Part shown: piece by piece, positions 1 through 64,000 of the stretch
Numbering within the stretch: position 1 is the stretch's first letter
Layout of the letters: each line of letters opens with the position of its first letter
From: Candidatus Hodarchaeaceae archaeon
GTDB lineage: Archaea > Hadarchaeota > Hadarchaeia > Hadarchaeales > Hadarchaeaceae
Assembly (NCBI GenBank): GCA_030018135.1
Contig: JASEGJ010000004.1
Span: 1 to 64,000 of the forward strand
Length of the DNA: 64,000 nt
Reading direction: 5' to 3'
Notes under the pieces: generated by a model
Seen by the model: only the letters and a program-made list of their open reading frames with translations
Database searches by the model: none
What the model was told of the DNA's origin: nothing
Translations under genes and position numbers: made by a program

Positions 1-50
1 TTTCTGGGACTCCGATGTTTTTAAACTACGGCGTGACTTGTGGGAAATGA

Positions 51-284
51 CTTAATTACGATATCTATGCGGACATCGCGGAAATTGGAAGAAGACTGGG
101 TCGCACTTCGGATGGGGAGATAACCATTTTCGGTTCCACGGGCCTCGCGATTCAGGACATAGCGACCGCTTGGATGGTTTATCAAAAGCTAGGGAAGCGG
201 GTAAGGGTGTCGAGGCGGAGCCGCTGTGAAGCTATCTCTTGGATGCCATGCCTTAACTTACGATCGGAGAAACCTCCCTCTTGA
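51..284 (+). pseudogene. Ornithine cyclodeaminase/mu-crystallin family, C-terminal remnant
   Basis: The frame from 51 encodes the characteristic C-terminal block of the ornithine cyclodeaminase/alanine dehydrogenase family: an ADIAEI-like segment, a GRTS..EIT segment, and [12 protein letters not shown] at roughly codons 32-43. An in-frame TGA lies at 48-50, just before the recognisable part, and neither other frame in bases 1-50 continues the family sequence. After the conserved block the frame runs on without similarity to a stop at 282-284, overlapping the end of the DHH gene on the other strand. Intact members are about 320-330 residues, so this is either the decayed end of a gene or one with a frame error near base 50. 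The window edge prevents a decision. Confidence 0.6.
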
Positions 285-1218
285 ACGTGTCCAAGAACGT
301 GTCGAGGAGTTCAATTGGGACGGTCGCGCCCGCCGCCCCCTCGTGGCCGCCCCCGGAGCCCCCGATGCGTGCCGTGATGTGCCTCAGCAACGCGTTCAGG
401 TCGATCTTCACCCCAACGCGCCGCCGCAAGCTCATATCAACTTCATTTTCGTTTTTACGCGTACAGATGCCTATGTCCGCGCCCGCGACGCCCAATGCAT
501 AAAGGGCCGCCTTACCGAGGCTGCCGGAGGGCAGGTCGTAAACTATGGCGATGTTGTCCTCGCGCCGGATGTGCTCCTTGACGTACCGCCAGACCTCCCA
601 CTCGCGTTTCGTCGCCCTTATCGCGCGTTCCACGACTTCGGAGATCTCCGAGGGGGGGACGCCGCGCGCCAGCTTAAGCACGACCTCACGCTTGTAGTGG
701 TAGTCGCCGGCCGCTTCGCCGAGCGCTTGGCTCAAAAGGCCAGCTTCCATATATATCGTCCTTCGGTCGTACTTGCTCAATCCGTCGCGCACGAAATCTG
801 TCTCCTCGGCGTAGTCGGCGATGGCGCCCCAGAGCGCGATGCGGTCCAGGTCGGGATCGAGGTCCGACTGAAACAACCTAAAGGTGAGTTCAGAGGTGCT
901 CGCGCCCACGGCGTGCACCAACTGCGTTGCCGGCACGTCCCTCTTAAGGGTTTCCGGTGGTAGGGGGTGGTGGTCGATGTACACCACCTCATCCTTTCTG
1001 GCAAGCTCTCGCATCCGCTCGAATATCTGCTCCCTCTGGGTCTCGCTTATGGCGACGTCGAGCACGAGCACCGCGGTTCCGACCTGAATCTCCCCAAGGT
1101 CCCGGAGCAGGGTTATGGGCCGAGTGAACCAGACCTCCGCCTCCGGGAACCGCGCCTTTGCCAACGCTGCCGCGCAAATGCCGTCGGTATCGCCGTGCGC
1201 CAAAATCTTGACCGCCAT
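253..1218 (-). CDS. DHH/DHHA1 family phosphoesterase (RecJ/nanoRNase-like)
   Basis: This 321-residue protein has the N-terminal DHH domain followed by a C-terminal DHHA1 domain. Visible motifs are HGDTDG at residues 8-13 (motif I, replacing the usual DHDADG), an LVLD segment near 52, the DHH triad near 82 and [10 protein letters not shown] near 290, the glycine-rich DHHA1 substrate-binding loop. Family members are Mn-dependent phosphodiesterases acting on short oligonucleotides, cyclic dinucleotides or single-stranded DNA. The substrate here cannot be told from sequence. The start ATG at 1218 lies downstream of an A/T-rich promoter-like stretch shared with the tRNA genes beyond 1321. The protein is cytoplasmic, with no signal or membrane segment. 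Confidence 0.88.
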
Positions 1219-1320
1219 CCCGCCACCAGGCGCTACTTTTACCCTATTGCTTTTTAACTTTCGTGCAAGGCGGAGGACAATGTTTTAATCGAATCGCATC
1301 AGATTAAAAGACGGGCCCGA

Positions 1321-1439
1321 GGGCCCGTAAGCGGGAGCAGATCTCGCCGGGAGGCTCAGCTAGGTTAGAGCGCCCGACGGCCAAGGGCTGGGCGAAGCTC
1401 ATAACCGGGCGGTCGAGGGTTCGAATCCCTCCGGGCCCA
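1321..1439 (+). tRNA. tRNA with CAT anticodon (elongator Met or Ile2), two introns
   Basis: Acceptor strands GGGCCCG (1321-1327) and CGGGCCC (1432-1438) pair perfectly, with discriminator A1439. The T-arm is GAGGG-TTCGAAT-CCCTC (1415-1431). A 24-nt intron (1330-1353) interrupts positions 9/10 and a 20-nt intron (1377-1396) interrupts 30/31. Removing both gives a 75-nt tRNA with anticodon stem CCCGG/CCGGG and loop CTCATAA. Both introns fold as bulge-helix-bulge. Intron 1 has central helix CCCG/CGGG and bulges TA^A and AG^G. Intron 2 has central helix CGCC/GGCG and bulges CG^A and AA^G. G1-C72 argues against the initiator. Elongator Met and agmatidine-modified Ile2 cannot be separated here. CCA is not encoded. 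Confidence 0.93.
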
Positions 1440-1496
1440 CCTGACTTCAAAGACTTTAGCAACATTTTATTTGCGCCTCCGCGAAGTTACACTCGT

Positions 1497-1601
1497 GCCC
1501 CGGTGGTGTAGACCGGACAATCATGTCGGCCTTATCGGTCGCGGAGTTCCGGGCCGAGGCCAATCGAGCCGGCGACGCGGGTTCGAATCCCGCCCGGGGC
1601 A
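1497..1601 (+). tRNA. tRNA-Glu(TTC) with an intron inside the anticodon
   Basis: Acceptor strands GCCCCGG (1497-1503) and CCGGGGC (1594-1600) pair perfectly. The T-arm is GCGGG-TTCGAAT-CCCGC, the discriminator is A1601 and CCA is encoded at 1602-1604. A 30-nt intron (1534-1563) sits between anticodon positions 34 and 35. Splicing gives loop CTTTCGA, anticodon TTC. The intron folds as a bulge-helix-bulge: central helix GGCC (1528-1531) with GGCC (1558-1561), bulges TT^A and AA^T, and an intron-side helix TCGG/CCGA. D-arm and overall form match archaeal tRNA-Glu. The mature tRNA is 75 nt. Confidence 0.93.
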
Positions 1602-1691
1602 CCAACTTCGTCATCGATTCAGTCACCTCCTTTTGTCTGGGCTGGCATGTTTTAAACTGCACCCCTCGAGAAGCAAACTTAAAATGGGGCA

Positions 1692-1934
1692 ATGACACTA
1701 GCTCTTGGGGTAAACCTCGTGGTCGAATGTCCCGCCTGCGGCAAGCAACTTTCGCCGCCGACCGTTAAATGTTCGGGCTGCGGCGTCGAACTCCACCGCG
1801 CGTGCGCGAGGAGGACGACGGGCAAGTGGTACTGTAAGGACTGCTACAAGAAGGGCAAGCGTGAGGCGAGGTTTGAGCACATGGCGCAGCGTGCATCGAT
1901 CTTCGGGGCAAAGAAACCCGGCAAGGTCTGGTAG
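1692..1934 (+). CDS. Small treble-clef/LIM-like zinc-binding protein
   Basis: This 80-residue basic protein has cysteine pairs CPAC (about 13-16), CSGC (about 27-30), a His-Arg-Ala-Cys segment near 36 and CKDC (about 48-51), an arrangement typical of a PHD/LIM/RING-like treble clef with two zinc sites. A lysine/arginine-rich tail follows. It lies between tRNA-Glu and tRNA-Leu, in the same orientation. The ATG at 1692 lacks a strong ribosome-binding site and an internal GTG at 1719 is also possible. No specific function is recognisable; RNA or protein binding is plausible for this fold. Confidence 0.7.
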   Translation: MTLALGVNLVVECPACGKQLSPPTVKCSGCGVELHRACARRTTGKWYCKDCYKKGKREARFEHMAQRASIFGAKKPGKVW

Positions 1935-1971
1935 CAACCTCTTTTAGTTTTGTAATCCATACAGATCCCTT

Positions 1972-2056
1972 GCGGGGGTGCCCGAGCTTGGTCTAAGGGG
2001 CAGGGCTTAGAACCCTGTGGCGAAGGCCTTCGAGAGTTCAAATCTCTCCCCCCGCA
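1972..2056 (+). tRNA. tRNA-Leu(TAG), intronless
   Basis: A class II tRNA of 85 nt. Acceptor strands GCGGGGG (1972-1978) and CCCCCGC (2049-2055) pair perfectly, with discriminator A2056 and CCA encoded at 2057-2059. The anticodon stem is CAGGG/CCCTG with loop CTTAGAA, giving anticodon TAG. The long variable arm lies between about 2016 and 2033, and the T-arm is GAGAG-TTCAAAT-CTCTC. It is the only tRNA gene in the window without an intron. Confidence 0.96.
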
Positions 2057-2197
2057 CCATCAAAATCATGCCAAATGAGCAAAATTTAGGCAGTTTTTTG
2101 CTAAAAAGTTAAAGTTATTTAAATTCCTGCTTATTATTTGCCAAGTATTCCGAGCAAAATATATCGATTGACCAGATAATCTAGTTGAGGTGGATAG

Positions 2198-2467
2198 ATG
2201 GGCGACTCAACTGAAGTTGCTGTGAAAACATACACAACGCCAACGTGCCCGTACTGCGCCATGGCGAAGGATTTTCTGAGACAGCGCAAAATAGCGTTCG
2301 AGGAGATAAATGTGGCGGGCGACCGAGAGAGGGCAATTGAAATGATAAACAAGTCCGGGCAAATGGGCGTCCCAGTTCTGGACATCGGTGGAACGGTGAT
2401 AGTTGGATTCAATAAGGAGGCGATCAAAAAAAGCGCTGAAGATAGAGGGGTAGGATGTACGACCTAA
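2198..2467 (+). CDS. Glutaredoxin-like (NrdH/thioredoxin-fold) protein
   Basis: An 89-residue single-domain thioredoxin-fold protein with the redox-active CPYC motif at about 17-20, a GVPVLDIGG segment carrying the cis-proline near 62, and a GFN segment. These match the NrdH/glutaredoxin-like group usually reduced by thioredoxin reductase. GAGGTGG lies about 6 nt upstream of the ATG, and a TATA-like TTATTTAAAT lies near 2113. The gene overlaps the ATG of the thioredoxin reductase gene by 13 nt, so the two probably form a disulfide-reduction operon. The C-terminus ends in a Cys near residue 87. Confidence 0.9.
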   Translation: MGDSTEVAVKTYTTPTCPYCAMAKDFLRQRKIAFEEINVAGDRERAIEMINKSGQMGVPVLDIGGTVIVGFNKEAIKKSAEDRGVGCTT

Positions 2468-3363
2468 TAATCGTCGGCGCTGGACCCCGCGGGGATAACT
2501 GCGGCGATATACGCGGCAAGAAAAAGGCTGAATCTCTTGGTCGTCACAAAAGACATAGGAGGGCAAGCGGCGCTCAGCGCCGATGTTGAGAATCACACGG
2601 GCTACCAGTACATCACTGGACTTGAGTTGGCGAAGAAGTTCGAGGAGCACATGAAAGAATTTGGAATGGAGGTGAAGGAGGGCGAAGAAGTCATCGAGGT
2701 GGAAAAAGCAGGTGACGCGGTCAAGGTCAAGACAGACAAGGGCACTTACGAATCCAAGACATTGATAATTGCATCAGGCGCCAGGCCGCGGACGTTAAAC
2801 GTGCCCGGCGAAGGGAAGTTCAAAAATAGGGGCGTTACTTACTGTGCGACGTGCGATGCGCCCTTGTTCGCGGACGTGGATGTGGCGGTCATCGAGGGCG
2901 GAAATTCAGCCCTAGACGCGACCTTGCAGCTGATGAGGATCGCGAACAAAATTTACCTGATCAACATAAACCGAGGCTCGGCGGCGATGAGGTGATGAGG
3001 GAGAAGGTGGAACGCAGCGACAAGGTGACGGTGCTGAACAACACCAAGACGCTTGAGATAGTTGGAGATAAGATGGTATCCGGGCTTAGGGTTGAGAAGG
3101 ATAAGGAGCAGAAAATTTTGAAGGTGCGCGGCGTTTTCATTGAAATTGGCTACATGCCGAATTCAGATTTCGCAGCGGAGGTGCTGAAGTTGAACGAGCG
3201 GGGCGAAATCGTGGTGGACGACCGCAACAGGACGAACGTGCTGGGCATTTTTGCGGCCGGCGACGTCACCGACGTGCCACAAAAGCAGATCATCATAGCT
3301 GCCGGTGAGGGCGCGAAAGCAGCACTGAGTGCCTATGAATATTTGGCGAAATCAAAGCAATAA
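2455..3363 (+). CDS. trxB: Thioredoxin reductase, reading frame broken twice
   Basis: Three frames together encode a complete roughly 300-residue NADPH-thioredoxin reductase: an N-terminal MYDLIIVGAGP FAD-binding start at 2455, the redox motif CATC near 2850, an NADPH-binding GGNSALDA segment, and the C-terminal FAAGDVTD segment. The frame breaks after a CCCC run at 2485-2488, which behaves as one C too many. It breaks again at CC 2971-2972, which behaves as one C too few; restoring it gives INPRLGGDEV. All catalytic motifs survive. The two opposite one-base changes in C runs, with strong conservation elsewhere, fit sequence errors better than decay. The expected role is reduction of the glutaredoxin-like protein encoded just upstream. 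Confidence 0.85.
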
Positions 3364-3465
3364 AATGGCCCCGCGAACTAGGTCGCGTTTAAAATTTTAC
3401 AATCAATTATAAACTGAAAGGCAAGCTTCATAGGCGGCCACGGCATCATTTTGAGCGGTGGACAC

Positions 3466-4347
3466 ATGCTGGGGGAAAACTTCGTGCCCATTAGGCCGGG
3501 CTTCGGCGGCTTTGACGAGCCATACGAACGAGCTCGGGTAGTATTCATGGGCGTGCCGCTCGACGTGACCTCTTCGTACCGCTCGGGAACGCGCTTCGGG
3601 CCAGCTAGGATCCGCGAGGCGTCCATGAACCTCGAGACGTACCTGATGTCGGCTGACCTCGACATCTTCGAGCGGCTCGGCGTTGCTGACGTCGGCGACC
3701 TCGTAATCTCATCAACAGATCTGGCGGCGACCGGCGAGTGCATCGAGCGGGCCGTGCAAAAGTTCCGAGACGACGGCAAGGTGCCGGCTTTGCTCGGGGG
3801 CGAGCACACCTTGACGTATTTTGCCTCTAGGGCATTAAAGGGCGTATTCATCGTTCAGCTCGACGCCCACCGCGACCTGCGCGATGAGTACATGGGCGAT
3901 AAGCTCTGCCATGCCACGGTCATGCGCAGGGTGCTGGACGACCTGCCTCCGAAGCGACTTTTACAGGTCGGTGTTAGGTCTTGCTCAAAGGAGGAGGCGG
4001 AGTTTGCGCGCTCGGCCGGACTTCGGGCTTATGGGGTTGAGCAGGTGCTGGGCAACTCAGGCAAGGTGGTCGCTGACATCCGTAGAAGGGTAGGAAAGGC
4101 GCCCGTTTACCTGACCATCGACTTGGATGTGCTGGACCCAGCCTTCGCCCCCGGCGTCGCGACGCCCGAGCCAGGAGGCCTGTCGACTCTGAACCTGTTT
4201 AATCTCGTGCGGGAGCTTGGCAGGTTAAACATCTGCGCATTTGATGTGGTCGAGCTCGCCGCGCCGTACGATAGCGGCATAACGGCATTTGCGGCGGCCG
4301 GAATAGTTTATGAGCTGCTGGCGACGATGGCGAGTTCACCGAAGTAA
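3466..4347 (+). CDS. speB: Agmatinase/ureohydrolase family protein
   Basis: About 293 residues of the arginase/agmatinase superfamily. The binuclear manganese ligands are visible: GGEHTLT near 112, the DAHRDLRD segment near 132, and TIDLDVLDP near 224. The usual reaction is hydrolysis of agmatine to putrescine and urea in polyamine synthesis. Guanidino substrates vary in the family, so agmatine is an inference. ATG 3466, preceded by GGTGG, is preferred over the in-frame TTG at 3451. The 3' end overlaps that of the L10e gene by 12 nt. Confidence 0.88.
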
Positions 4348-4854
4348 TTCCTGTCCCTTCTCCACAACAAGGCGGCACGGCATTGGGAACTTCCCCGTCG
4401 CGCGGTTGAGTGCTTCCTTGGTAACTGCCGCAAATTCCTTTTTCACGCGAACCGTCATGAGCCTTTGACCCGCGCTGACCCGCGCAGCCGTGCCAATCGG
4501 CCTGCCGAAGGCTAGGCGCATGCCATCCGAGATCCGGTCCGCCCCAGCGCCCACGGCCATCGGGTTCTCGCGCAGCACCTGGTGGGGGTAAACCCGAAGC
4601 TTGAGGTGGTAGTTATCCTTGCCGGCTTTTGTCTCGAGCAGGCGGTTGGCGGCAACGCGTGCTGCCTCAAGTGCGTTGTGCCTTATCTGTCCCGCCTCTC
4701 TGGCGATCAAAGACATCTCCACAGGAAAATAGCCGCGCGGGTTTCCCATATCGAAAAAGGTAACACGTATCCCCGGCACCCCCTTAACGTACTCCCTGCG
4801 CGTGTATGCGGGGCCGCTGAAGTACCTGTATGTGCGAGCGGGTCGGATAGGCAT
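4336..4854 (-). CDS. rpl10e: 50S ribosomal protein L10e (uL16)
   Basis: A 172-residue protein matching archaeal L10e over its full length: the [10 protein letters not shown] start, the [10 protein letters not shown] segment, the conserved [11 protein letters not shown] segment near 107-117 (the loop near the peptidyl transferase centre), and GKFPMPC near the C-terminus. It belongs to the large ribosomal subunit. It is transcribed divergently from the TrkA gene. A TATA-like TTTATATG about 35 nt upstream suggests a short or absent leader. Confidence 0.96.
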
Positions 4855-4920
4855 TTAAATCCCATAACATAGATTTAGCAACATACATATAAACACTATA
4901 AAATCTCGTCGGGCGAGTGG

Positions 4921-5577
4921 ATGTACGTTGTAATAGTGGGTGGAGGGCAGACGGGCTCAAGGCTCGCCAAGAGGATGGCCGACAGGGGCAATAACATCGT
5001 GGTGATCGAAAAGGACGAGAAGCGGGCCCACGAGCTGGCTGCGGAGCTGGACGTGCTCGTGATCCACGGCAGTGGCGCGGACATCGATGTATTGAGAGAC
5101 GCTGGCGTCGATAAGGCCGATGTTTTGGTGGCGCTCACCCAAGCAGACGAGGTAAATCTAATGGCATGCGAGCTTGCCAAGAAAATGGGCGTGCCGAGGG
5201 TGATCGCAAGGGTCAACGATGAAAAGCACGCAAGGATGTTCGAGGAACTCGGCGTCGACATCGCGGTCAGCCTCATCAGCGCGGCCGTGATGTTATTTGA
5301 GAAGGCGGTGAGCGGTCCGGGCGTTTATGGCTTGCTCGGCATCGGCGGGGGGAAGGGCGAGGTCGTCGAGGTCACGGTCGGGGCAGATTCAAAGGCGGTC
5401 GGGCGCAGGATCAAGGACATAAACGTCCCGAAGGGCTGCACGCTGGCGATGATAACGCGGGGCGACGACCTGATCCCGCCTAGGGGCGAGACGGAGATTT
5501 GGGCCGGGGATTTGGTCACCGTGGTTGGAAAGCCCGATGCGGTTTTGAAGGTCACCAAACACCTGCGCGGCGAGTGA
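4921..5577 (+). CDS. trkA: TrkA-type K+ uptake regulator (TrkA-N/TrkA-C)
   Basis: A 218-residue protein with an N-terminal RCK/TrkA-N Rossmann domain (VIVGGGQTGSRLAK at 4-17, acidic residue VIEKD near 30-34, HGSGAD near 49) and a C-terminal TrkA-C domain (about 130-215). It would bind NAD(H) or another nucleotide at the cytoplasmic face of a Trk/Ktr-type potassium channel. No channel subunit is encoded nearby. A CTATAAAAT box at about 4896-4904 is so close to the ATG that the mRNA may be leaderless. The last 26 nt overlap the convergent downstream gene. Confidence 0.92.
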   Translation: MYVVIVGGGQTGSRLAKRMADRGNNIVVIEKDEKRAHELAAELDVLVIHGSGADIDVLRDAGVDKADVLVALTQADEVNLMACELAKKMGVPRVIARVNDEKHARMFEELGVDIAVSLISAAVMLFEKAVSGPGVYGLLGIGGGKGEVVEVTVGADSKAVGRRIKDINVPKGCTLAMITRGDDLIPPRGETEIWAGDLVTVVGKPDAVLKVTKHLRGE

Positions 5578-6316
5578 AATGCTTTTTGATGGCTTGCCAA
5601 GTTTCGGCGAGTTCGCCTTTAGACGCTATGCCAACGGCCACCGCGTCGACGCGGGCCCGCAGAAAATCGAACGCCTCGGCTGGCTTCAGCTCGCCCGCGG
5701 CGAGCGGCTTGATCGCGACGACCGGCAGTTTGATCGATGATAAAAGCCGCAAAGTTTCCTCTGGCCTCGGCCCCATCATGTAGCCAAGCTTGTTAACCGG
5801 GGCCATGACGAAATCCACATCGACCTCGCACAGTTTTGGGAGGGTTTTCCAGGGTTGATGTGTGGCGACCCCGACTGCGGCACCAGCATCGCGTATTGCT
5901 GTAGCACATCGTTCTACCTCGCGCAAGTCGTGGTCGATGACTCCGGCGTGTAGTGCTATGCCCGCGGCGTTGAGGGCCACCATGTTTTTGAACTCGTCCA
6001 TCAGCTCGCCCAAGCCGATGGTGCCGATGACGCAGAGCTCGATGCCACACGCCTTCGCGGCGGCCTCCACCGCTTGGCAGATCCGAGGATATGCGACGAC
6101 ATGGACGGCCGGCACGCCCAGCTCGGCCGAGTCGGAGATGAGGCGCACCATGTTTTGAGGTCGCTCATAAAATGTCTGATAATAAACCATCGCCCTCGCG
6201 CCAAATTGGCCGGCGCCGCAAAATGGGCTCGTTCCGAGCATCGCTACGGGTACCTCGCGTTCGCCGAGCCTGAAAAGCCCGACATCACAAAAGTCGAGAT
6301 ACGATCGCAAGACCAA
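5552..6316 (-). CDS. Conserved TIM-barrel protein of unknown function
   Basis: 254 residues with alternating strand/helix segments of a TIM barrel: an early LGTSPFCGAGQFG segment, AIALHAGVIDHD near 122-133, VGVATHQPW near 148-156, and a late VVAIKPLAAGEL segment with a lysine near 209 that resembles the last strands of aldo/keto reductase-like or aldolase-like barrels. I do not recognise a characterised family. The gene starts 3 nt after the stop of the DRG-like GTPase gene, so they are probably co-transcribed. Its 3' end overlaps trkA by 26 nt. No signal or membrane segment is present. Confidence 0.72.
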   Translation of the reverse strand: MVLRSYLDFCDVGLFRLGEREVPVAMLGTSPFCGAGQFGARAMVYYQTFYERPQNMVRLISDSAELGVPAVHVVAYPRICQAVEAAAKACGIELCVIGTIGLGELMDEFKNMVALNAAGIALHAGVIDHDLREVERCATAIRDAGAAVGVATHQPWKTLPKLCEVDVDFVMAPVNKLGYMMGPRPEETLRLLSSIKLPVVAIKPLAAGELKPAEAFDFLRARVDAVAVGIASKGELAETWQAIKKHFTRRAGVW

Positions 6317-6319
6317 ACC

Positions 6320-7477
6320 TCATATGTGGATCTCTACAATGTCCTTGTCCCGCAGCACGTAGTCCCTAGGGACCTGCTGGCCAGCGAAGCGCGTCGAGCC
6401 CCACACGCGGGCGAACTTTAGGTCGCGCGCGAATTCCTTGTGTATTGCCTCAGCTGCGTCGAGGACGGTGGAACTCTTCGGCAGCACCAGCGGGCGTCTC
6501 GCTGGCTCTTCATCTGGGCGCTTGGTGTAGACCCGCACCACGTTCAAACTCTCGAAGATCAACTCCTTGAGTTTAGCCAAATTATCGCCGTTTGCGGCCG
6601 ATACCAATATGGTGGGAAACCTACCGCCGTAGGCCTGCTGCAATTTCTCGAACCCATCCCCCTCCCCCGCCATGTCTCCCTTGTTTGCGATGGTGATGGC
6701 GCGGCGGTAGACAGATGATTCATCGAGCACGTCCTCTAGCTCCTCGGCAGTTATCGGCTCCTCTATGATCACGACGGCGTTGTGGATGCGTTGCTCCTGC
6801 AGAATGCGCTTGAGTTCAGATCGTTCGCCCTTGAACATGCGAATGCCCCGAACCTCTATTCCTCCCGTGGCCTGGCGTTGAATGCTCAGCTTAGGCGGCC
6901 TCTGATTGAGTTTGATGCCCGCCTTTTCGAGTTCGGCAAGCAAAATTTCCATTTGTTCAAGCGGATCGGAGGAGGCGTCGACGATCAAGGCTATGGCGTC
7001 CGCGTTGCGGGCCACGCTCAGCGGCTGGGCTCCTAGGCCGCGACCCCTGTTTGAGCCTTCGATGAGCGCTGGCACCTCCACGAGCTGAATCTGCACGTCC
7101 TCGAATTCCATCATGCCGGGCACTGGTTCGCGCGTGGTGAAGGGGTACTCCGCGACCTCTGGTTGGGCGCTCGTCAATCGACGGAGCAACATCGATTTGC
7201 CCGAGTTTGGCATACCGACGAGGGCAACTTGGGCCGCGCCCTCCTTCTTGACATGAAAGCTCGGGCCGCCGCCAACTCGCCGCGTTTGCTGTTTGCGCAA
7301 CTCGAGGCGCAGCTTCGCCAAGCGTCGCTTCAGCACCTTCAATAGCTTTTCCGTCCCCTTGTGCTTTGGGGCTATACGGATGAGTTCCTGCGTGGCGAGA
7401 ATCTTCTCCTCCACAGTCTTTGCCTGCAGGTATCGCTCTTCGGCCTTGAAGTATTCGGGAGGAAGGTTGGCCGGCAT
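6320..7477 (-). CDS. DRG/Obg-family GTP-binding protein with TGS domain
   Basis: 385 residues: a basic coiled-coil N-terminus (about 1-75), a GTPase domain with P-loop GMPNSGKS near 88 and NKGD (G4) near 266, and a C-terminal TGS domain (about 318-385). DRG-type GTPases associate with ribosomes or translation factors in the cytoplasm. The switch II (G3) motif is unusual: where DRG proteins have DLPG this one reads EVPA, changing both the Mg-coordinating Asp and the invariant Gly. It may be a slow or non-hydrolysing GTPase, which is an inference. It is the first gene of a two-gene operon with the TIM-barrel protein. Confidence 0.88.
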   Translation of the reverse strand: MPANLPPEYFKAEERYLQAKTVEEKILATQELIRIAPKHKGTEKLLKVLKRRLAKLRLELRKQQTRRVGGGPSFHVKKEGAAQVALVGMPNSGKSMLLRRLTSAQPEVAEYPFTTREPVPGMMEFEDVQIQLVEVPALIEGSNRGRGLGAQPLSVARNADAIALIVDASSDPLEQMEILLAELEKAGIKLNQRPPKLSIQRQATGGIEVRGIRMFKGERSELKRILQEQRIHNAVVIIEEPITAEELEDVLDESSVYRRAITIANKGDMAGEGDGFEKLQQAYGGRFPTILVSAANGDNLAKLKELIFESLNVVRVYTKRPDEEPARRPLVLPKSSTVLDAAEAIHKEFARDLKFARVWGSTRFAGQQVPRDYVLRDKDIVEIHI

Positions 7478-7689
7478 TTGATCCCGAACGAAAATATGTT
7501 ATTTCATCGGTTAAAATTCACGTCAGCGATGATCTCGCCAAATTAAATGTCTTGAGCTATGCACGGCGGTGAAGTCCTCGCCGATTAGCCCAGCGTGCCA
7601 GTGCGGGCGGCAGCTGGTATTTTTTCTAATTATCAACGTTAATTCTGGCAAAACGTTAGCTATTTAAGAGGGGCAAACAGATTGTTTTT
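7478..7689. other. Intergenic region with promoter-like elements
   Basis: No protein gene is evident between the GTPase start and the 7690 RNA. The stretch holds a TATA-like AAATTAAAT near 7540-7548, the hairpin RNA candidate at about 7563-7625 described separately, and a second TATA-like TATTTAAG at 7661-7668 placed about 25 nt before the larger RNA. Confidence 0.6.
7563..7625 (+). ncRNA. Candidate small structured RNA (two hairpins plus T6)
   Basis: Two adjacent hairpins can be drawn. The first pairs CGGCG (7564-7568) with CGCCG (7579-7583). The second pairs CCAGC (7590-7594) with GCTGG (7613-7617), extended by TGCC with GGCA. A run of six T follows at 7620-7625. A TATA-like AAATTAAAT lies about 20-25 nt before the first stem. 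No plus-strand gene lies upstream to be terminated here, so an independent RNA of about 60 nt is the simplest reading. It is not recognised as a C/D or H/ACA guide. Confidence 0.4.
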
Positions 7690-7912
7690 GGCGGGGGTGA
7701 AGCCCGCGGCTACGGCCAAACCGGCGCCTAAGGGCGACGGGGAGCCTTGCAGGAACCAAGTGGACTTGGGAAGGGCGTGGCTAATGTGCCCGGTGGTGGG
7801 CGCGGAGGCAGGAACCGCGGGAAAAAGGCCCTAAGATGAAAAGGCAGCGGGGGGATGGTAACAGAACCTCGTTGAGGAGTAGTCGAGGGGTCGAATCCCC
7901 GCCCCTGCTTTT
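7690..7912 (+). ncRNA. Structured non-coding RNA, about 223 nt, unassigned
   Basis: A TATA-like TATTTAAG at 7661-7668 lies about 22 nt before G7690. The ends pair in a closing helix, GGCGGGG (7690-7696) with CCCCGCC (7897-7903), and T4 follows at 7909-7912. The interior is full of local hairpins, such as CCAAG/CTTGG near 7756-7769 and GCGG/CCGC near 7802-7818, and lacks a sustained open frame. The 3' part contains AGATGAA and ACAGAACC, reminiscent of conserved region IV of RNase P RNA. The usual 5' partner (GGAAAGTCC-like) is missing. The last 30 nt also resemble a tRNA T-arm with a 6-nt loop and a pairable acceptor. RNase P RNA is the best named alternative, but it is not established. Confidence 0.55.
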
Positions 7913-7923
7913 ACTGGGGAATG

Positions 7924-9111
7924 CTACAACTTTCGTACATACCCCATGAGCTTGTGCAGGCCAATCAAACGAAGCAGGCCGGGCCCCTTCTTCGCGAGGG
8001 CTTTGATGAGTTCCCCGTGATGATCGAAATCGACATGCTCAAGTACGAGGGCCCCAACATCTGGCCTCCCGAGGAGTTCGAACGCCGAGTTTAAATCGTC
8101 ATCGGACATTTTTTGAAGCACTTCCCTTGCGTACATGCCAAGCTTAAACTCCGCGCCAAACCTCTTGGCGACCGCGCGCTCGTACCCACGTAGGGCTTTC
8201 GCCGTTACTTCGCCCTCCAGAGCCTTCGATGCGACATCTGCCGCCAGTTTTGCACACGATAATCCAATGTAAATGCCGCCGCCCGTCAGGGGCTTTACCT
8301 GCCCCGCCGCGTCGCCGACCAGCATGACGCTGTCCGCATAAATCTTTCGCGTGAAGGGGTGCGGGATCAGCCCCGCGGTGAAGTGTAGGACCTTGTCGGC
8401 ATCGATTTTCTCCGACGCAACCGGATGTTTCTTCATGAAGTCGGCCAGCTTTCGCAGGGGCGAGCCCTCCGATGTACCGAGGCCCACCCTACAAACATCG
8501 CCGGCCGGCACGATCCAGGCGAAGAACCCCGGCGCGAAAGCACGACCGAAGTACAACTCCGCGGTACTCGCTTCGACATCGGCGATTGTCTCGACTTGTG
8601 CACAGCTGATACAGCGGGGGGACTTTAACAAGCCGGTTTTTCGCGCGATTAAAGAGGCTGGGCCGTCGGCGCCCATCACCAAGCGTGCCTTGATCTCGTC
8701 CCTCCCGCTTGTCCGCTTAACTTTCACGATTACTCCCCGCCCGCGCGAAATATCGAGGCACTTGGTTTTCATCAGCAAGGTCGTGCCTGCGTTGACGGCG
8801 CCGACCGCGAGTTCTCGGTCAAAAGATGCGCGGTCGATCACCAGCGCTTCAACTTTTCCCCTGCCCAAGGGCACAGCGTCGCCCGAGGGCGGGTAAAAAA
8901 CCGCACCCTTGAGATCGCCCAATACCCACTCGCCCGGCTTGATGCCGAGTTCCCCGAGCCCGCTTGTCCCCAAGATGCCAGCGCAGCATACCGGATGGCC
9001 GATCTCGGCGTGCTCCTCTATTATCGCAACATCGAACCCTCGTTCTGCCAACAACTTGCCTATGAAGCAACCCGCCGGGCCAGCGCCGACTATGGCAACG
9101 TCGTACAACAT
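7924..9111 (-). CDS. Geranylgeranyl reductase family flavoprotein
   Basis: About 395 residues with an N-terminal FAD-binding GAGPAG motif, the glutamate ending the second strand (AIIEEH), a VCCAG segment typical of archaeal digeranylgeranylglycerophospholipid reductases, and a second FAD-contact segment MLVGDAAGQVKPLTGGG near 275. These enzymes saturate the isoprenoid chains of archaeal membrane lipids. Lipid rather than chlorophyll-type substrate is inferred from the archaeal context. The ATG at 9111 is preferred; an in-frame TTG at 9123 adds four residues. It is a single gene, divergent from the membrane protein gene at 9166. Confidence 0.88.
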   Translation of the reverse strand: MLYDVAIVGAGPAGCFIGKLLAERGFDVAIIEEHAEIGHPVCCAGILGTSGLGELGIKPGEWVLGDLKGAVFYPPSGDAVPLGRGKVEALVIDRASFDRELAVGAVNAGTTLLMKTKCLDISRGRGVIVKVKRTSGRDEIKARLVMGADGPASLIARKTGLLKSPRCISCAQVETIADVEASTAELYFGRAFAPGFFAWIVPAGDVCRVGLGTSEGSPLRKLADFMKKHPVASEKIDADKVLHFTAGLIPHPFTRKIYADSVMLVGDAAGQVKPLTGGGIYIGLSCAKLAADVASKALEGEVTAKALRGYERAVAKRFGAEFKLGMYAREVLQKMSDDDLNSAFELLGRPDVGALVLEHVDFDHHGELIKALAKKGPGLLRLIGLHKLMGYVRKL

Positions 9112-9165
9112 GCCGCCCGGCAATGATTTTAAAGCGTGAATAGATAATCCTACCGATGTGATTTG

Positions 9166-9630
9166 ATGATTGAAAAAATTGGCTACGTCCTGCTCGGGTG
9201 TTTCCTGCTCCTCCTGCCCGGGTTCATGCTCACGCTTGTGCTATTCCCAAAACAGGGGTTCGATTTTTGGTCGCGCATAGCCTTGAGCGTGGGCTTCGGT
9301 GCGATGGCGCTGATCTACATCGGCGTGATACTGGGCAGGCCCGAGCTCAAGATGCTTCGCTTTGCGCTGTTTGTGGGAGCAGTCCTGCTCTTCTCCGCGG
9401 CCTGCGGGGCCATCGCGTATTTCCGCGGGGGGCTAAAAATTCCCGCGGCTTACGCGCGCGCTGCGATGCGAGTTCTCCGCAAGCTCAAGCCACCCCAGCC
9501 CTCCCCTCCGCCCCAAGCACAACCACCCGCGGAGCAGAAGCAGCTTGAGGAGCCCAAACCCGGAGAGACCCCTCGGCCAGTCTCCCAACAAGCACCGGGG
9601 GAGAAGTCAACAGGCGGTCGGGATGTTTAG
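9166..9630 (+). CDS. Small membrane protein (DUF1616-like N-terminus) with proline-rich tail
   Basis: About 154 residues. Three hydrophobic segments (about 5-27, 36-57 and 65-87) form the membrane part, and the opening LPGFMLTLVLFP..FDFWSR resembles the start of DUF1616 archaeal membrane proteins. The C-terminal 55 residues are proline-, glutamine- and glutamate-rich, probably disordered and cytoplasmic. The gene overlaps the start of pth2 by 8 nt, suggesting co-transcription. No function is known. Confidence 0.7.
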   Translation: MIEKIGYVLLGCFLLLLPGFMLTLVLFPKQGFDFWSRIALSVGFGAMALIYIGVILGRPELKMLRFALFVGAVLLFSAACGAIAYFRGGLKIPAAYARAAMRVLRKLKPPQPSPPPQAQPPAEQKQLEEPKPGETPRPVSQQAPGEKSTGGRDV

Positions 9631-9979
9631 GTATAAGCAGGTCGTGGTTGTTCGAGCGGACCTGAACATGAGCCCGGGGAAGCTCGCTGTCCAGGTCGCG
9701 CATGGCGCAATCGCGTCGGCCGAGCGGGCGCGAAGGGAGAGGCGCGAATGGCTGGATTCTTGGCTCGCCGAGGGTCAAAAGAAAGTTGTGGCCAAGGTGC
9801 AAAGCGGGAAGGAGCTCTTGGACCTTCACCGGAAGGCCAGCAGGTTGGACATACCCTGCGACTTAATTCAAGACGCGGGGCTGACCGAGTTACCGCCCGG
9901 CGTGATAACCGTCCTCGCGATTGGGCCGGCGCCGAGTGAAATGGTGGACGAGGTCACGGGCGACCTGCCGCTGTTCTGA
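9623..9979 (+). CDS. pth2: Peptidyl-tRNA hydrolase, Pth2 family
   Basis: A 118-residue protein matching archaeal/eukaryotic Pth2 throughout: KQVVVVRADLNMSPGKLAVQ at the N-terminus, AHGAI near 29-33, and the QDAGLTELPPG segment near 83-93 with the conserved Asp and Thr. It releases peptides from peptidyl-tRNA that drops off ribosomes. ATG 9623 overlaps the preceding stop. ThiL starts 9 nt downstream, so the genes from 9166 to 10972 may form one operon. Confidence 0.95.
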   Translation: MFRYKQVVVVRADLNMSPGKLAVQVAHGAIASAERARRERREWLDSWLAEGQKKVVAKVQSGKELLDLHRKASRLDIPCDLIQDAGLTELPPGVITVLAIGPAPSEMVDEVTGDLPLF

Positions 9980-9988
9980 GGGCTTGAC

Positions 9989-10972
9989 ATGAAGCTCAGC
10001 GATATCGGCGAGCGATCGCTGGTGGAGCTCGCGCGGAGGATTTGCAAGCTCGGCCCCCGCGTCGAGGTCGGCATAGGCGACGACGCTGCCGCGATAAATA
10101 TCGGCGACCGCTACCTCGTGGTCACGACCGACATGCTCGTCGCCAGCACGCACTTCCCGCCGGGCACCAAGGCCGAGCAGATGGGTCGCAAGGCGGTCGC
10201 CGTGAACTTGAGCGACTTGGCGGCGATGGGGGCGGAACCGCTCGGCTTGGTCTTTTCCGTCGGCCTTCCCCGCGACCTCGAGGTAGGCTTCGTGAGGAGG
10301 ATGATCCGCAGCATGGACGCGGCGACGCGGGGTTACGGGGCTTACGTGGTGGGGGGTGACTTGGACGAGAGCGAGGAGATAATCGTAACTGGCGCGGCGT
10401 TTGGCTTAGCGAACAAGGGCCGGCTCCTGACGCGCTCAGGCGCCAAGCCGGGGGACATCATCGCGGTCACCGGCAACCTTGGCGCAGCTGCGGCGGGGTT
10501 GAAGATACTGCTCGAGCGATTGCCCGCGAGGGGATACGGGGAACTCGTCAGGGCCCAGCTCGAGCCGATCGCGCGCGTGAGGGAGGGCATGTCGCTCGCC
10601 AAATGCGGCTACGCCACGGCAGCGACGGACGTGACGGACAGCCTGGCGGCGAACCTATGGCAAGTATCGAAGATGAGCGGGGTCAAATCGATCATCGATC
10701 GCGCGAGGGTGCCGGTGCACCCCCTCGCTCTGAAATTCGCTGAGCGCCATGGTTTTGAAGTCGAGGAGTTCGCGCTCTTCGGGGGCGAGGACTTCGAGCT
10801 GCTCTTCACGGTGAGGCCGGAGGGCTGGCGAAGGGTGCAACTCGCGCTCAAGCGCATCGGCACCCCCGTCGCGGCGATCGGGCATGTGGAGAGGGGCCGC
10901 GGGGTTTACATCGGAAGGGAGGGTAAATTGGAGAGGCTGCCTGACCGCGGCTATGAGCACTTCAAAGTCTAG
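9989..10972 (+). CDS. thiL: Thiamine-monophosphate kinase
   Basis: A 327-residue ThiL of the PurM/SelD ATP-binding fold. Visible are the glycine-rich IGDDAA segment near 29-34, the Mg-binding TTDMLV near 45-50, AVNLSDLAAMGA near 70-81, GGDLDES near 120-126, and the late GGEDFELL near 266-273. It phosphorylates thiamine monophosphate to the diphosphate coenzyme. The gene follows pth2 at 9 nt and its 3' end overlaps the convergent gene by 4 nt. Confidence 0.95.
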   Translation: MKLSDIGERSLVELARRICKLGPRVEVGIGDDAAAINIGDRYLVVTTDMLVASTHFPPGTKAEQMGRKAVAVNLSDLAAMGAEPLGLVFSVGLPRDLEVGFVRRMIRSMDAATRGYGAYVVGGDLDESEEIIVTGAAFGLANKGRLLTRSGAKPGDIIAVTGNLGAAAAGLKILLERLPARGYGELVRAQLEPIARVREGMSLAKCGYATAATDVTDSLAANLWQVSKMSGVKSIIDRARVPVHPLALKFAERHGFEVEEFALFGGEDFELLFTVRPEGWRRVQLALKRIGTPVAAIGHVERGRGVYIGREGKLERLPDRGYEHFKV

Positions 10973-11364
10973 GTCACTGTTAGCGTGAAGTTGTCCGAGG
11001 CCGCGATCGGAGGACTGGGCACGTATGTCGCCACCGTTAGGATCACAGTATATGTGCCCAGTGGGGCATTATCGACAACACCGAATGTGTAGCTGAACGA
11101 GTTCGGGCCGATGGGACTCACGCTGGCGTCCTCCGTGAGGATCCTAACCCCCTGTGGAGCGCCCGCGACGGTCATTCCGGTGGATATGCTGCTGCCGTAT
11201 TCCGGAGGGGAAACCGTGACCGTCAAGGTGCCGGAACCGCCCCTCGCGACGGAGAGCGACTTGGGGCTGACCGAGATGGTGAGGCTCGGCGCGCCCTCTT
11301 CGCCCGGTTCTCGCGAAGCTAGATAAGCCGTCGCTGCCACCGCGGCCGCGCACATGATGGCCAC
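10969..11364 (-). CDS. Secreted or membrane-anchored Ig-like domain protein, uncertain start
   Basis: The frame encodes at least 131 residues: a hydrophobic N-terminal segment ending AATAYLASREPGEEGAP, then a beta-rich domain with alternating Ser/Thr/Val that looks like one Ig-like or NPCBM/CARDB-type fold. GTG 11364 is the first conventional start. However, the strong Shine-Dalgarno GGAGG (11393-11397, minus strand) sits 4-7 nt before two ATC codons (11383-11388), and translation from there would complete a classic signal anchor (IIKITILAVAIM). Either a rare ATC start or a base error is likely. No specific function is recognised. Confidence 0.65.
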   Translation of the reverse strand: MAIMCAAAVAATAYLASREPGEEGAPSLTISVSPKSLSVARGGSGTLTVTVSPPEYGSSISTGMTVAGAPQGVRILTEDASVSPIGPNSFSYTFGVVDNAPLGTYTVILTVATYVPSPPIAASDNFTLTVT

Positions 11365-11517
11365 TGCGAGAATGGTTATTTTGATGATACCGCCTCCAAA
11401 TCATCGCTTCGCTCTGGCTTAAAAATTGTGGTGCCAACCGGGTTTGATGGCATGTTAAGTTTCTCGCTTTAGGCAGTTCCGCCCCCATAAACCATCGATA
11501 AAAGGAGGCGGTAAAAC

Positions 11518-11700
11518 GTGACCAAGTACGTGGGGTTAGACGTCCACGTGCAAACTTGCCACGCGACGGTGATGGACGAAAGTGGGAGGATCGAGAAGCG
11601 GGAGAAGTTTCGAAACGAACTCGGAGAACTCGAGAGGTCAACAATCCCCAAGTCATCGAATTACCGGTGCCGATGGTACCAATGGGTACAATTTTTATAA
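11518..11700 (+). pseudogene. IS110-family transposase, N-terminal fragment
   Basis: The first 40 or so codons match the start of IS110/COG3547 DEDD transposases: YVGLDVHVQTCHATVMDESG with the first catalytic Asp in GLDVH. A good ribosome-binding site (GGAGGCGGT) precedes the GTG. After ELGELER the similarity ends and the frame closes within 20 codons. Full-length proteins exceed 300 residues, so more than 85% of the gene is gone. No terminal repeats or target duplications could be seen. The fragment sits between thiL and pheS. Confidence 0.7.
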
Positions 11701-11733
11701 CATAGGTCGGCTCTGAGTTGTGCGGGGCGGAAG

Positions 11734-13296
11734 TTGGATTTAAGGTCGCTTATCGATGGCTTGGGTATCAATGAGAGGAAGGTCCTGCTCGCGCTTCAGC
11801 AGCTCAGCGGGGAAGCGGACATCGCGGACATCGAGGGGCAAACTGGCCTCGAGCACGTGGCGGTGATGCGCGCGGCGCTAAACTTGGAGCAACGGGGGCT
11901 TGTCCGGATCAAGGAGCGGAGGCGGTCGATGGCTGCGATAACCGAGGAGGGCCGGATGTACGCTAAGGACGGGCTGCCAGAGCGGCGCATGCTCCGGGCG
12001 CTGGTCGAACTCGCCCCCTGCACCGCGGAGGATGCTGCCGACCGCGCGGGGCTTCCCGAAGAGCAACTGCAGATCTCACTCGGCTGGCTGAGTCGCAAGG
12101 GCTGGGCGGTGTTCATCAAGCAGGCGGGGCGGGCGATGCTCGCACCGACGAGGGCCGGCGAGGAGGCGCTAAAGGAAAAGCGGTCGGACGAGCGGCTTTT
12201 GGAGGTGCTCGCCTCGGGCAACGTCGCGGAGGACGAGCTGCCGGAAGATTTGAGGCTCGAGCTAGATATCCTCAAAAAGCGTGAGTTGGCCTTCGTCAAG
12301 GAGGAAGTCTGGAGGAGGCTCGTGCTAACGGAGCTTGGCGAGCGGGCGCTGGCGCTGGGCATCGAACTCGTTGAGGAGGTCAGCGAGCTCACCCATGAGC
12401 TGCTGGCGAGCGGCAGGTGGCGGGAGGTTAGGTTCAGGCGCTACGATGTCACCGCCCCTGGGCCGCCGGTCTATCCGGGCAGGGTTCACCCCCAGCAGCG
12501 GGTCATCGACGAGCTTCGCGAGATCCTGCTGGAGATGGGGTTCGTCGAGGTCAAGAGCAACTTGGTCGAGTCGGAGTTCTGGAACTTCGACGCCCTCTTC
12601 CAAGCTCAAGATCACCCGGCGCGCGAGATCCACGATAGCCTCTCGCTCTCGAGGCCCGAGCGGACGAAACTTCCTTCATCGGCGTTGGTCAAACGGGTGG
12701 CCGCGGCCCACGAGCGCGGCGTCGCCGGGTCGACCGGCTGGGGATACAAGTTCGACATAGGTATAAGCAGAAGACCCGTGCTGTGCTCACAGACAACCGC
12801 CGCCACCGTGCGGTACCTTGCTTCACACCCAAAGCCGCCCGTCAAGGTATTATGCATTGATCGCGTCTACCGTCACGAGAGGATAGACTACAAGCACCTC
12901 GCCGAGTTCTACCAATGCGAAGGTATAGTGATGGACCGCGGGCTCACGCTGCGTGACATGCTTGGGTACCTTAAGCAAATAATGGTCAAGCTTGGCTTCA
13001 AAAAAATAAGGTTCATGCCTTCGTATTTCCCCTATACGGAGCCCTCGGTACAAGCTCAGGTATATCACGAGGAGAAGCGGGAGTGGTTAGAAATCTTAGG
13101 AGCTGGGATCTTTAGACCAGAGTTGCTTCATCCGCTTGGCATCCGTTATCCTGTGCTGGCTTGGGGCATTGGGTTGAGCAGGCTGATCATGGCTAGGCTA
13201 GGATTAGAAGATATCAGGGACCTTTTCCGCAATGACCTCCAGTGGATTTCGAGCTTTGTTTATACCAGGGGAACCAGAAAAGAATCCTCATCGTAG
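11734..13296 (+). CDS. pheS: Phenylalanyl-tRNA synthetase alpha subunit
   Basis: 520 residues: N-terminal winged-helix repeats (about 1-220) as in archaeal/eukaryotic PheS, then the class II catalytic domain. Visible are VYPGRVHP near 248, motif 2 (CIDRVYRHERIDYKHLAEFYQ, in part) near 376, and motif 3 (AWGIGLSRLIMARLG) near 478. It charges tRNA-Phe as an (alpha-beta)2 enzyme in the cytoplasm. TTG 11734 is the start. The reading frame runs about 10 residues past the usual C-terminal end (RNDLQWI). The last 500 nt are visibly less GC-rich than the first part. pheT follows after 223 nt. Confidence 0.95.
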   Translation: MDLRSLIDGLGINERKVLLALQQLSGEADIADIEGQTGLEHVAVMRAALNLEQRGLVRIKERRRSMAAITEEGRMYAKDGLPERRMLRALVELAPCTAEDAADRAGLPEEQLQISLGWLSRKGWAVFIKQAGRAMLAPTRAGEEALKEKRSDERLLEVLASGNVAEDELPEDLRLELDILKKRELAFVKEEVWRRLVLTELGERALALGIELVEEVSELTHELLASGRWREVRFRRYDVTAPGPPVYPGRVHPQQRVIDELREILLEMGFVEVKSNLVESEFWNFDALFQAQDHPAREIHDSLSLSRPERTKLPSSALVKRVAAAHERGVAGSTGWGYKFDIGISRRPVLCSQTTAATVRYLASHPKPPVKVLCIDRVYRHERIDYKHLAEFYQCEGIVMDRGLTLRDMLGYLKQIMVKLGFKKIRFMPSYFPYTEPSVQAQVYHEEKREWLEILGAGIFRPELLHPLGIRYPVLAWGIGLSRLIMARLGLEDIRDLFRNDLQWISSFVYTRGTRKESSS

Positions 13297-13519
13297 CGGG
13301 GGCGATGTTTCTGAAAAGAGAAATACTTTGGATGAACTGCGAAAAAGAAGAAAGAGGTGCCCAAAACTTAAATGGGCCTCATGTAGCGGGGCACTTCAAA
13401 CCCCTTTATCGGCTTCGAAAGTACAGTAGGCGGGTTCCGGAATTCATTAAGGTAATCAAACCCCGCATCAAAGCTCAGCCCAGCACTGGTAGTCTAGCGT
13501 TTGGAGTGGAGGTTAGTTA

Positions 13520-15163
13520 GTGCCAGCAATTACAGTTAGCTATCGCGACCTCTGCGGGCTCCTCGGCAAACGCATCAAGCTGGAGCCCCTAAAGCGAAGC
13601 TTGTTGATGATGGGGATCGAGGCGGAGGCGACGGGCGACGACCTCAGGCTCGAGGTGGCCCACAACCGCCCGGACCTGCTGAGCGCGGAGGGCGTGGCGA
13701 GGGCACTAAAGGGTTTTTTGGGTATCGAGGTGGGCCTGCCGTTCTACGGGCTTAGAAGCTCGGGCATAGTCATGCGGGTCGATCCGAGCACGAGGGCGGT
13801 TAGGCCCTATGCCGTCGGGGGGGTCGTCGAGGGCGTTAGGCTGACGGATGCGGCAGTCGCCCAGCTGATGCAGGTTCAGGACAAGCTGCACGAAACCCTC
13901 GGGCGAAATCGGAGGAGGGTGGCGATAGGAATTCACGACTTGGATAAGGTCCGACCACCATTCCGCTACACCGCCGTCGCGCCAGACGGGATCAAATTTG
14001 TGCCGCTGGACATGAGCCGCGAACTCACACCGGCCCAAATTCTGCAGGAGCACCCGAAGGGCATAGAGTATGCCCACATCCTTCGCGAGTTCGACCGCTA
14101 TCCCCTGATCGTCGACTCGAACGGCGACGTGCTCTCGATGCCGCCGATAATCAACGGGGAGCTCACCCGCGTGACGGAAGGGACCAACCGACTTTTCATC
14201 GACGTCACGGGCACCGACGAGCTGGCGGTGAATCAAGCACTGACGATCCTGATGACCGGGTTCGCGGAGCGGGGATTCAAGTTGCGCTCGATCGTCGTCA
14301 GGTACCCTAACCGCCGCATCCGGGTGCCGAACCTCAGGGCCACCCGCACCCGCCTGAACGTTCGGGGTGCCAACGAGACCATAGGCCTCGACTTGAAGCC
14401 CCGCGAGGCGGCTGAGATAATGAAACGGATGCGCTTCGGCATCGTTGGCAAGAAGGGCGACAACCTCACTTTACTGGTTCCCCCATACCGAACAGATGTG
14501 ATGCACGAGGTCGACCTCATCGAGGATCTCGCGGTGGGCTACGGCTATGACAAGCTCAAACCCGCATCGCCGAGGGTGGTGACGGTCGGCGAGCGGCATC
14601 CGCTCGAGGCATTGAGCGACATGGTCAGGCGCGCGCTGACTGGCCTGGGCTTCATGGAGGTGATGACCTTCACGCTTACGAACCCTCGCACGAACTTTGA
14701 GCTCATGAGGGCCGGGGGCACGGCCGCGACCATCGCGAACCCAGTATCGGAGGAGTACACCATCCTCCGGACTTGGCTCCTTCCAAGCCTGATGTCCGTG
14801 CTCAAGGCAAACAGGCCCCACCCGCTGCCCCAGCGCGTTTTCGAGGTGGGCGACCTAGTGCTGCTTGACGAGGATGCCGAGACGGGCGCTAGGAACGTGC
14901 GGAGGGTCGCGGCCGCGGTCATCGGCGACCTGGGCAACTTTACGTACATCAAGGCGGTGACCGAGGCGGTCCTCCGGGATCTCGGTATCGCTCACGAAAT
15001 CAGGCCCTTGGACCATCCGAGCTTCCTTGAGGGAAGGGCGGCGGAAGTTGCCGCGGACGGCAGGTGCCTCGGCATGATCGGCGAGCTTCACCCGGAGGTC
15101 ATCCTAAACTTCGAGCTCGGGCATCCGGTTGCGGCTTTTGAACTCGACCTGCCAATGGGCTGA
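13520..15163 (+). CDS. pheT: Phenylalanyl-tRNA synthetase beta subunit
   Basis: 547 residues, the usual archaeal length. It begins with the B1/B5-type core rather than the bacterial EMAP domain. Characteristic segments are EVAHNRPDLLS near 41, VAIGIHDLDKV near 133, PPYRTDVMHEVDLIEDLAVGYGY (in part) near 320, and ANPVSEEYTILRTWLLPSL (in part) near 405. It pairs with PheS and contains the editing and tRNA-recognition parts. The GTG start at 13520 follows GGAGGTTAGTTA. The end overlaps the region of the UPF0146 start. Confidence 0.95.
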   Translation: MPAITVSYRDLCGLLGKRIKLEPLKRSLLMMGIEAEATGDDLRLEVAHNRPDLLSAEGVARALKGFLGIEVGLPFYGLRSSGIVMRVDPSTRAVRPYAVGGVVEGVRLTDAAVAQLMQVQDKLHETLGRNRRRVAIGIHDLDKVRPPFRYTAVAPDGIKFVPLDMSRELTPAQILQEHPKGIEYAHILREFDRYPLIVDSNGDVLSMPPIINGELTRVTEGTNRLFIDVTGTDELAVNQALTILMTGFAERGFKLRSIVVRYPNRRIRVPNLRATRTRLNVRGANETIGLDLKPREAAEIMKRMRFGIVGKKGDNLTLLVPPYRTDVMHEVDLIEDLAVGYGYDKLKPASPRVVTVGERHPLEALSDMVRRALTGLGFMEVMTFTLTNPRTNFELMRAGGTAATIANPVSEEYTILRTWLLPSLMSVLKANRPHPLPQRVFEVGDLVLLDEDAETGARNVRRVAAAVIGDLGNFTYIKAVTEAVLRDLGIAHEIRPLDHPSFLEGRAAEVAADGRCLGMIGELHPEVILNFELGHPVAAFELDLPMG

Positions 15164-15167
15164 TCTT

Positions 15168-15593
15168 TTGCGCGAGTCCCGAGCGATCGCAGAGTACATC
15201 GCCGAAAATTACCCCTCGGCAAGGAGGATCGTAGAGGTGGGCGTCGGCAGGCTTCCTGTGGCGGCGGTCGAGCTGAGCAAGCTATTGCCCGCCTGCGAAA
15301 TCGTCGTCACCGACATCGCCGAACCGCCGAGTCTGCCGGGCGGCATAAGGTTCGTGCGCGACGACGTGACCGATCCTGACCTAAGCGTCTACGAGGGTGC
15401 GGCCTTGATATACTCGATGCGGCCTCCGCCGGAACTGCAGCCCTACCTGCTGAGGCTCGCGCGGACGGCGGGCGCGGACCTGCTCTTAAAGCCACTGACC
15501 GGAGAAAGCGTGCAGGTGGGCGGGAAGCTGGTGAACTACCGCGGGGCGGCCTTTTACGTCTTTAAGCAGTCACGATCTAGGATGAGCCTTTAA
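15168..15593 (+). CDS. UPF0146 family protein
   Basis: About 141 residues of the archaeal UPF0146 family, a small Rossmann-like domain resembling a minimal methyltransferase: VEVGVGRLPVAA near 21, VTDIAEP near 43, DDVTDPDLSVYEGAALIYS (in part) near 60, and an RPPPELQPYLLRLA segment. The TTG at 15168, four nucleotides after the pheT stop, is the likely start and suggests translational coupling. The biochemical function is unknown; a SAM-binding fold is suggested by shape only. Confidence 0.85.
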   Translation: MRESRAIAEYIAENYPSARRIVEVGVGRLPVAAVELSKLLPACEIVVTDIAEPPSLPGGIRFVRDDVTDPDLSVYEGAALIYSMRPPPELQPYLLRLARTAGADLLLKPLTGESVQVGGKLVNYRGAAFYVFKQSRSRMSL

Positions 15594-15821
15594 CTCCTGC
15601 GAAGTCTCACGTATAAGGCCGATAGGCGAGTTCCCGTGAACCACATCCAAGGACCAACCGGGAGATCCTGCCCGCTCTTCAACCCCAAAAACAGGGCAAT
15701 TGGGGCAAGCAGAGAGAAGTTTAAAAGTAAAAGGGAGAAATAAAGACAGAAATCAAAAATCGAGATAGGAAACAGAGGAATGATTAGAAAAAGGAAGGCG
15801 TAGATTGCTCAGATGGCATAA
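15594..15821. other. A-rich intergenic stretch at island boundary
   Basis: No gene is visible. Composition changes here from GC-rich to strongly purine- and A-rich (about 15710-15800). This marks the left edge of the AT-rich island that ends near 19280. Confidence 0.6.
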
Positions 15822-16172
15822 AAAGATGGCGGTTATTTGCACTCGATCCAGTTCGCCAAGCCCTCATTGGTTTGCGACATTCAAGAGATCTTCAGGGGCA
15901 TGATAGACAAATTTCTAATCGGATATGCTCAGAAACTAAATCAGGATAGTTTTGAAAGAAAAGGCGAAAGGATGTTTTTGAAGCGAAAGGAGAGCTACAA
16001 GCTGATAAAGGCGATCAACAAACTACTCGACAGGCGGATTGAACATCAAAGAATCAAGAAGTATGGAGAACACTCGAAGATAAGGACGGCAATTGGGGAG
16101 GAACCGATGAAGCTAGCGCAATATCTTAGGGATGAAAAGGAAAATTATGAACCTATTGGAGCTTTTCTATGA
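15822..16172 (+). pseudogene. cas1: cas1 remnant (C-terminal third)
   Basis: The frame opened by an in-frame TAA at 15819-15821 reads DGGYLHSIQFAKPSLVCDIQ and continues to the C-terminus of a Cas1 integrase: the SLVCD.QE signature, the IRTAI..EPMKLAQYLRDEK tail, and a normal family stop. About 115 of the usual 300-330 residues remain. The missing N-terminal part includes the catalytic Glu and His regions, and no other cas gene or clear repeat array is found beside it. It is therefore a relic. Its stop overlaps the ATG of the next gene (ATGA-type junction), which may have arisen when the two became adjacent. Confidence 0.75.
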
Positions 16173-17314
16173 AGCACATTTTTGTGATCGGCGAAAAGGA
16201 AAAGCACGAAATCGAAGTAGACCACGGGTGGCTGGGTAAGGTAACTGTAAGGGTTGATGGAAAAATCAGGTCAAGTAAGCGCCTTCGGAGCTTACAAAGA
16301 GGCTCCTTCTGTAGATTAAAAGTCGGCGAAGAAGAGAAACATGAAGCTGAACTTAAGTTTGAAGGGCTTTTTCCAAAAATCAGATGTTATGTCGATGGAT
16401 ATCCCCAACTACGGGAGGCAATTATTCCTTCCAGATGGAAGAAGCCAATCTCTTTAACTACAATCTTAGTTGTGTGCATCATTGTGGGTTCCATCAGCTT
16501 TTACGGCGGAGCAACATGGATAATTAGAGAATATGATAAAGCACTTGAAAATCTAACTAAAGAATTTACAATTCTTCCTCCATACGTTCAGATTGAAAAT
16601 AGAAATGTAAATATAGTTTTCAAAGCGTCTAATGGAACGTTGCACCACTGGACTATTGGGGTAGATGTCCTAGAGGCACAAATTGAGCTGGGGTATTTAA
16701 GAAGAGAATTAATACCAGATTTATTTCTGCCAATGATAGAAGGTATCTACGAGGCGTATTTGCCGTTAGCTGTTTTAGCCGGCATCAGCTATACTGAGAT
16801 ACAAGAGGTATATGCATCAATAGAAAATCTGAGGTCTTTAGGTATTCAATACATCAACTTAACTGATAACGAAACAGGCGAAAATCATCTTGTAATTGAT
16901 TTCAGACCTTTTGTTATAAACAATTTCGCTGAGGTTATATCCAATCTTTATCATGACTTAGGAAGTAGTGACAAAGCTCTTGTTTACGAAATTTGGTATA
17001 TAGTCACCCAACTGACAACTTATCACTCAGAAATAAAGGAAACTCCCAGATTCCCATTAGAAACATTGATCGGTGGCGGTGGGGATTGCGAAGATTTAGC
17101 AATATTGATAGCGAGCATGCTAAAGGGAGTCCCAGCAAATTACACCATTAAATTGGTTTATATGGACGCCGATAATCCAACAGACCCAAAGGATGTTAAT
17201 CATGTCATCGTTTGGGTCGAAACTCCCAGCGGGTACAAAACTTTTGTCGATGGGACTTCTCATACGGATATGTGTCCATTCACAGAAGTTATTGGGTGGT
17301 ATTTTGACGTTTAA
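16169..17314 (+). CDS. Membrane-anchored transglutaminase-like protein
   Basis: 381 residues. The N-terminal 90 residues form two short repeat-like beta units (HEIEVDHGWLGKV and HEAELKFEGLFPK resemble each other). One membrane helix follows (about 94-117). The large outer part ends in a transglutaminase-like core with GGGGDCEDLA (Cys near 307), VNHVIVWVE (His near 345) and FVDGTSH (Asp near 361), the expected Cys-His-Asp triad. Such proteins are proteases or amidases at the cell surface more often than true transglutaminases. Low GC and AT-rich codon use mark it as part of the island. The partner and substrate are unknown. Confidence 0.8.
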   Translation: MKHIFVIGEKEKHEIEVDHGWLGKVTVRVDGKIRSSKRLRSLQRGSFCRLKVGEEEKHEAELKFEGLFPKIRCYVDGYPQLREAIIPSRWKKPISLTTILVVCIIVGSISFYGGATWIIREYDKALENLTKEFTILPPYVQIENRNVNIVFKASNGTLHHWTIGVDVLEAQIELGYLRRELIPDLFLPMIEGIYEAYLPLAVLAGISYTEIQEVYASIENLRSLGIQYINLTDNETGENHLVIDFRPFVINNFAEVISNLYHDLGSSDKALVYEIWYIVTQLTTYHSEIKETPRFPLETLIGGGGDCEDLAILIASMLKGVPANYTIKLVYMDADNPTDPKDVNHVIVWVETPSGYKTFVDGTSHTDMCPFTEVIGWYFDV

Positions 17315-17338
17315 AATTTGAAATTAAGGAGGAAAAAT

Positions 17339-17476
17339 TTGGACATAACTTTGGACATAACTGGAATCATCGTAACTGTTTGCTGCACTGTTGCGGGTTC
17401 AGTAGCAATCGCATTTGTAAATGCATCACAAATTTGTCAATACATAACTAGAGAGGAAGTTTTTGTTTCAACATAA
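17339..17476 (+). CDS. Small single-pass membrane protein (45 residues)
   Basis: The TTG at 17339 follows an excellent AAGGAGG ribosome-binding site at 8 nt. The frame encodes a 45-residue protein with one hydrophobic helix (about residues 9-30, containing a CC pair) and a short charged tail (ITREEVFVST). It starts 24 nt after the transglutaminase-like gene and is probably co-transcribed with it. No relative is recognised. The ribosome-binding site and the clean hydrophobic profile are the evidence that it is real. Confidence 0.6.
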   Translation: MDITLDITGIIVTVCCTVAGSVAIAFVNASQICQYITREEVFVST

Positions 17477-17544
17477 GAAGATTTTTAGGTGGAGTAAGTT
17501 CTAAACGGAGGCCCAGAGCCCCCATTCCGTTTCCTTTGAAAGAT

Positions 17545-17623
17545 GGTTATTTGCTTGAGAAAGCAAATGAAAAGCCAGATAAGGAAGAGCGGTTATTTGG
17601 TTGAAAAAGCAGGTGAAAGTTTA
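17545..17623 (+). repeat. Imperfect tandem repeat, about 33 nt units, 46-nt period
   Basis: Two units share GGTTATTTG-TTGA-AAAGCA-TGAAA, at 17545 and 17591. A GGTTATTTG also occurs in the cas1 remnant at 15831. With only two diverged copies this is not a CRISPR array. Confidence 0.5.
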
Positions 17624-17633
17624 AAGATCGGCT

Positions 17634-17789
17634 TGGCTTTTCTTTAACTTCTCCGGTCATTTTCGGTCATTATGGGTAATCCCATCGTTTAAATAAAGCA
17701 ATAAAAGTATGTGGTTTTTCAGACCGAGTTACAGGCAAAAGGATGTTTTAATTAGCCTTTTGTGGCTTTTCTTTGACCTCTTCGGTCAT
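17634..17789 (+). repeat. Duplicated promoter-proximal element
   Basis: Copy A (17634-17660) and copy B (17763-17789) share TGGCTTTTCTTT-AC-TCT-CGGTCAT with few differences. Each is followed some 30 nt later by an ATCRTTTAAA TATA-like box. The duplication has left two potential promoters upstream of the secreted protease gene, or two binding sites for one regulator. Confidence 0.55.
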
Positions 17790-17849
17790 AACGAGAACAG
17801 CAAATCATTTAAAGCGCTTAAGACCACTATCTTCAGAGGAGGTAAAAAA

Positions 17850-18593
17850 ATGAGGAAAATAATAACATTGCTCATGGGCCTAGCGATCGTTTTGAGCACA
17901 ACTGTATCTGCCAGCGCACAAAAATCCCATGATGTCGCCAACGCGTCCCAAGATATCATCATCGAGAAGTACGTACACTACGTCACCCCTCCGTGGGCGG
18001 GCTGGCGAGTCTCGACGGACGAAAACGACCCATCTTACAAGCTTTTCAGGGGCGGGGTCAAGTGGTCGTCTGCAAGCTTGCCTGTGACCTATCACGTAGA
18101 TCCGGATAACGCTCCAGTGGGAGCCGTCTCAGAAGTTCAAACGGCGTTTGAAACTTGGGACAATGTTGTAACAACCGAGCTATACAATTATGCCATTGTG
18201 AATTCGGACGCGCAACCAAGTTTGGACACTGGAGTAGTCGATTACGTAAACACGGTCACCTGGCGCCCGATACCTGACACCACGATAATAGCTGTGACCT
18301 ACCTCGCTTGGAATCGCGTGACCAAGGAACTTGTCGAATTTGACATAATCTTTAACAGCAATTTGGCTTGGGACATCGACAGAGACGGCGAGGGTGGAGT
18401 CGAATTAACTGGCGATAATTTCGATGTCAGAAACATAGCCACTCATGAAGCTGGCCACACGCTAGTGCTTGACGATCTATACAAGCCAAAAGCCAGGGAG
18501 CTGACAATGTACGGCTATTCGGAGCCAAGGGAAACGAAGAAAAGATCGCTAGGGCTCGGAGACAGGCTGGGAATAGAGAAGCTCTACGCCTGA
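17850..18593 (+). CDS. Secreted matrixin-like zinc metalloprotease
   Basis: 247 residues starting at the ATG preceded by AGAGGAGG. An N-terminal signal peptide is clear (MRKIITLLMGLAIVLS then ASAQ cleavage region). The mature part ends in HEAGHTLVLDD near residue 199, a Met-turn ELTMYGY about 20 residues later, and a basic tail. This is the metzincin/M10 layout, with Asp in place of the third His ligand, as in some matrixin-like prokaryotic enzymes. The upstream repeats and strong ribosome-binding site suggest regulated expression. It is the last gene of the AT-rich island and probably an extracellular protease. Confidence 0.82.
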   Translation: MRKIITLLMGLAIVLSTTVSASAQKSHDVANASQDIIIEKYVHYVTPPWAGWRVSTDENDPSYKLFRGGVKWSSASLPVTYHVDPDNAPVGAVSEVQTAFETWDNVVTTELYNYAIVNSDAQPSLDTGVVDYVNTVTWRPIPDTTIIAVTYLAWNRVTKELVEFDIIFNSNLAWDIDRDGEGGVELTGDNFDVRNIATHEAGHTLVLDDLYKPKARELTMYGYSEPRETKKRSLGLGDRLGIEKLYA

Positions 18594-18623
18594 TTGGTAA
18601 AAGTCTCTGAGGCGTTGGTATGG

Positions 18624-18655
18624 GGGCGCCGCGAGCGCCTCGATTTTTTATTTTT
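18624..18655 (+). terminator. Hairpin plus T-rich terminator of the protease gene
   Basis: Stem GGCGC (18625-18629) pairs with GCGCC (18635-18639) around a 5-nt loop. Runs of six and five T follow (18644-18655). Confidence 0.75.
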
Positions 18656-19286
18656 CTAAAAGGTTCACCCTGACCCCTCAAACCACCCATTTCCCAGCCC
18701 CCTCAACAACCCTTTCAAAAAGCGTTGACGGCAAATCTTGACCCAAATTCGCTGACCCTAATTCGATTTTGGCGATTTCTGGCGAAGGCAAACGGGGCGA
18801 GAATCTGCGGCATAAATTCGAAAGGAGCGATTTAAAGGCTTTTCTTCCTGTTCCCAAGCTGTATAGGGCTGATTTTGACAAGTTCTATACCAGAGAAGTT
18901 TCAGATGGCATATTTTTGAGGCTGAAAATGGGAAAATAGTAAAAAAAGTTAAGATTTAACTTTTATAATCTTGGCAACTCCGACCTTAAAATCATACTGC
19001 TATCTCGGCTTTCAAACGTTTGAACGCCGCCATAATGGGGGTCTGCTATATGAGGAAACGTTTCCTCATGGGTCTTCTCGGTGTGGTCTGAACGCCACCG
19101 TGGTGGAAGCCCAACTTTTTTCAGGGGGCAGAGCCTGCCCTTTGAAATTTTAGGGGAACTCCACCATGGTGGAAGCCCGCCCCCGCGTTTCAGAACCTAG
19201 ATTTTGAAACCTTTGAGGCCAACGGGTGGGATAGCGCCTTGGAGTCAAAAAAAATAAAGGTAGGGAAAACAAAGATAACTCTAAAG
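18656..19286. other. Gene-poor remnant region with an unassigned 65-codon frame
   Basis: No complete gene is supported. A plus-strand open frame from 18742 to 18939 encodes about 65 residues (containing PKLYRADFDKFYTREVSDG) without a good start. It could be the end of a decayed gene, but I do not recognise it. The right part, 19011-19180, is rich in palindromes (separate entry). The region ends at the secD stop. Confidence 0.5.
19011..19180. repeat. Cluster of palindromes with three diverged repeat units
   Basis: TTCAAACGTTTGAA (19011-19024) and ATGAGGAAACGTTTCCTCAT (19050-19069) are perfect palindromes sharing an AAACGTTT core. Three units of the form GAACKCCRCC-RTGGNGG begin at 19022, 19090 and 19156, spaced 68 and 66 nt. 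The third holds the perfect palindrome CCACCATGGTGG. A GGGCA-GAGCC-TGCCC hairpin lies between units two and three, at about 19126-19140. Confidence 0.6.
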
Positions 19287-21038
19287 TTATCGTGCCGTAA
19301 TTTCTGGCTGTTCTTTAATCAGTAGAATACTGATTATGCGGGCATAAGCCGGCCGCGTTATGATCACGGCCGAAAGCACGCCTATGATGGTGATTAGCGC
19401 AAAGCCCCTCATTGCCCCGAAGCCGAGCGATGCGAGCGAGACCATCGCCGCGATGGTCGTTGCAGCAGCGGCGAAAATTATAGAAAAAGCCCTCTCGATC
19501 CGCCCACTTAGGCTCACCCTCCTTGCTTGCGGCAACCCGCCTCGAAGCACCTCATCTGTTATTATAATTTGGTGGTCCACCCCCGTGCCGATGACTGTGA
19601 GGAGGCCACCAATTTCAGGCAATCCTATGGTCCAACGAATGGCAGATGCCAAGCCGAGCGTGATGATCAGCTCACATAACATGGTTCCCACAATCGCACC
19701 TGCAATTTTCAAACGTCGATAACGCAGGTAAAGTAGTGCCCAAATCCCGATAAGTGCGCCAAGCCCAGCCCTGAGGGCCTCGCTTTTGATTTCCGCACCT
19801 AGTCGTGGTTCGATCTCGGTTTCGCCCTCAAATGATATCCTAACGGGCAACCTTTGAGATAGCAATATCTCCAAATCTTTAGCGTCTGCCTCGGCATCTC
19901 TCTTAGATGTCCTAACGCCGGTAATCTCCACATCTTTAGCCACTGTTCCAGCGACTTCTGCAGCAATCTCAGGCGCGGATTTCACGCCACAAGCTCGTTG
20001 TATCCACTCGTCAATCGATTCGCCAGTTATCTTGGGGATGCTCTCAATTGCCGGATAAAGCGTTATGACATTATCGATAACGCTTTCAGCGAAATCTCTT
20101 TCGTCTCCAAGGAGAACCACACGAGTTTTGATCCCTTCCTGTTCCTGTAAAAATTGAAAAGTTTCGGGCGGTATAAAATCAAATAGTACCCCAACTGCAG
20201 GGACCTGCAGGTAAAAACTATACGCGCCCGCAGTAACATAAAACATCCTTGCATTTTCATCATAAGTCATATCGGTGGGTTGCTCGACCAAAAGCTGTTT
20301 GTTGAATACAAGTATCGCATCGTCCGGACGGTCGAGATACATTACTAGTCTATGTCCACCCTTGCCAGTTGATGCCTCCGCAAACCGTTGGGCACCATTC
20401 TCGGAGATTCTAAATGGTACATGATACTTGTAATTACCATCTGGAAGAGATTCAAGCCTTACCAAACCAACACGCTCAATGTCGCCGCCGCGCAGAACCA
20501 AGGTATTTTCGATGAATGCCTCCAGTCTGCCTTGTCTTCCAAGCCTTTCCTTTGCACGCTCTGGTTCGAGGCCAGAAATCTCAAAAAGTATGAAGTTAAG
20601 CCCAACGGGTTTAAATTGAGTACCGATAGTTCCAAATGGATCAACTCGCGCTTGGAGAATGTGCATAACTTCGTTACGCGTTGCATCGCTTACTTTTTCT
20701 TGCATGTCCACAACCTTGCCTAAATTGTCGATTATTGTCGCGACTAAATTTTCGGTAACGGCTCTACCGATCTCAACTGTGACCTCTTTGGCAATCTCAT
20801 TGTAGGATATCGCCCTGACTGTCAAGAGCAGGTTATCCTTCAGCGTGACAACAAGGTCGTCAAGCACATTCTCATTATCAACTTTGATCGTAACGTGCGA
20901 TGCCTCTAACCTTAACATTATCCTCGAGCCACCGGCGATGTCCACCCCATATTGAATACTTGGCCTTATGAGAAGTGCCGCCGACAAAAGCGCAAGGATC
21001 ACGAGTAGCGAGATGCGCCATTCCTTAAATGCTGACAT
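19287..21038 (-). CDS. secD: Protein-export membrane protein SecD
   Basis: 583 residues with an N-terminal membrane helix, the conserved GVDIAGGSRIMLRLE segment near 31-45, a large exported P1-like domain, and five membrane helices in the last 190 residues that include the SecD/F family motif region (GTGVDHQIIITDEVLR near 493). With SecF it uses the proton gradient to assist late translocation through SecYE in archaea, which lack YajC. secF precedes it and the coding regions overlap by 14 nt, so they form one operon. Confidence 0.95.
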   Translation of the reverse strand: MSAFKEWRISLLVILALLSAALLIRPSIQYGVDIAGGSRIMLRLEASHVTIKVDNENVLDDLVVTLKDNLLLTVRAISYNEIAKEVTVEIGRAVTENLVATIIDNLGKVVDMQEKVSDATRNEVMHILQARVDPFGTIGTQFKPVGLNFILFEISGLEPERAKERLGRQGRLEAFIENTLVLRGGDIERVGLVRLESLPDGNYKYHVPFRISENGAQRFAEASTGKGGHRLVMYLDRPDDAILVFNKQLLVEQPTDMTYDENARMFYVTAGAYSFYLQVPAVGVLFDFIPPETFQFLQEQEGIKTRVVLLGDERDFAESVIDNVITLYPAIESIPKITGESIDEWIQRACGVKSAPEIAAEVAGTVAKDVEITGVRTSKRDAEADAKDLEILLSQRLPVRISFEGETEIEPRLGAEIKSEALRAGLGALIGIWALLYLRYRRLKIAGAIVGTMLCELIITLGLASAIRWTIGLPEIGGLLTVIGTGVDHQIIITDEVLRGGLPQARRVSLSGRIERAFSIIFAAAATTIAAMVSLASLGFGAMRGFALITIIGVLSAVIITRPAYARIISILLIKEQPEITAR

Positions 21039-21918
21039 AGTACTCCCTCCCCTTCAGGCGCTCAGCATACCACAACACCATGCCCGCGTTTAGGAACCAA
21101 GTATTGATGGTGCCAACAAGGATGCCAAATATCAAAACAGCCGTCAACTGGTAAAGCGCCGGAGTTATCGTAATAACATTTATAGTAACAACCGCCAGCA
21201 GAGTCGTACCGCTCATCATCAGACCAGTCTTCATGGCATCGGCCATGCGCTCACGTACTTCGCCGCCCAAGCGCTTTAACACGCGAACTGACAACAGGAT
21301 ATGCGTGTCGACCAAGTAGCCAACCAGCATGAGTATGCCGGCAACTGATGCCAAACTAAGGGGTACTCCAAATGCTGCCATGAATCCAACTACGCCCAAC
21401 ATGTCGAGGCCGATGCAGAGTAGAATGACGCCAACGGTTAGGCTGTGCCTAAAAGTGATGAAGATGATGATCGCCATCGCAATTACGGCGACGGTTATCG
21501 CCCACTGCGCCTGCTCCTTATAGATGCTGGTGATTATTGGCCCCGCTGATTCCGCGCTGTAGCTTCCAACTACGCTAAATTCTTCCGAAAGAATTTCCCT
21601 AAGCTGAGCCTTCTCGTCGTCGCTCAAAACTTTATCCGTCTCGACATCTAGACCAAACCTGCCTGTTAGGCGGGTACGGTCTTCGGTGGCCTTCACATCG
21701 ACCCCAGCGCCGAGAAACTCTTTGACCCTAGGCTCAATAGCACCAATGTCGGGACTATTGTCAAGCTCCCGCACGCGTATGAGCGTGCCGCCCTTGAATT
21801 CCATGCTCATGGGAACGCCGCGGATGAATATAGCCGCCGCTAGGATTGCCGTTAGAACCAAGGAGACCGCAATCATCTGACGGGAATTCATATGCTTAAC
21901 TGGCCAGGTGATGTCCAT
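21025..21918 (-). CDS. secF: Protein-export membrane protein SecF
   Basis: 297 residues: first membrane helix at about 15-33, the family segment SMEFKGGTLIRV near 37-48, an external domain, then five membrane helices with GYLVDTHILLSVRVL near 203. The ATG at 21918 is preceded by AAGAGGAG and is preferred over the longer frame reaching 22068, which would overlap the divergent trmI gene. It acts together with SecD, encoded immediately downstream with overlap. Confidence 0.95.
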   Translation of the reverse strand: MDITWPVKHMNSRQMIAVSLVLTAILAAAIFIRGVPMSMEFKGGTLIRVRELDNSPDIGAIEPRVKEFLGAGVDVKATEDRTRLTGRFGLDVETDKVLSDDEKAQLREILSEEFSVVGSYSAESAGPIITSIYKEQAQWAITVAVIAMAIIIFITFRHSLTVGVILLCIGLDMLGVVGFMAAFGVPLSLASVAGILMLVGYLVDTHILLSVRVLKRLGGEVRERMADAMKTGLMMSGTTLLAVVTINVITITPALYQLTAVLIFGILVGTINTWFLNAGMVLWYAERLKGREYYVSI

Positions 21919-21984
21919 ATCGCTCCTCTTTTTTACGTCGTGTGCCGCGTATATAAGTTCGGCGAGGCAAAAACTGGTGATTAG

Positions 21985-22740
21985 ATGATCGAGGAAGGCG
22001 AAAGGGTAGTCCTCATAGACGAAAGGGGCCGGAAGTATTTGGTCGCGGCTGAACCTATGCAGCTTCATACAGATCTTGGTGTAGTCGACCTAAGCACCGT
22101 GATCGGACAAGAACCCGGCGCGAGGCTGAAATCGCACACCGACAAGGAGTTCATCGTGCTAAGGCCGCGCATAACCGACTATCTGCAAAAGATGAGGCGC
22201 GTGCCGCAGATAATGTTGCCGAAGGATGCGGCGCAGATAGTTGCATACACAGGCGTTGGTCCCGGCGATTTGGTCGTGGATGCGGGCACCGGCTCGGGCG
22301 CATTGGCGATATTTTTGGGCAACCTCGTGAGGCCAAATGGGCACGTGACCAGCTACGAGGTTAGGGAGGACTTTGCCCGTTTAGCTGAGCAAAACATTCG
22401 CGAGGCCGGCCTCAGCGACATCGTGAGGGTAAAGCTCAAGGATATCTACGAAGGTATCGATGAACGAGACATTGACTTAGTGACGCTCGACCTGGCACAA
22501 CCTGAGCTGGCGCTACCTCACGTCGAGCTGGCGCTCAAACCCGGTGGACATTTAGCGGTGTTTTCGCCCTGCATCGAACATATCCAAAGGCTCTATCAGG
22601 AGTTGCCAAAATACCGATTTACGAATTGCCGCACTATCGAGTGCCTCGTTCGTGAATTTGAGGTTAGGCCTGGCGCTACCCGCCCCAGAACGCGCATGGT
22701 CGCGCACACGGGCTACCTTACCTTCGCACGCAGGGTGTAG
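21985..22740 (+). CDS. trmI: tRNA (adenine-N1)-methyltransferase, TrmI family
   Basis: 251 residues: a small N-terminal beta domain, then a class I SAM-dependent methyltransferase with VVDAGTGSGALAIFL near 97-109 (motif I), TSYEVREDF near 119, and a LDLAQPE motif IV near 165. Archaeal TrmI makes m1A at positions 57/58 of tRNA T-loops. That residue identity is from family knowledge. The RRVPQIMLPKD segment near 72 is characteristic. The gene is divergent from secF. Confidence 0.93.
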   Translation: MIEEGERVVLIDERGRKYLVAAEPMQLHTDLGVVDLSTVIGQEPGARLKSHTDKEFIVLRPRITDYLQKMRRVPQIMLPKDAAQIVAYTGVGPGDLVVDAGTGSGALAIFLGNLVRPNGHVTSYEVREDFARLAEQNIREAGLSDIVRVKLKDIYEGIDERDIDLVTLDLAQPELALPHVELALKPGGHLAVFSPCIEHIQRLYQELPKYRFTNCRTIECLVREFEVRPGATRPRTRMVAHTGYLTFARRV

Positions 22741-22752
22741 ATCGGTAGGACA

Positions 22753-23145
22753 TTAAACTAGCCGCGCTTTGTACCCGTAATAAATGACCCCATCTTCGCC
22801 CTCTTGCCCCACCCGTCTGAATACCATCTCTACATCATCGCCGATCTTGACTTGGTTTGGATCGCAGTCCGTAATTTGCGCGGTTAGGCGCGGACCTTCC
22901 TCGAGTTCCACTATCGCCAGTGCGTAAGGCGCCTGACCTTCAAAGCCGTTTGGCGGCACATGGACAACGGTAAACGAAACTATCTTGCCGCGATCCTTCA
23001 GCTTATGTGGCTCGAGCTTTCCCACGCGCCTGCAACCGGGACAGATAAAGCGGGGGGGGAATAACACCCTGTTACAGTTCTTGCATTTCACGCCAATCAG
23101 ATTGTATCGGTTTGGTATCTCGCGCCAAAATCTTGGGACACCCAT
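22753..23145 (-). CDS. DUF35 OB-fold/zinc-ribbon protein of the thiolase-HMGCS complex
   Basis: 130 residues with an N-terminal rubredoxin-like zinc ribbon (CKNCNRVLFPPRFICPGC at about 21-38) and an OB fold. In methanogenic archaea this protein bridges acetoacetyl-CoA thiolase and HMG-CoA synthase into one complex that channels acetoacetyl-CoA. The gene directly follows the thiolase gene (stop and start adjoin) in the same operon, which supports the same role here. Confidence 0.92.
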   Translation of the reverse strand: MGVPRFWREIPNRYNLIGVKCKNCNRVLFPPRFICPGCRRVGKLEPHKLKDRGKIVSFTVVHVPPNGFEGQAPYALAIVELEEGPRLTAQITDCDPNQVKIGDDVEMVFRRVGQEGEDGVIYYGYKARLV

Positions 23146-24309
23146 TTAATCACCCCTCTTAAATATGTGTACGACAGCTGTCCCCCCAGACCCTCCAACG
23201 TTGTGCGTTAGCCCGATTTGTGCGCCCTCGACCTGCCTTTTGCCCGCCTCACCTGATAATTGCTGTGCAATCTCTACGGCTTGAGCAATCCCAGTTGCAC
23301 CAACCGGATGTCCTTTGCCCTTGAGTCCGCCGCTTGTGTTGATCGGTATCCTGCCGCCCAGCGCCGTCTCCCCCTGCTCAGTTATTTTTCCGCCCTCCCC
23401 CTTCTTGCAGAAGCCGAGATCTTCGATCGCCATTATCTCAGCTATGGTGAAGCAATCGTGGACTTCGGCCAAGTCTACATCCCGCGCCTCAACGCCTGCC
23501 ATTTTGTATGCCGCCCTCACCGCTTCAACTGTCGCGCGCAAGCCAGTTAATGTCTGACGATCGTGGAGGGATATGGCATCGCTGGCTTGTCCGGTCCCAG
23601 CAATTAAGATTGGGGTGTCCGTGTAACGCCTTGCCTTCTCAGCTGGGACCAAGATCGCACAGGCGGCGCCATCGGTGATAGGTGAACAATCCAATAGCTT
23701 TAGGGGGGACGCGACCAGCGCGGATTTCAGCACGTCCTCTATGGTTACCTCCATGTGATATTGCGCGCATGGGTTAAAACAGGCATTATGGTGATTTTTG
23801 ACAGCCACCATGGCCATTTGTTCCTCCGTCGTGCCATATTCGTGCATGTGGCGCCTAGCCATGAGCGCATAGATGCCCGGAAAGGTCGATCCGACGAAGG
23901 CCTCCCACTCCTGATCCGCGGCGGTCGCAAGCGCTTCGGTGGTCTGTTCGGCCAAAATATCCGTCATCTTCTCTATACCTGCTGCGACAACGATGTCGTG
24001 TATGCCGGAGGCCACCGCTATGAATGCTTGGCGCAGCGCTAGCCCACCGGAAGCGCAAGCGGCCTCAACCCTAGTGCAGGGTATTGGCAATAGTCCAGCG
24101 TGATCCACGATGAGCGAGGCTATATGCTCTTGGTGGATGAATTGTCCAGCTGACATGTTTCCAACGTACATTGCATCGATTTGCTTACCGTCAATGCCAG
24201 CATCCTCGATGGCTCGCGCACCAGCTTCGACAATCATCTGCCTAAACGAGACATCCCAGAGTTCACCGAACTTTGTCAATCCCACGCCTATTATCGCTAC
24301 CTTTCGCAT
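23146..24309 (-). CDS. Acetyl-CoA C-acetyltransferase (archaeal thiolase)
   Basis: 387 residues of the archaeal SCP-x-like thiolase family: nucleophile Cys in [14 protein letters not shown] near 85, the NHHNA segment near 180, HDCFTIAE near 280, and [11 protein letters not shown] near 343. The C-terminal CxG of bacterial thiolases is replaced by NVGGSGG, as in the archaeal HMGCS-coupled enzymes. It condenses two acetyl-CoA to acetoacetyl-CoA for the mevalonate pathway. It abuts HMGCS upstream and DUF35 downstream. Confidence 0.93.
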
Positions 24310-25356
24310 CTATCTCACCAGCAATCGCCTAAGCCTAGCATAAGTGCTGTAGTCGATGTTTATCCCGCGGTTTACATAGTCCAGCACCTTGGGTGCCATA
24401 TCCCGTTTTGTCTCGATGGCGTCCTGTACCATCACGCTAAAAGCATCGCTGCCCGCGCCAGAACCGTAAGAGACCATGAGGATCCGCTCGCCCGGTTTTG
24501 CTTGATCTAACACGGCAGCCAAACCTATCATCGTCGACCCAGAGTAGGTATTGCCGATCTTGACCACGAGCAATCCAGGCAACACCTGTTCGCTCGAGAA
24601 CCCTAGCTCCTTTGCAACTTGCAGCGGGAACTTGCCATTCGGTTGATGGAAGACCGCATATGCAAAATCTCGCGACGTAAGCTGCAGCTGCCGAAGTAGG
24701 GCACTTGCCGCAGAGGTGACATGCTTGAAATAAGCTGGCTTACCGGTAAAGCGGCCGCCATGTCTAGGGTATGGCTGCATTTCCCTGCGCCAGAAGTCAG
24801 GGGTATCCGTAGTATAAGAACATGTGCCCTCGATGGTGGCTAAAGCCCCAGCGCCATTCTTACCTATTATGAGGGCACCCCCGCCTGCGGCAGCGGTGTA
24901 CTCCAACGGGTCACCGGGCGCGCCTTGGGCAGTATCAGCGCCTATTGCCATGCCGTATTTCATCATGCGCGCCTCAACCATGCCCATACATGTTTGGATG
25001 CCCGCGGTGCCAGCCTTGCAGGCGAACTCATAGTCGGCAGCCGTGAGGTTTGGCGTGGCCTCGATGGCCTCAGCTACTATGGTGGCGGTCGGCTTGACGG
25101 CATAGGGATGCGATTCAGAGCCAACGTAGATGGCACCGATTTCTTTTGGATCGACTCCACCCCTCTTTACCGCATTGCACGCCGCCTCGACAGCTATGGT
25201 CGCCGTGTCCTCATCAGGCCCGGGGACGGATTTCTCCTCGAGCAACAAACCGCGCTTGACCCTCTCGGCATCGTCGCCCCAAACCCTAGCCACTTCTTCG
25301 ACCTTAAGCCGATATCTTGGGATGTAAACTCCATAACCGATAATCCCAACGTCCAT
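24310..25356 (-). CDS. Hydroxymethylglutaryl-CoA synthase
   Basis: About 348 residues of the archaeal HMG-CoA synthase family: [15 protein letters not shown] at the N-terminus, the catalytic-Cys segment [13 protein letters not shown] near 108-120, an H-Q-PNGKFP segment near 228, and the late [10 protein letters not shown] near 308. It makes HMG-CoA from acetoacetyl-CoA and acetyl-CoA, the first committed step toward archaeal isoprenoid lipids. ATG 25356 is chosen over the upstream GTG 25368 because family members begin at this point. It is the first gene of the three-gene operon. Confidence 0.94.
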
Positions 25357-25457
25357 AAATGTTGTCACCCAAGAGTCAAATTTTATGCTAATCGTCTAAG
25401 ATGGGCGATAAATATCTTTCGATTGTCTACAAAAACTTCGACAGTTGCCGTGGAAAA

Positions 25458-26177
25458 TTAGGCTGCGCACTTGCGTAAACTTTCGAGTAGGTCGCTCACG
25501 GAGGGCAATCGGGAGATAACCAACGGCACGCGCAAAATCTCGGCGATTTTTATGCCCAAGGGATCTACCTGTTTAAGCTCGCCGTGGAAAATTACCATGC
25601 CGGGTGTAATTCCCATAACCTTTACTGCGACCATGGGCGAGCGCCCAGTTGTAACACCAGTGAATACGAGTGCCCGCTCGGTGGTCAGGCCGTAAAGCCT
25701 AGTAAAATCGTCCGCCGAGAGCCCAATTACGGCTTTATAGCTATCAACGATGGTGTAGCCGAAGAGCTTTTGATCGAGCAATTCCTTGTTTATGATGACC
25801 TCGCCTTCGACTGCCTTGCAAAGCGTCTTTCCGTCTATTGGCTCCCTGAATTCGCGTATGTCAAGCACGATGTCGGGCGGTAGCTGGGTGCCAAACATGT
25901 GCATAAAAGCCCGCGCGACCTGCCCCCCCTGTTTCTCATCTACCTTGATGAACATCTCAACAATGCGCCTTACAGTGGCCACTCCCGGCGATTTGCGCCG
26001 CCCCGCCTCGTAGTCGCTTATTACAGAGGAGGAGATGTGAAGGGCTTCCGCGAGCGTGGTTTGACTCATGCCGAATATTTCTCTCCACCTCTTGAGGGCG
26101 GAGCCGGGGTCCTCTGATAATGCGATGTCCCCAGCTATCCATCGCGCAACCCTGTCCTTTATTGGGTCCGGAAACAT
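25458..26177 (-). CDS. XRE-type transcriptional regulator (COG1709-like)
   Basis: 239 residues: a helix-turn-helix domain at about 27-85 (MSQTTLAEALHISSSVISDY is its recognition core) and a C-terminal ligand-binding-like domain of about 130 residues with repeated GKTL/VIGLSADD/VMGITPGMVI strands. In many euryarchaea this family is encoded beside HMG-CoA synthase. Here too it lies just upstream, in the same orientation. Control of mevalonate-pathway entry is a reasonable inference but not shown by the sequence. Confidence 0.85.
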   Translation of the reverse strand: MFPDPIKDRVARWIAGDIALSEDPGSALKRWREIFGMSQTTLAEALHISSSVISDYEAGRRKSPGVATVRRIVEMFIKVDEKQGGQVARAFMHMFGTQLPPDIVLDIREFREPIDGKTLCKAVEGEVIINKELLDQKLFGYTIVDSYKAVIGLSADDFTRLYGLTTERALVFTGVTTGRSPMVAVKVMGITPGMVIFHGELKQVDPLGIKIAEILRVPLVISRLPSVSDLLESLRKCAA

Positions 26178-26251
26178 CGGCGCACCATCTACCTATCAGT
26201 CTCAAGGCATAAATTTATTCAGAATTAGCCCGTTGATGAACGCCGAAAGAT

Positions 26252-26830
26252 CTACTTGATTTTTCCGAGTTCTTTCACCAACTTGAGCACATCGGCTTTT
26301 GTCACGATGCCTGCCGCTCGGCCGCGGTCTATAACCAGAACGGCCGGATTATGCTCGAGCAAATGATAGACAGTATCGATATCTGTGTCTTTGCTAATAC
26401 TTGGAAATGGATTATCCATCGTCTCTTCGACATTTCGTCGCACGAGCTTAAACATATCCTCGCCATCGGCGATTTTACGCATAATTGTCGTTTCAGATAT
26501 AGCACCCACCTGTGTTGCACCATCTAATATGGGAAGTTGGGATATGTTATAGGACTCCATTAACCGAATGGCTTTCTCAATTTTATCGTTTGGTCTGACG
26601 GAGATAATTGGCGTAGCCATTATTTGTCCAGCCGTAACACGTTTTTCGACCCTCGCCCTTTTAAGTGCCGTTAGGATTTTTTCAAGTGTCGAAACTCGAG
26701 GGTCCGCCGTGCCAGCCTCGATTTTGGCAATATAGGCTTGGGTTACCCCCGCAAGCTCCGCTAATTGCGCCTGCGTCAGGCCAAGCTTTGCACGCAGGGT
26801 CCGTATCTCCGTGGGCTTCAGGATTCGCAT
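26252..26830 (-). CDS. HTH regulator with paired CBS domains
   Basis: 192 residues: an XRE helix-turn-helix (about 6-60, LGLTQAQLAELAGVTQAYIA) followed by two CBS domains (about 65-185), with ATPIISVRPND and AVLVIDRGRAAGIVTKADVL marking their starts and ends. CBS pairs commonly bind adenine nucleotides or SAM, so the protein may read energy or SAM state. It is transcribed divergently from the SAM synthetase gene, which lies 88 nt away. That makes metK regulation an attractive but untested idea. Confidence 0.88.
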   Translation of the reverse strand: MRILKPTEIRTLRAKLGLTQAQLAELAGVTQAYIAKIEAGTADPRVSTLEKILTALKRARVEKRVTAGQIMATPIISVRPNDKIEKAIRLMESYNISQLPILDGATQVGAISETTIMRKIADGEDMFKLVRRNVEETMDNPFPSISKDTDIDTVYHLLEHNPAVLVIDRGRAAGIVTKADVLKLVKELGKIK

Positions 26831-26918
26831 CTGATCGCCGAATAATCCTACTAGTTATTTTTCCGGGAAAAACCTATAAATAGCTCACCTAAATAATCCA
26901 AATCCGCGAGGTGCGAAA

Positions 26919-28130
26919 TTGAAGCGAAATACGATGGTGGAAGAGTTCAAACAAATTCCTCTCCAAAAACAAAAATTGGAAATAGTGGAAAGGAAGGGCC
27001 TTGGTCACCCGGACTCGATATGTGATGCAATTTTAGATCAAGTTTCGATAAAGTTGAACCAAGAGTATTTGAAAAAGTTTGGAGCGATAATGCACTACAA
27101 TGCCGATAAATCGTTGCTTGTCGCCGGCGAAGTTGAGACAAAATTTGGTGGTGGGGCGGTGAAACTGCCGATGCTTCTAATTTTTGGTGATAGGGCAACT
27201 TCAGAGGTCGAAGGAGTGAGCGTACCAGTCGAGGAGATAGCCATTCGGGCCGCCAAGGATTGGTTTAGGGAAAATCTCAGATTTGTGGATCCTGAAAAGC
27301 ATGTGAAGTATCAGGTTGAACTCAAGCCGGGTTCAGCAGCGCTCATGGATATTTTCAAGAGAAAGGGAAAGGTTTTAAGTGCCAATGATACATCTGCCGC
27401 GGTTGGCTACGCGCCGATGACTAAAACCGAAGAACTTGTGCTTAATGTGGAGAAACACATAAACTCGAAGGGATTCAAAAAGGAGTTCCCCGAAACGGGC
27501 GAAGATGTAAAGGTGATGGGGTTTAGGAAAAATGATGAACTGAATTTGACTATTTCCATAGCTTTTGTGGACATGTTTGTCGAGGACGAAAATGATTACT
27601 TCAGAAAAAAAGCTGAGGTCAGCGAGAGGATATTACCATTTGTCAGGGAAAACTCAGATTTCGAAAAAATTACAGTTAACGTTAACACGCTGGACATGCC
27701 AGGGCGAGGGATAGGCGGAGTTTATTTAACAGTGCTTGGCACAAGTGCGGATGGCGCGGACTCTGGTCAAGTCGGGAGGGGGAATAGGGTCAACGGCGTG
27801 ATCCCCCTTAATAGGCATGTGAGTTCAGAAGCGGCGGCTGGCAAGAATCCCATGAGTCATGTTGGCAAGATTTATAATATCCTCTCGCACCGCACCGCAA
27901 GTCGGATATACGATCAAGTGCCGGGCATAGAGGAAGTTTATGTTTGGTTGGTTAGCCAGATAGGACAACCTATCGATCAACCCGCCATCGCCGCGGCGCG
28001 GGTTATAACTAAGCCTGGGACCTCCATTGAGGACATTCAAGCGGAGATAGAAGAGGTAATGAACTCCGAGCTTGAAAACATAGATAAGTTTTGTATGGAA
28101 TTGGCACATGGAAAAATCTCTGTCTGTTAA
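26919..28130 (+). CDS. S-adenosylmethionine synthetase, archaeal type
   Basis: About 403 residues of the archaeal MAT family (not the bacterial MetK): ERKGLGHPDSICDAI near 29-43 with the catalytic His, the LVAGEVETKFGGG segment, GAADSGQVGRGNRVNG-like sequence near 285 (here written GADSGQVGRGNRVNG), and KNPMSHVGKIYN near 307. It makes SAM from methionine and ATP. TTG 26919 with GAGGTG 5 nt upstream is the likely start; ATG 26934 is the alternative. The end overlaps the start of tgtA by 23 nt. Confidence 0.95.
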   Translation: MKRNTMVEEFKQIPLQKQKLEIVERKGLGHPDSICDAILDQVSIKLNQEYLKKFGAIMHYNADKSLLVAGEVETKFGGGAVKLPMLLIFGDRATSEVEGVSVPVEEIAIRAAKDWFRENLRFVDPEKHVKYQVELKPGSAALMDIFKRKGKVLSANDTSAAVGYAPMTKTEELVLNVEKHINSKGFKKEFPETGEDVKVMGFRKNDELNLTISIAFVDMFVEDENDYFRKKAEVSERILPFVRENSDFEKITVNVNTLDMPGRGIGGVYLTVLGTSADGADSGQVGRGNRVNGVIPLNRHVSSEAAAGKNPMSHVGKIYNILSHRTASRIYDQVPGIEEVYVWLVSQIGQPIDQPAIAAARVITKPGTSIEDIQAEIEEVMNSELENIDKFCMELAHGKISVC

Positions 28131-29682
28131 TCACGCTCGAGCTGGCGGTGGTACAATTTTTGAAATTCTTCACCGCGATGGCATGGGCAGGGTTGGGAAG
28201 CTCAGCACCAGCCATGGCGATGTGACCACGCCGACTTTGATGCCGGTCATAGACCCCTCGGACATGGTCTTGCCACCGCAGGAGTTGCGCACCGACTTCG
28301 GCGTTGAACTTGTAATAACAAATGCTTACCTGGCGCTACGCCGCTTCGGGCAGGAAGCGATCGAGCGCGGAATTCATGGCACACTTGATTACGATGGTCC
28401 GATAATGACCGACTCGGGAGGATATCAAATTCTCCGCTACGGTGCTATAGAAGTTGGGCCGGAGGAAATCGTGCGCTACCAAGATGCGATCGCCCCAGAT
28501 ATCGCAACCATACTCGACATTCCAACCGGTATTGGGGCGAGCAGGGAACGCGCCCTCGAGACGGTCAGGACAACACTTGAACGAGCAAAACAGGCGATTG
28601 GGTTCAGGTCGAATCCAAAGGTAGCGTGGTGCGGTCCAGTACAAGGGGGCATATTTTCAGACCTCGTGGCTGAGTACGCTCGGGAAATAGGAAGGCTAGA
28701 TTATCAGCTGCATGCCATCGGCAGTCCAGTTGAGCTACTTGAGAACTACCGCTATGCCGAGATCGTGGATCTAGTTATGACAGCAAAACAGCACTTGCCG
28801 CTCGAACGCCTCGTGCACCTGTTCGGCGCCGGACATCCGATGATTTTGGCGCTCGCGGTGGCAATGGGATGCGACCTATTTGACTCGGCAGCATATGTGT
28901 TGTACGCACGGGGCGGTAGATACATGACCTCTAGCAAGACGCTGCGCTTGGACGAGCTAGCTTGTCTTCCGTGCGAGTGTAAAATTTGCACCGAACACTC
29001 GCTCGATGAAATAAAGAAGGCACGACCAGACGAGCGCGTCAAGTTGCTGGCCAAACATAACCTGCATGTCACGTTTGGCGAGCTCAGGCGAATAAGGCAG
29101 GCCATCGTCGAGGGAAGGCTTTGGGAATACGTCGAGATGAAATGTCGCGCCCATCCGCGGTTGTTAAATGCGTTGCGGCGGCTGGCAAGGTATCGGGATT
29201 ACATTGAGCGCTTCGACCCGGTGAGCAAGCCATCAGCCTTTTGTTATCTTGGGCCAGAGTCCGCGGATCGGCCGGAGGTCGTACGTTACGCCAAGAGGCT
29301 GGCAGAGCGCTACAGGCCACCCCACCTGCCGACTTTGGCACTGGTGCCAACATTTGAGCGGGAACGACCAAAGCTGGAAAAACCTGGGCAGACCCACATA
29401 GTAAGGCTAATACCACCATTCGGAGTAGTGCCGGAAGAACTTGAGGATGTCTACCCGCTGGGACAATTTCAGGTGCCACAGGAACTCGACGAGCGACAAA
29501 TCCAATCCACGGTTGCCGCGCTTTCGAACTACTTACAAAAGTTCGCGGGTTATTATGAACGTATTTTATTGTTCGATGATCCCGTCCATTGGGGAACTAC
29601 GCTGGTCGAGGCATGTGGACAGGTTGGCGAAAAGCTAGAGGTGATTCCTCTTAGCTCGTTAGCGAGTGGCGAAGTCGTTTAA
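28108..29682 (+). CDS. tgtA: Archaeosine tRNA-guanine transglycosylase
   Basis: 524 residues. The TIM-barrel transglycosylase domain has the nucleophile region TDSGGYQ near 94-100, DIPTGIGASRERALETVR (in part) near 137, and the zinc site CLPCECKICTEHS near 289. An extra C-terminal region of about 180 residues follows, as in archaeal enzymes, but the sequence ends without a recognisable PUA domain. It exchanges guanine for preQ0 at position 15 of tRNA. Translation may be coupled to the SAM synthetase gene through the 23-nt overlap. The 3' end overlaps the convergent gene by 32 nt. Confidence 0.93.
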   Translation: MEKSLSVNHARAGGGTIFEILHRDGMGRVGKLSTSHGDVTTPTLMPVIDPSDMVLPPQELRTDFGVELVITNAYLALRRFGQEAIERGIHGTLDYDGPIMTDSGGYQILRYGAIEVGPEEIVRYQDAIAPDIATILDIPTGIGASRERALETVRTTLERAKQAIGFRSNPKVAWCGPVQGGIFSDLVAEYAREIGRLDYQLHAIGSPVELLENYRYAEIVDLVMTAKQHLPLERLVHLFGAGHPMILALAVAMGCDLFDSAAYVLYARGGRYMTSSKTLRLDELACLPCECKICTEHSLDEIKKARPDERVKLLAKHNLHVTFGELRRIRQAIVEGRLWEYVEMKCRAHPRLLNALRRLARYRDYIERFDPVSKPSAFCYLGPESADRPEVVRYAKRLAERYRPPHLPTLALVPTFERERPKLEKPGQTHIVRLIPPFGVVPEELEDVYPLGQFQVPQELDERQIQSTVAALSNYLQKFAGYYERILLFDDPVHWGTTLVEACGQVGEKLEVIPLSSLASGEVV

Positions 29683-30433
29683 GGGACGCTTTAAATGCCA
29701 TCGCTGCATCTTGTGCATCGATCGCTTTCGGGGCAACAAACACCACCCTAACGCGGCTTTTCTTGCCCTTACCCGAAGGGTAGGAACGGATGTCCACATG
29801 CGGAAATTTTTGCGCTAATTCCTCGAGAAATGGCGCGAGTGTCATCTCATCAATTTTTTCAACATTTACCGTTTCGCCATGTGGAGCTCGACCACCCAAC
29901 TTGAGTAGGTCACCATAAACATACTTTGTAAAGATAGCTCGCATCTCGGCGGGTACGCCGGGTAAACAGATGGCCAACGTTTTTCCATGTTTTAATTTAG
30001 TACCGGGTGCTAACCCAACCGGGTTGGGTAACGCAGTTGCACCCTCCGGGATGCATGCCATTTTCTTTTGTATCGTGGGTAAGGCCTTGTGATCGATTAG
30101 GTGGGTGCGCAAGCGCACATAACTCATTTTGACCAGCTCAAGGGCAGCGGTATCTAAGACCAACTTACGCCCGGTGGCACGCGCAAGCGCTTCGCATGTT
30201 TTATCGTCAGGTGTTGGCCCCAGTCCTCCAGTGATAATAAGTACATCGGGCGCGCGGCGGAGTGCGTCTTGAATCGCTGCCACAATTTCGCTCGTGATAT
30301 CGCCAGTTGAGGTAATCGATTTTACTAAGATGCCGGCGCTTGTTAACTTTTTCGCGAGCCATGTTGCGTTTGTATTCACCCGCAGACCCTCGATGAGCTC
30401 GCTACCTATCGTTAGGATTTCAGCGGTTGGCAT
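29651..30433 (-). CDS. CinA/MoaB-like molybdopterin-binding fold protein
   Basis: 260 residues beginning MPTAEILTIGSELIEG, the typical start of the CinA N-terminal (COG1058) family, with TGGLGPTPDDKT near 75-86 and CLPGVPAEM near 164. This fold occurs in molybdopterin binding and in bacterial CinA, where a related domain acts on ADP-ribose or pyridine nucleotides. The archaeal stand-alone version has no settled function. The ATG at 30433 is preferred over upstream starts that lack family similarity. Confidence 0.85.
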   Translation of the reverse strand: MPTAEILTIGSELIEGLRVNTNATWLAKKLTSAGILVKSITSTGDITSEIVAAIQDALRRAPDVLIITGGLGPTPDDKTCEALARATGRKLVLDTAALELVKMSYVRLRTHLIDHKALPTIQKKMACIPEGATALPNPVGLAPGTKLKHGKTLAICLPGVPAEMRAIFTKYVYGDLLKLGGRAPHGETVNVEKIDEMTLAPFLEELAQKFPHVDIRSYPSGKGKKSRVRVVFVAPKAIDAQDAAMAFKASLKRLRHSLTS

Positions 30434-30556
30434 GTTGAAAACTTGCATCATATCCAAAATAAACTGATAGCGTAGCCAATTGAATGCGCAAAAATGAGCA
30501 CATAAAAAATAAATACTGAAAAGTTGAAACTGCATCGGTTGTCGGAGGCAGTAATT

Positions 30557-30997
30557 TTGGACAGCGTTGACATGAAACTTTTGAAGATGTTAAATAGGAA
30601 TGCACGCGTGTCACTCAGCGCGATGGGCCGCGAGGTGGGATTGAGCACATCTGGCGTTAGAAGACGTATCAAGCAACTTGAGCGCACAGGTTTGATCAAG
30701 GGATATGCGGCCATCGTCGATTCACAAAAACTTGGCCAAGGGCTAACGGCATTCCTAAGCGTTGATGTCGATGCGCAAGGTATGCGTGAATTAACCTCCT
30801 CTCTATCTCGCTCCCATGAGGTTTACGAACTTCATCGTACAACTGGCGGTCACAATTTGATGATAAAAGTCCGTGCTCGCGACCTTGAAGGCCTCAACAA
30901 ATTTATCGAGGATCGCCTTCATTCCTTTGATTCGGTTAAAAGTGTTCAAACAACGGTGGTAATGGAAACGATCAAAGAAGCATTAATGAATCTTTAG
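30557..30997 (+). CDS. Lrp/AsnC family transcriptional regulator
   Basis: About 146 residues: an N-terminal winged helix (LDSVDMKLLKMLNRNARVS onward, recognition region GLSTSGVRRRIKQLE) and a C-terminal RAM/ACT-like domain with HRTTGGHNLMIKVRA. Such proteins form octamers that respond to amino acids or other small molecules. The TTG at 30557 is chosen because GGAGG lies 8 nt upstream; the longer frame from 30524 has no such site. The small protein gene at 30998 follows directly. Confidence 0.9.
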   Translation: MDSVDMKLLKMLNRNARVSLSAMGREVGLSTSGVRRRIKQLERTGLIKGYAAIVDSQKLGQGLTAFLSVDVDAQGMRELTSSLSRSHEVYELHRTTGGHNLMIKVRARDLEGLNKFIEDRLHSFDSVKSVQTTVVMETIKEALMNL

Positions 30998-31234
30998 GTG
31001 CTGCAGATGCAAGAGGTCGAAATAAAATTAGTCTATGACTCGTTTTCCCACGTCATGGCATATTTGGTCTATCCTCAAGAACTTCGCGAGAAAATTGACC
31101 GGGTGCTAGGCGAGAGTGAGAATATTAAGGTATTTACAGAAAAGCTTAAGCAGGTTATCTCGGTCGAGGCGGACTCCACCCATAAAACGGATGGCCAGAT
31201 TTTTTTAAATGAGCTGCGAAAACACCTTACCTAG
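30998..31234 (+). CDS. Small hypothetical protein
   Basis: A 78-residue acidic/basic mixed protein (about 75 if the ATG at 31007 is used) with predicted helices (ELREKIDRVLGE, VFTEKLKQVISVEAD). It begins immediately after the Lrp regulator stop, so co-transcription is likely. An EVEIKLVYDS strand followed by helices could resemble a KEOPS Pcc1-type fold (short, beta-alpha, EVKL start), which is a weak suggestion only. Confidence 0.5.
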   Translation: MLQMQEVEIKLVYDSFSHVMAYLVYPQELREKIDRVLGESENIKVFTEKLKQVISVEADSTHKTDGQIFLNELRKHLT

Positions 31235-31336
31235 TCTGATTTTGCCGAGATTGGTTATCACCCTCATATTTTTCTTCGGCCAAGTCCTCAGCAATTATTG
31301 ATTTAAGCCTAAACAGATAATTAAAAAGATGAGCAC

Positions 31337-32275
31337 ATGACGAACGCCCAAATCAAGCAGATAGCTGAGGATATCCGAACGATGAGAACAAGGGGGGCAG
31401 GCAAAATCGGCCGAGCCGCCGCTAGGGCATTGAAGATTGTCGCGAGGACAACCAAGGCTAGGAATTCAGCCGAATTCATAAAGGAGCTCGACCGCGTTTC
31501 GAAGCTCCTGTTAGGCACGCGTCCAACTGCGGTATCGCTGTCAAATGCTATTCGATTCGTCACACTCAAGGCAAAGCTGATTAAAGACGCGGACCTGCAG
31601 ACGTTGCGAAACATCGTGATGTCAAGAGCCGATGAATTCATCCGCGTATCAAACGAAGCAGTTAAGCGAATTGGCGAAATTGGCGCGCGCAGGATATCAG
31701 ACGGCGATATGATAATGACGCATTGCAATAGCGATTGTGCGCTCGCCGTAATCAAGACCGCCTTTAAGCAGGGCAAACACCTCGAGGTCTTCGTGACGGA
31801 GTCGAGACCCATGAAGCAGGGTTTGATAAGCGTGCGCGACCTCAGCAGAGCTGGCATATCAACAACGCTTATCGTCGACTCGGCCGTGCGTCACTTCATA
31901 CGTGACATCGACAAGGTAATAGTGGGCGCGGACAGCATCGCTGCGAATGGCGCGGTGATAAACAAGATCGGCACGTCTCAATTGGCATTGACGGCACATG
32001 AAGCTCGCGTACTATTTTTCGTAGCGGCGGAGAGCTATAAGTTCCATCCCGGTACTCTGGTCGGCAGGCTAGTAGAAATTGAGGAACGCCCATCCAAGGA
32101 GATAGTTAATCCGAAGCGATTTCCCGGCGTTAGGATCCGTAACCCAGTTTTCGATGTCACGCCGCCGGACTATATCGATCTGATCATAACTGAGCGAGGC
32201 ATCATCCCGCCGTCCGCAGCCTATGTGGTGCTGCAGGAGCAGTTTGAGTGGAAGCCTGGCGAGGAGCTGATCTGA
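31337..32275 (+). CDS. Ribose-1,5-bisphosphate isomerase (aIF-2B-like)
   Basis: 312 residues of the eIF2B-alpha/MtnA/R15P isomerase family. The MTHCNSDCALAVIK segment near 129 provides the catalytic Cys, and VIVGADSIAANGAVINKIG (in part) near 196 the catalytic Asp, matching archaeal R15P isomerases. In the archaeal pentose bisphosphate pathway this enzyme turns ribose-1,5-bisphosphate from nucleoside breakdown into ribulose-1,5-bisphosphate for type III RubisCO. RubisCO itself is not in the window, so the pathway is an inference. A role as initiation factor 2B subunit is the older annotation and less likely. Confidence 0.88.
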   Translation: MTNAQIKQIAEDIRTMRTRGAGKIGRAAARALKIVARTTKARNSAEFIKELDRVSKLLLGTRPTAVSLSNAIRFVTLKAKLIKDADLQTLRNIVMSRADEFIRVSNEAVKRIGEIGARRISDGDMIMTHCNSDCALAVIKTAFKQGKHLEVFVTESRPMKQGLISVRDLSRAGISTTLIVDSAVRHFIRDIDKVIVGADSIAANGAVINKIGTSQLALTAHEARVLFFVAAESYKFHPGTLVGRLVEIEERPSKEIVNPKRFPGVRIRNPVFDVTPPDYIDLIITERGIIPPSAAYVVLQEQFEWKPGEELI

Positions 32276-32284
32276 GGTGATTTG

Positions 32285-32521
32285 ATGGACAAAGTGGAAC
32301 AGATAAGAGAGAAACTCCGGAACGTAATCGACCCCGAAACCGGCATAAATGTGGTAGATATGGGGATGGTGGAGGAGATAACTGTTAAAGGGGATCGAGC
32401 GAAGATAGCCTTCAGGCCGACTATACCGGGTTGTCCGCTTATAACTTACCTAATGCAGCAGGTAAAATCTGCAGCGGAATTGGTCGTTAAGGAAGCTGAA
32501 GTTCAGGTGCGCGGCATTTAA
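32285..32521 (+). CDS. MIP18/DUF59 family protein
   Basis: A 78-residue stand-alone DUF59 domain: KLRNVIDPETGINVVDMGMV near the N-terminus with the DPE motif, and the PGCPLITYL segment with a Cys near 51. Relatives (SufT, MIP18, PaaD) help insert iron-sulfur clusters. It lies 63 nt before the hydrogenase-like operon in the same orientation. A role in maturing those many Fe-S subunits is plausible by position. Confidence 0.85.
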   Translation: MDKVEQIREKLRNVIDPETGINVVDMGMVEEITVKGDRAKIAFRPTIPGCPLITYLMQQVKSAAELVVKEAEVQVRGI

Positions 32522-32584
32522 TCTCGACACAAATGCATCCAAGCTAGGATCGGGAGCACATCCCCAAATGAAGGGTGATGCAAG

Positions 32585-33076
32585 TTGGAAGAAAAGGTAG
32601 CTCAGCAGAGGGTGTTAATTTTTGACCCTGAGAGGTGCACCGGTTGCCGGTATTGTGAAATAGCGTGCGCATTCCAGCACTACGGAGTAATCAACCCTGA
32701 GAAATCTCATATTCATGTATTCGTCGATGAGCGGCTAATGGAAATGGAGGCGACCAACTGCCAACACTGCGAGGAGCCGATTTGTGCCTCTGTCTGTCCA
32801 GAGGATGCCGTCAGCAAGGACGAGGAAAAGGGCTGGGTGATCATAAATTCGATGAAGTGCATCGGCTGCAAATCCTGCACCCTGTCTTGCCCGCTCTCCT
32901 GTCCATGGTTTAACAAGGAACAGAAAATTGCCGCAAAATGCGACTTCTGCGACGGTGAGCCGGTGTGTGTGAAATATTGTTCATCCAACGCGATAAGGGT
33001 AGGTACCCGGGCTGAGGCTTTAAAGTTCAACGAGTGGCGCTACGGCGAGGAGGCAAAAGATGTTTCAAGAAGCTGA
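32585..33076 (+). CDS. Four-cluster ferredoxin subunit (HycB/CooF type)
   Basis: 163 residues with sixteen cysteines in four groups typical of HycB/CooF/DmsB electron-transfer subunits: CTGCRYCEIAC near 19, CQHCEEPICASVCP near 61, CIGCKSCTLSCP near 93 and CDFCDGEPVCVKYC near 120. Four [4Fe-4S] clusters are expected. It is the first gene of the hydrogenase-like operon and would pass electrons between the hydrogenase module and another partner. TTG 32585 is the start. The end overlaps the NuoC-like gene by 17 nt. Confidence 0.9.
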   Translation: MEEKVAQQRVLIFDPERCTGCRYCEIACAFQHYGVINPEKSHIHVFVDERLMEMEATNCQHCEEPICASVCPEDAVSKDEEKGWVIINSMKCIGCKSCTLSCPLSCPWFNKEQKIAAKCDFCDGEPVCVKYCSSNAIRVGTRAEALKFNEWRYGEEAKDVSRS

Positions 33077-33725
33077 GTTGCTTGAATATCTCAAGATTGA
33101 AATAGGCGTTGGCTTGATCAGCTCCTCCGTGCCGCGCGAGGGGAAGATCTGCGTGACCGTCAAGCCAACTGTACTTCGAACGACCGCCGAGGCCCTGCTC
33201 AAGCGCGGGTCGAGATTTGTGACCATAACGGCGATCGACGGGGGCTTGGACCTTGAGCTAATTTACCATTTTGACCTCAGCGGCACACTCATCACTCTGA
33301 AAACGATCGTTGAGAAGGAAGTTCCGAAAGTAGACACCATCGCCGATCTAACGCCCGCGGCCGAGTGGGCCGAGAAGGAGGTGGCCGAACTCTTTGGCAT
33401 TAGCTTCCGTGCCCACCCGAGGCCCGGACACTTCCTTCTGCCCGATGAATGGCCCGCCGGCAAGCACCCGCTCGCGAAGCCGTTCAAGTCGGAGCTCCCG
33501 GAGCAACTTTGTCAGGTGGCGGAATCTTTGATTACCTCGGGTGCAACCGCGCCGATATCTCCGCTGATCAAGCGAAAAAGGGAGGAAATTGGATTGCCGG
33601 CGCAACCACCTGCAAGCTACGCGAGCGAGCCATGGCTGCGCGAGGTCCACGAACTAGTGCAACGAACCGATTTCAGCAAGAAGGTCGGCTACGATTGGAA
33701 AAAGAGGAAACTTAGGGGCAAGTGA
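33060..33725 (+). CDS. NuoC/HycE-N-like 30 kDa subunit
   Basis: 221 residues. The middle shows the complex I 30 kDa/HycE N-terminal signature: LELIYHFDLSG near 64, then AAEWAEKEVAELFGISFRAH (about 100-119) and PRPGHFLLPDEWP. In complex I and group 4 hydrogenases this subunit docks beside the large subunit. A C-terminal extension of about 70 residues (SPLIKRKREEIGL onward) is lysine-rich and of unknown role. It overlaps the ferredoxin gene and is followed 4 nt later by the HdrB-like gene. Confidence 0.88.
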   Translation: MFQEAELLEYLKIEIGVGLISSSVPREGKICVTVKPTVLRTTAEALLKRGSRFVTITAIDGGLDLELIYHFDLSGTLITLKTIVEKEVPKVDTIADLTPAAEWAEKEVAELFGISFRAHPRPGHFLLPDEWPAGKHPLAKPFKSELPEQLCQVAESLITSGATAPISPLIKRKREEIGLPAQPPASYASEPWLREVHELVQRTDFSKKVGYDWKKRKLRGK

Positions 33726-33729
33726 AGCC

Positions 33730-34608
33730 ATGAAAAGATACGCGCTATTCTTGGGATGTTTAATCCCCCAGCGAATTCCCAGCGTTGAACTGGCGGCAAG
33801 GAGGGTGTTCGAGAGGCTGAACATCGAGGCGGTCGATCTCGAGGGTTACACCTGTTGCCCAGACCCCATAGTGGCGCGCTTGATGGACAGGAAAATGTGG
33901 CTGGCTTATTCCGCTAGAAATTTAAGCTTGGCTGAGCAGCATGGGCTCGACCTTATGACGCTTTGCAATGGCTGCTTTGAGACACTTTTCGAGGCGAATG
34001 AAATCATGAAGCGAGAGCCACAAACTAAGCGGGAGATCAATGAACTGCTCGCTCAGGCAGGGAAAAAATATGAAGGTAGGGTAAACGTCAAGCACGTAGT
34101 TGAGGTGCTCCACGAGGAGGTCGGAGTGGGGCAGATAAAAAAGCTCGTGGAGAGGCCGATGAAGTTGAAGCTCGCGGTTCATCCGGGTTGCCATTTGTTT
34201 AGGGAGGTCGAGGGCGGCGACATCTGGAGGAAGCCGAGGGAACTTGATGAGTTGGTACTAGCCACCGGTGCGAAGGTTGTCCATTGTAAGCTTGACCGCC
34301 TGTGTTGCGGTTTCCCAATGATGCAGGCCAACGAGGAGCTTGCGTTAAAGCAAAACCTGTCGCTGAAGTTGGCCTGCTATCGTCATTTAGCCGTCGATGG
34401 AATCGTTGTGCCATGCCCGACCTGTGGCATCCAGTTTGAAACGGGTCAGGTGTTGCTCCGAAAGTACGGCGCGCGATACGACATCCCATGCCTGCATGTA
34501 GTTGAGCTTTTAGCGCTCGCCCTCGGAGTTCCGGCTGACGAACTCGCGCTGGACCTCCACCGCAGCCCGGTTCCGCTGCTTGTGCAGAAGGTGTTGACGG
34601 ATGTCTAA
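33730..34608 (+). CDS. HdrB-like subunit (two CCG domains)
   Basis: 292 residues of the heterodisulfide reductase subunit B/CCG family. The first domain has C10, C42-C43 and C79-x2-C82. The second has HPGCH near 150, RLCCGFP near 190 and PCPTC near 229. In HdrB these bind two noncubane [4Fe-4S] clusters that cleave a heterodisulfide. The first domain reads CCP rather than CCG but keeps its cysteines. Its placement between NuoC-like and NuoD-like genes, with an 8-nt overlap into the latter, marks it as a true subunit of the complex. The substrate is unknown. Confidence 0.9.
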   Translation: MKRYALFLGCLIPQRIPSVELAARRVFERLNIEAVDLEGYTCCPDPIVARLMDRKMWLAYSARNLSLAEQHGLDLMTLCNGCFETLFEANEIMKREPQTKREINELLAQAGKKYEGRVNVKHVVEVLHEEVGVGQIKKLVERPMKLKLAVHPGCHLFREVEGGDIWRKPRELDELVLATGAKVVHCKLDRLCCGFPMMQANEELALKQNLSLKLACYRHLAVDGIVVPCPTCGIQFETGQVLLRKYGARYDIPCLHVVELLALALGVPADELALDLHRSPVPLLVQKVLTDV

Positions 34609-35725
34609 AGTGATCGTCGGCCCTTATCACCCCGCGCTCCTCGAGCCTGAACTCTACGAAGTCACGGTGCGGGAAAACAAAATTGTGGATGTCAGCATCA
34701 GGCAGGGCTACACGCACCGAGGCATAGAAAAGCTGATGGAAACAAAAAGTTTTCATCAAAATGTCTTCGTATGTGAGCGCATCTGCGGCTTCTGCTCGCA
34801 CGCCCATACGTGCTGTTACTGCCAAGCGGTCGAGGAGCTCTTTGGCATCGAGATCCCAGAAAGGGCAAGTTACATTCGCACGCTGATCTTCGAGCTTGAG
34901 CGCTTGCACAGTCACTACCTTTGGTTGGCGTTGTTCTTTCACACGCTCCACGACAAAGAGCAATTCATAAGGATCGTCGATGCGCGCGAGCGGCTCATGG
35001 ACCTTTTCGAGCCCATATGCGGCAATCGAGTTCATTACGCGATAAATGCGATAGGTGGTGTTAGAAGAGACGTAACTCAGGCGGCAGTGGGCCAAGTTGA
35101 AAAAGTCTTGAACGAATTGGAGGCCCTTTCCGAAAACACCTTGCTTGCCTTAGAAAAAAATGCGCCGAAGCTCTCCGGCTTGGGTCCGCTGTCCAGAGAA
35201 AAAGCCTTGAATTTTGGCGCCGTCGGGCCTGTTCTGCGTGCATCTGGTGTGAAGTCCGACATAAGAAGGGACGATCCGTATGCGGCTTACGATGAGGTCG
35301 ACTTTGAGGTGATAACGGAGAATGGTTGCGATGTCTTGGCAAGGGCGCTCGTTAGGGCGATGGAGACCTATGAGAGCATGAAAATCATTCGACAACTGCT
35401 CAGCGGCCTACCCCTGGGGGAGATCAAAAAAGAGGTGGGCAAGCCGCCGGTGAGGGAGGAGACGAGCAGGGTGGAAGCGCCCAGGGGCGAACTGATTTAT
35501 TATGTTCGGTCGGATGGAACGAATATTCCCCGACGGGTTAAACTAAGGCCCCCAACCTATGCGAACGATCGCGCGGTAATCGAGATGCTTCAGGGACAAA
35601 AACTTGGCGACCTTCCAATAATACTAGAGAGCCTCGATCGCTGCATCTCCTGCACTAACCGTTTAACTATCATCGACGAAAGGACCGGAAGTAAAAAACA
35701 GGTAAAGCTGACCGACCTTGGGTGA
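34601..35725 (+). CDS. [NiFe]-hydrogenase large subunit, group 4-like (NuoD-related)
   Basis: 374 residues resembling the large subunit of Ech/Hyc-type hydrogenases and NuoD. The L1 motif RICGFCSHAH (C62, C65) and L2 motif DRCISCTNR (C348, C351) keep all four cysteines that bind the NiFe centre. That argues for a hydrogenase rather than a complex I subunit. L2 deviates in reading DRC instead of DPC. No C-terminal extension for protease processing follows L2 beyond about 23 residues, ending KLTDLG. It overlaps the HdrB-like gene by 8 nt and the small-subunit gene by 8 nt. Confidence 0.9.
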   Translation: MSKVIVGPYHPALLEPELYEVTVRENKIVDVSIRQGYTHRGIEKLMETKSFHQNVFVCERICGFCSHAHTCCYCQAVEELFGIEIPERASYIRTLIFELERLHSHYLWLALFFHTLHDKEQFIRIVDARERLMDLFEPICGNRVHYAINAIGGVRRDVTQAAVGQVEKVLNELEALSENTLLALEKNAPKLSGLGPLSREKALNFGAVGPVLRASGVKSDIRRDDPYAAYDEVDFEVITENGCDVLARALVRAMETYESMKIIRQLLSGLPLGEIKKEVGKPPVREETSRVEAPRGELIYYVRSDGTNIPRRVKLRPPTYANDRAVIEMLQGQKLGDLPIILESLDRCISCTNRLTIIDERTGSKKQVKLTDLG

Positions 35726-36602
35726 AAAATTGGGGGAAGTCAACATTTATCGGCTGGATGTCGGTTCGTGCAATGGCTGCGATATTGAGGTGTTCAGTGC
35801 CTTGGCCACGAGATTTGGGCTGGAGAAGTTGGGGGTAAAGCTCGTCGATGACCCAAGCGAGGCCAACGTGCTCATAATTACGGGAGTGCCGACGATCAAG
35901 ATGCACGAGGTTCTCAAGGAGGTGCGCGGGAAGCTGAAGTCACCGAAGCTCGCCATCTCCGTGGGTGCATGCGCCCTTTCAGGTGAGGCGTTTGAGGGAT
36001 CTTACAGCGTCGATGGGATGGTGGACGATATAATTCACGTGGATGCATACGTACCTGGTTGCCCACCGAGCCCGCAGGCCATCGTCGAAGCGCTCGCCAA
36101 CGTGCTCGAGCTCGGGCCGAGGGCTTCGGAGGCGCCCAGCGGCTTTAGGGGGATGCCCCAGCTCGACGCTGAAAAATGTACGGCTTGTGGCGCATGCGCG
36201 CAGGTATGCCCAACGGGAGCAATAGAGCTTGCCGACGAAGATAGCGAACGGGTAGTGAAGTTCAAATATGAAAAATGCATCTCCTGTGCTTTCTGTGAGG
36301 AGGTCTGCCCAGAGGAGGCCATAAGCATATCCGCCGAACGCCCGTCATTAACCAAGAATAGGAAGGCGATCGGGATAAGCGGTAGAATGGGACTCCAGCG
36401 ATGTTCAGTTTGCGGAAAACCCTTCGCGCCGACCAGCCAGCTTCAGAGGGCTGCGGATAGGATAGTGGAGGATGTCAAGGAATTTCAGGCATATCGCGAC
36501 CTGATTGCTCAAGCCATGGGCTTGTGTCAAAACTGCAGGATGCTTCCCGAAAACATAAGGAAGGCGAAAATCCTGTTGTTTAAGCTTGACCGGGCTGTCT
36601 AA
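35718..36602 (+). CDS. [NiFe]-hydrogenase small subunit fused to a 2x[4Fe-4S] ferredoxin
   Basis: 294 residues. Residues 1-140 are a NuoB/EchC-type small subunit with C18, C21, SVGACALSG near 94 and VPGCPP near 123, binding the proximal cluster. Residues 150-205 are a NuoI/EchF-like ferredoxin (CTACGACAQVCP and CISCAFCEEVCP). The tail holds CSVCGKPF and CQNCRML pairs, a possible zinc or extra cluster site as in HycF-type proteins. Such a small subunit-ferredoxin fusion would shorten the electron path. It is the last gene of the operon. Its 3' end overlaps the convergent gene by 4 nt. Confidence 0.9.
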   Translation: MGEKLGEVNIYRLDVGSCNGCDIEVFSALATRFGLEKLGVKLVDDPSEANVLIITGVPTIKMHEVLKEVRGKLKSPKLAISVGACALSGEAFEGSYSVDGMVDDIIHVDAYVPGCPPSPQAIVEALANVLELGPRASEAPSGFRGMPQLDAEKCTACGACAQVCPTGAIELADEDSERVVKFKYEKCISCAFCEEVCPEEAISISAERPSLTKNRKAIGISGRMGLQRCSVCGKPFAPTSQLQRAADRIVEDVKEFQAYRDLIAQAMGLCQNCRMLPENIRKAKILLFKLDRAV

Positions 36603-36865
36603 AGGATTTTATAGACGAGGTCCCCCTCGCGCGCGCGTTGGTCGACCTTCAAACCGATCGACTGTCCAGCTTTGGCGACCTCCACATCCTCATGCTCGAT
36701 CTGCATCGAGTTCACTACTTGCTGGAAATTTGTGGTCGTACCCTCTATGGATACTCTATCACCTACCCTCAGCTCATCGCTCAGCTCCACGACCGCCACG
36801 CCAATCTTCGTAAAGTAGTGGGTGACCTTCCCAACAGGTTTCTTCTCAATGGGTATTTCTTCCAT
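36599..36865 (-). CDS. EF-Tu domain 2-like small translation-related protein
   Basis: An 88-residue single beta-barrel domain: KKPVGKVTHYFTKIGVAVVE, the LRVGDRVSIEG segment near 33, and VAKAGQSIGLKVD near 63, all as in domain 2 of translational GTPases. Stand-alone copies are common in archaea and carry no GTPase. They may bind RNA, or partner with U32 peptidases, but no function is established. GAGGTGA lies directly before the ATG. Confidence 0.85.
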   Translation of the reverse strand: MEEIPIEKKPVGKVTHYFTKIGVAVVELSDELRVGDRVSIEGTTTNFQQVVNSMQIEHEDVEVAKAGQSIGLKVDQRAREGDLVYKIL

Positions 36866-37224
36866 TCACCTCACCAGATTAGGGTGGGTTTCTCCCAATT
36901 TATGCCTTTTTCTTTTGGCGGACCAGCGCAATTTCATGCGTCTAAAGACGAATTTTCCATGCGCGCGATGCAGACTTCGGCGATGAATGTAGGCGAAAAG
37001 GTCTTGGCCACCGAGAAAGTAATACATGCCCTTCCCGTGAACCCTGACGAGGTTCCTCAACGTGTTTGTGATTCTAAAAAGTTTGAGCTGGCGTGGGAAC
37101 GATTTAATTCTAGCCGGGAGCCCTTTCGCGAGGGAGGGTCAGGGGCGTATAACCTTCGGCCACCTCCCTCCCCACGCCATTTGCTGCCGCTGTCGTGATT
37201 ACCCGGCTCTAACCTCGGCAAGGA
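36866..37224. other. Intergenic region without a supported gene
   Basis: Both strands carry open frames here but none has a ribosome-binding site or recognisable similarity. A long imperfect inverted repeat, GAGGGAGGGT near 37130 with ACCTCCCTCCC near 37166, could form a stem and may be a terminator or RNA structure. The left part presumably contains the promoter of the EF-Tu domain 2-like gene. Confidence 0.5.
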
Positions 37225-37545
37225 TCAGCGCTTTTCGCTTGTGCCCACGATTCCTAGGCGGCACCCCATGCGACGGCCCAACTCCGGGTACGCTTTGGCT
37301 ATACCGAGAGTTATCCCCCAGCCACTGAAGATAGCAGCGGTAATCGTTGCCCCCAGAAGCAAGTCCATGAGCGGCGCCTCCCCGATTAGGAAGAGTTCTC
37401 CATGCCAAAGGTGGTCCACTACCCCGAACAGTGCGCCCCCGTAGAGTAGTAGGTTGAGCCACCAGCCTGCGGGCCCACTTCGCCGGGCCCCCCAAACGAT
37501 GGACGTAATTATAGCTGCCGCCAAGGGTACGGTGTAACAAACCAT
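37225..37545 (-). CDS. Small membrane protein with three helices
   Basis: A 106-residue protein with hydrophobic segments at about 4-20, 26-46 and 58-82 and a short basic C-terminus. GGAGGT lies 7 nt before the ATG, which supports the start. The composition (WWLNLLLYGGALFGVVDHLWHGELFL) suggests a small integral membrane protein of the kind seen in many archaea. The function is unknown. Confidence 0.75.
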   Translation of the reverse strand: MVCYTVPLAAAIITSIVWGARRSGPAGWWLNLLLYGGALFGVVDHLWHGELFLIGEAPLMDLLLGATITAAIFSGWGITLGIAKAYPELGRRMGCRLGIVGTSEKR

Positions 37546-37707
37546 TTTTTTAACCTCCGCAATAGTAATATTTTTTGATATATAAATATTATCAAATTGC
37601 AGGGCCCGAGAAAATTAAGAAGTTATCGCACCGTTTTAAAGGCGGTTTTTTACCTCGACAAAGCATAAATGCCCGAATTTTCAAGTCCACTCGGAGCTGG
37701 TGCTGTC

Positions 37708-38112
37708 ATGTCTTCAAAGATAACGCGCGTGAGTTTGACCTTGCCGCAGGGGTTGCTCGATGAACTCGATCGCATGCTCGAGGCCCAACGATATGCAAGC
37801 CGCTCGGAGGCGTTTAGGGATGCCATCCGTGATTTCTTGGCGAACTATCGGTGGCGGAGCGAACTCAAGGGCGAACAACTGGGGGCCATCCTCGTGCTTT
37901 ACGAGCATGATGTGCGAGGATTGATGGACGAGCTCATGGACATCCAACACGAGCACTCGAGCGTAATAAGCGCCGTCCAGCACTTACACATCGACGCCAA
38001 AAATTGCTTGGAGGTCCTCATCGTGAAAGGGGCGGCGGGGAAAATTCGCAGTCTGATCGATCGTATCGGCGCCACGCGGGGGGTCAAGCAGGCCAAGTTG
38101 GTGGTGGTGTAG
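37708..38112 (+). CDS. nikR: Nickel-responsive regulator NikR
   Basis: 134 residues: an N-terminal ribbon-helix-helix (ITRVSLTLPQGLLDELDRML, RSEAFRDAIRDFL) and a C-terminal ACT-like nickel domain with H92, H94 and C100 (QHLHIDAKNC) plus HEH near 81-83, the square-planar Ni site. The protein represses nickel uptake genes when nickel is plentiful. ATG 37708 is the family start; longer frames add unrelated residues. It lies 1.1 kb after the [NiFe]-hydrogenase-like operon, consistent with nickel demand. The HD-domain gene follows 1 nt later. Confidence 0.94.
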   Translation: MSSKITRVSLTLPQGLLDELDRMLEAQRYASRSEAFRDAIRDFLANYRWRSELKGEQLGAILVLYEHDVRGLMDELMDIQHEHSSVISAVQHLHIDAKNCLEVLIVKGAAGKIRSLIDRIGATRGVKQAKLVVV

Positions 38113-38113
38113 G

Positions 38114-38704
38114 ATGGAGCTGAGCGAACTCTTGGAGAGGCTCAACAACCTCAAGCGCATGCCACGGACGGGTTGGCTGTTATGCAACGTGCCACTAAAC
38201 GAGGCCGAAGATGTTGCACAGCACACATTCGAGGTAGCGGCGCTTACGTTTTTGCTCTCGGAGGAGCTAAGGCGTCGGGGCCAGAAGTTCAATGCCGAGC
38301 GAGCGCTAGGCATGGCGATCGTACACGACTGGGCGGAAGCCACGGTCGCGGATTTCCCCTACACCGCTTTGAAGTATTTGGGGCCCAAAGGCGCGAAGGA
38401 GCGCATGGAGGGCCAGGCGATGGAGGACCTCCTCGCTGGCCTGCCGGGCGAGGGGAAATGCATGGAGCTATGGCAGGAGTACGCGGAGAAGCGCAGCCTT
38501 GAGGCGAAAATCGTGCACGCCGCCGACTATTTGTCCATGCTGATTCAAGCGATCAAGTATCGGGAGCGAGGAAATCGCTCGAAAGAGTTGGACGAGCTCT
38601 GGCGCGCTGTCCATGCTGACATCGAGCCCTACGCGGCTGAAATCGAGGTGGTCAAGGAGCTGGTGGAAGAGCTGGACGGGCGCTACTCTGAGTTCTCACC
38701 TTAA
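38114..38704 (+). CDS. HD-domain phosphohydrolase (YfbR-like)
   Basis: 196 residues of the YfbR/HDDC2 family: EDVAQHTFEVA near 32 with the first His, VHDWAEATVADFPY near 67 with the HD pair and following Glu, and HAADYLSM near 137 with the last Asp. Such enzymes remove phosphate from deoxynucleoside 5'-monophosphates in a metal-dependent way. The exact substrate is inferred from the family. It is almost contiguous with nikR (one base between stop and start), so co-transcription is likely. Confidence 0.9.
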   Translation: MELSELLERLNNLKRMPRTGWLLCNVPLNEAEDVAQHTFEVAALTFLLSEELRRRGQKFNAERALGMAIVHDWAEATVADFPYTALKYLGPKGAKERMEGQAMEDLLAGLPGEGKCMELWQEYAEKRSLEAKIVHAADYLSMLIQAIKYRERGNRSKELDELWRAVHADIEPYAAEIEVVKELVEELDGRYSEFSP

Positions 38705-38750
38705 ACGTCTGAGATAACCATCTAGCTCGGGAAAATTGTAGAAACTAGAT

Positions 38751-40760
38751 TTAGGTTAAGCCAGCTTCTACGTAGCCGACCTTCGCCTTGAGTTCCTCCA
38801 CGATTTCTGGGTTCATGAGCGTCGTTACATCGCCTATTGGCTCGCCCTTCATCAAACTTTTTAAAATCCGCCGCATGATCTTCCCGCTCCTCGTCTTCGG
38901 GAGGTCCGGCACAAAGAAGAGATTTTCGGGCTTGGCGGTGGGCCCTATGGCCTTGGTCACCCTAGCGATTATCTCCTTCGCGAGTTCCTCGGACGGCTGC
39001 CGGCCCTTTCGGAGTATCACGAACGCGACGGGGACCTCGCCCTTTATCTCATGGGGAGCAGGAACTACTGCCACCTCAGCCACTGCCTCGTGCTCGGTCA
39101 GCGCCGTTTCGACCTCAGCCGTCGCGAGCCTGTGCCCCGCGACCTTCATCACGTCGTCCTCCCTGCCACCCAGCCTGATGTTGTGCATCTCATCCCATAC
39201 CCTGGCCCCATCGTGGGTGTAGTAAATTTCTTCGCCGTACCTGCTGAAGTAGAGCTCCTTGTACCTCTCAGGGTCCTTGTAGATACCTCTCAGCATGCCC
39301 GGCGCAAATGGGCTCAGCTGGACCAAACTTCCCGACCCACCGACACCCACCTTGTTGCCATTCTCATCTAGGACTGCGTGTCTCATACCCGGGAAGCTCC
39401 TTCCCGCGACGGTCGGGATGAATGGGCCTATACCCGGCAGGGAGTTGATCAGGGTGCCGCCGGTCTCCGTCTGCCACCAGGTGTCGATGATCGGGCACCT
39501 CCCTCCTCCGATGTTGTGGAAGTACCAGAGCCAAGCCTCTCGATCGATGGGCTCGCCGACCGTGCCTAATATCCGGAGGCTGCTCAGGTCGTGCTTTCTC
39601 GGCCATTCCTCGCCACACTTCACAAACATCCTTATCGCAGTGGGCGCGGTGTAAAATATCGTCACGCCGTATTTTTCGACTATATCCCACCACCTGTCCG
39701 GCTCCGGGTAATCCGGGGCGCCCTCGTAGATGAGCATGGTCGCGCCCAACAGGAGGGGGCCGTAGCAGGAGTAGGTATGCCCGGTGATCCAGCCGATGTC
39801 CGCGGTGCACCAAAAGAGGTCGTCGTCGTGAATGTCGAAGTCCCACTTCGATGTCCAATAGGCTTGCGTCAGGTACCCCCCGGTGGTGTGGACCACGCCC
39901 TTCGGCTTGCCAGTGGTGCCGCTGGTATAAAGGATGAACAGGATATCCTCGCTATCCATAGCCTCCGGCTCGCAATGGGCATCGGCGTCCTCCATCAACT
40001 CGTGCCACCAATGGTCCCTGCCCTCGACTATGTCGACATCGAGGCCCGCCCTCCTGACGACCACGACATCCTTTACGGGGGTCCCCTCGACCCCCTTGTC
40101 GGCCTCGGCCTTGAGGTTGAGTACCTTGCCCCGCCGGTAGTAGCCGTCGGCCGTGATGAGCACCTTGGCTTCGGCATCCTTCAACCTGGACCTCAAGGAA
40201 TCGGCACTGAACGCGGAAAATACCACGCTGTGTGCAGCCCCTATGCGGGCGCATGCGAGCATTGCGATTTGAACCTCAGGCATCATGGGCAGGTAGATGC
40301 CGACCCTGTCCCCCCTTTTTACGCCTAGGGACTTCAAGACGTTGGCGAACTTATCGACCTCCCGATAAAGATCATAATAGGTCAACACCCTAGCTGGCTC
40401 ATCGATCGGCTCGGGCTCCCATATAATCGCCGCCTTGTACCTCCTCCCGGTTTTTATGTGCCGATCGACGGCGTTGTAGGAGGCGTTTATCCTGCCCCCG
40501 ACGAACCACTTGAAGTAAGGCGGGTTTCGCTCGTAGGTCCTATCCCATTCCTTGAACCAATGTAGCCCCTCTCGAGCGCGGTTGGCCCAAAATGCGGTTG
40601 GATCCTTATCGGCTTGCTCGTATATCGATTCATCGCTCACCCAGGCCATCTTTTTGAGCTCCTCGGATGGCCACCATACCTCCTTTTGCTTTGGGTCCTC
40701 CAGGACCCATTTGACCGACGCTGTGACCTTTTCGGATTTTTGTTCCACGATGATCCCCAA
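38751..40760 (-). CDS. acs: Acetyl-CoA synthetase, AMP-forming
   Basis: 669 residues, the normal length. The adenylation motif [19 protein letters not shown] lies near 278, TWWQTETGG near 425, [16 protein letters not shown] near 530, and the acetylatable lysine in SGKIMRRIL near 637. It activates acetate to acetyl-CoA with ATP in the cytoplasm. Related acyl-CoA ligases cannot be excluded, but the overall match is to Acs. The promoter region shared with the PH-domain gene holds repeated TGACCG sites. Confidence 0.95.
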
Positions 40761-40818
40761 ATGTCAACTCATTAGCCTCACTTATTAAGCTTAAAAAACC
40801 CTTTCGCTTTTTTGTTTT

Positions 40819-40896
40819 TTGACCGTAACAGAAAGTATGCCGGCTCAATAGCGTGGTAAGTATACTTATCAAGGATTGACCGTCAATGACCGGTCA
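40819..40896. promoter_or_regulatory. Cluster of TGACCG half-sites and palindromes between acs and PH-domain gene
   Basis: TTGACCGT at 40819-40826, the odd palindrome TTGACCGTCAA at 40876-40886 and the perfect palindrome TGACCGGTCA at 40887-40896 share a TGACCG core. A separate perfect palindrome, TAAGTATACTTA, is at 40857-40868. They lie upstream of both divergent genes, where an operator would be expected. Confidence 0.5.
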
Positions 40897-40959
40897 GTTA
40901 AGTTAAAATAGGGATCGGCGGGGAAATTAAATGGGTGTCGGCTTAATAGGTGGGTCTGG

Positions 40960-41567
40960 ATGAAGGTTGGTGAGAGGTTCGCGCCTCACCCGAACTTGAA
41001 AAAAGTCTATTTTACTTATCTCGGGCTCGCAGCGATCGCCCCGTTGATCGCGACCCTGTTACCGATTTGGGCGGTGCCCACCTTTCGCCCTGAGGCGTGG
41101 CAGGCGGCTGGAGCCTACCTCTTCATCCCGTTGGCCATCGTGCTCGCGGTCCTTTGTTTCGTGGCCTATTGGATCGGGAGGTACTACCGCTCGATCTCCT
41201 TCACGCTCCGGAAAGATGAGGTGGTGGTTGAACGAGGGGTTTGGTGGAGGATGAGGCACACCCTCCCATACGCGCGCGTGATGTCCGTTGACATCATCCA
41301 AGGGCCGGTTTCAAGGCATTTTGGTGTTGGCTCCGTGCACGTGTATACGGCGGGGTACACGGGTCCGAAGGGCGGGACCGCGGGTCCCGGCGGCAGAGGT
41401 GCGGAGGCTGTATCTGGGGCGTGCCGAACTTCGTGAAGATGAGAGACGCGATCCTCGGGTTCGCGAAGGGGAGACCCCTTTTTGGGGCGCCCGGGGTTGC
41501 GGCACCCGACATCGGCCAGGAGATCCTGAAAGAGCTGAGAAAGATACGGAAGGTGGTGGAGAAGTAA
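40960..41567 (+). CDS. Membrane PH-like domain protein (DUF304), frame broken once
   Basis: Two membrane helices (about 22-43 and 52-74) are followed by a bacterial PH-like/DUF304 domain: SISFTLRKDEVVVERGVWW, YARVMSVDIIQGP and VHVYTAGYTGPKGGTAGPGG. The first frame ends at 41436 with unrelated residues. In another frame, family sequence continues from about 41411 (IWGVPNFVKMRDAILGF onward) to a stop at 41565-41567. One missing base near 41401-41412 explains this. The restored protein is about 202 residues. The function of these archaeal proteins is unknown. Confidence 0.75.
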
Positions 41568-41635
41568 CATTCATCGCTTTAACATCCTTTTGCCAATCAC
41601 TGCGCCTATCCCGCTTTGTTCTTGCAAAAATCCTT

Positions 41636-42031
41636 TCAAGGCTTGTCCTCCTTATTCCTTAATCCATCGAGGCCCCGCTTGTTTAAGATTTGTTTAATTT
41701 CCTCGTCGCCGATAGGTGGGGGCATCGGGGGTGGGGCAGGTTTGATCAACCTCATCTTGCAGCGGCTGACAACCCAACTTAAGGGGAGCATATACGCAAG
41801 CACCGATGCACACATGTAAAGGGGTTGCAAGTTAAACGAGATCGCGGTAAGGATCGATAGGCACGCGATCGCCAGCCCGAGGGACGATGCTAGCTTGAAC
41901 GTGCGTCGAGGGTCGCTGCGATAGAGCAAGAAAAGCCGGCCCCCGAGCCCAAGCAATAGGGTCTGGAAACCGAAGATCACGGAGCCGGAGAGGAGCATGA
42001 AATAGATGACATATGTGGCATCCAAGTTCAC
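41636..42031 (-). CDS. Hypothetical four-helix membrane protein
   Basis: About 131 residues from GTG 42031: hydrophobic segments at about 5-31, 45-65 and 67-90, then a polar C-terminus beginning KPAPPPMPPP and ending in a short helix with EEIKQILNKRG, a possible cytoplasmic SHOCT-like tail. The larger open frame to 42223 would overlap the nth gene and is unlikely. A TATA-like sequence lies upstream. No known family was recognised. Confidence 0.6.
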   Translation of the reverse strand: MNLDATYVIYFMLLSGSVIFGFQTLLLGLGGRLFLLYRSDPRRTFKLASSLGLAIACLSILTAISFNLQPLYMCASVLAYMLPLSWVVSRCKMRLIKPAPPPMPPPIGDEEIKQILNKRGLDGLRNKEDKP

Positions 42032-42083
42032 CGACACCCCAACAGCATGAATATATCGGCCCAAATTTAAGGATGGGGATGCC

Positions 42084-42761
42084 TTGGACGACCGCGAGCG
42101 AATGGTTAAAATCCTCGAACGCTTGAGCGCCGAGTTCGAGCCATGGAAGCAACGAGGCAAGGACCCGTTCGAGATACTCGTGCAAACTGTATTATCCCAG
42201 AACACCAACTGGCGTAACACCAAATTAGCGTTCGATCGCCTGACGAAAAAATTTAGGACGCCGAAGCAGCTCGCTGAGGCTGACGCGCGCGAGATACAAA
42301 AGTTGATAGAGCCTGCCGGCCTTCACCAGATGAAATCCGGGCGGCTGAAACGGATAGCCCAAATCATATGCGATAAAGTCAACGGTGACCTCGGAAGGGT
42401 CATCCGCAAACCCATCGAAGAGGCGCGCGGCGAACTGTTGGCGTTGCCAGGCGTCGGCCATAAAACTGCGGATTGCGTTCTTCTGTTCGCCGCCGGGCGC
42501 GATGTGCTGCCCATCGACACCCACATCTTTAGGGTGGCCGAAAGGCTCGGCTTCACCAGCGCCGGGGATGATTACGAAGCCGTTAAGACGAGGCTCGAGG
42601 GTCTCGTCCCAAGCGGTCGGAGGGGCGAAGCACATATACTGCTGATCCAGCACGGTCGGCGCTATTGCAACGCGCGTGCGCCCCTGTGCAAAGATTGCCC
42701 GATTGGTGATTTGTGCCCGTATAAAAGCTCAAAAGCAAAAATTAGCCGAATAAAGTCGTAA
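42084..42761 (+). CDS. nth: Endonuclease III
   Basis: 225 residues. The helix-hairpin-helix LPGVGHKTADC near 113-123 contains the catalytic lysine, PIDTHIFRVAERL near 137-149 the catalytic Asp, and the C-terminus binds a [4Fe-4S] cluster with spacing C-x6-C-x2-C-x5-C (CNARAPLCKDCPIGDLC). It is a DNA glycosylase/AP lyase for oxidised pyrimidines, or for thymine in G-T mismatches in some archaeal versions. TTG 42084 is the start. It is divergent from the membrane protein gene. Confidence 0.95.
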   Translation: MDDRERMVKILERLSAEFEPWKQRGKDPFEILVQTVLSQNTNWRNTKLAFDRLTKKFRTPKQLAEADAREIQKLIEPAGLHQMKSGRLKRIAQIICDKVNGDLGRVIRKPIEEARGELLALPGVGHKTADCVLLFAAGRDVLPIDTHIFRVAERLGFTSAGDDYEAVKTRLEGLVPSGRRGEAHILLIQHGRRYCNARAPLCKDCPIGDLCPYKSSKAKISRIKS

Positions 42762-42897
42762 ATCCTTTTTTCTGGTCTATTGATAACTTTTTTTGACTTT
42801 AAACGCCTAAATCTCCTGAATTAACTAACTCGTGTGGTCGACGACGTAAACTATTTGTTTTCCAAAGTGCAAAAAAATTTATTAAGGAGGCAGTGCG

Positions 42898-43188
42898 ATG
42901 CTCGTCGAGCTGGGGGCCGGATTGCTTTCCATAGCCGCTGCGAGCTACGTACTCTGGAGGATGCACACTAGGGCAATAGCACGAAACCAGATGCGGCGAT
43001 ACAAAATGACGGAAGGGGGATCTGGTGAGCTACCAGCGGGGGTACCGATCCAAAAGTGTTGCGGAAGGCCAATGGAGCCAATCGAACGTCGGGGAACTTG
43101 GATCATCTTGAGTTGCGCTCGATGTGGACAACAGTCGGAAAAACGCATGCCGAACTCAAGAGGATCGTACCTTGGGCGCGGACCCTAG
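42898..43188 (+). CDS. Small membrane-anchored zinc-ribbon protein
   Basis: 96 residues: an N-terminal hydrophobic helix (about 5-20), a basic linker, and a C-terminal zinc ribbon with KCCGRPM near 53 and CARCGQQ near 73. The ATG at 42898 follows GGAGG at 7 nt. The function is unknown. The arrangement suggests a membrane-tethered metal-binding domain facing the cytoplasm. Confidence 0.7.
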   Translation: MLVELGAGLLSIAAASYVLWRMHTRAIARNQMRRYKMTEGGSGELPAGVPIQKCCGRPMEPIERRGTWIILSCARCGQQSEKRMPNSRGSYLGRGP

Positions 43189-43200
43189 CAGACCATTTGA

Positions 43201-44616
43201 TTATCGGCTTGCGCCCAGCCCGAACTCAGCGTGCAGGGCGCGCACGGCCCTCACGGCATCCCTTTCGTCGACCGCAAACGAGATGTTGAGTTCGGAGGAT
43301 CCCTGAGCTATCATCAGGATGTTTATGCCCTCTCGGCCCATCGTCCCGAACACGCGCGCGGCTACGCCAGGAGTGCCTTTCATACCCGCGCCGACCGTGG
43401 CGATCACGCTCGCGCTTCGATCGTAGTCTATGCGCCAGTCGATGTGGCGCGCGGCGAACTCCGTGTGCAGCGCTCGAAGTGCGGTTTCCAAGTCCCCGCG
43501 CCCGACGATGAAGCTTATGTTCGCCTGTGACGAGCTTTGCGATATCATCAACACCTTAACATTGGCATTGGCCAGGATTTCGAAAACGGTTGCTGCCACT
43601 CCCAGCGTGCCTATCATACCTGGCCCTCCGACGGTTATTATCGCAACTTCCTTGCTCGCGGTTATCGCCTTTACTATACCCTCGATCTCCCTCGGCTCCT
43701 TGACTATCAGCGTGCCAGCGTGCGACGGGTTAAAAGCGTTGCGCACCCGCACCGGAATGCCCAGCTCCATGGCCGGTTCGATTGTCTTGGGGTGGAGCAC
43801 CTTCGCACCGAAGTATGCGAGCTCTGTGGCCTCTAGATACGAAATCGTCTCGATTACCTTAGCGCTTGGCTCAGCCTTTGGGTCGGCGGTCATGATGCCA
43901 TCCACATCGGTCATTATCCATATCTCATCAACTTTCAGGGCAGCGCCGATGATAGATGCGGAGTAATCCGAACCGCCTCGACCGAGCGTCGTCACGGTTC
44001 CGTTCTCGGTGCCCGCTACAAAGCCGGTCACCACGGGCAACTTTCCCTGCGCGAGAAGCCTGCTCAATCGCTGCCGCACAAGCTTGCGCGTTCGTTCGAG
44101 CTTCGGTCGAGCCTCGGTGTAGCGCTCGTCGGTGATGATACCGGCTTCAAAACCGGTCAGGTGGCAAGATGGCACCCCCAGCGCCTTTATCGCCCCCGCG
44201 AGTATCGGCGCGGACAGGCGCTCTCCAAACGACATTATCAAATCCTGTGACCGCAGGGAAAGCTCGCCGAGGTGCGCGATGCCGGTAAGTGCGCGCTCCA
44301 ATCCATCGAGTGCATCCTTGACCGCGCGGGTCGTTTGGTGGAGCACATCCTTGTCGTCGATTGCAACTCGACAGGCTTGAAAATGTTTGTTTGAAATGTG
44401 ATCCATGAACTCGGAAATCAGCTGCTTCGGATTTGCGCGAGGTTCGATTAATTTGTGAGAGATCTCTATTAACTCATCCGTGATGCCGGCCATTGCGGAA
44501 GTCACGACGACCACCTTGTCGCCCCTCCGATGGCGATCCACCGCCAGCCGCGCGGCGTTGAGTATGCTTTTCCCGTCTTTAACCGGGACCCCGCCGAATT
44601 TAATGACGAGTCGCAT
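43201..44616 (-). CDS. lysC: Aspartate kinase with two ACT domains
   Basis: 471 residues: an amino-acid kinase domain (1-295) with LGRGGSDYSASIIGAAL near 210 and DVDGIMTADPK near 235, then two ACT domains (about 320-465) for feedback control by lysine or threonine. It begins the aspartate pathway to lysine, methionine and threonine. The N-terminal motif reads KFGGVPV instead of the usual KFGGTSV. The Thr and Ser near the phosphate site are changed, which is uncommon. The start overlaps the SWIM-domain gene by 17 nt. Confidence 0.93.
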   Translation of the reverse strand: MRLVIKFGGVPVKDGKSILNAARLAVDRHRRGDKVVVVTSAMAGITDELIEISHKLIEPRANPKQLISEFMDHISNKHFQACRVAIDDKDVLHQTTRAVKDALDGLERALTGIAHLGELSLRSQDLIMSFGERLSAPILAGAIKALGVPSCHLTGFEAGIITDERYTEARPKLERTRKLVRQRLSRLLAQGKLPVVTGFVAGTENGTVTTLGRGGSDYSASIIGAALKVDEIWIMTDVDGIMTADPKAEPSAKVIETISYLEATELAYFGAKVLHPKTIEPAMELGIPVRVRNAFNPSHAGTLIVKEPREIEGIVKAITASKEVAIITVGGPGMIGTLGVAATVFEILANANVKVLMISQSSSQANISFIVGRGDLETALRALHTEFAARHIDWRIDYDRSASVIATVGAGMKGTPGVAARVFGTMGREGINILMIAQGSSELNISFAVDERDAVRAVRALHAEFGLGASR

Positions 44617-44956
44617 GTTCCTCCCTCGAGTAGTACGCGTCCAATTGCTCGCATATTACCTTTGCTAGGATATGGTAACACATATCCGCATCGACCTTTT
44701 CGGTGACGACATTTAGGACATAATCGCGGCAGGTGCAGTACGTGCGGACCACCTCGTATTCATCGCCCTTGCCGCGCACGAACCAGCGATCGTTTTGCTT
44801 TACGACACCGCCCCTTTGTATGGCCTCGAGGGCTTTACTCCCCCTCGACCCGTAGACGCTTACGATCGCCTGTTTCATGTCGTCCGTCAGCTCGCCAACT
44901 TCGCGCAGCCGGTTAAACAGCTCCCTCTTTTTGTGCAGAAAGGCGTCGGAAACCAT
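44600..44956 (-). CDS. SWIM zinc-finger domain protein
   Basis: 118 residues from the ATG at 44956. The C-terminal half has a SWIM zinc finger: TYCTCRDYVL then DADMCYHILA, giving C-x-C...C-x-H. The N-terminal half is helical with a basic face. SWIM proteins occur in DNA or protein interaction, and small archaeal ones are linked to recombination in some species. That link is uncertain here. The gene precedes and overlaps lysC and is divergent from ksgA, 49 nt away. Confidence 0.82.
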   Translation of the reverse strand: MVSDAFLHKKRELFNRLREVGELTDDMKQAIVSVYGSRGSKALEAIQRGGVVKQNDRWFVRGKGDEYEVVRTYCTCRDYVLNVVTEKVDADMCYHILAKVICEQLDAYYSREEHATRH

Positions 44957-45005
44957 GACAACCCCAATCACATAACCATATTTCCAAGGATAAAACCATA
45001 AAAAC

Positions 45006-45860
45006 ATGGATCGAATGAACAGAGTGCCTGCCCTTCTGCGCAAATATGGCATACGGCTGAGCAAACGTACAGGGCAGCCCCATGTGGTACATTCCGATAT
45101 ATTGAGTAGGATGGTAGACCACGCCCAGGTTTCGGGCCGGGACCATGTGCTTGAAATCGGTGCTGGCATCGGCAACCTAACGCAATTGCTCGCGGAGCGG
45201 GCCGGCAAGGTTATTGCGGTGGAGCAGGACAAAAAGCTTTTTCAAGCATTGAAGGAGCAACTAAAGGGCTGCACAAACGTCGACCTTATACACGCGAATG
45301 TCCTGCGCATCGAGCTGCCACGGTTCAACAAGGTCGTCGCAAACCTGCCCTACAGCATTTCCTCCGACATCACCTTCAAACTCCTCGAGCGCAGTTTTGA
45401 GCTAGCGGTTTTAATGTACCAAAGGGAATTTGCTCGGCGGCTCGTGGCCCCGCCGGGCTCCCACGATTACGGCCGCCTGACGGTGAACGTATACTATCGC
45501 GCACGGGTTGAGCTGTTGGAGGAAATACCGCCAACAGCTTTTATCCCCCGGCCGAAGGTCTCGTCGACAATCGTGAGGCTGAGGCCACGTGACCCGCCGT
45601 TTACGGTTACGGATGAGGAACTGTTCTTTGACGTCGTTCGGGCACTATTTCAACACAGGCGCCAAAGGGTGCGCAACGCACTGTATCATTCCTTCAACGA
45701 AGTCTTTCCGAAGGCGAGGTCCAAGCCGGAAAGGCGCAAGATGATAGATGAAACGATCCCGAAAGAGTTGGCCAACAGCAGGGTTATGGATCTTCCGCCG
45801 GAAAGGCTGGGCACGATCGCCAATTGCATCGCATCTAGTCCAAGAAATCTTCCGGTTTAG
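45006..45860 (+). CDS. ksgA: 16S rRNA adenine dimethyltransferase KsgA/Dim1
   Basis: 284 residues. SAM-binding motif I is VLEIGAGIGNLTQLL near 43-57, followed by VIAVEQD near 65. The catalytic motif is VVANLPYSISSDITFKLL near 113. A C-terminal helical domain completes the protein. It dimethylates the two adjacent adenosines in the last helix of 16S rRNA during small-subunit assembly. Its 3' end overlaps that of the EF-2 gene by 26 nt. Confidence 0.95.
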   Translation: MDRMNRVPALLRKYGIRLSKRTGQPHVVHSDILSRMVDHAQVSGRDHVLEIGAGIGNLTQLLAERAGKVIAVEQDKKLFQALKEQLKGCTNVDLIHANVLRIELPRFNKVVANLPYSISSDITFKLLERSFELAVLMYQREFARRLVAPPGSHDYGRLTVNVYYRARVELLEEIPPTAFIPRPKVSSTIVRLRPRDPPFTVTDEELFFDVVRALFQHRRQRVRNALYHSFNEVFPKARSKPERRKMIDETIPKELANSRVMDLPPERLGTIANCIASSPRNLPV

Positions 45861-48021
45861 GCGGTTCGGGCTTTAAGCCCTTGCGCTTACGGGTCTCCCG
45901 GATTGTTTGCTCCTGCAGTTCGCGTGGCATTGGCTCAAATCTGTCGAACTCCGTGCCCCAGATCGCCCGCCCTTCGGTTTCAGACCGCATCTCGGCCGCA
46001 AGCCCGAAGGAGTTGGCGACTGGCAGGGAAGCCCTGATGACGGCGATATCCTCCTCGGATTCCATGGAGATTATGCGCCCGCGGCGCCCCTGCACCACCT
46101 TCGTGCTGCCGCCCAGAAACTCTTGGGGCACGCGCACCTCGAGTTTTAGGATCGGTTCGAGGACGATTGGGTTCGCCATAAGCATCGCTGCCTGAATCGC
46201 CCGCCTGACCGCGGGTACTATCTGCGCCGGACCGCGGTGGACGGAATCCTCGTGCAGCGACGCATCCGTGATGAGCACCTTCAGTCCCCGCGTCGGCTCG
46301 CGCATGAGCGGGCCCTCGTTTACGACTTCGGTAAAAGCTTCGATGACGTAGTCCTCGACCTCCCGCATGTATTGTACGCCCTTTGTAACGTCAGTCAGGA
46401 CGTTGGGGCCGACGATCGTCACAATGCCCCGCGCTGCATCCGTATCCCAGCCGAGTTCGCGCAATACATTAGCGCGCTCCTTGCGCTCCTGCTTAACGTA
46501 GACCTTCCCCTCCTCGATGGCCTTGATCACCTCGGGCTCAATCGGTTCGACTGAAATCATGAAACGATTGTGCTTGTTCGGCGACTTGCCCTCGACTGGC
46601 CCAGCTTCGCTTGTGACCGTCTCACGGTAGACGACAATCGGCTCTGATGCTTTGACCTCCAAGCCAGCTTCCTTAAGTCTGTATTCAACTATCTCGAGGT
46701 GCAGCTCGCCCATGCCCGACACGAGATACTCGCCGGTCTCCTCATTTATCTTTACGCGGACGTTCGGGTCCTCGCGCGAGATCTTCTTGAGTTCGGTTAC
46801 CAACCGCGGCAGATCTTGGAAGTTCTTGGGCTCAACCGCCACGGTTACGACCGGTTCGCTCACATACCGAAGCTCCTCAAAGCCCCTTCCCTCGACCCCC
46901 AGCTCGACCAGCGTCTCCCCAACGTACGCCTCCTTCATGCCTATGATAGCTGCGATGTTCCCTGCCGGCACCCTATCCACCATAACGCGGTCCGGCCCCA
47001 TGTAGACGCCGACCTGCTGGACCCGCGCCTCTTGGTTTGTGCCCACGAGCCTGACGGCCTTCCCCTTCTCAAGCGTTCCCGAAAAAACTCGCCCGGTCGA
47101 TATGACGCCCGCGTGTTCGTCGACGATGATATCGGTTACAACCATGCAGATTTTACCGTCCGGATTGCACATGGTCATGTCTTCGCCGAGTTCGCTGTTT
47201 GGGTCGCCCTTCCATATTACCGGTATACGGTCGGCCTGCGCCTGCTTCGGGTTCGGCAGGTGGCGGATTACCGTATCGAGAATAACTTCGTACAGGGGGC
47301 TCTTCCTCGCGAGCTCCGCCTGAGTACCGCTTTTGTAGGCGTCAATGATATCCTTGAAGGTGATGTTCTTCTTCTTCATCTGTATCATGGATACCGCCCA
47401 CTTTTCCTTGGCCGAGCCGAATGCGACCGAACCGCCCTCGACGCTAACTTGCCACCGCTCAGCGACATCTGGTGGAGCGTACCTGCGGATGAGCTGGTTG
47501 AACTTGGTTATGATTTTAACGAAGCGCTCCTGCATGCCCTCGGGCGTTAACCTAAGCTCGTCGATTAAGCGGTCGACCTTATTGATAAAAAGCACTGGAC
47601 GGGCGCGCTCGCGCAACGCTTGGCGCAACACGGTTTCGGTCTGCACCATGACGCCCTCGACCGCATCGACGACGACGACGACACCATCTATGGCGCGCAG
47701 CGCCCTGGTCACATCTCCGCTGAAATCGACATGTCCAGGCGTGTCGAGCAAGTTAATCATATATTCCTTCCCCTCGTGTGTATGTGCGAGGCTAACCGCC
47801 GCGGTCTGGATGGTGATGCCTCGTTGCTGTTCGACCTCAAGGAAGTCCGTGAAGAGCTGTTCGCCCGCGAGTTCGAAGCTTATGATGCCCGAGGCAGCGA
47901 CGAGACTATCGGTAAGCGTGGTCTTGCCGTGGTCCACGTGGGCGACGATGCCTATGTTGCGTATGCGCTCGGGCTGCCACATGAGTTTTTGGATATCCGC
48001 CAGGTGCTTGTAGCGCCGCAT
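45835..48021 (-). CDS. fusA: Translation elongation factor 2 (aEF-2)
   Basis: 728 residues, the usual archaeal length. The GTPase has AHVDHGKTTLTDSL (P-loop) near 27, DTPGHVDF (G3) near 94 and NKVD (G4) near 149. Domain 4 has SLHEDSVHRGPAQ near 602, the loop that carries the diphthamide histidine. It drives ribosomal translocation. The ATG at 48021 gives the conserved N-terminus. Convergent overlap with ksgA. Confidence 0.97.
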   Translation of the reverse strand: MRRYKHLADIQKLMWQPERIRNIGIVAHVDHGKTTLTDSLVAASGIISFELAGEQLFTDFLEVEQQRGITIQTAAVSLAHTHEGKEYMINLLDTPGHVDFSGDVTRALRAIDGVVVVVDAVEGVMVQTETVLRQALRERARPVLFINKVDRLIDELRLTPEGMQERFVKIITKFNQLIRRYAPPDVAERWQVSVEGGSVAFGSAKEKWAVSMIQMKKKNITFKDIIDAYKSGTQAELARKSPLYEVILDTVIRHLPNPKQAQADRIPVIWKGDPNSELGEDMTMCNPDGKICMVVTDIIVDEHAGVISTGRVFSGTLEKGKAVRLVGTNQEARVQQVGVYMGPDRVMVDRVPAGNIAAIIGMKEAYVGETLVELGVEGRGFEELRYVSEPVVTVAVEPKNFQDLPRLVTELKKISREDPNVRVKINEETGEYLVSGMGELHLEIVEYRLKEAGLEVKASEPIVVYRETVTSEAGPVEGKSPNKHNRFMISVEPIEPEVIKAIEEGKVYVKQERKERANVLRELGWDTDAARGIVTIVGPNVLTDVTKGVQYMREVEDYVIEAFTEVVNEGPLMREPTRGLKVLITDASLHEDSVHRGPAQIVPAVRRAIQAAMLMANPIVLEPILKLEVRVPQEFLGGSTKVVQGRRGRIISMESEEDIAVIRASLPVANSFGLAAEMRSETEGRAIWGTEFDRFEPMPRELQEQTIRETRKRKGLKPEPPKPEDFLD

Positions 48022-48093
48022 GCATATCCCCGAATTTAACTTATGATGTATACTTGGTTTTATCGGTAAAAAACAACCGCGGGGTATTAAAAG

Positions 48094-49278
48094 CTATCGG
48101 AATAGCAGCTTGTCCGACTCGATCCCCTTCTCCTCCGTTGGTTCTGGGAACTCCCTCGGCAGCTGGTCCGGCCCCTGACCTATGCCGATCGTGTTTCCGA
48201 TGCCAGCCACGACCACCACATCGCCTCGCTTGGTGCGCTCTCGCATCGCTTGCTTTACCCTCTCCGTCGTGAAATCCACGGCCCTTGCAAGGCGTTTGTT
48301 GAGCGGGGTGATCGCCTCCTTGAAGGATTCCTTTATGATTATTGCATCGACCGGTATGCCGTGCTTGACCGCGACCTCCTCGATCTTGTACTTTTCCGTG
48401 GGCGGCCCTCCGATCGCGGCTCCTACGCCCTCTATAACGTGCCCGCTCGCTTCGCCCTCGAGCTTCAGCCCAGCGTCGATCATGATGATGCGGTCGACCT
48501 TTCGTCGCTTTATCAGGCGCGCGATGAGTTCGCCCGGTTTCCCGACCCTGCCCCCCGGACCTTTGGCCTTGACCACGATCAGCTTGCGCCCGTCAAACTT
48601 GGTCTCAGCGTAAACGGTATCCTCGGCTAACTCCTTGCAAGACGCATTGTCCATCAGCTTGGCGGCCACCATGGCGCCGACGCCGTCGCCGATCGGCTTG
48701 CCGTCCGCAAATGTCTTGGTGGCGTCGAGGTATGCCTTTGCATATTCCTTCAAGATTGGCATCTGCATCTGGAGGATCATGATCAGCTGATAGCTCTTGG
48801 TCTTCTCGGCGAGCAACATGAAGTGGCGCACCACGCGGAAGATCCAGTAGCTCGCCATCGCCCCCTCTATGGTCATCTCCAAGTTCGCGGCGGTCTCCTC
48901 GTCGGCGTTTGGGGCGAAGCGTGCGACCGCGCCCTCGAAGCGCTTCTTCCGTACATCGAGCACGTGCTCAAGCCTTTGGATCACGCCCGCGGGGTCGTCG
49001 CTCACGGGCTCGATCGTGAAGAACTCGAGAAAATTGTCGAAGTCCTTCTCGATATCTCGCTTTGGTCGGCCATACTTTGTTATCGTGCTGAGAGCTATCC
49101 TTCGGCCCTCCTTGGCCCACTTCTCAAGCTCGTTGACAGATTTGCGCACCTGCCCAATCACTAGGCGCGATTGGAAGGTCAGCAGGTAGGGTGTGAAGTA
49201 GCTCCACACAAAGCCGAGTAGTAGGAGGACCACTATCCATACTAGAATGCTCTCTAGGCTGATGTCGAACAATGGCAT
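48094..49278 (-). CDS. DUF1512 archaeal membrane-anchored protein
   Basis: About 394 residues of the DUF1512 family. One N-terminal membrane helix (ILVWIVVLLLLGFVWSYF) is followed by a large cytoplasmic domain with IGDGVGAMVAAKLM near 185, VKAKGPGGRVGKPGELI near 222, and VVVAGIGNTIGIGQG near 358. The glycine-rich loops suggest nucleotide or phosphate binding, but no activity is known. The ATG at 49278 is preferred over 49305. It lies upstream of the EF-2 gene in the same orientation. Confidence 0.85.
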   Translation of the reverse strand: MPLFDISLESILVWIVVLLLLGFVWSYFTPYLLTFQSRLVIGQVRKSVNELEKWAKEGRRIALSTITKYGRPKRDIEKDFDNFLEFFTIEPVSDDPAGVIQRLEHVLDVRKKRFEGAVARFAPNADEETAANLEMTIEGAMASYWIFRVVRHFMLLAEKTKSYQLIMILQMQMPILKEYAKAYLDATKTFADGKPIGDGVGAMVAAKLMDNASCKELAEDTVYAETKFDGRKLIVVKAKGPGGRVGKPGELIARLIKRRKVDRIIMIDAGLKLEGEASGHVIEGVGAAIGGPPTEKYKIEEVAVKHGIPVDAIIIKESFKEAITPLNKRLARAVDFTTERVKQAMRERTKRGDVVVVAGIGNTIGIGQGPDQLPREFPEPTEEKGIESDKLLFR

Positions 49279-49490
49279 GTTTACCCAATCCCTTATCGAC
49301 TTCACTTCATAAAGTTTTAGCTATCGAATCATCGACCGAATATAAAGAATTTTTCGCGTACATTTTAACCGAGTATGGATGAGTTCGAGAAGCGGCGGTG
49401 TTAGCATCCACCATGAACTGTACACGCAGAGGAAAATGCTTGAACGTTTAAGGGAGTTAAATAAAGTATTGGAAGGAAAAATAAGACTGT

Positions 49491-49597
49491 GCGGGGGTAG
49501 CCAAGCCTGGTCAAAGAGGCGTTTAGTACGCCTTGGAAGCGCAGGCTTCAGGAGCCTGTCCCGTAGGGGTTCCGGGGTTCAAATCCCCGCCCCCGCA
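49491..49597 (+). tRNA. tRNA-Leu(CAG) with a D-stem intron
   Basis: Acceptor strands GCGGGGG (49491-49497) and CCCCCGC (49590-49596) pair, with discriminator A49597. The T-arm is CGGGG-TTCAAAT-CCCCG. The anticodon stem CAGGC/GCCTG closes loop TTCAGGA, anticodon CAG, and a class II variable arm follows. A 22-nt intron (49517-49538) interrupts the 3' strand of the D-stem. Its removal restores GCC/GGC pairing and an 85-nt tRNA. The fold is a bulge-helix-bulge: TCAA/TTGG central helix, bulges AG^A and AA^G, intron helix GGCG/CGCC. CCA is not encoded. A TTAAATAAAG box lies about 30 nt upstream. Confidence 0.93.
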
Positions 49598-49635
49598 TAA
49601 TTCTTAGGTGCTTTTGTAAGATTTACCGGTAAAAA

Positions 49636-49662
49636 GGGGCTTAAATCCCCTCCCCCGCACCA
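49636..49662 (+). repeat. Orphan tRNA 3' end (T-arm plus acceptor plus CCA)
   Basis: GGGG-CTTAAAT-CCCC followed by T-CCCCCGC-A-CCA repeats the 3' end of the tRNA-Leu gene that ends 38 nt before it, with a few changes. No D- or anticodon arm precedes it. It may mark an old attachment site or a decayed tRNA copy. Confidence 0.6.
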
Positions 49663-49728
49663 TACGCTTGCTGAAGCAGATCAGCTGGTTTTAGAGGAGA
49701 TTTTCCAGAAATTTTTCTGGAGAGCCGT

Positions 49729-50754
49729 TCACCTCTGCGGCTCGACGATCACCTTGATGGATTCCCTGGCGTCGGCGACGAGCTTGAAGCCCAAGCCCGC
49801 TTCGCCCAAGCTCAATCGGTGGGTGATCATCTCCCGTACGTTCACCTTGCGGTCGCCGATCAGTTTCAAGGCCTCCTCGAGGTCCCCGGGCCCCGCGCCG
49901 TAGGAGGTCATCATCGTTATCTCGTCGCGCCAGAAGTCGGCGATGGGGACGGAAACGTCGACGCCCGGCCCAAGCACGGCGAAGAATAAAACGGTGCCCC
50001 CGCGATCCACGCATCGCAACGCCTGCTCGCTCGCGGATGCAGCCCCCGTGCAAACGATCACTTTGTCCGCGAGCCTGCCCTCGTTGAGTTGACGCAACTT
50101 TTCAGGCACATCCTCCTCGGCTTGTACCGCCTCATCAGCGCCAAATTTTTTCGCGGCATTCAAGCGGTACTCGTTTACGTCTGTCGCGATTACCCGCTCC
50201 GCCCCCCGCGCGCGGGCGAGTTGCACGTGAAGCAGCCCGGAGACGCCGCTGCCCAAGATGAGCACGGCATCGCCCCCTTTCACGCGGGCCAACCTTTGTC
50301 CGCGCACCGCGCATCCGAGCGGCTCGATGAAGGTCCCCTCCTCAAAGGACATGTTCTTGGGCAGGAGGTAGACGCCGCGCTCCACGTTTATCCTCGGCAC
50401 GCGTATGTACTCCGCAAAGCCCCCGGGATCGTAATTCGTCTTATGAAGGGTTTCGCAGGCCGTATGATGGCCGCCCATGCAATAACGACATTTGCCGCAC
50501 GGGACGTGATGGGAGACGAAGACCCCGTCGCCCACTTTGTAACGCTCCACGCCCTCCCCCACTTCAACTATCTCGCCGGTGGCCTCGTGGCCGAGCACCC
50601 GCGGCGCTTTCGGGACGCGGTACCACTCGAGCACATCCGAGCCGCAAATCCCGCACGCCATCACCTTCATCAAAAATTCACCAGCGCCTATCCTCGGCTT
50701 GGGCAGCTCCTCAAGTCTCACATCTCGGTTGTTGTAGTACATGGCGACGCGCAT
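49729..50754 (-). CDS. Zinc-dependent alcohol dehydrogenase family protein
   Basis: 341 residues of the medium-chain dehydrogenase family. Catalytic zinc ligands are in CGICGSDVLE near 36 and LGHEATGE near 57. The structural zinc site is CGKCRYCMGGHHTAC near 91. The NAD(P) motif is LILGSGVSGLLH near 168, with TDVNEY ending its second strand. It would oxidise an alcohol or polyol; the layout resembles sorbitol/threonine dehydrogenase-type members, but the substrate is unknown. ATG 50754 gives the family start. Confidence 0.88.
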   Translation of the reverse strand: MRVAMYYNNRDVRLEELPKPRIGAGEFLMKVMACGICGSDVLEWYRVPKAPRVLGHEATGEIVEVGEGVERYKVGDGVFVSHHVPCGKCRYCMGGHHTACETLHKTNYDPGGFAEYIRVPRINVERGVYLLPKNMSFEEGTFIEPLGCAVRGQRLARVKGGDAVLILGSGVSGLLHVQLARARGAERVIATDVNEYRLNAAKKFGADEAVQAEEDVPEKLRQLNEGRLADKVIVCTGAASASEQALRCVDRGGTVLFFAVLGPGVDVSVPIADFWRDEITMMTSYGAGPGDLEEALKLIGDRKVNVREMITHRLSLGEAGLGFKLVADARESIKVIVEPQR

Positions 50755-50830
50755 TCTAGCCCCCGATTGATTCGGTTCGACATGTGAAATCTTTTCGATT
50801 TCTATATTTTGGCAAGGCCCGCACCACCCT

Positions 50831-51754
50831 TTAAAGCAGGGGGCACAAAAAGCTGCCGAAAGGGGTGAATGCACTTTTTCGCCCCTCCCTCCGAGCCTTA
50901 TAGCCGTAGGCGAGGCCGACGACGAGCCCGGAGAGGTGGGCCGTGTGAGCGATGGAGCCGAGTGGACCGGAGAACGCTAGGATGGCCGATATGGCCCCGA
51001 AACCCAACGTAACCATCCAGAGTTGCATTGGGATGAGGAAAAAGAGGAGGACCGGCAGGCGAGGCGCGAGCACGGTCAGGGTGCCAAGCGCTCCGAGGAT
51101 GGCGCCGCTCGCCCCCAGCACCACGATGTCGGAAGGGATAACTAGGAGTTGAGCGGCGCTGGCCAAAACTCCGGCCCCCAAAAAGATGTGGAGGAATCTT
51201 TTTCTGCCTATCCTCATCTCGAGCATCGGACCGAAGAAGAAAAGGGCAATCCCGTTCACCAACAGGTGCGTGAACCCCGCGTGGAGAAAGATGGATGTCA
51301 GGAGGGTCCAAGGTCTGGCGATGGCCGTGGCTCGAGACGGGGCGAGGTAATAAAGGAAGGTGCTGTAATCCCCGGGGATGTAATACGACTGGTCCAGCAC
51401 CGCTTGGGCCATCAGCTGCCCCAGGTATGCGCAGAAAATCACCAGCAGGATGACCGTGCTCGGCCGGCGAAGGATGAAATGCCTAAAAAAGCTCGGCCAC
51501 CCGCTTGGGAACCCCGAGGTCCTGATTTCATATCGTATCACCGTCGAGGGCACGGTCTCCCCAAGTTCGAATTTTGAGATCACATGCCGATAAGTTCGCC
51601 CCCGCCCGCTAGGTTTGACCTCCACCGATCGCGTGCAAGGATGATTTTCCGGTAGCCTGTGCTCCGGGCAAAAAGTGCCCCCACAGTACCTACACTTAAA
51701 CGGTAGCGCAATCCCCTTGCCGCAGATGTCACAGGTCGCCATCTTCGCCGCCAC
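50831..51754 (-). CDS. Rhomboid protease with N-terminal AN1-type zinc finger
   Basis: 307 residues. The N-terminus is an AN1-like finger with C8, C11, C21, C24, C29, H32, H38 and C40. After a linker come six or more membrane helices of a rhomboid: HAGFTHLLVNGIALFFFG near 151, the serine motif GASGAILG near 205, and the His helix AHTAHLSGLVVGLAYG near 264. It would cleave membrane proteins inside the bilayer. The zinc finger may recruit substrates on the cytoplasmic side, an inference from AN1 proteins in ubiquitin/proteasome contexts. A second rhomboid is encoded at 53.1-53.8 kb. Confidence 0.9.
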   Translation of the reverse strand: MAAKMATCDICGKGIALPFKCRYCGGTFCPEHRLPENHPCTRSVEVKPSGRGRTYRHVISKFELGETVPSTVIRYEIRTSGFPSGWPSFFRHFILRRPSTVILLVIFCAYLGQLMAQAVLDQSYYIPGDYSTFLYYLAPSRATAIARPWTLLTSIFLHAGFTHLLVNGIALFFFGPMLEMRIGRKRFLHIFLGAGVLASAAQLLVIPSDIVVLGASGAILGALGTLTVLAPRLPVLLFFLIPMQLWMVTLGFGAISAILAFSGPLGSIAHTAHLSGLVVGLAYGYKARREGRKSAFTPFGSFLCPLL

Positions 51755-51842
51755 GGGAGGACCGGAAGTTTGGTCATCTTCCCATTTGCCCGGTCCAGCC
51801 AGTAACCTCCGGTCATGGGTACATGCATATTTCGATTTCAGC

Positions 51843-52646
51843 CTACTTTTCCCCGGCGCTTTTTACCTCGTTGAATAAATCGTGCGCTTCCCTCGGGGTG
51901 GCATTTTCGTGGATGATCGCGCGGATTGCCCTGATCATCGCCACCGGGTAATCGTGCTGCCAGATGTTCCTCCCCAGGTTCACGCCTATGGCGCCCTTCT
52001 GAATGCCATCGTAAACGAATTCAAAAACCTCGAGCTCGGACTCCACCTTAGGCCCGCCCGCAATGACCACCGGCACCGGACAGCCCCTCACGACCCTTTC
52101 GAAGCCCTCTTCGCAGTAGTACGTTTTCACCACCCGCGCGCCCAGCTCCGCGGCGACCCTGCAGCACAAGGCGAGATATCGAGCCTCGCGCTTCTCCAAC
52201 TCCGCGCCGACAGCTGTGACCGCCATTACGGGGATGCCGTACTCCTCGCACTCGTTGACGAGGTTGGAGAGGTTCAACAACGTCTGGTGTTCGTTCGGCG
52301 CTCCGATGAAGATCGACACCGAAACAGCACTGGCGTTGAGGCGGATTGCCTCCTTCACCGAAGTCGTTACGCCCTCGCGGTCGAGCTCATCCTTCCTAGC
52401 CATGCTCGTGCCGCCGGAAACCCTGAGGATGACCGGTTTGGTGTTGGCGGGGTCTATACACGAGCGGAGCACCCCCCTCGTGAGCATGATCGCGTCCGCG
52501 TACGGGAGGAGGGGCCTGACGGTCTTGCCCGGCTCTTCCAATTTATGCGTGGGGCCCTGGAAATACCCGTGATCTATGGGCAAGAATAGAGCCCTGCCAT
52601 CCGGTTGGATCAGCTGCGCAAGCCTGTTTTTCATCCCCCAATCCAT
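51843..52646 (-). CDS. Class I aldolase/LsrF-like protein (DeoC/FbaB family)
   Basis: 267 residues of the archaeal FbaB/ADH synthase/LsrF group: LFLPIDHGYFQGP near 20, the Schiff-base lysine in RVVKTYYCEEGF near 173, VVIAGGPK near 192 and GVNLGRNIWQ near 219. Members include archaeal fructose-bisphosphate aldolase, 2-amino-3,7-dideoxy-heptulosonate synthase and the AI-2 thiolase LsrF. The FQGPTHKLE segment is most like LsrF-type proteins. Which reaction it performs cannot be settled by eye. It stands alone, between a rhomboid gene and a small cysteine protein gene. Confidence 0.85.
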   Translation of the reverse strand: MDWGMKNRLAQLIQPDGRALFLPIDHGYFQGPTHKLEEPGKTVRPLLPYADAIMLTRGVLRSCIDPANTKPVILRVSGGTSMARKDELDREGVTTSVKEAIRLNASAVSVSIFIGAPNEHQTLLNLSNLVNECEEYGIPVMAVTAVGAELEKREARYLALCCRVAAELGARVVKTYYCEEGFERVVRGCPVPVVIAGGPKVESELEVFEFVYDGIQKGAIGVNLGRNIWQHDYPVAMIRAIRAIIHENATPREAHDLFNEVKSAGEK

Positions 52647-52659
52647 AGAACGCGCCCCC

Positions 52660-52872
52660 TTATTTTTCAGGTCTGACGATTAAATAGCCTTTCTCCATCA
52701 GCCAATGATGAAATTCCCATGTGGTATGTCTACAATCGATTTTGCAGGTTTGTCTCGTTCTTTCGTATTCCTCAGAACCCTCCCTTTGCGAGTTCAGGGC
52801 TAGCTGTACCGGGCATCTCACGTCGTTGCAGAATTCCCTCTTCTTGTACTCCACATATCCCTCGATCGACAT
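52660..52872 (-). CDS. Small cysteine-containing hypothetical protein
   Basis: A 70-residue protein from the ATG at 52872, preceded by GGGCGAGG. Four cysteines in two pairs (CNDVRC near 16-21 and CKIDC near 45-49) could bind a metal or iron-sulfur cluster. Aromatic residues are frequent (YVEYKKREF, WEFHHWLMEKGY). It is not recognised as a named family. It lies 14 nt from the aldolase gene in the same orientation. Confidence 0.65.
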   Translation of the reverse strand: MSIEGYVEYKKREFCNDVRCPVQLALNSQREGSEEYERTRQTCKIDCRHTTWEFHHWLMEKGYLIVRPEK

Positions 52873-53027
52873 GGCCTCGCCCTTTAACTTCAGCAGTCCT
52901 CGGTTTTGCAAAATGTACTGCGTCCACGTTGAATATATCCCTAATCGCATGCACGATATCGCGCGCGGTCAGTGGGGCCAATGCTTAGATAGAGGTTTTA
53001 ATCCATGCAAAATCTAAACGTTAGCAT

Positions 53028-53118
53028 GCGGCCGTGGTCCAGCCTGGTTAAGGAGTTTTCCGCCAATAGACTCAGGCCCTCCAAGCCTGAAGCGCGGGTT
53101 CGAATCCCGCCGGCCGCA
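53028..53118 (+). tRNA. tRNA-Gly(TCC) with a D-loop intron
   Basis: Acceptor strands GCGGCCG (53028-53034) and CGGCCGC (53111-53117) pair perfectly, discriminator A53118. The T-arm is GCGGG-TTCGAAT-CCCGC. The anticodon stem CAGGC/GCCTG closes loop CCTCCAA, anticodon TCC, with C instead of U at position 33. A 17-nt intron, best placed at 53051-53067, interrupts the D-arm at about 21/22. Central helix TGGT/GCCA, bulges TA^A and AT^A, and a 3-bp GGA/TCC intron helix form a bulge-helix-bulge. The mature tRNA is 74 nt with a C-A mismatch at 13/22. Its 3' end lies 2 nt from the end of the convergent rhomboid gene. Confidence 0.88.
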
Positions 53119-53120
53119 CC

Positions 53121-53768
53121 TCACCTCCGTCCCGACTTCCTCAGCGGATAGATCAACGCCGCCCCCGCTATGAAGCCGCCGATGTGCGCCCAGTACGCAA
53201 CGCTGGTGGGCGTGCCGGCGATCCAGGAGATGGATGCGCTTAAAATCTGGAGGACGAACCAAAAGCCGAGAAATACGATGGCGGGGATTCTGACGAGGTG
53301 AAAGACATAAAAGGCCATCAGTAGCGTATAAACTTTTGTTTTTGGATATAGCACCAAATATGCGCCGAGGACCCCTGAGATCGCCCCCGAGGCACCTATT
53401 GTCGGGATGCCTGAACTCGGGTCATGAAATGCGTGCGCGAGGCTCGCGGCCAACCCGCTGGTGAAATACAACAGCAAAAATCTCAACCTACCGCAGGCGT
53501 CCTCTATGTTGTCCCCGAAGATCCACAGGTACCACATGTTCCCGATGATGTGGAGGAATCCGCCGTGCAAGAACATCGAGGTGAACAGGGTGTACAGCCG
53601 TTCGACTTTAAACACATCCCTTGGCACCATACCGTATTCCTCAATAATTTGTGCGAAGGACCCCGACAGGAGGGAGGCGGCAAAGATCGCGACGTTTACT
53701 GATATCAAAAACACGGTAAGAACCGGCTTAATCTCGGTCGGGTTCTCGTCCTTTAGGGGAAAGGCCAT
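53121..53768 (-). CDS. Rhomboid family intramembrane serine protease
   Basis: 215 residues with six membrane helices: MFLHGGFLHIIGNMWYLWIFG near 65-85 (in two parts: HGGFLHIIGNM and WYLWIFG), the catalytic GASGAISGVLG near 127-137, and the His helix YWAHIGGFIAG near 195. It cuts helices of membrane proteins inside the bilayer. Unlike the rhomboid at 50.8 kb it has no zinc finger. The stop is beside the tRNA-Gly gene. Confidence 0.92.
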   Translation of the reverse strand: MAFPLKDENPTEIKPVLTVFLISVNVAIFAASLLSGSFAQIIEEYGMVPRDVFKVERLYTLFTSMFLHGGFLHIIGNMWYLWIFGDNIEDACGRLRFLLLYFTSGLAASLAHAFHDPSSGIPTIGASGAISGVLGAYLVLYPKTKVYTLLMAFYVFHLVRIPAIVFLGFWFVLQILSASISWIAGTPTSVAYWAHIGGFIAGAALIYPLRKSGRR

Positions 53769-53906
53769 TTGAAGTCCTCGTTTTTATGGTCAAGCCGCGG
53801 TGGGAATAACCAACTGATGATAAGACCACCGTCTTTTGCCCACAAATCCTTCACCGATCCGGGACTCTTTTCATTCTCCACGTCCATGTCATAAAAGGAC
53901 ATCGTA

Positions 53907-54395
53907 CTATTTTGGATGTCCAGCAACCTTGATCGCCACGATGTCCTCCCTGAATTTTTTGTTCGGAACTATCATCAGGCGCCCATCCGAGGTTTTTAGC
54001 TTTGTCACCGTTAGGGTTATTTCAATAACCTTGCCGCGTTTGCCGCCGATCTCCACCTCGCTTCCGACATTGATCAACCTGTCGCCGATGAGTGAAATGC
54101 CCGCGAAGACGTTTGATATCCAGATGTCCTTGAGGGTAAACACGAGTGCAGCCCCGATCACCCCGAGCGCGGCCAAAATGCTCAATAGCGTTGAGATCAA
54201 ATCCCAGATATGTAGCACGAGCAGCATCAAGCCGATCGCAAAAATGCCGGAAATGAAATTTGTGAGATTTTGATGCCCAGTTAACCCGCCGAGCTTTCGG
54301 TTGACAACCACGCCGAAGAGCAGCCTAAATGCGAACGCAACCGCAACGATCGCCAGCGTGGCCGAAGCTCTGATGTCCAACATACTTGGGCCCAA
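53907..54395 (-). CDS. Small MscS-family mechanosensitive channel-like protein
   Basis: 162 residues: two or three membrane helices and the MscS pore/beta domain, with VIGAALVFTLKDIWISNVFAG (TM3 region, in part) near 79, a DRLINVGSEVEIGGKRGKVIE-like beta domain near 103, and VPNKKF near 143. It stops soon after this segment, so the usual C-terminal alpha/beta domain is missing. It is a minimal MscS form, possibly a shortened channel or a regulator. TTG 54395 with AGGAG 5 nt upstream is the start. Confidence 0.85.
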   Translation of the reverse strand: MGPSMLDIRASATLAIVAVAFAFRLLFGVVVNRKLGGLTGHQNLTNFISGIFAIGLMLLVLHIWDLISTLLSILAALGVIGAALVFTLKDIWISNVFAGISLIGDRLINVGSEVEIGGKRGKVIEITLTVTKLKTSDGRLMIVPNKKFREDIVAIKVAGHPK

Positions 54396-54447
54396 CTTGA
54401 CTCCTGCGGCGAGTTAATAATAGTTTTCTCGCACAAGTACATCTGGT

Positions 54448-55146
54448 GTGCGCATGCTTCACATGATACTGGCGGATGCCGAGCTCGAAACCGTGCCTCC
54501 GGAGATCGCGTCCGACAGGTCCATCGCATGGCAGGCACGCCGCCGCGGGAGACGCCCCACCGAAGTGCTGCTCGACTCCAACTATCATCACTTGGCCATG
54601 CGGGGGTTGCGTGAGGCCGACCGCCGCGGAAGGCCGGACATCGTGCACGTCTGTACTTTGCTAGCGCTCGATAGCCCGCTGAATCGCGAGGGATTGTTGA
54701 GGCTTTACATCCACACCCGCCACAACAGGCTTATTACCATCGACCGAGGGACGCGCATGCCGCGTGCCTACAATCGCTTCGTCGGGTTGATCGAGCAACT
54801 TTTCCTCGTGGGCGCCGCACCCCCCGACGAACCGTTGTTGTGCCTGGAGGAAGCGTCGCTGGCAGACATCGTTCATCGCATCGGGCCCACCAAAGTTATC
54901 ACATTTAGTGAGGGTGGACAGAGAAAATCCTACGCCGAAATCTTTCGGGGCATTTCAATTGACGATGAGGTATGCACCATCATCGGCGGTTTCCCGCATG
55001 GCGATTTCATCTCCAACATCGTCGAGTTGTCCGATGAACTCGTGTGCGTGGACCCGGAACGGCTCGAAGCCTCAACCGTCGTAAATAGGGTAATTTGCGC
55101 ATGCGAAGATGCCCTCGGCATCCAAAAAATTAGATTGAGCAGGTAA
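54448..55146 (+). CDS. nep1: rRNA pseudouridine N1-methyltransferase Nep1/Emg1
   Basis: About 230 residues of the SPOUT-class Nep1 family: MLHMILADAELETVP, the LLDSNYHHLAMRGL segment near 47, RRGRPDIVHVCTLLALDSPL (in part) near 65, RLPRAYNRF-like RMPRAYNRF near 104, and IGGFPHGDF near 180, part of the knotted SAM site. It methylates pseudouridine in 16S rRNA helix 35 during small-subunit assembly. Either GTG 54448 or ATG 54454 starts it. It is the first gene of a translation-related operon. Confidence 0.95.
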   Translation: MRMLHMILADAELETVPPEIASDRSIAWQARRRGRRPTEVLLDSNYHHLAMRGLREADRRGRPDIVHVCTLLALDSPLNREGLLRLYIHTRHNRLITIDRGTRMPRAYNRFVGLIEQLFLVGAAPPDEPLLCLEEASLADIVHRIGPTKVITFSEGGQRKSYAEIFRGISIDDEVCTIIGGFPHGDFISNIVELSDELVCVDPERLEASTVVNRVICACEDALGIQKIRLSR

Positions 55147-55150
55147 TCGC

Positions 55151-55495
55151 ATGCCCCGTCAAATATCTCGCGAATCGAGGGCCGAAAATAAGGCGATCGC
55201 CGCCGAGCGCATCGAGCGCCTTTTTGAGCTCGCCGAGCGAGCATTCGGCGAGCGCCCCGAGCTGGCCGACAGATACGTTCGACTTGCTTGGCGCTTGGCG
55301 ACGCGATACAACATAAGGATGCCCCCGCACTTCAAAAGAAAGTTCTGCAGGAAATGCTTGGCTTTTCTGAAGCCCGGCGCCAGCTGCCGCGTGCGAATCC
55401 GCCCCAGTTACGTGGTCGTCACCTGCCTTAGATGCAACCACCATATACGCCTCCCTGTGGATCCCAAGGGAAAAAAATGGAGAAATGTTAATTAA
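55151..55495 (+). CDS. rnp4: Ribonuclease P protein component 4 (Rpp21)
   Basis: 114 residues of the Rpp21/Rnp4 family: N-terminal helices (AAERIERLFELAERAF), the YVRLAWRLATRYNIRMP segment, and a zinc ribbon with FCRKC near 56 and CLRC near 83. It is one of the archaeal RNase P protein subunits and supports tRNA 5' processing. It starts 4 nt after nep1. A possible RNase P RNA is discussed at 7.7 kb. Confidence 0.95.
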   Translation: MPRQISRESRAENKAIAAERIERLFELAERAFGERPELADRYVRLAWRLATRYNIRMPPHFKRKFCRKCLAFLKPGASCRVRIRPSYVVVTCLRCNHHIRLPVDPKGKKWRNVN

Positions 55496-55553
55496 ACATC
55501 GGGTTTAAAGGTTAGATAATCACCACAGCTAACGGTCGATGGTCGTGAGATAA

Positions 55554-55994
55554 ATGTCGGTTCGGGAAGTTCCGCCGAATATGCTGATCAAGAGGCTCGG
55601 CGAGGAGCTCAGGAATTTAAAGGAGCTGCAGCCTCCCGAGTGGAGCCGCTATGTTAAGACTGGGGCACATAGGGAGCGCCCGCCGGAACAACCAACTTGG
55701 TGGCATGTGCGCGCTGCTTCGGTTCTACGGCGCATTTATCTGGATGGCCCCATCGGCGTCTCAAGACTGCGTACCCACTACGGTGGTCGACGGAAGCGCG
55801 GTTCAGCGCCTGGGCACTCCCGGAAGGCCGGGGGCAAGATTCTGCGCGCGATCTTACAGCAACTTGAACAAGCTGAGCTTGTGACGAAAACGGAGCGTGG
55901 TGGTCGGAGGATTACGGCCAAGGGGGCATCCCTGCTCGATCGTTTGGCTGATCGAATAAAGGCTGAATTGGCTAAGGTGCCGAAAGCGGCGTGA
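55554..55994 (+). CDS. rps19e: 30S ribosomal protein S19e
   Basis: 146 residues with the family signatures: [11 protein letters not shown] near 38, [20 protein letters not shown] near 50-69, [12 protein letters not shown] near 74 and [17 protein letters not shown] near 90. It belongs to the small ribosomal subunit head. Its stop overlaps the GTG start of the PDCD5-like gene. Confidence 0.97.
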
Positions 55995-56332
55995 TAGGAA
56001 TGGAAGATGAGAGGGATATCGAGGAGATCCGGAGGCGGAGATTGCTGGAACTCCAAGCGAGGCTGGAGGAACAAAGGCGCCAGGAGGAGCTCAGAAGGCA
56101 GTATGAGATCCAAAAAAGGCTGGCGTTACAACAGATATTAGCGCCTGAAGCACGGAGCAGATTGGCCAATATACGGACGGCAAGGCCCGAGTTTGCCGAG
56201 CAGATCGAGCTCCAACTCATTCAGCTCGCTCAATCCGGCAGGCTCACATCTCAGATCACGGATGCTCAACTACGCGAAATCCTGCGTAGACTTCAGGAGC
56301 GCAAGCGCAACATCAGGATAAGGAGGGCGTGA
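55991..56332 (+). CDS. PDCD5-like DNA-binding protein
   Basis: 113 residues, mostly charged helix. The N-terminal [20 protein letters not shown] is followed by the compact triple helix with [19 protein letters not shown] near 68-86 and the [14 protein letters not shown] segment. Archaeal relatives (MTH1615 type) bind nucleic acid. The position between S19e and L39e genes is conserved in archaea and suggests a ribosome-related role. The GTG at 55991 overlaps the preceding stop. Confidence 0.93.
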
Positions 56333-56333
56333 T

Positions 56334-56489
56334 ATGGCGAGACATAAGCCAGCACCGCTCAAGCGCAGGCTGGCGAGGGCAGGGAGACGCACCCGCCGCA
56401 CACCAGTTTGGGTCATGGCAAAGACGGCTGGCAGGGTGCGCACGAGTGTGAAAAGACGGAGTTGGCGCCGTCAAAGGATAAAGCCGTAG
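56334..56489 (+). CDS. rpl39e: 50S ribosomal protein L39e
   Basis: A 51-residue, very basic protein: MARHKPAPLKRRLARAGR, then PVWVMAKTAGRV and RRSWRRQRIKP, matching archaeal L39e over its full length. It lies near the exit of the ribosomal tunnel. It begins 1 nt after the PDCD5-like gene stop and precedes L31e, as in most archaea. Confidence 0.96.
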   Translation: MARHKPAPLKRRLARAGRRTRRTPVWVMAKTAGRVRTSVKRRSWRRQRIKP

Positions 56490-56503
56490 GGCCGGGGTGA
56501 CAT

Positions 56504-56755
56504 ATGCCGGAAGAGCGTATCTATGTTGTCCCGCTCAGGGCCGCCAGGAAGGCGCCCAGACATAGACGCACGCCTCGTGCGGTCAAAGTCGTGCGTGAAT
56601 TCCTGAAGCGGCACATGAAGTCCGAGAACATCAAGCTCAACGAAGGGTTGAACAGAAAGCTTTGGGAGCGCGGGATCGAACGGACCCTGCCACGGATTCG
56701 TTTGCGCGTCGTCAAACAGGACGATGGCTCAGTAGAAGCCTTTTTGGCCGAGTGA
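56504..56755 (+). CDS. rpl31e: 50S ribosomal protein L31e
   Basis: 83 residues: EERIYVVPLRAARKAPRHRR, RAVKVVREFLKRHMKSENIK (two adjacent segments) and the LNEGLNRKLWERGIE helix, as in archaeal L31e. It sits near the tunnel exit of the large subunit. It is 14 nt after L39e and 5 nt before aIF6. Confidence 0.97.
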   Translation: MPEERIYVVPLRAARKAPRHRRTPRAVKVVREFLKRHMKSENIKLNEGLNRKLWERGIERTLPRIRLRVVKQDDGSVEAFLAE

Positions 56756-56760
56756 TCCAA

Positions 56761-57423
56761 ATGCCCATTTTGCGCGTTAATTTCGACCATCTCCCGTATC
56801 TTGGGGTCTTCGCCATAGCGACGGACAGGGTAGCGATAGTGCCCAAGCGCTTTACCATCCGCGAGAAGCTCGTGATGGAAGCATTGGGCATGCAACCCAT
56901 GCGGGCAAGCATAAGCAGGAGCCCCCTGATCGGCCTGTTCACGGCTGGTAACTCAAATGGGTTGGTTGTGTCGAACTTGCTGGAGGCCGACGAGGAAAAC
57001 TTTCTATCCCAGTTTAAGTTAAAGGTCGCGCGCATGCCGGGTAAGTACACCGCAGTCGGAAACATGGTACTAGCAAACGATAAAGGTGCAGTCCTCAATC
57101 CGGACTTGCCCGATGGGGCAATCGAACTGATAAGCAAGACGCTCGGCGTGCCCGTCAAGCGGGGCACGATCGCCGGTCTCAAAAATGTTGGGGCCGCCGG
57201 GGTCGCCACCAATAAAGGGGCCCTCTTGCATCCCGACGCGCTCAGCGAGGAGATCGAGACAATAGAAAGAGTCCTCGGCGTGCCAGCGGATATCGGCACG
57301 GCCTGCAGCGGCGTAAAATATGTTGGCATATGCATGATAGCGAACTCACACGGCGCCCTCGTCGGAGAGACGACAACCGGGCCCGAGATCGGCAGGATAG
57401 AAAGCGCCCTCGGCTTCATCTGA
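56761..57423 (+). CDS. eif6: Translation initiation factor aIF6
   Basis: 220 residues built from five similar alpha/beta units, as in aIF6/eIF6. Repeated patterns such as GLFTAGNSNGLVVSN, AVGNMVLANDKGAVLNP, AAGVATNKGALLHP and GICMIANSHGALVG mark the units. It binds the large subunit and prevents premature joining with the small subunit. ATG 56761 is just after the L31e stop. Confidence 0.96.
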   Translation: MPILRVNFDHLPYLGVFAIATDRVAIVPKRFTIREKLVMEALGMQPMRASISRSPLIGLFTAGNSNGLVVSNLLEADEENFLSQFKLKVARMPGKYTAVGNMVLANDKGAVLNPDLPDGAIELISKTLGVPVKRGTIAGLKNVGAAGVATNKGALLHPDALSEEIETIERVLGVPADIGTACSGVKYVGICMIANSHGALVGETTTGPEIGRIESALGFI

Positions 57424-57435
57424 GGCATCCATATA

Positions 57436-57634
57436 ATAAGGATATTCCGCGTAAGGGGCTGGTTCAAACAAGGTGACCGACGCCAAAAGTTCACGCGTGA
57501 GCTCCCCGCGCTATCCGAAAAACAAGTCCTCGAGCGAGTTTACTCCGAGTTGGGGGAGCAAGCACAGGGTCAAGCGAAACTTAATTCATATTGAGGGGAT
57601 AACAGAAATTAAAGCCGAAGGGACGGTCGCATAA
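57436..57634 (+). CDS. rplX: 50S ribosomal protein LX (L18ae), frame broken once, no standard start
   Basis: The sequence encodes RIFRVRGWFKQGDRRQKFTR, then LPALSEKQVLERVYSELG, as in archaeal LX/L18a. The frame then breaks. Dropping one G from GGGGG at 57552-57556 continues it as SKHRVKRNLIHIEGITEIKA and ends at a TAA (57632-57634), giving about 65 residues. The upstream in-frame codons back to the aIF6 stop contain no ATG, GTG or TTG. ATA at 57436 is where the family starts. Both anomalies in one essential gene point to sequence errors. The gene order aIF6-LX-prefoldin alpha is normal for archaea. Confidence 0.85.
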
Positions 57635-57650
57635 CGCTATAGGTGGTTAA

Positions 57651-58091
57651 ATGGAGAACCTATCACTGGAGAACAGACAAAGGCTCCAGCGTATTCTCAA
57701 CGAGATTGGCAACTATCAAGCTACAGCTGATCTGCTTCGTCAGCAAATTTCCTTCTTGGCCGCTTCTTTGTCCGAGCTCTCCATGACGGCCGAGACGATT
57801 AGAACCATCAAGGAGCTTAAGCCGGAAACCGAGATACTCGTGCCGATAGGCTCCGACTCATTTGTAACGGCGAAGCTAGCTCTCACGGATAAGGTGACGG
57901 TAGGGTTGGGTGCGGATGTGGCAGCGGAGCAGGGCATAGATGACGCTATGCGGATGCTTGAAACGCGGACTGTAGAGATCGAACAAGCCATGGAACGGGC
58001 TAGGCAGGAGCTGGAAAAGCTCAACGAGCGTATTGAGGCACTAAGGCCAGAAGCAGAGCGAATTTTGGAAAAGACGAAAGAAAAAAAATAG
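57651..58091 (+). CDS. pfdA: Prefoldin alpha subunit
   Basis: 146 residues with the prefoldin layout: an N-terminal coiled-coil helix (about 5-55), a beta hairpin pair in the middle (ETEILVPIGSDSFVTAKLA and KVTVGLGADVAAEQG) and a C-terminal coiled-coil helix (about 100-146). It forms a hexamer with beta subunits that delivers unfolded proteins to the thermosome. It lies between LX and ftsY in the conserved order. Confidence 0.94.
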   Translation: MENLSLENRQRLQRILNEIGNYQATADLLRQQISFLAASLSELSMTAETIRTIKELKPETEILVPIGSDSFVTAKLALTDKVTVGLGADVAAEQGIDDAMRMLETRTVEIEQAMERARQELEKLNERIEALRPEAERILEKTKEKK

Positions 58092-58111
58092 TTACGGCAG
58101 ACGGCGATTGC

Positions 58112-59020
58112 ATGCTCGAGAAGTTGCGGCAAAAGTTCAGGCGAGTGGTCAAGCGCGTAACGCGTCGCGAGCTAAGCCCCGCCGATGTTGAGGATATCAT
58201 CTGGGAGCTTCAAGTTGGCCTGCTTGAGAGCGATGTCGCCGTGCCCGTTGCGGATAAGATCATCGAGCGGGTCAGGGAGCAGCTCTCCGGACGAAAGCTG
58301 GGCCTAAAGGAAGATCCGCGAAAGCTCGCCGACGAGGTATTGCGCCAAGCAATTCATGAGGTGCTGGGCACCGACGGGAAAGTTGACCTGCTCAAGCTCA
58401 TCGATGCCAAACGCGCGCGGGGCGAGCCGGCCGTGCTCGTTTTCGTTGGGATAAATGGTCATGGGAAAACAACCACAATAGCAAAGCTTGCAAAGTATCT
58501 ATTGGACCGCGGTTACAAGCCGGTGCTTGCAGCCGCGGATACCTTTCGCGCCGCGGGTATAGAGCAGCTTGAAATTCACGCAGAGCGCTTGGACTTGGGT
58601 GTTGTTAAACAACGACGGGGCGCGGATGCCGCCGCCGTCGCCTACGATGCGGTCGCCCATGCTAAAGCTAGGGGGCTCGATGTCGTGCTCGTCGACACCG
58701 CCGGGCGGATGCAGACCGACATCAACCTAATGGACGAAATGCGCAAAATCGTGAGGGTAGTTAAGCCGGACCTGACCATTTTCGTCGGCGATGCATTGAC
58801 CGGCAACGACGCGGTCGAGCAGGCATCGACATTTGATCGGTCGGTCGGGATAGATGGCTCCATACTCTGCAAGATGGACGCCGACTCCCGCGGGGGAGCG
58901 GCCCTGTCGATAACCCATGTGACAGGCAAGCCGATTTTATTCTTGGGCACGGGACAGGGCTATGGCGATCTAGTGGAGTTCGATCCGAACATCATTTTGA
59001 ATGCTTTATTCACCGACTGA
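58112..59020 (+). CDS. ftsY: Signal recognition particle receptor FtsY
   Basis: 302 residues: an N-terminal helical N domain, then the SRP-type GTPase G domain with GINGHGKTTTIAKLA near 113 (P-loop; His replaces the usual Asn/Ala), DTFRAAGIEQLE near 143, DTAGRMQTDINLMDE near 196 and the late GTGQGYGDL closing loop near 284. It docks SRP-ribosome complexes at the membrane. The acidic N-terminal A domain is absent, as common in archaea. Its 3' end overlaps the RDD gene by 15 nt. Confidence 0.96.
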   Translation: MLEKLRQKFRRVVKRVTRRELSPADVEDIIWELQVGLLESDVAVPVADKIIERVREQLSGRKLGLKEDPRKLADEVLRQAIHEVLGTDGKVDLLKLIDAKRARGEPAVLVFVGINGHGKTTTIAKLAKYLLDRGYKPVLAAADTFRAAGIEQLEIHAERLDLGVVKQRRGADAAAVAYDAVAHAKARGLDVVLVDTAGRMQTDINLMDEMRKIVRVVKPDLTIFVGDALTGNDAVEQASTFDRSVGIDGSILCKMDADSRGGAALSITHVTGKPILFLGTGQGYGDLVEFDPNIILNALFTD

Positions 59021-59686
59021 TTTTTCACGAAGTTTTGCTTCGAGTTGCAGAATTCGCGCCCCATACTTTTCTCTAAGTTGTGTATACTCCTCACGGCTGA
59101 GTTCTCCACGTTCTCGACGCGCCCCTAGCTCAGCGAGCATCCTTCTCATTCGTTCCAGCGTCGCCCTCAGCCTCGCCTCTTCCGTGGGCACGCGAAGCGC
59201 TGCACCACTCTTCACGAGTAGCTCCCGAACGTCGGAACCGCGGAGGTATGCTGCGGCTTCCGAGGCTCGGGCGTTGTCGATCACGACGGTGCTGGCAACG
59301 ATATCGAACAACCTTTGCCTGCGGGGCGTTGCAAGAACTGCCGCCGCGTCAAATATCCCCAAGACGGTTACCAAGCCCACTCGCCGTAGCAAGGCCCTTG
59401 CAAATCCCACGCGCGCGCCGCCCTCTCCATATACCTTTATGTTTAACGCGTGTTTCCCAATGGTTTGTCCAAACGCCCCCTCTAGAGCTGTAAAGTAAAT
59501 GAGGCTAATCAACAACAAGACTTGTACTGTCTTCTCATATGGATATGCCTCCTTTAGCAGGAAAAAAGCGGGCAGCGCCACTATCGCGGATAAAATGGCT
59601 TGGTCCATCACCCATGCCAGCAATCGCTTCCATGGCTTTGCCATTACTAGTTCGATGAGCATTCGCTCGTGGACATCGATCATCAC
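59006..59686 (-). CDS. RDD family membrane protein with C-terminal coiled coil
   Basis: 226 residues: an RDD-type membrane domain with the first helix after KPWKRLLAWVMDQAILSAIV (the R and D of RDD), a second helix near 48-63, and GQTIGKHALNIKVYGEGGAR near 73-92 with the family GK motif. The C-terminal 80 residues are soluble, with a coiled coil ending LSREEYTQLREKYGARILQL. RDD proteins include possible small transporters. Nothing indicates a substrate here. Confidence 0.85.
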   Translation of the reverse strand: MMIDVHERMLIELVMAKPWKRLLAWVMDQAILSAIVALPAFFLLKEAYPYEKTVQVLLLISLIYFTALEGAFGQTIGKHALNIKVYGEGGARVGFARALLRRVGLVTVLGIFDAAAVLATPRRQRLFDIVASTVVIDNARASEAAAYLRGSDVRELLVKSGAALRVPTEEARLRATLERMRRMLAELGARRERGELSREEYTQLREKYGARILQLEAKLREKSVGE

Positions 59687-59727
59687 ATTAACCTCATGAA
59701 AATGGAATAAATTGGATTACGGGCGAC

Positions 59728-61101
59728 CTAGCCCTCCCTCCCAAGTTCGGCACGCAGCAGCTTGATTATTTCACGTGGGTCGGCTCGCATATTCGTAAGT
59801 TGCATTACCTTCCCCACGAGAAAGTGTAGCGCTTCCTGCTTGCCCGCCAAATAATCCTTCACCACCTCAGGATTCGTCCTGATCGCCTCGGCTACGGCCG
59901 CCTGAAGTTCGGTTCGCCCCACCCTCACGAGCCCGAGCTGCAGCAACAACTCATGTGGGTCGCCGGGGCGCTTGACCAGCTCCCGCAATACAAGCTCGCC
60001 CTGCTCGGGAGTTATCTCATCGCTTTTGATCATCTTTAACAAGTCGATCAACTGCTCGGGCACAAACTTGACATCCTCGGCGCGGAGCTTCATGTAGTTG
60101 AGGATTTTCTTGAGCTTGGTCCTGAACCAAGTTGCCACAAATTTGGGGTCGACCTCTCTAGCGACGACCTCAAACAAGTTCGCTAGCTCGCGTTCGCTGG
60201 CGATGACATTCGCGACGGATGGTCCGATGCCGTACTGCTTCACCAAACGCTGCTCGCGCAGGTGCGGCGCCTCCACCATACTCGCCTTAATCCTCCGTAT
60301 GCGCGCCTGGTCGATGACGAGCGGAAATATATCTGGGTCAGGTATGTAGCGGTAATCCTCCTCGAGTTCCTTCAAGCGCATGGGCATGGTGATCTTTTGA
60401 CTTTCTAGGTAGGCGCGGGTTTCGCGCGTCACGGCCTCACCCCGCTCAAGTTTGGCCCTTTGCCTCATTATCTCGAACTTTATCGCGCGGTAGGCGCCCT
60501 TCACCGAGTTGATATTCTTTACCTCGACGCGCCCGCCCCCCTCGAGCGAGATGTTGGTGTCGGTGCGCATTGCCCCACCTGCCTCCGGCCGCACCTTGCC
60601 GGAGTATTCGAGCAAGCGGACGAGTTGCCTGAGGAACTTTCGAGCCTCCTCCGGCGAGTGCATGTCCGGCTCGGTGACTATCTCCACAAGTGGGACTCCG
60701 GAGCGGTTGAAGTCGACGGTGCCGAGCGTGGGGTCATACTGCCCGGGGTCCTCCTCCAGATGAACCTCACGAATTCGCACGCCCTGTAGTTCGCCATTCA
60801 GGCCGATCGGCAAGCTGGTGCGCTGGTAGCCGCTAGGCAGGTCGGGGTAATCATAATGCTTCCGCTGGATGTAGATGATCCGGTCGGCGATGATCTCGCA
60901 CCCAAGCATGAGCGCTATCTCGATCGCTGCGTCGACCGCCCGCTCGTTCGGGGGGAGCGGCTTCGACCCCGGCATCCCCGTGCAAATTGGGCAGATGTTG
61001 GTATTTGGTGGGACCTCTTGGTAATTCGTCGGACAGTCGCAGTACATCTTCCGCCCCGTGGAGAGCTGTTGGTGGACCTCAAATCCAATGAGCATCTTCA
61101 T
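59728..61101 (-). CDS. gatB: Asp/Glu-tRNA amidotransferase subunit B
   Basis: 457 residues. GFEVHQQLSTGRKMYCDCP near 5-23 and CPICTGMPGSKPLPP near 37-51 form the zinc and tRNA-facing start, followed by RKHYDYPDLPSGYQRT near 92, RSGVPLVEIVTEPDM near 143, and a C-terminal YqeY-like tail domain. With GatA and GatC it amidates Glu-tRNA-Gln and/or Asp-tRNA-Asn. ATG 61101 overlaps the gatA stop by 4 nt (ATGA), showing translational coupling. Confidence 0.96.
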   Translation of the reverse strand: MKMLIGFEVHQQLSTGRKMYCDCPTNYQEVPPNTNICPICTGMPGSKPLPPNERAVDAAIEIALMLGCEIIADRIIYIQRKHYDYPDLPSGYQRTSLPIGLNGELQGVRIREVHLEEDPGQYDPTLGTVDFNRSGVPLVEIVTEPDMHSPEEARKFLRQLVRLLEYSGKVRPEAGGAMRTDTNISLEGGGRVEVKNINSVKGAYRAIKFEIMRQRAKLERGEAVTRETRAYLESQKITMPMRLKELEEDYRYIPDPDIFPLVIDQARIRRIKASMVEAPHLREQRLVKQYGIGPSVANVIASERELANLFEVVAREVDPKFVATWFRTKLKKILNYMKLRAEDVKFVPEQLIDLLKMIKSDEITPEQGELVLRELVKRPGDPHELLLQLGLVRVGRTELQAAVAEAIRTNPEVVKDYLAGKQEALHFLVGKVMQLTNMRADPREIIKLLRAELGREG

Positions 61102-62468
61102 GCCACCGCCTCGTAGGAGCGGAGGACTCGGAATACCTCCTCTTCGCCGAGGACTTTCCCTTGAACCTGAAGACCCACTGGAATGCCATCCACCTCCCCA
61201 GCCTTGACGACGCCCCCACAAATGCCGGCTAGGTTTGCTGGGATGGTTAGATAATCATAGGCATACATAGCACTTACGGAAATTTTCTCACCCATTTTAT
61301 GGGGAAGCTTGGGCACTGTCGGTCCAACGATTACGTCGACTTTCTCGAGTGCCGTCATTAGTTCTTCGCGGATGATAGTCCGAACTTGAAGCGCGCGCTG
61401 GTAGTACTTGCCCCTGTACTCCTTCCTGCTTATGTGACGCCCCCTCAAGATCCGCCTCAGCACCTCGTCGCCGCATACATCCTCGATGCGCTTGCCATAC
61501 TTGCGGCCGTCGAACTTCCTCGTTGCAGAGAAGAACTCAACCGACATTATCAGGTAATACGCCGGCAGGCCCTTCTCGAGGTGAGGTAGCTCGACCTCGA
61601 CTATTTCAGCCCCTAAATCTTGAAGTTTCTTGATCGCGCTATCGATGACCTCCATGATCTTTGGATCGGTGAGTTCCCTGAACTTTGGGCTGATACCCAC
61701 TCGCATACCCTTGAGGTCTGTTTGCAGCTCGTCGGCGTAGCTGACCCCCTTGGCGTCGAGCATCACGCATTCGTTAGGGTTGAAGCCCGCGATGACTTCA
61801 AGCAAGAGCGCAGCCCCGTAGACATCCGGCGCAAAGGGCCCGATTTGGTCGAGGCTCATCGCTAAGTCGATCAACCCCTGCCTCGGCACAAGCCCGTAGG
61901 TCGGCTTCACTCCGACGACCCCACAGTGGCTCGCCGGGTTTCGGATCGAGCCCCCCGTGTCGCTGCCCAAGCAAAGGTCGCACATGCCCGCCGCTATGGC
62001 GGCCGCGCTCCCGCTGCTCGATCCGCCCGGGATATGCCCCGGTGCAGCTGGATTGTCAGTCGCCCCGAAGGCACTCGTCTCGCCGGAGGAACCGCACGCG
62101 AACTCATCCATGTTGGTCATGCCGATGATTATTCCACCGGCGGCTCGAACCCGCTTGATTACCTCCGCATCATAGGTGGCGATGTAATCCTCGAGCGTCT
62201 TGGAGGCGCAGGTAGCCCGCAGGCCCAAGACGTTAATGTTGGACTTCACGCCGACCGTCAGCCCCGCCAGCTTGCCCACCTTCTCCCCCCGCCTGAGCCT
62301 CCTCTCGACCGCCTCGGCTTGGGCGAGGGCATCCGGGTTTAGCTCGATGAAGGCGTTGATCTTCGGGTTGAGCTTGGCTATTCGCTCAAGCATTCGCTGA
62401 ACGTTTTCAACAACCGAGAGTTCCCCCTGCCGAATGGCCTCGAGCTTTCCCCGCGTCACCTCGTCCAT
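61098..62468 (-). CDS. gatA: Asp/Glu-tRNA amidotransferase subunit A
   Basis: 456 residues of the amidase signature family. The catalytic triad is in VGVKSNINVLG (Lys near 74), GGSSSGSAAAIAAG (first Ser near 149) and LGSDTGGSIRNPAS (nucleophile Ser near 173). It releases ammonia from glutamine or asparagine for transfer to misacylated tRNA held by GatB. The start overlaps the gatC end by 13 nt, giving a gatC-gatA-gatB operon. Confidence 0.96.
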   Translation of the reverse strand: MDEVTRGKLEAIRQGELSVVENVQRMLERIAKLNPKINAFIELNPDALAQAEAVERRLRRGEKVGKLAGLTVGVKSNINVLGLRATCASKTLEDYIATYDAEVIKRVRAAGGIIIGMTNMDEFACGSSGETSAFGATDNPAAPGHIPGGSSSGSAAAIAAGMCDLCLGSDTGGSIRNPASHCGVVGVKPTYGLVPRQGLIDLAMSLDQIGPFAPDVYGAALLLEVIAGFNPNECVMLDAKGVSYADELQTDLKGMRVGISPKFRELTDPKIMEVIDSAIKKLQDLGAEIVEVELPHLEKGLPAYYLIMSVEFFSATRKFDGRKYGKRIEDVCGDEVLRRILRGRHISRKEYRGKYYQRALQVRTIIREELMTALEKVDVIVGPTVPKLPHKMGEKISVSAMYAYDYLTIPANLAGICGGVVKAGEVDGIPVGLQVQGKVLGEEEVFRVLRSYEAVA

Positions 62469-62710
62469 CTTGCCACCTCCACGCGCAAATTGCCATGTTC
62501 GTCGACACCCGGCGTTATTGCGAGGAACTGCTTGCGGAAGTCCGCACGCTCCTCATCCGGCGACGGTTGGCCGTCGGGGCGCATGATGTTACATGCCTCG
62601 TGGCCGTAGTAGGTCTCCCTCTCGCTCGGGAGGCCCTCGGCCGCCTTCACGAACGACTCGACGATTTCCTCCGCGCTCAGCTCGATTTCCTTTTGTCTTT
62701 GCTCGGACAT
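62456..62710 (-). CDS. gatC: Asp/Glu-tRNA amidotransferase subunit C
   Basis: 84 residues from the ATG at 62710. The C-terminal half fits archaeal GatC (RETYYGHEACNIMRPDGQPS then FRKQFLAITPGVDEHGNLR in pieces, ending VEVARWTR). The N-terminal helix VESFVKAAEGLP wraps GatA in the known complexes. It is the first gene of the gatCAB operon. It is divergent from the small zinc-ribbon gene. Confidence 0.85.
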   Translation of the reverse strand: MSEQRQKEIELSAEEIVESFVKAAEGLPSERETYYGHEACNIMRPDGQPSPDEERADFRKQFLAITPGVDEHGNLRVEVARWTR

Positions 62711-62785
62711 CCTCTCAGCTCCAGCGTTTTGTATGTAGCCCAAACTTTAAACACGTAGGGCTTCAAATTTTTACCGGGACCAGCA

Positions 62786-62935
62786 TTGCGCCCCGATATT
62801 GTTAACTGTCCGAGCTGCGGCTTCGAGTTCAGCAAGTCCTACGCTCGAGTCACGGCGTGCAAGGGTTGCCCGATGTCGGTTTCGTCATGCGCAAGCATAA
62901 AGTGCCCAAAATGTGGCCATGAATTTCCGGTGTGA
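62786..62935 (+). CDS. Small double zinc-ribbon protein
   Basis: 49 residues from TTG 62786: NCPSCGFEFSKSYARV, ACKGCPMSVSSC and KCPKCGHEFPV. Eight cysteines in four pairs fit two zinc sites. The gene ends 2 nt before the ATG of the radical-SAM gene, so co-transcription and a linked role are likely. No function is known for this family member, and no strong ribosome-binding site is visible. Confidence 0.65.
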   Translation: MRPDIVNCPSCGFEFSKSYARVTACKGCPMSVSSCASIKCPKCGHEFPV

Positions 62936-62937
62936 AC

Positions 62938-63984
62938 ATGAAGAAACCAGCTAAATTTTGGGAGAAGTTGCCCGAAAACAGAGTTCGATGCGCCCTCTGC
63001 CCTTGGAGGTGCATAATAGCTCCGGGAAAGGTTGGGGTCTGCCGTGGAAGGAAAAACGAGGATGGCGAACTTTACAGCCTGGTCTACGGCTCGATAGTCT
63101 CGATGGCGGTCGACCCAATAGAGAAGAAACCCCTCTACCACTTCTGGCCCGGAAGCGGCGTTTTCTCCATCGCTGCCCCGGGTTGCACCTTTAAGTGCTC
63201 TCACTGTCAGAACTGGACCATCTCGCAAGCGAGCGTGCAGGACGTTTCCACTGATGATTTAACACCCGAAAAAGCGATCGACCTTACCAAGCGCTACGGT
63301 TGCAGGGGCATAGCCCATACTTACACCGAACCCGTGATTTGGACGGAATATGCCATCGACGTTGGAGAGTTAACCAGACGCGAGGGCCTCTACAACGTCT
63401 ACGTAACTAACGGGTACATCAATGCGGAGGCCCTCCGGGAGCTCCGCCCTTTCTTGGACGCGGCGAATGTCGATGTCAAGGCCTTCAGCGACGACTTTTA
63501 TAGGAAAATATGCGGGGTTCCGAGCATCCGCCCGGTGCTCGAGACCTGCGAGTGGATGGTTGAGCATGGGATACACCTTGAAACCACCTACCTCATCATC
63601 CCGCGCGAGAACGACGGCCCCGACGAGATCAGGAAGTTCTGCAGGTGGGAGGTGGAGAAGCTTGGGCCGGAGGTGCCCACCCACTTCAGCCGCTTCTACC
63701 CGCATTACAAGATGACTGACTGCCCCCCCACGCCTGTTGAAACGCTCGAGCGGGCGGTGAAAATTGCCAAGGAAGAGGGGCTGCAGCACATCTACATAGG
63801 CAACGTGCCGGGGCATGAGGCCGACAATACACATTGCCCGAAGTGCGGTGAGCTGCTGATCGAGCGCTACGGATTTGAGGTGACCCGCTATTCGCTCAAG
63901 AACAAGCATTGCCCCAAATGTGGTGCAAAAATAAATATCGTCGGCGAGTATGTGCAGGGCAAGCGTGGATGGCTTAGCCTGTGA
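62938..63984 (+). CDS. amrS: AmmeMemoRadiSam system radical SAM enzyme
   Basis: About 348 residues of the PflA-related archaeal/bacterial AmrS family: an N-terminal CALCPWRC near 17 that may bind metal, the radical SAM cluster motif CTFKCSHC near 83-90, HTYTEPVIWTEY near 127, NVDVKAFSDDFY near 179, and a C-terminal zinc ribbon (CPKCGELL and CPKCGAKI). The family is named from co-occurrence with AMMECR1 and Memo proteins, neither of which is in the window. The reaction is unsettled. Either GTG 62932 or ATG 62938 is the start. Confidence 0.92.
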   Translation: MKKPAKFWEKLPENRVRCALCPWRCIIAPGKVGVCRGRKNEDGELYSLVYGSIVSMAVDPIEKKPLYHFWPGSGVFSIAAPGCTFKCSHCQNWTISQASVQDVSTDDLTPEKAIDLTKRYGCRGIAHTYTEPVIWTEYAIDVGELTRREGLYNVYVTNGYINAEALRELRPFLDAANVDVKAFSDDFYRKICGVPSIRPVLETCEWMVEHGIHLETTYLIIPRENDGPDEIRKFCRWEVEKLGPEVPTHFSRFYPHYKMTDCPPTPVETLERAVKIAKEEGLQHIYIGNVPGHEADNTHCPKCGELLIERYGFEVTRYSLKNKHCPKCGAKINIVGEYVQGKRGWLSL

Positions 63985-64000
63985 ACTACCCCGCACTGAA

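Follow-up and report, generated by a model that had tools for sequence, protein, structure and literature searches.

The locus described here raises the question of what enzyme is built from the core of a [NiFe] hydrogenase, an HdrB-like protein and no membrane subunit. It is located in the genome of Candidatus Hodarchaeaceae archaeon (Hadarchaeota; GCA_030018135.1, contig JASEGJ010000004.1; hereafter G000), in a window of 64,000 nucleotides, which is the whole stretch of DNA that was analysed. Coordinates and family profiles bear out the description given in an earlier note, namely five close-set genes with intact NiFe cysteines, an HdrB and no membrane subunit. Indeed, the open reading frames of this five-gene [NiFe] hydrogenase operon are found at 32585..36602 on the + strand (Table 1), neighbouring genes overlapping by 17, 8 and 8 nt or being set 4 nt apart, and no hydrophobic segment above the Kyte-Doolittle threshold is present in any of the operon proteins. 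Gene spacing and the lack of hydrophobic segments support the predicted assembly into a single soluble complex, and the operon probably encodes a soluble [NiFe] hydrogenase-disulfide reductase that would operate without flavin bifurcation or ion pumping.

Table 1. Coordinates of the operon genes and of their main features in the window
Feature	Length (aa)	Coordinates	Strand	Basis
g1, HycB/HydN-like ferredoxin, four [4Fe-4S] motifs	163	32585..33076	+	Pfam Fer4 families
g2, NuoC-like (30 kDa) subunit with HdrC-like C-terminal tail	221	33060..33725	+	PF00329 (Complex1_30kDa) 3.7e-21; TIGR03290 2e-6
HdrC-like tail inside g2, residues ~144-221		33489..33722	+	tail-only profile search
g3, HdrB-like, two complete CCG motifs	292	33730..34608	+	TIGR03288 272.6 bits
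g4, NuoD-like large subunit, four NiFe cysteines		34601..35725	+	PF00346 (Complex1_49kDa) 1.8e-62; PF00374 (NiFeSe_Hases) 3.9e-15
g4, L1 Ni-ligand motif CGFC (C62, C65)		34784..34795	+	alignments
g4, L2 Ni-ligand motif CISC (C348, C351), context SLDRCISCTNR		35642..35653	+	alignments
g5, NuoB-like small subunit fused to NuoI/HycF-like 2x[4Fe-4S] ferredoxin	294	35718..36602	+	PF01058 (Oxidored_q6) 9.7e-22; Fer4_7 7.9e-17

The large subunit g4 has the formate hydrogenlyase (FHL) subunit HycE (7z0s_E, 7e-69) and MBH (6cfw_L, 7e-65) as its best solved relatives. Both of its CxxC pairs are invariant in the eight aligned Hadarchaeota sequences (8/8) and are found in every hydrogenase-type row of a wider large-subunit alignment, and an Ehr- or complex I-like NuoD devoid of a Ni site was rejected on the basis of these Ni-ligand cysteines. 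A split supported at 100/99 in the large-subunit tree is, like the best solved relatives, consistent with a group 4 [NiFe] hydrogenase, and the soluble forms make up one clade of this tree (support 100/100). The residues that precede the L2 Ni-ligand cysteine read DRC in all eight Hadarchaeota copies and DPC in the Thermoproteota copies, so that the Ni site could be changed in the former. This substitution, together with the loss of the membrane arm, could speak for a NiFe-site descendant that is no longer a hydrogenase, e.g. an MBS-like sulfane/polysulfide reductase using HdrB for sulfur chemistry, and sHdr systems do employ HdrB-type proteins to oxidise sulfur (PMC10332631). However, such an enzyme is very unlikely here: the four Ni cysteines are intact, g4 is the only NiFe large subunit of G000, and this genome, in which no other NiFe enzyme was found, retains the maturation genes (HypD, a HypC-like protein, HycI and HypA/HypE-like genes). 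Moreover, in Thermoproteota the operon adjoins hycI and hyp genes.

Among the iron-sulfur subunits, g1 contains the Cys motifs CTGCRYCEIAC, CQHCEEPICASVC, CIGCKSCTLSC and CDFCDGEPVCVKYC, which are preserved among the copies listed. The protein encoded by g3 matches the methanogen HdrB chain 5odc_B at 7.8e-84 and possesses two CCG domains, although its TIGR03288 score is below the equivalog cut-off of 345. Its ten CCG cysteines (Cys 10, 42, 43, 79, 82 and 154, 192, 193, 229, 232) are all invariant in the eight Hadarchaeota, and in an HdrB tree the operon HdrBs form one clade separate from nine other HdrBs (support 100/99).

The C-terminal tail of the NuoC-like g2, which was absent from the earlier note, resembles the HdrB-facing part of HdrC. 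Indeed, (i) a g2 profile built from 21 sequences matches residues 106-183 of the HdrC chain 5odc_C at 2e-9, (ii) a tail-only profile retrieves the HdrC proteins of genomes G027 (3.5e-13) and G026 (5.6e-10) and, weakly, those of G320/G297, and (iii) this tail-only profile never matched a canonical NuoC. In a structure prediction of the NuoC-HdrC chimera, made from a 3-row alignment, the tail has a pLDDT <50, too low to be informative.

The earlier note found neither HdrA nor membrane genes at the locus, and the same holds for the whole genome. No match to the antiporter family Proton_antipo_M or to NADHdh/NuoH was found in the whole genome of G000, and HdrA gave 0 matches at E<=1e-10. The assembly (1.11 Mb) is 92.9% complete, so single absences are not absolute; at this completeness, membrane genes sited elsewhere in the genome were rejected. 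NuoH is likewise missing from genomes G004, G005 and G017. The only CCG protein of G000 is g3, no second HdrB-type protein being encoded, and HdrC was found only as the tail joined to g2. HdrA is present in two other genomes (G014 and G017), so in some hosts HdrB could swap partners.

In the complex proposed here, the NiFe site of g4 would split (or make) H2 and electrons would pass along g5, from the NuoB cluster to both ferredoxin clusters, and would probably reach HdrB by way of the four g1 clusters. HdrB would dock onto the HdrC-like tail of g2, and its two non-cubane clusters would reduce (or oxidise) a disulfide/dithiol couple, while g1 may serve as an entry or exit point for ferredoxin. 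Since neither a FAD subunit nor a membrane arm is encoded, neither HdrA-type bifurcation nor ion pumping would be expected. The H2-to-disulfide chemistry put forward in the earlier note is upheld as the most economical reading of a predicted activity. If such a simple soluble core can be purified, it could serve to test what HdrB-linked hydrogenases reduce.

The operon was found in 8 of 28 Hadarchaeota genomes, representing 7 genera and two genomic settings, and a sample of 398 Thermoproteota contained nine with a soluble-type operon, which in one case is cut by a contig end. Since another phylum shares the gene order, and eight Hadarchaeota retain it in two different contexts, the arrangement is not due to chance. 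A search of 392 genomes from the phylum to which Halapricum belongs, a partial sample with no known positive control, gave no match at a strict E<=1e-27, so that Drh of Methanocellales may still carry the chimera.

Other Thermoproteota bear on the origin of the complex. In four genomes (G107, G259, G400 and G191), the same NuoC-HdrC chimera and HdrB are encoded beside NuoH, mostly with an antiporter-like subunit, which is full, half or missing depending on the genome. The proposal that HdrB stands where the membrane arm would be is therefore not borne out, and HdrB as a replacement of this arm was rejected: both occur together in these four genomes. The soluble form is most simply explained by arm loss, and HdrB was probably already part of the complex when the membrane arm disappeared. 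In the membrane-bound relatives NuoI and NuoB are separate genes, whereas they are fused in the soluble form; an HdrB-linked group 4 hydrogenase (Drh/Ehd/Ehe) has probably lost NuoH and the antiporter and acquired the NuoB-NuoI fusion. The large subunit is 43-48% identical to membrane-bound homologues of Hadarchaeota and Thermoproteota, and soluble and membrane-bound HdrB-type large subunits are grouped at 84/69 only, with one long-branched outsider within the group. Group 4 hydrogenases are evolutionary cousins of complex I, and the series from antiporter, NuoH and HdrB, through half an antiporter and then NuoH only, to no arm provides comparative material on the uncoupling of a complex-I-type enzyme from ion pumping.

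HdrB-interacting group 4 hydrogenases (Drh, Ehd, Ehe and Ehg) have already been published (PMC9723716), and the arrangement is to this extent not new; those enzymes are described as membrane-bound or membrane-associated, while the present one is not. The membrane-free form, of which no description was found in a literature search limited to open-licence papers, and the NuoC-HdrC chimera appear to be new. Compared by description, Drh of Methanocellales, which is transcribed in Methanocella conradii (PMC6046458), shares a group 4-type [NiFe] core, HdrB and the lack of an ion antiporter subunit (PMC9723716; PMC6046458) but is membrane-associated and occurs in CoM-S-S-CoB methanogens, whereas the Hadarchaeota operon has neither a membrane subunit nor Mcr in its hosts. 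Ehd (Methanomethylicia), Ehe (Culexarchaeia) and Ehg (Nezhaarchaeia) also combine a [NiFe] core with HdrB (PMC9723716); again compared by description, they have antiporter and membrane subunits, both of which are lacking here, where NuoB and NuoI are fused. The group 4 membrane-bound hydrogenases FHL/Hyc, MBH and group 4g share the four Ni ligands and the NuoB/NuoI clusters but lack HdrB and possess antiporter subunits as well as NuoH. With HdrABC-MvhADG the operon has in common the two-CCG-motif HdrB and the HdrB-contacting tail of HdrC; in contrast, the Hadarchaeota operon has no HdrA/FAD and no HdrC ferredoxin domain, its hydrogenase is of group 4 and not group 3, and no bifurcation is expected.

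With regard to the substrate, the operon could encode an H2:CoM-S-S-CoB oxidoreductase with the methanogen heterodisulfide as acceptor, the role proposed for Drh and Ehd in methanogens (PMC9723716), and its full-length HdrB, with both CCG motifs and the strong match to methanogen HdrB, fits this function. It is nevertheless quite unlikely: McrA is missing from every operon-bearing Hadarchaeota genome, Mcr occurring only in the operon-free family f3, and where HdrB of the CoM-S-S-CoB type has a CCGAGGG loop, 20 of the 21 operon copies read CCG(F/Y)P and the remaining one CCGFV. Owing to the absence of Mcr and to this altered loop, CoM-S-S-CoB is probably not the substrate.

Alternatively, the enzyme could be a redox valve that sheds fermentation electrons as H2, driven by ferredoxin or thiols, with HdrB as the point where electrons enter. 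Hadarchaeota are described mostly as heterotrophs (PMC10811742), and formate hydrogenlyase likewise has HycB and HycF, which g1 and g5 resemble. However, a plain ferredoxin hydrogenase needs neither HdrB nor an HdrC tail, yet their cysteines are strictly conserved. Thiol-driven H2 evolution is, moreover, uphill at ordinary potentials, and such a valve seems unlikely.

For the preferred H2-disulfide enzyme, gene neighbourhoods weakly point to a protein-bound lipoyl disulfide as the leading substrate candidate. Lipoate genes adjoin the cluster of G107, and lipoyl or ligase genes lie near three other Thermoproteota clusters; none was seen in the surroundings of the Hadarchaeota operons. Ehe clusters also contain GcvH, and Ehe hosts have no full CoM/CoB synthesis (PMC9723716). 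The sHdr-LbpA sulfur-oxidising system (PMC10332631) likewise combines HdrB-like chemistry with a lipoyl carrier, and lipoyl carrier and LipS/Lpl genes are found beside some of the present clusters, but sHdr has no hydrogenase, HdrA/HdrC sets are missing here, and the lipoate genes were seen near some Thermoproteota clusters only. A more detailed scenario is tentative and rather doubtful: a soluble hydrogenase of two archaeal phyla, on a membrane-free branch of the HdrB-linked enzymes, through which H2 and the protein-bound dithiol of a lipoyl carrier would exchange electrons directly, with NuoC as the docking platform of HdrB and with extant intermediates of a stepwise pump loss. More generally, the operon suggests H2-dependent disulfide chemistry among non-methanogenic subsurface archaea.

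The five-gene operon probably encodes an H2:disulfide oxidoreductase, a mechanism well motivated by its anatomy. Its genes are five forward-strand open reading frames, whose coordinates and overlaps agree with those of the earlier note (table). Relatives of the MIP18/SufT-PaaD-like protein adjoin the operon in two other Hadarchaeota genomes (G016, G005), the 106-aa protein lies near it in G012, G004 and G016, and weakly in G005, and the downstream position of the NikR-like regulator is repeated in G012. By eye, the 88-aa protein looks elongation-factor-domain-like.

Operon genes and neighbouring features in the window
Feature	Position	Strand	Basis or remark
g1, four-cluster ferredoxin	32585-33076	+	family scan
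g2, NuoC-like subunit	33060-33725	+	family scan
g3, HdrB-like protein	33730-34608	+	family scan
g4, NuoD-like large subunit, also matching NiFeSe_Hases	34601-35725	+	family scan
g5, NuoB-like subunit fused to 2x[4Fe-4S] ferredoxin	35718-36602	+	family scan
MIP18/SufT-PaaD-like iron-sulfur assembly protein, 79 aa	32282-32521	+	63 nt upstream of operon
Conserved 88-aa protein	36599-36865	-	adjoins operon in five Hadarchaeota
Conserved 106-aa protein, two hydrophobic segments	37225-37545	-	opposite strand to operon, not cotranscribed
NikR-like nickel regulator	37669-38112	+	downstream of operon

In the host genome (G000; 1.108 Mb, 45 contigs, 92.9% completeness), whose group has Hadesarchaea CSMAG_1321 as closest named record, g4 is the sole PF00374 match and g3 the sole CCG protein (two matches, one per domain). 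The absence of HdrA and membrane genes, first noticed for the operon, extends to the whole genome: searches of G000 returned no HdrA (E<=1e-10), NADHdh or Proton_antipo_M match, and no McrA. HypD, with an adjoining HypC-like protein, and HycI, with HypA/HypE-like genes nearby, are present (the HypC- and HypA/HypE-like genes being read from sequence). Since these maturation genes are kept while G000 shows no other NiFe large subunit, they argue for g4 being a matured NiFe enzyme. A short second HypD match with two internal stops (G000:C20:10953-11126) is likely a pseudogene remnant.

The NuoC-like subunit is a chimera. Indeed, (i) g2 ends in a tail (residues 144-221) that corresponds to the HdrC C-terminus (TIGR03290, 2e-6) and has phmmer matches to 8rvu_c and 5odc_C, (ii) a 21-sequence g2 profile finds 5odc_C at 2e-9 and 8rvu_c at 4.7e-9, and (iii) a tail-only profile finds the HdrC of comparison genomes G027 (3.5e-13) and G026 (5.6e-10) and matches no canonical NuoC. 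The HdrC ferredoxin part is missing, and structure prediction of the chimera left the tail unresolved. By analogy with HdrABC, the tail may dock HdrB. Operon HdrB aligns along its length with methanogen HdrB, and its ten CCG cysteines are all invariant across the Hadarchaeota copies. In the second CCG domain, where methanogen HdrB and the HdrC-adjacent HdrBs of Hadarchaeota family f3 read CCGAGGG, the operon proteins carry CCG(F/Y)P (CCGFV in G400), a motif shorter by two residues; this difference and the lack of Mcr argue against CoM-S-S-CoB as substrate.

The conserved gene order recurs, as the earlier note had proposed to check, as a full operon in 8/28 Hadarchaeota genomes from 7 genera (G000, G004, G005, G012, G014, G016, G017, G021), the G014 copy running off a contig end within g5. 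Window-type flanks are common to six copies; those of G017 and G021 differ, so gene order persists where synteny does not. Four of the eight (G012, G014, G016, G021) additionally carry, on another contig, a hydrogenase cluster of its own with NuoH; NuoH is absent throughout G000, G004, G005 and G017. HdrA occurs among the eight in G014 and G017 only. McrA was found in Hadarchaeota only in three f3 genomes, all without the operon, which would fit the family published with HdrABC and an alkane pathway (PMC10811742), if f3 is that family.

The full-length chimera is also present in 13 of 398 sampled Thermoproteota. Nine have the soluble gene order, counting G395, where the contig end falls inside g4. 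The other four encode NuoH and separate NuoI and NuoB: G107, with an antiporter-like protein of 857 aa; G259, with antiporter pieces close to a contig end; G400, whose antiporter-like protein (384 aa) is without its N-terminal half; and G191, with no antiporter between g1 and g2. HycI, HypF, HypD and other hyp genes next to several of these operons point to a real hydrogenase. NuoE/F/G-like genes and a second hydrogenase small/large subunit lie beside the soluble operon of G082 (L083 8428-13271). In G336, HdrA and an HdrCB-MvhDGA-like set stand either side of the operon (L086 3-4002 and 8911-11361); both systems therefore coexist in a single locus.

Genes for a CoA-disulfide-reductase-like flavoprotein, GcvH, LipS2, OsmC, LplA and LplB adjoin the membrane-bound cluster of G107 (L092 11102-15564). 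A CopG-GcvH fusion is close to the G082 operon (L083 1970-2563), on the other side from the NuoE/F/G-like genes, and another lies ~12 kb from that of G131; LplA/LplB are ~12 kb from that of G297. Because flanks were unevenly sampled, with no background rate, the adjacency in G107 alone amounts to more than a hint. In Hadarchaeota, no lipoate gene was observed next to the operon. In the literature, a possible lipoyl link is supported by GcvH in Ehe clusters (PMC9723716), and by the lipoyl carrier of sHdr systems and the LipS1/S2 and Lpl proteins reported from Hadarchaeota (PMC10332631).

HdrB-interacting group-4 hydrogenases are already published as Ehd, Ehe, Drh and Ehg (PMC9723716), and the operon is therefore not new in kind; Drh has no antiporter, yet published accounts call it membrane-associated, and it is transcribed in Methanocella conradii (PMC6046458). 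Unlike these complexes as described, the window operon has a NuoB-NuoI fusion, another host group and, where the published complexes list an 'HdrC' that may be the same protein, the NuoC-HdrC chimera identified here by sequence. It also has no membrane subunit at all, and is thus a variant rather than a member.

The simplest history would be that a membrane-bound group-4 hydrogenase recruited HdrB and the HdrC tail, after which the membrane arm was lost and NuoB and NuoI fused. In the large-subunit tree, all soluble forms fall in one clade (100/100), with Hadarchaeota and Thermoproteota as separate groups; the placement of this clade next to HdrB-bearing membrane forms has modest support (84/69). 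In the HdrB tree, the 21 operon copies group together to the exclusion of nine other HdrBs (100/99), and within this group membrane and soluble types do not separate cleanly.
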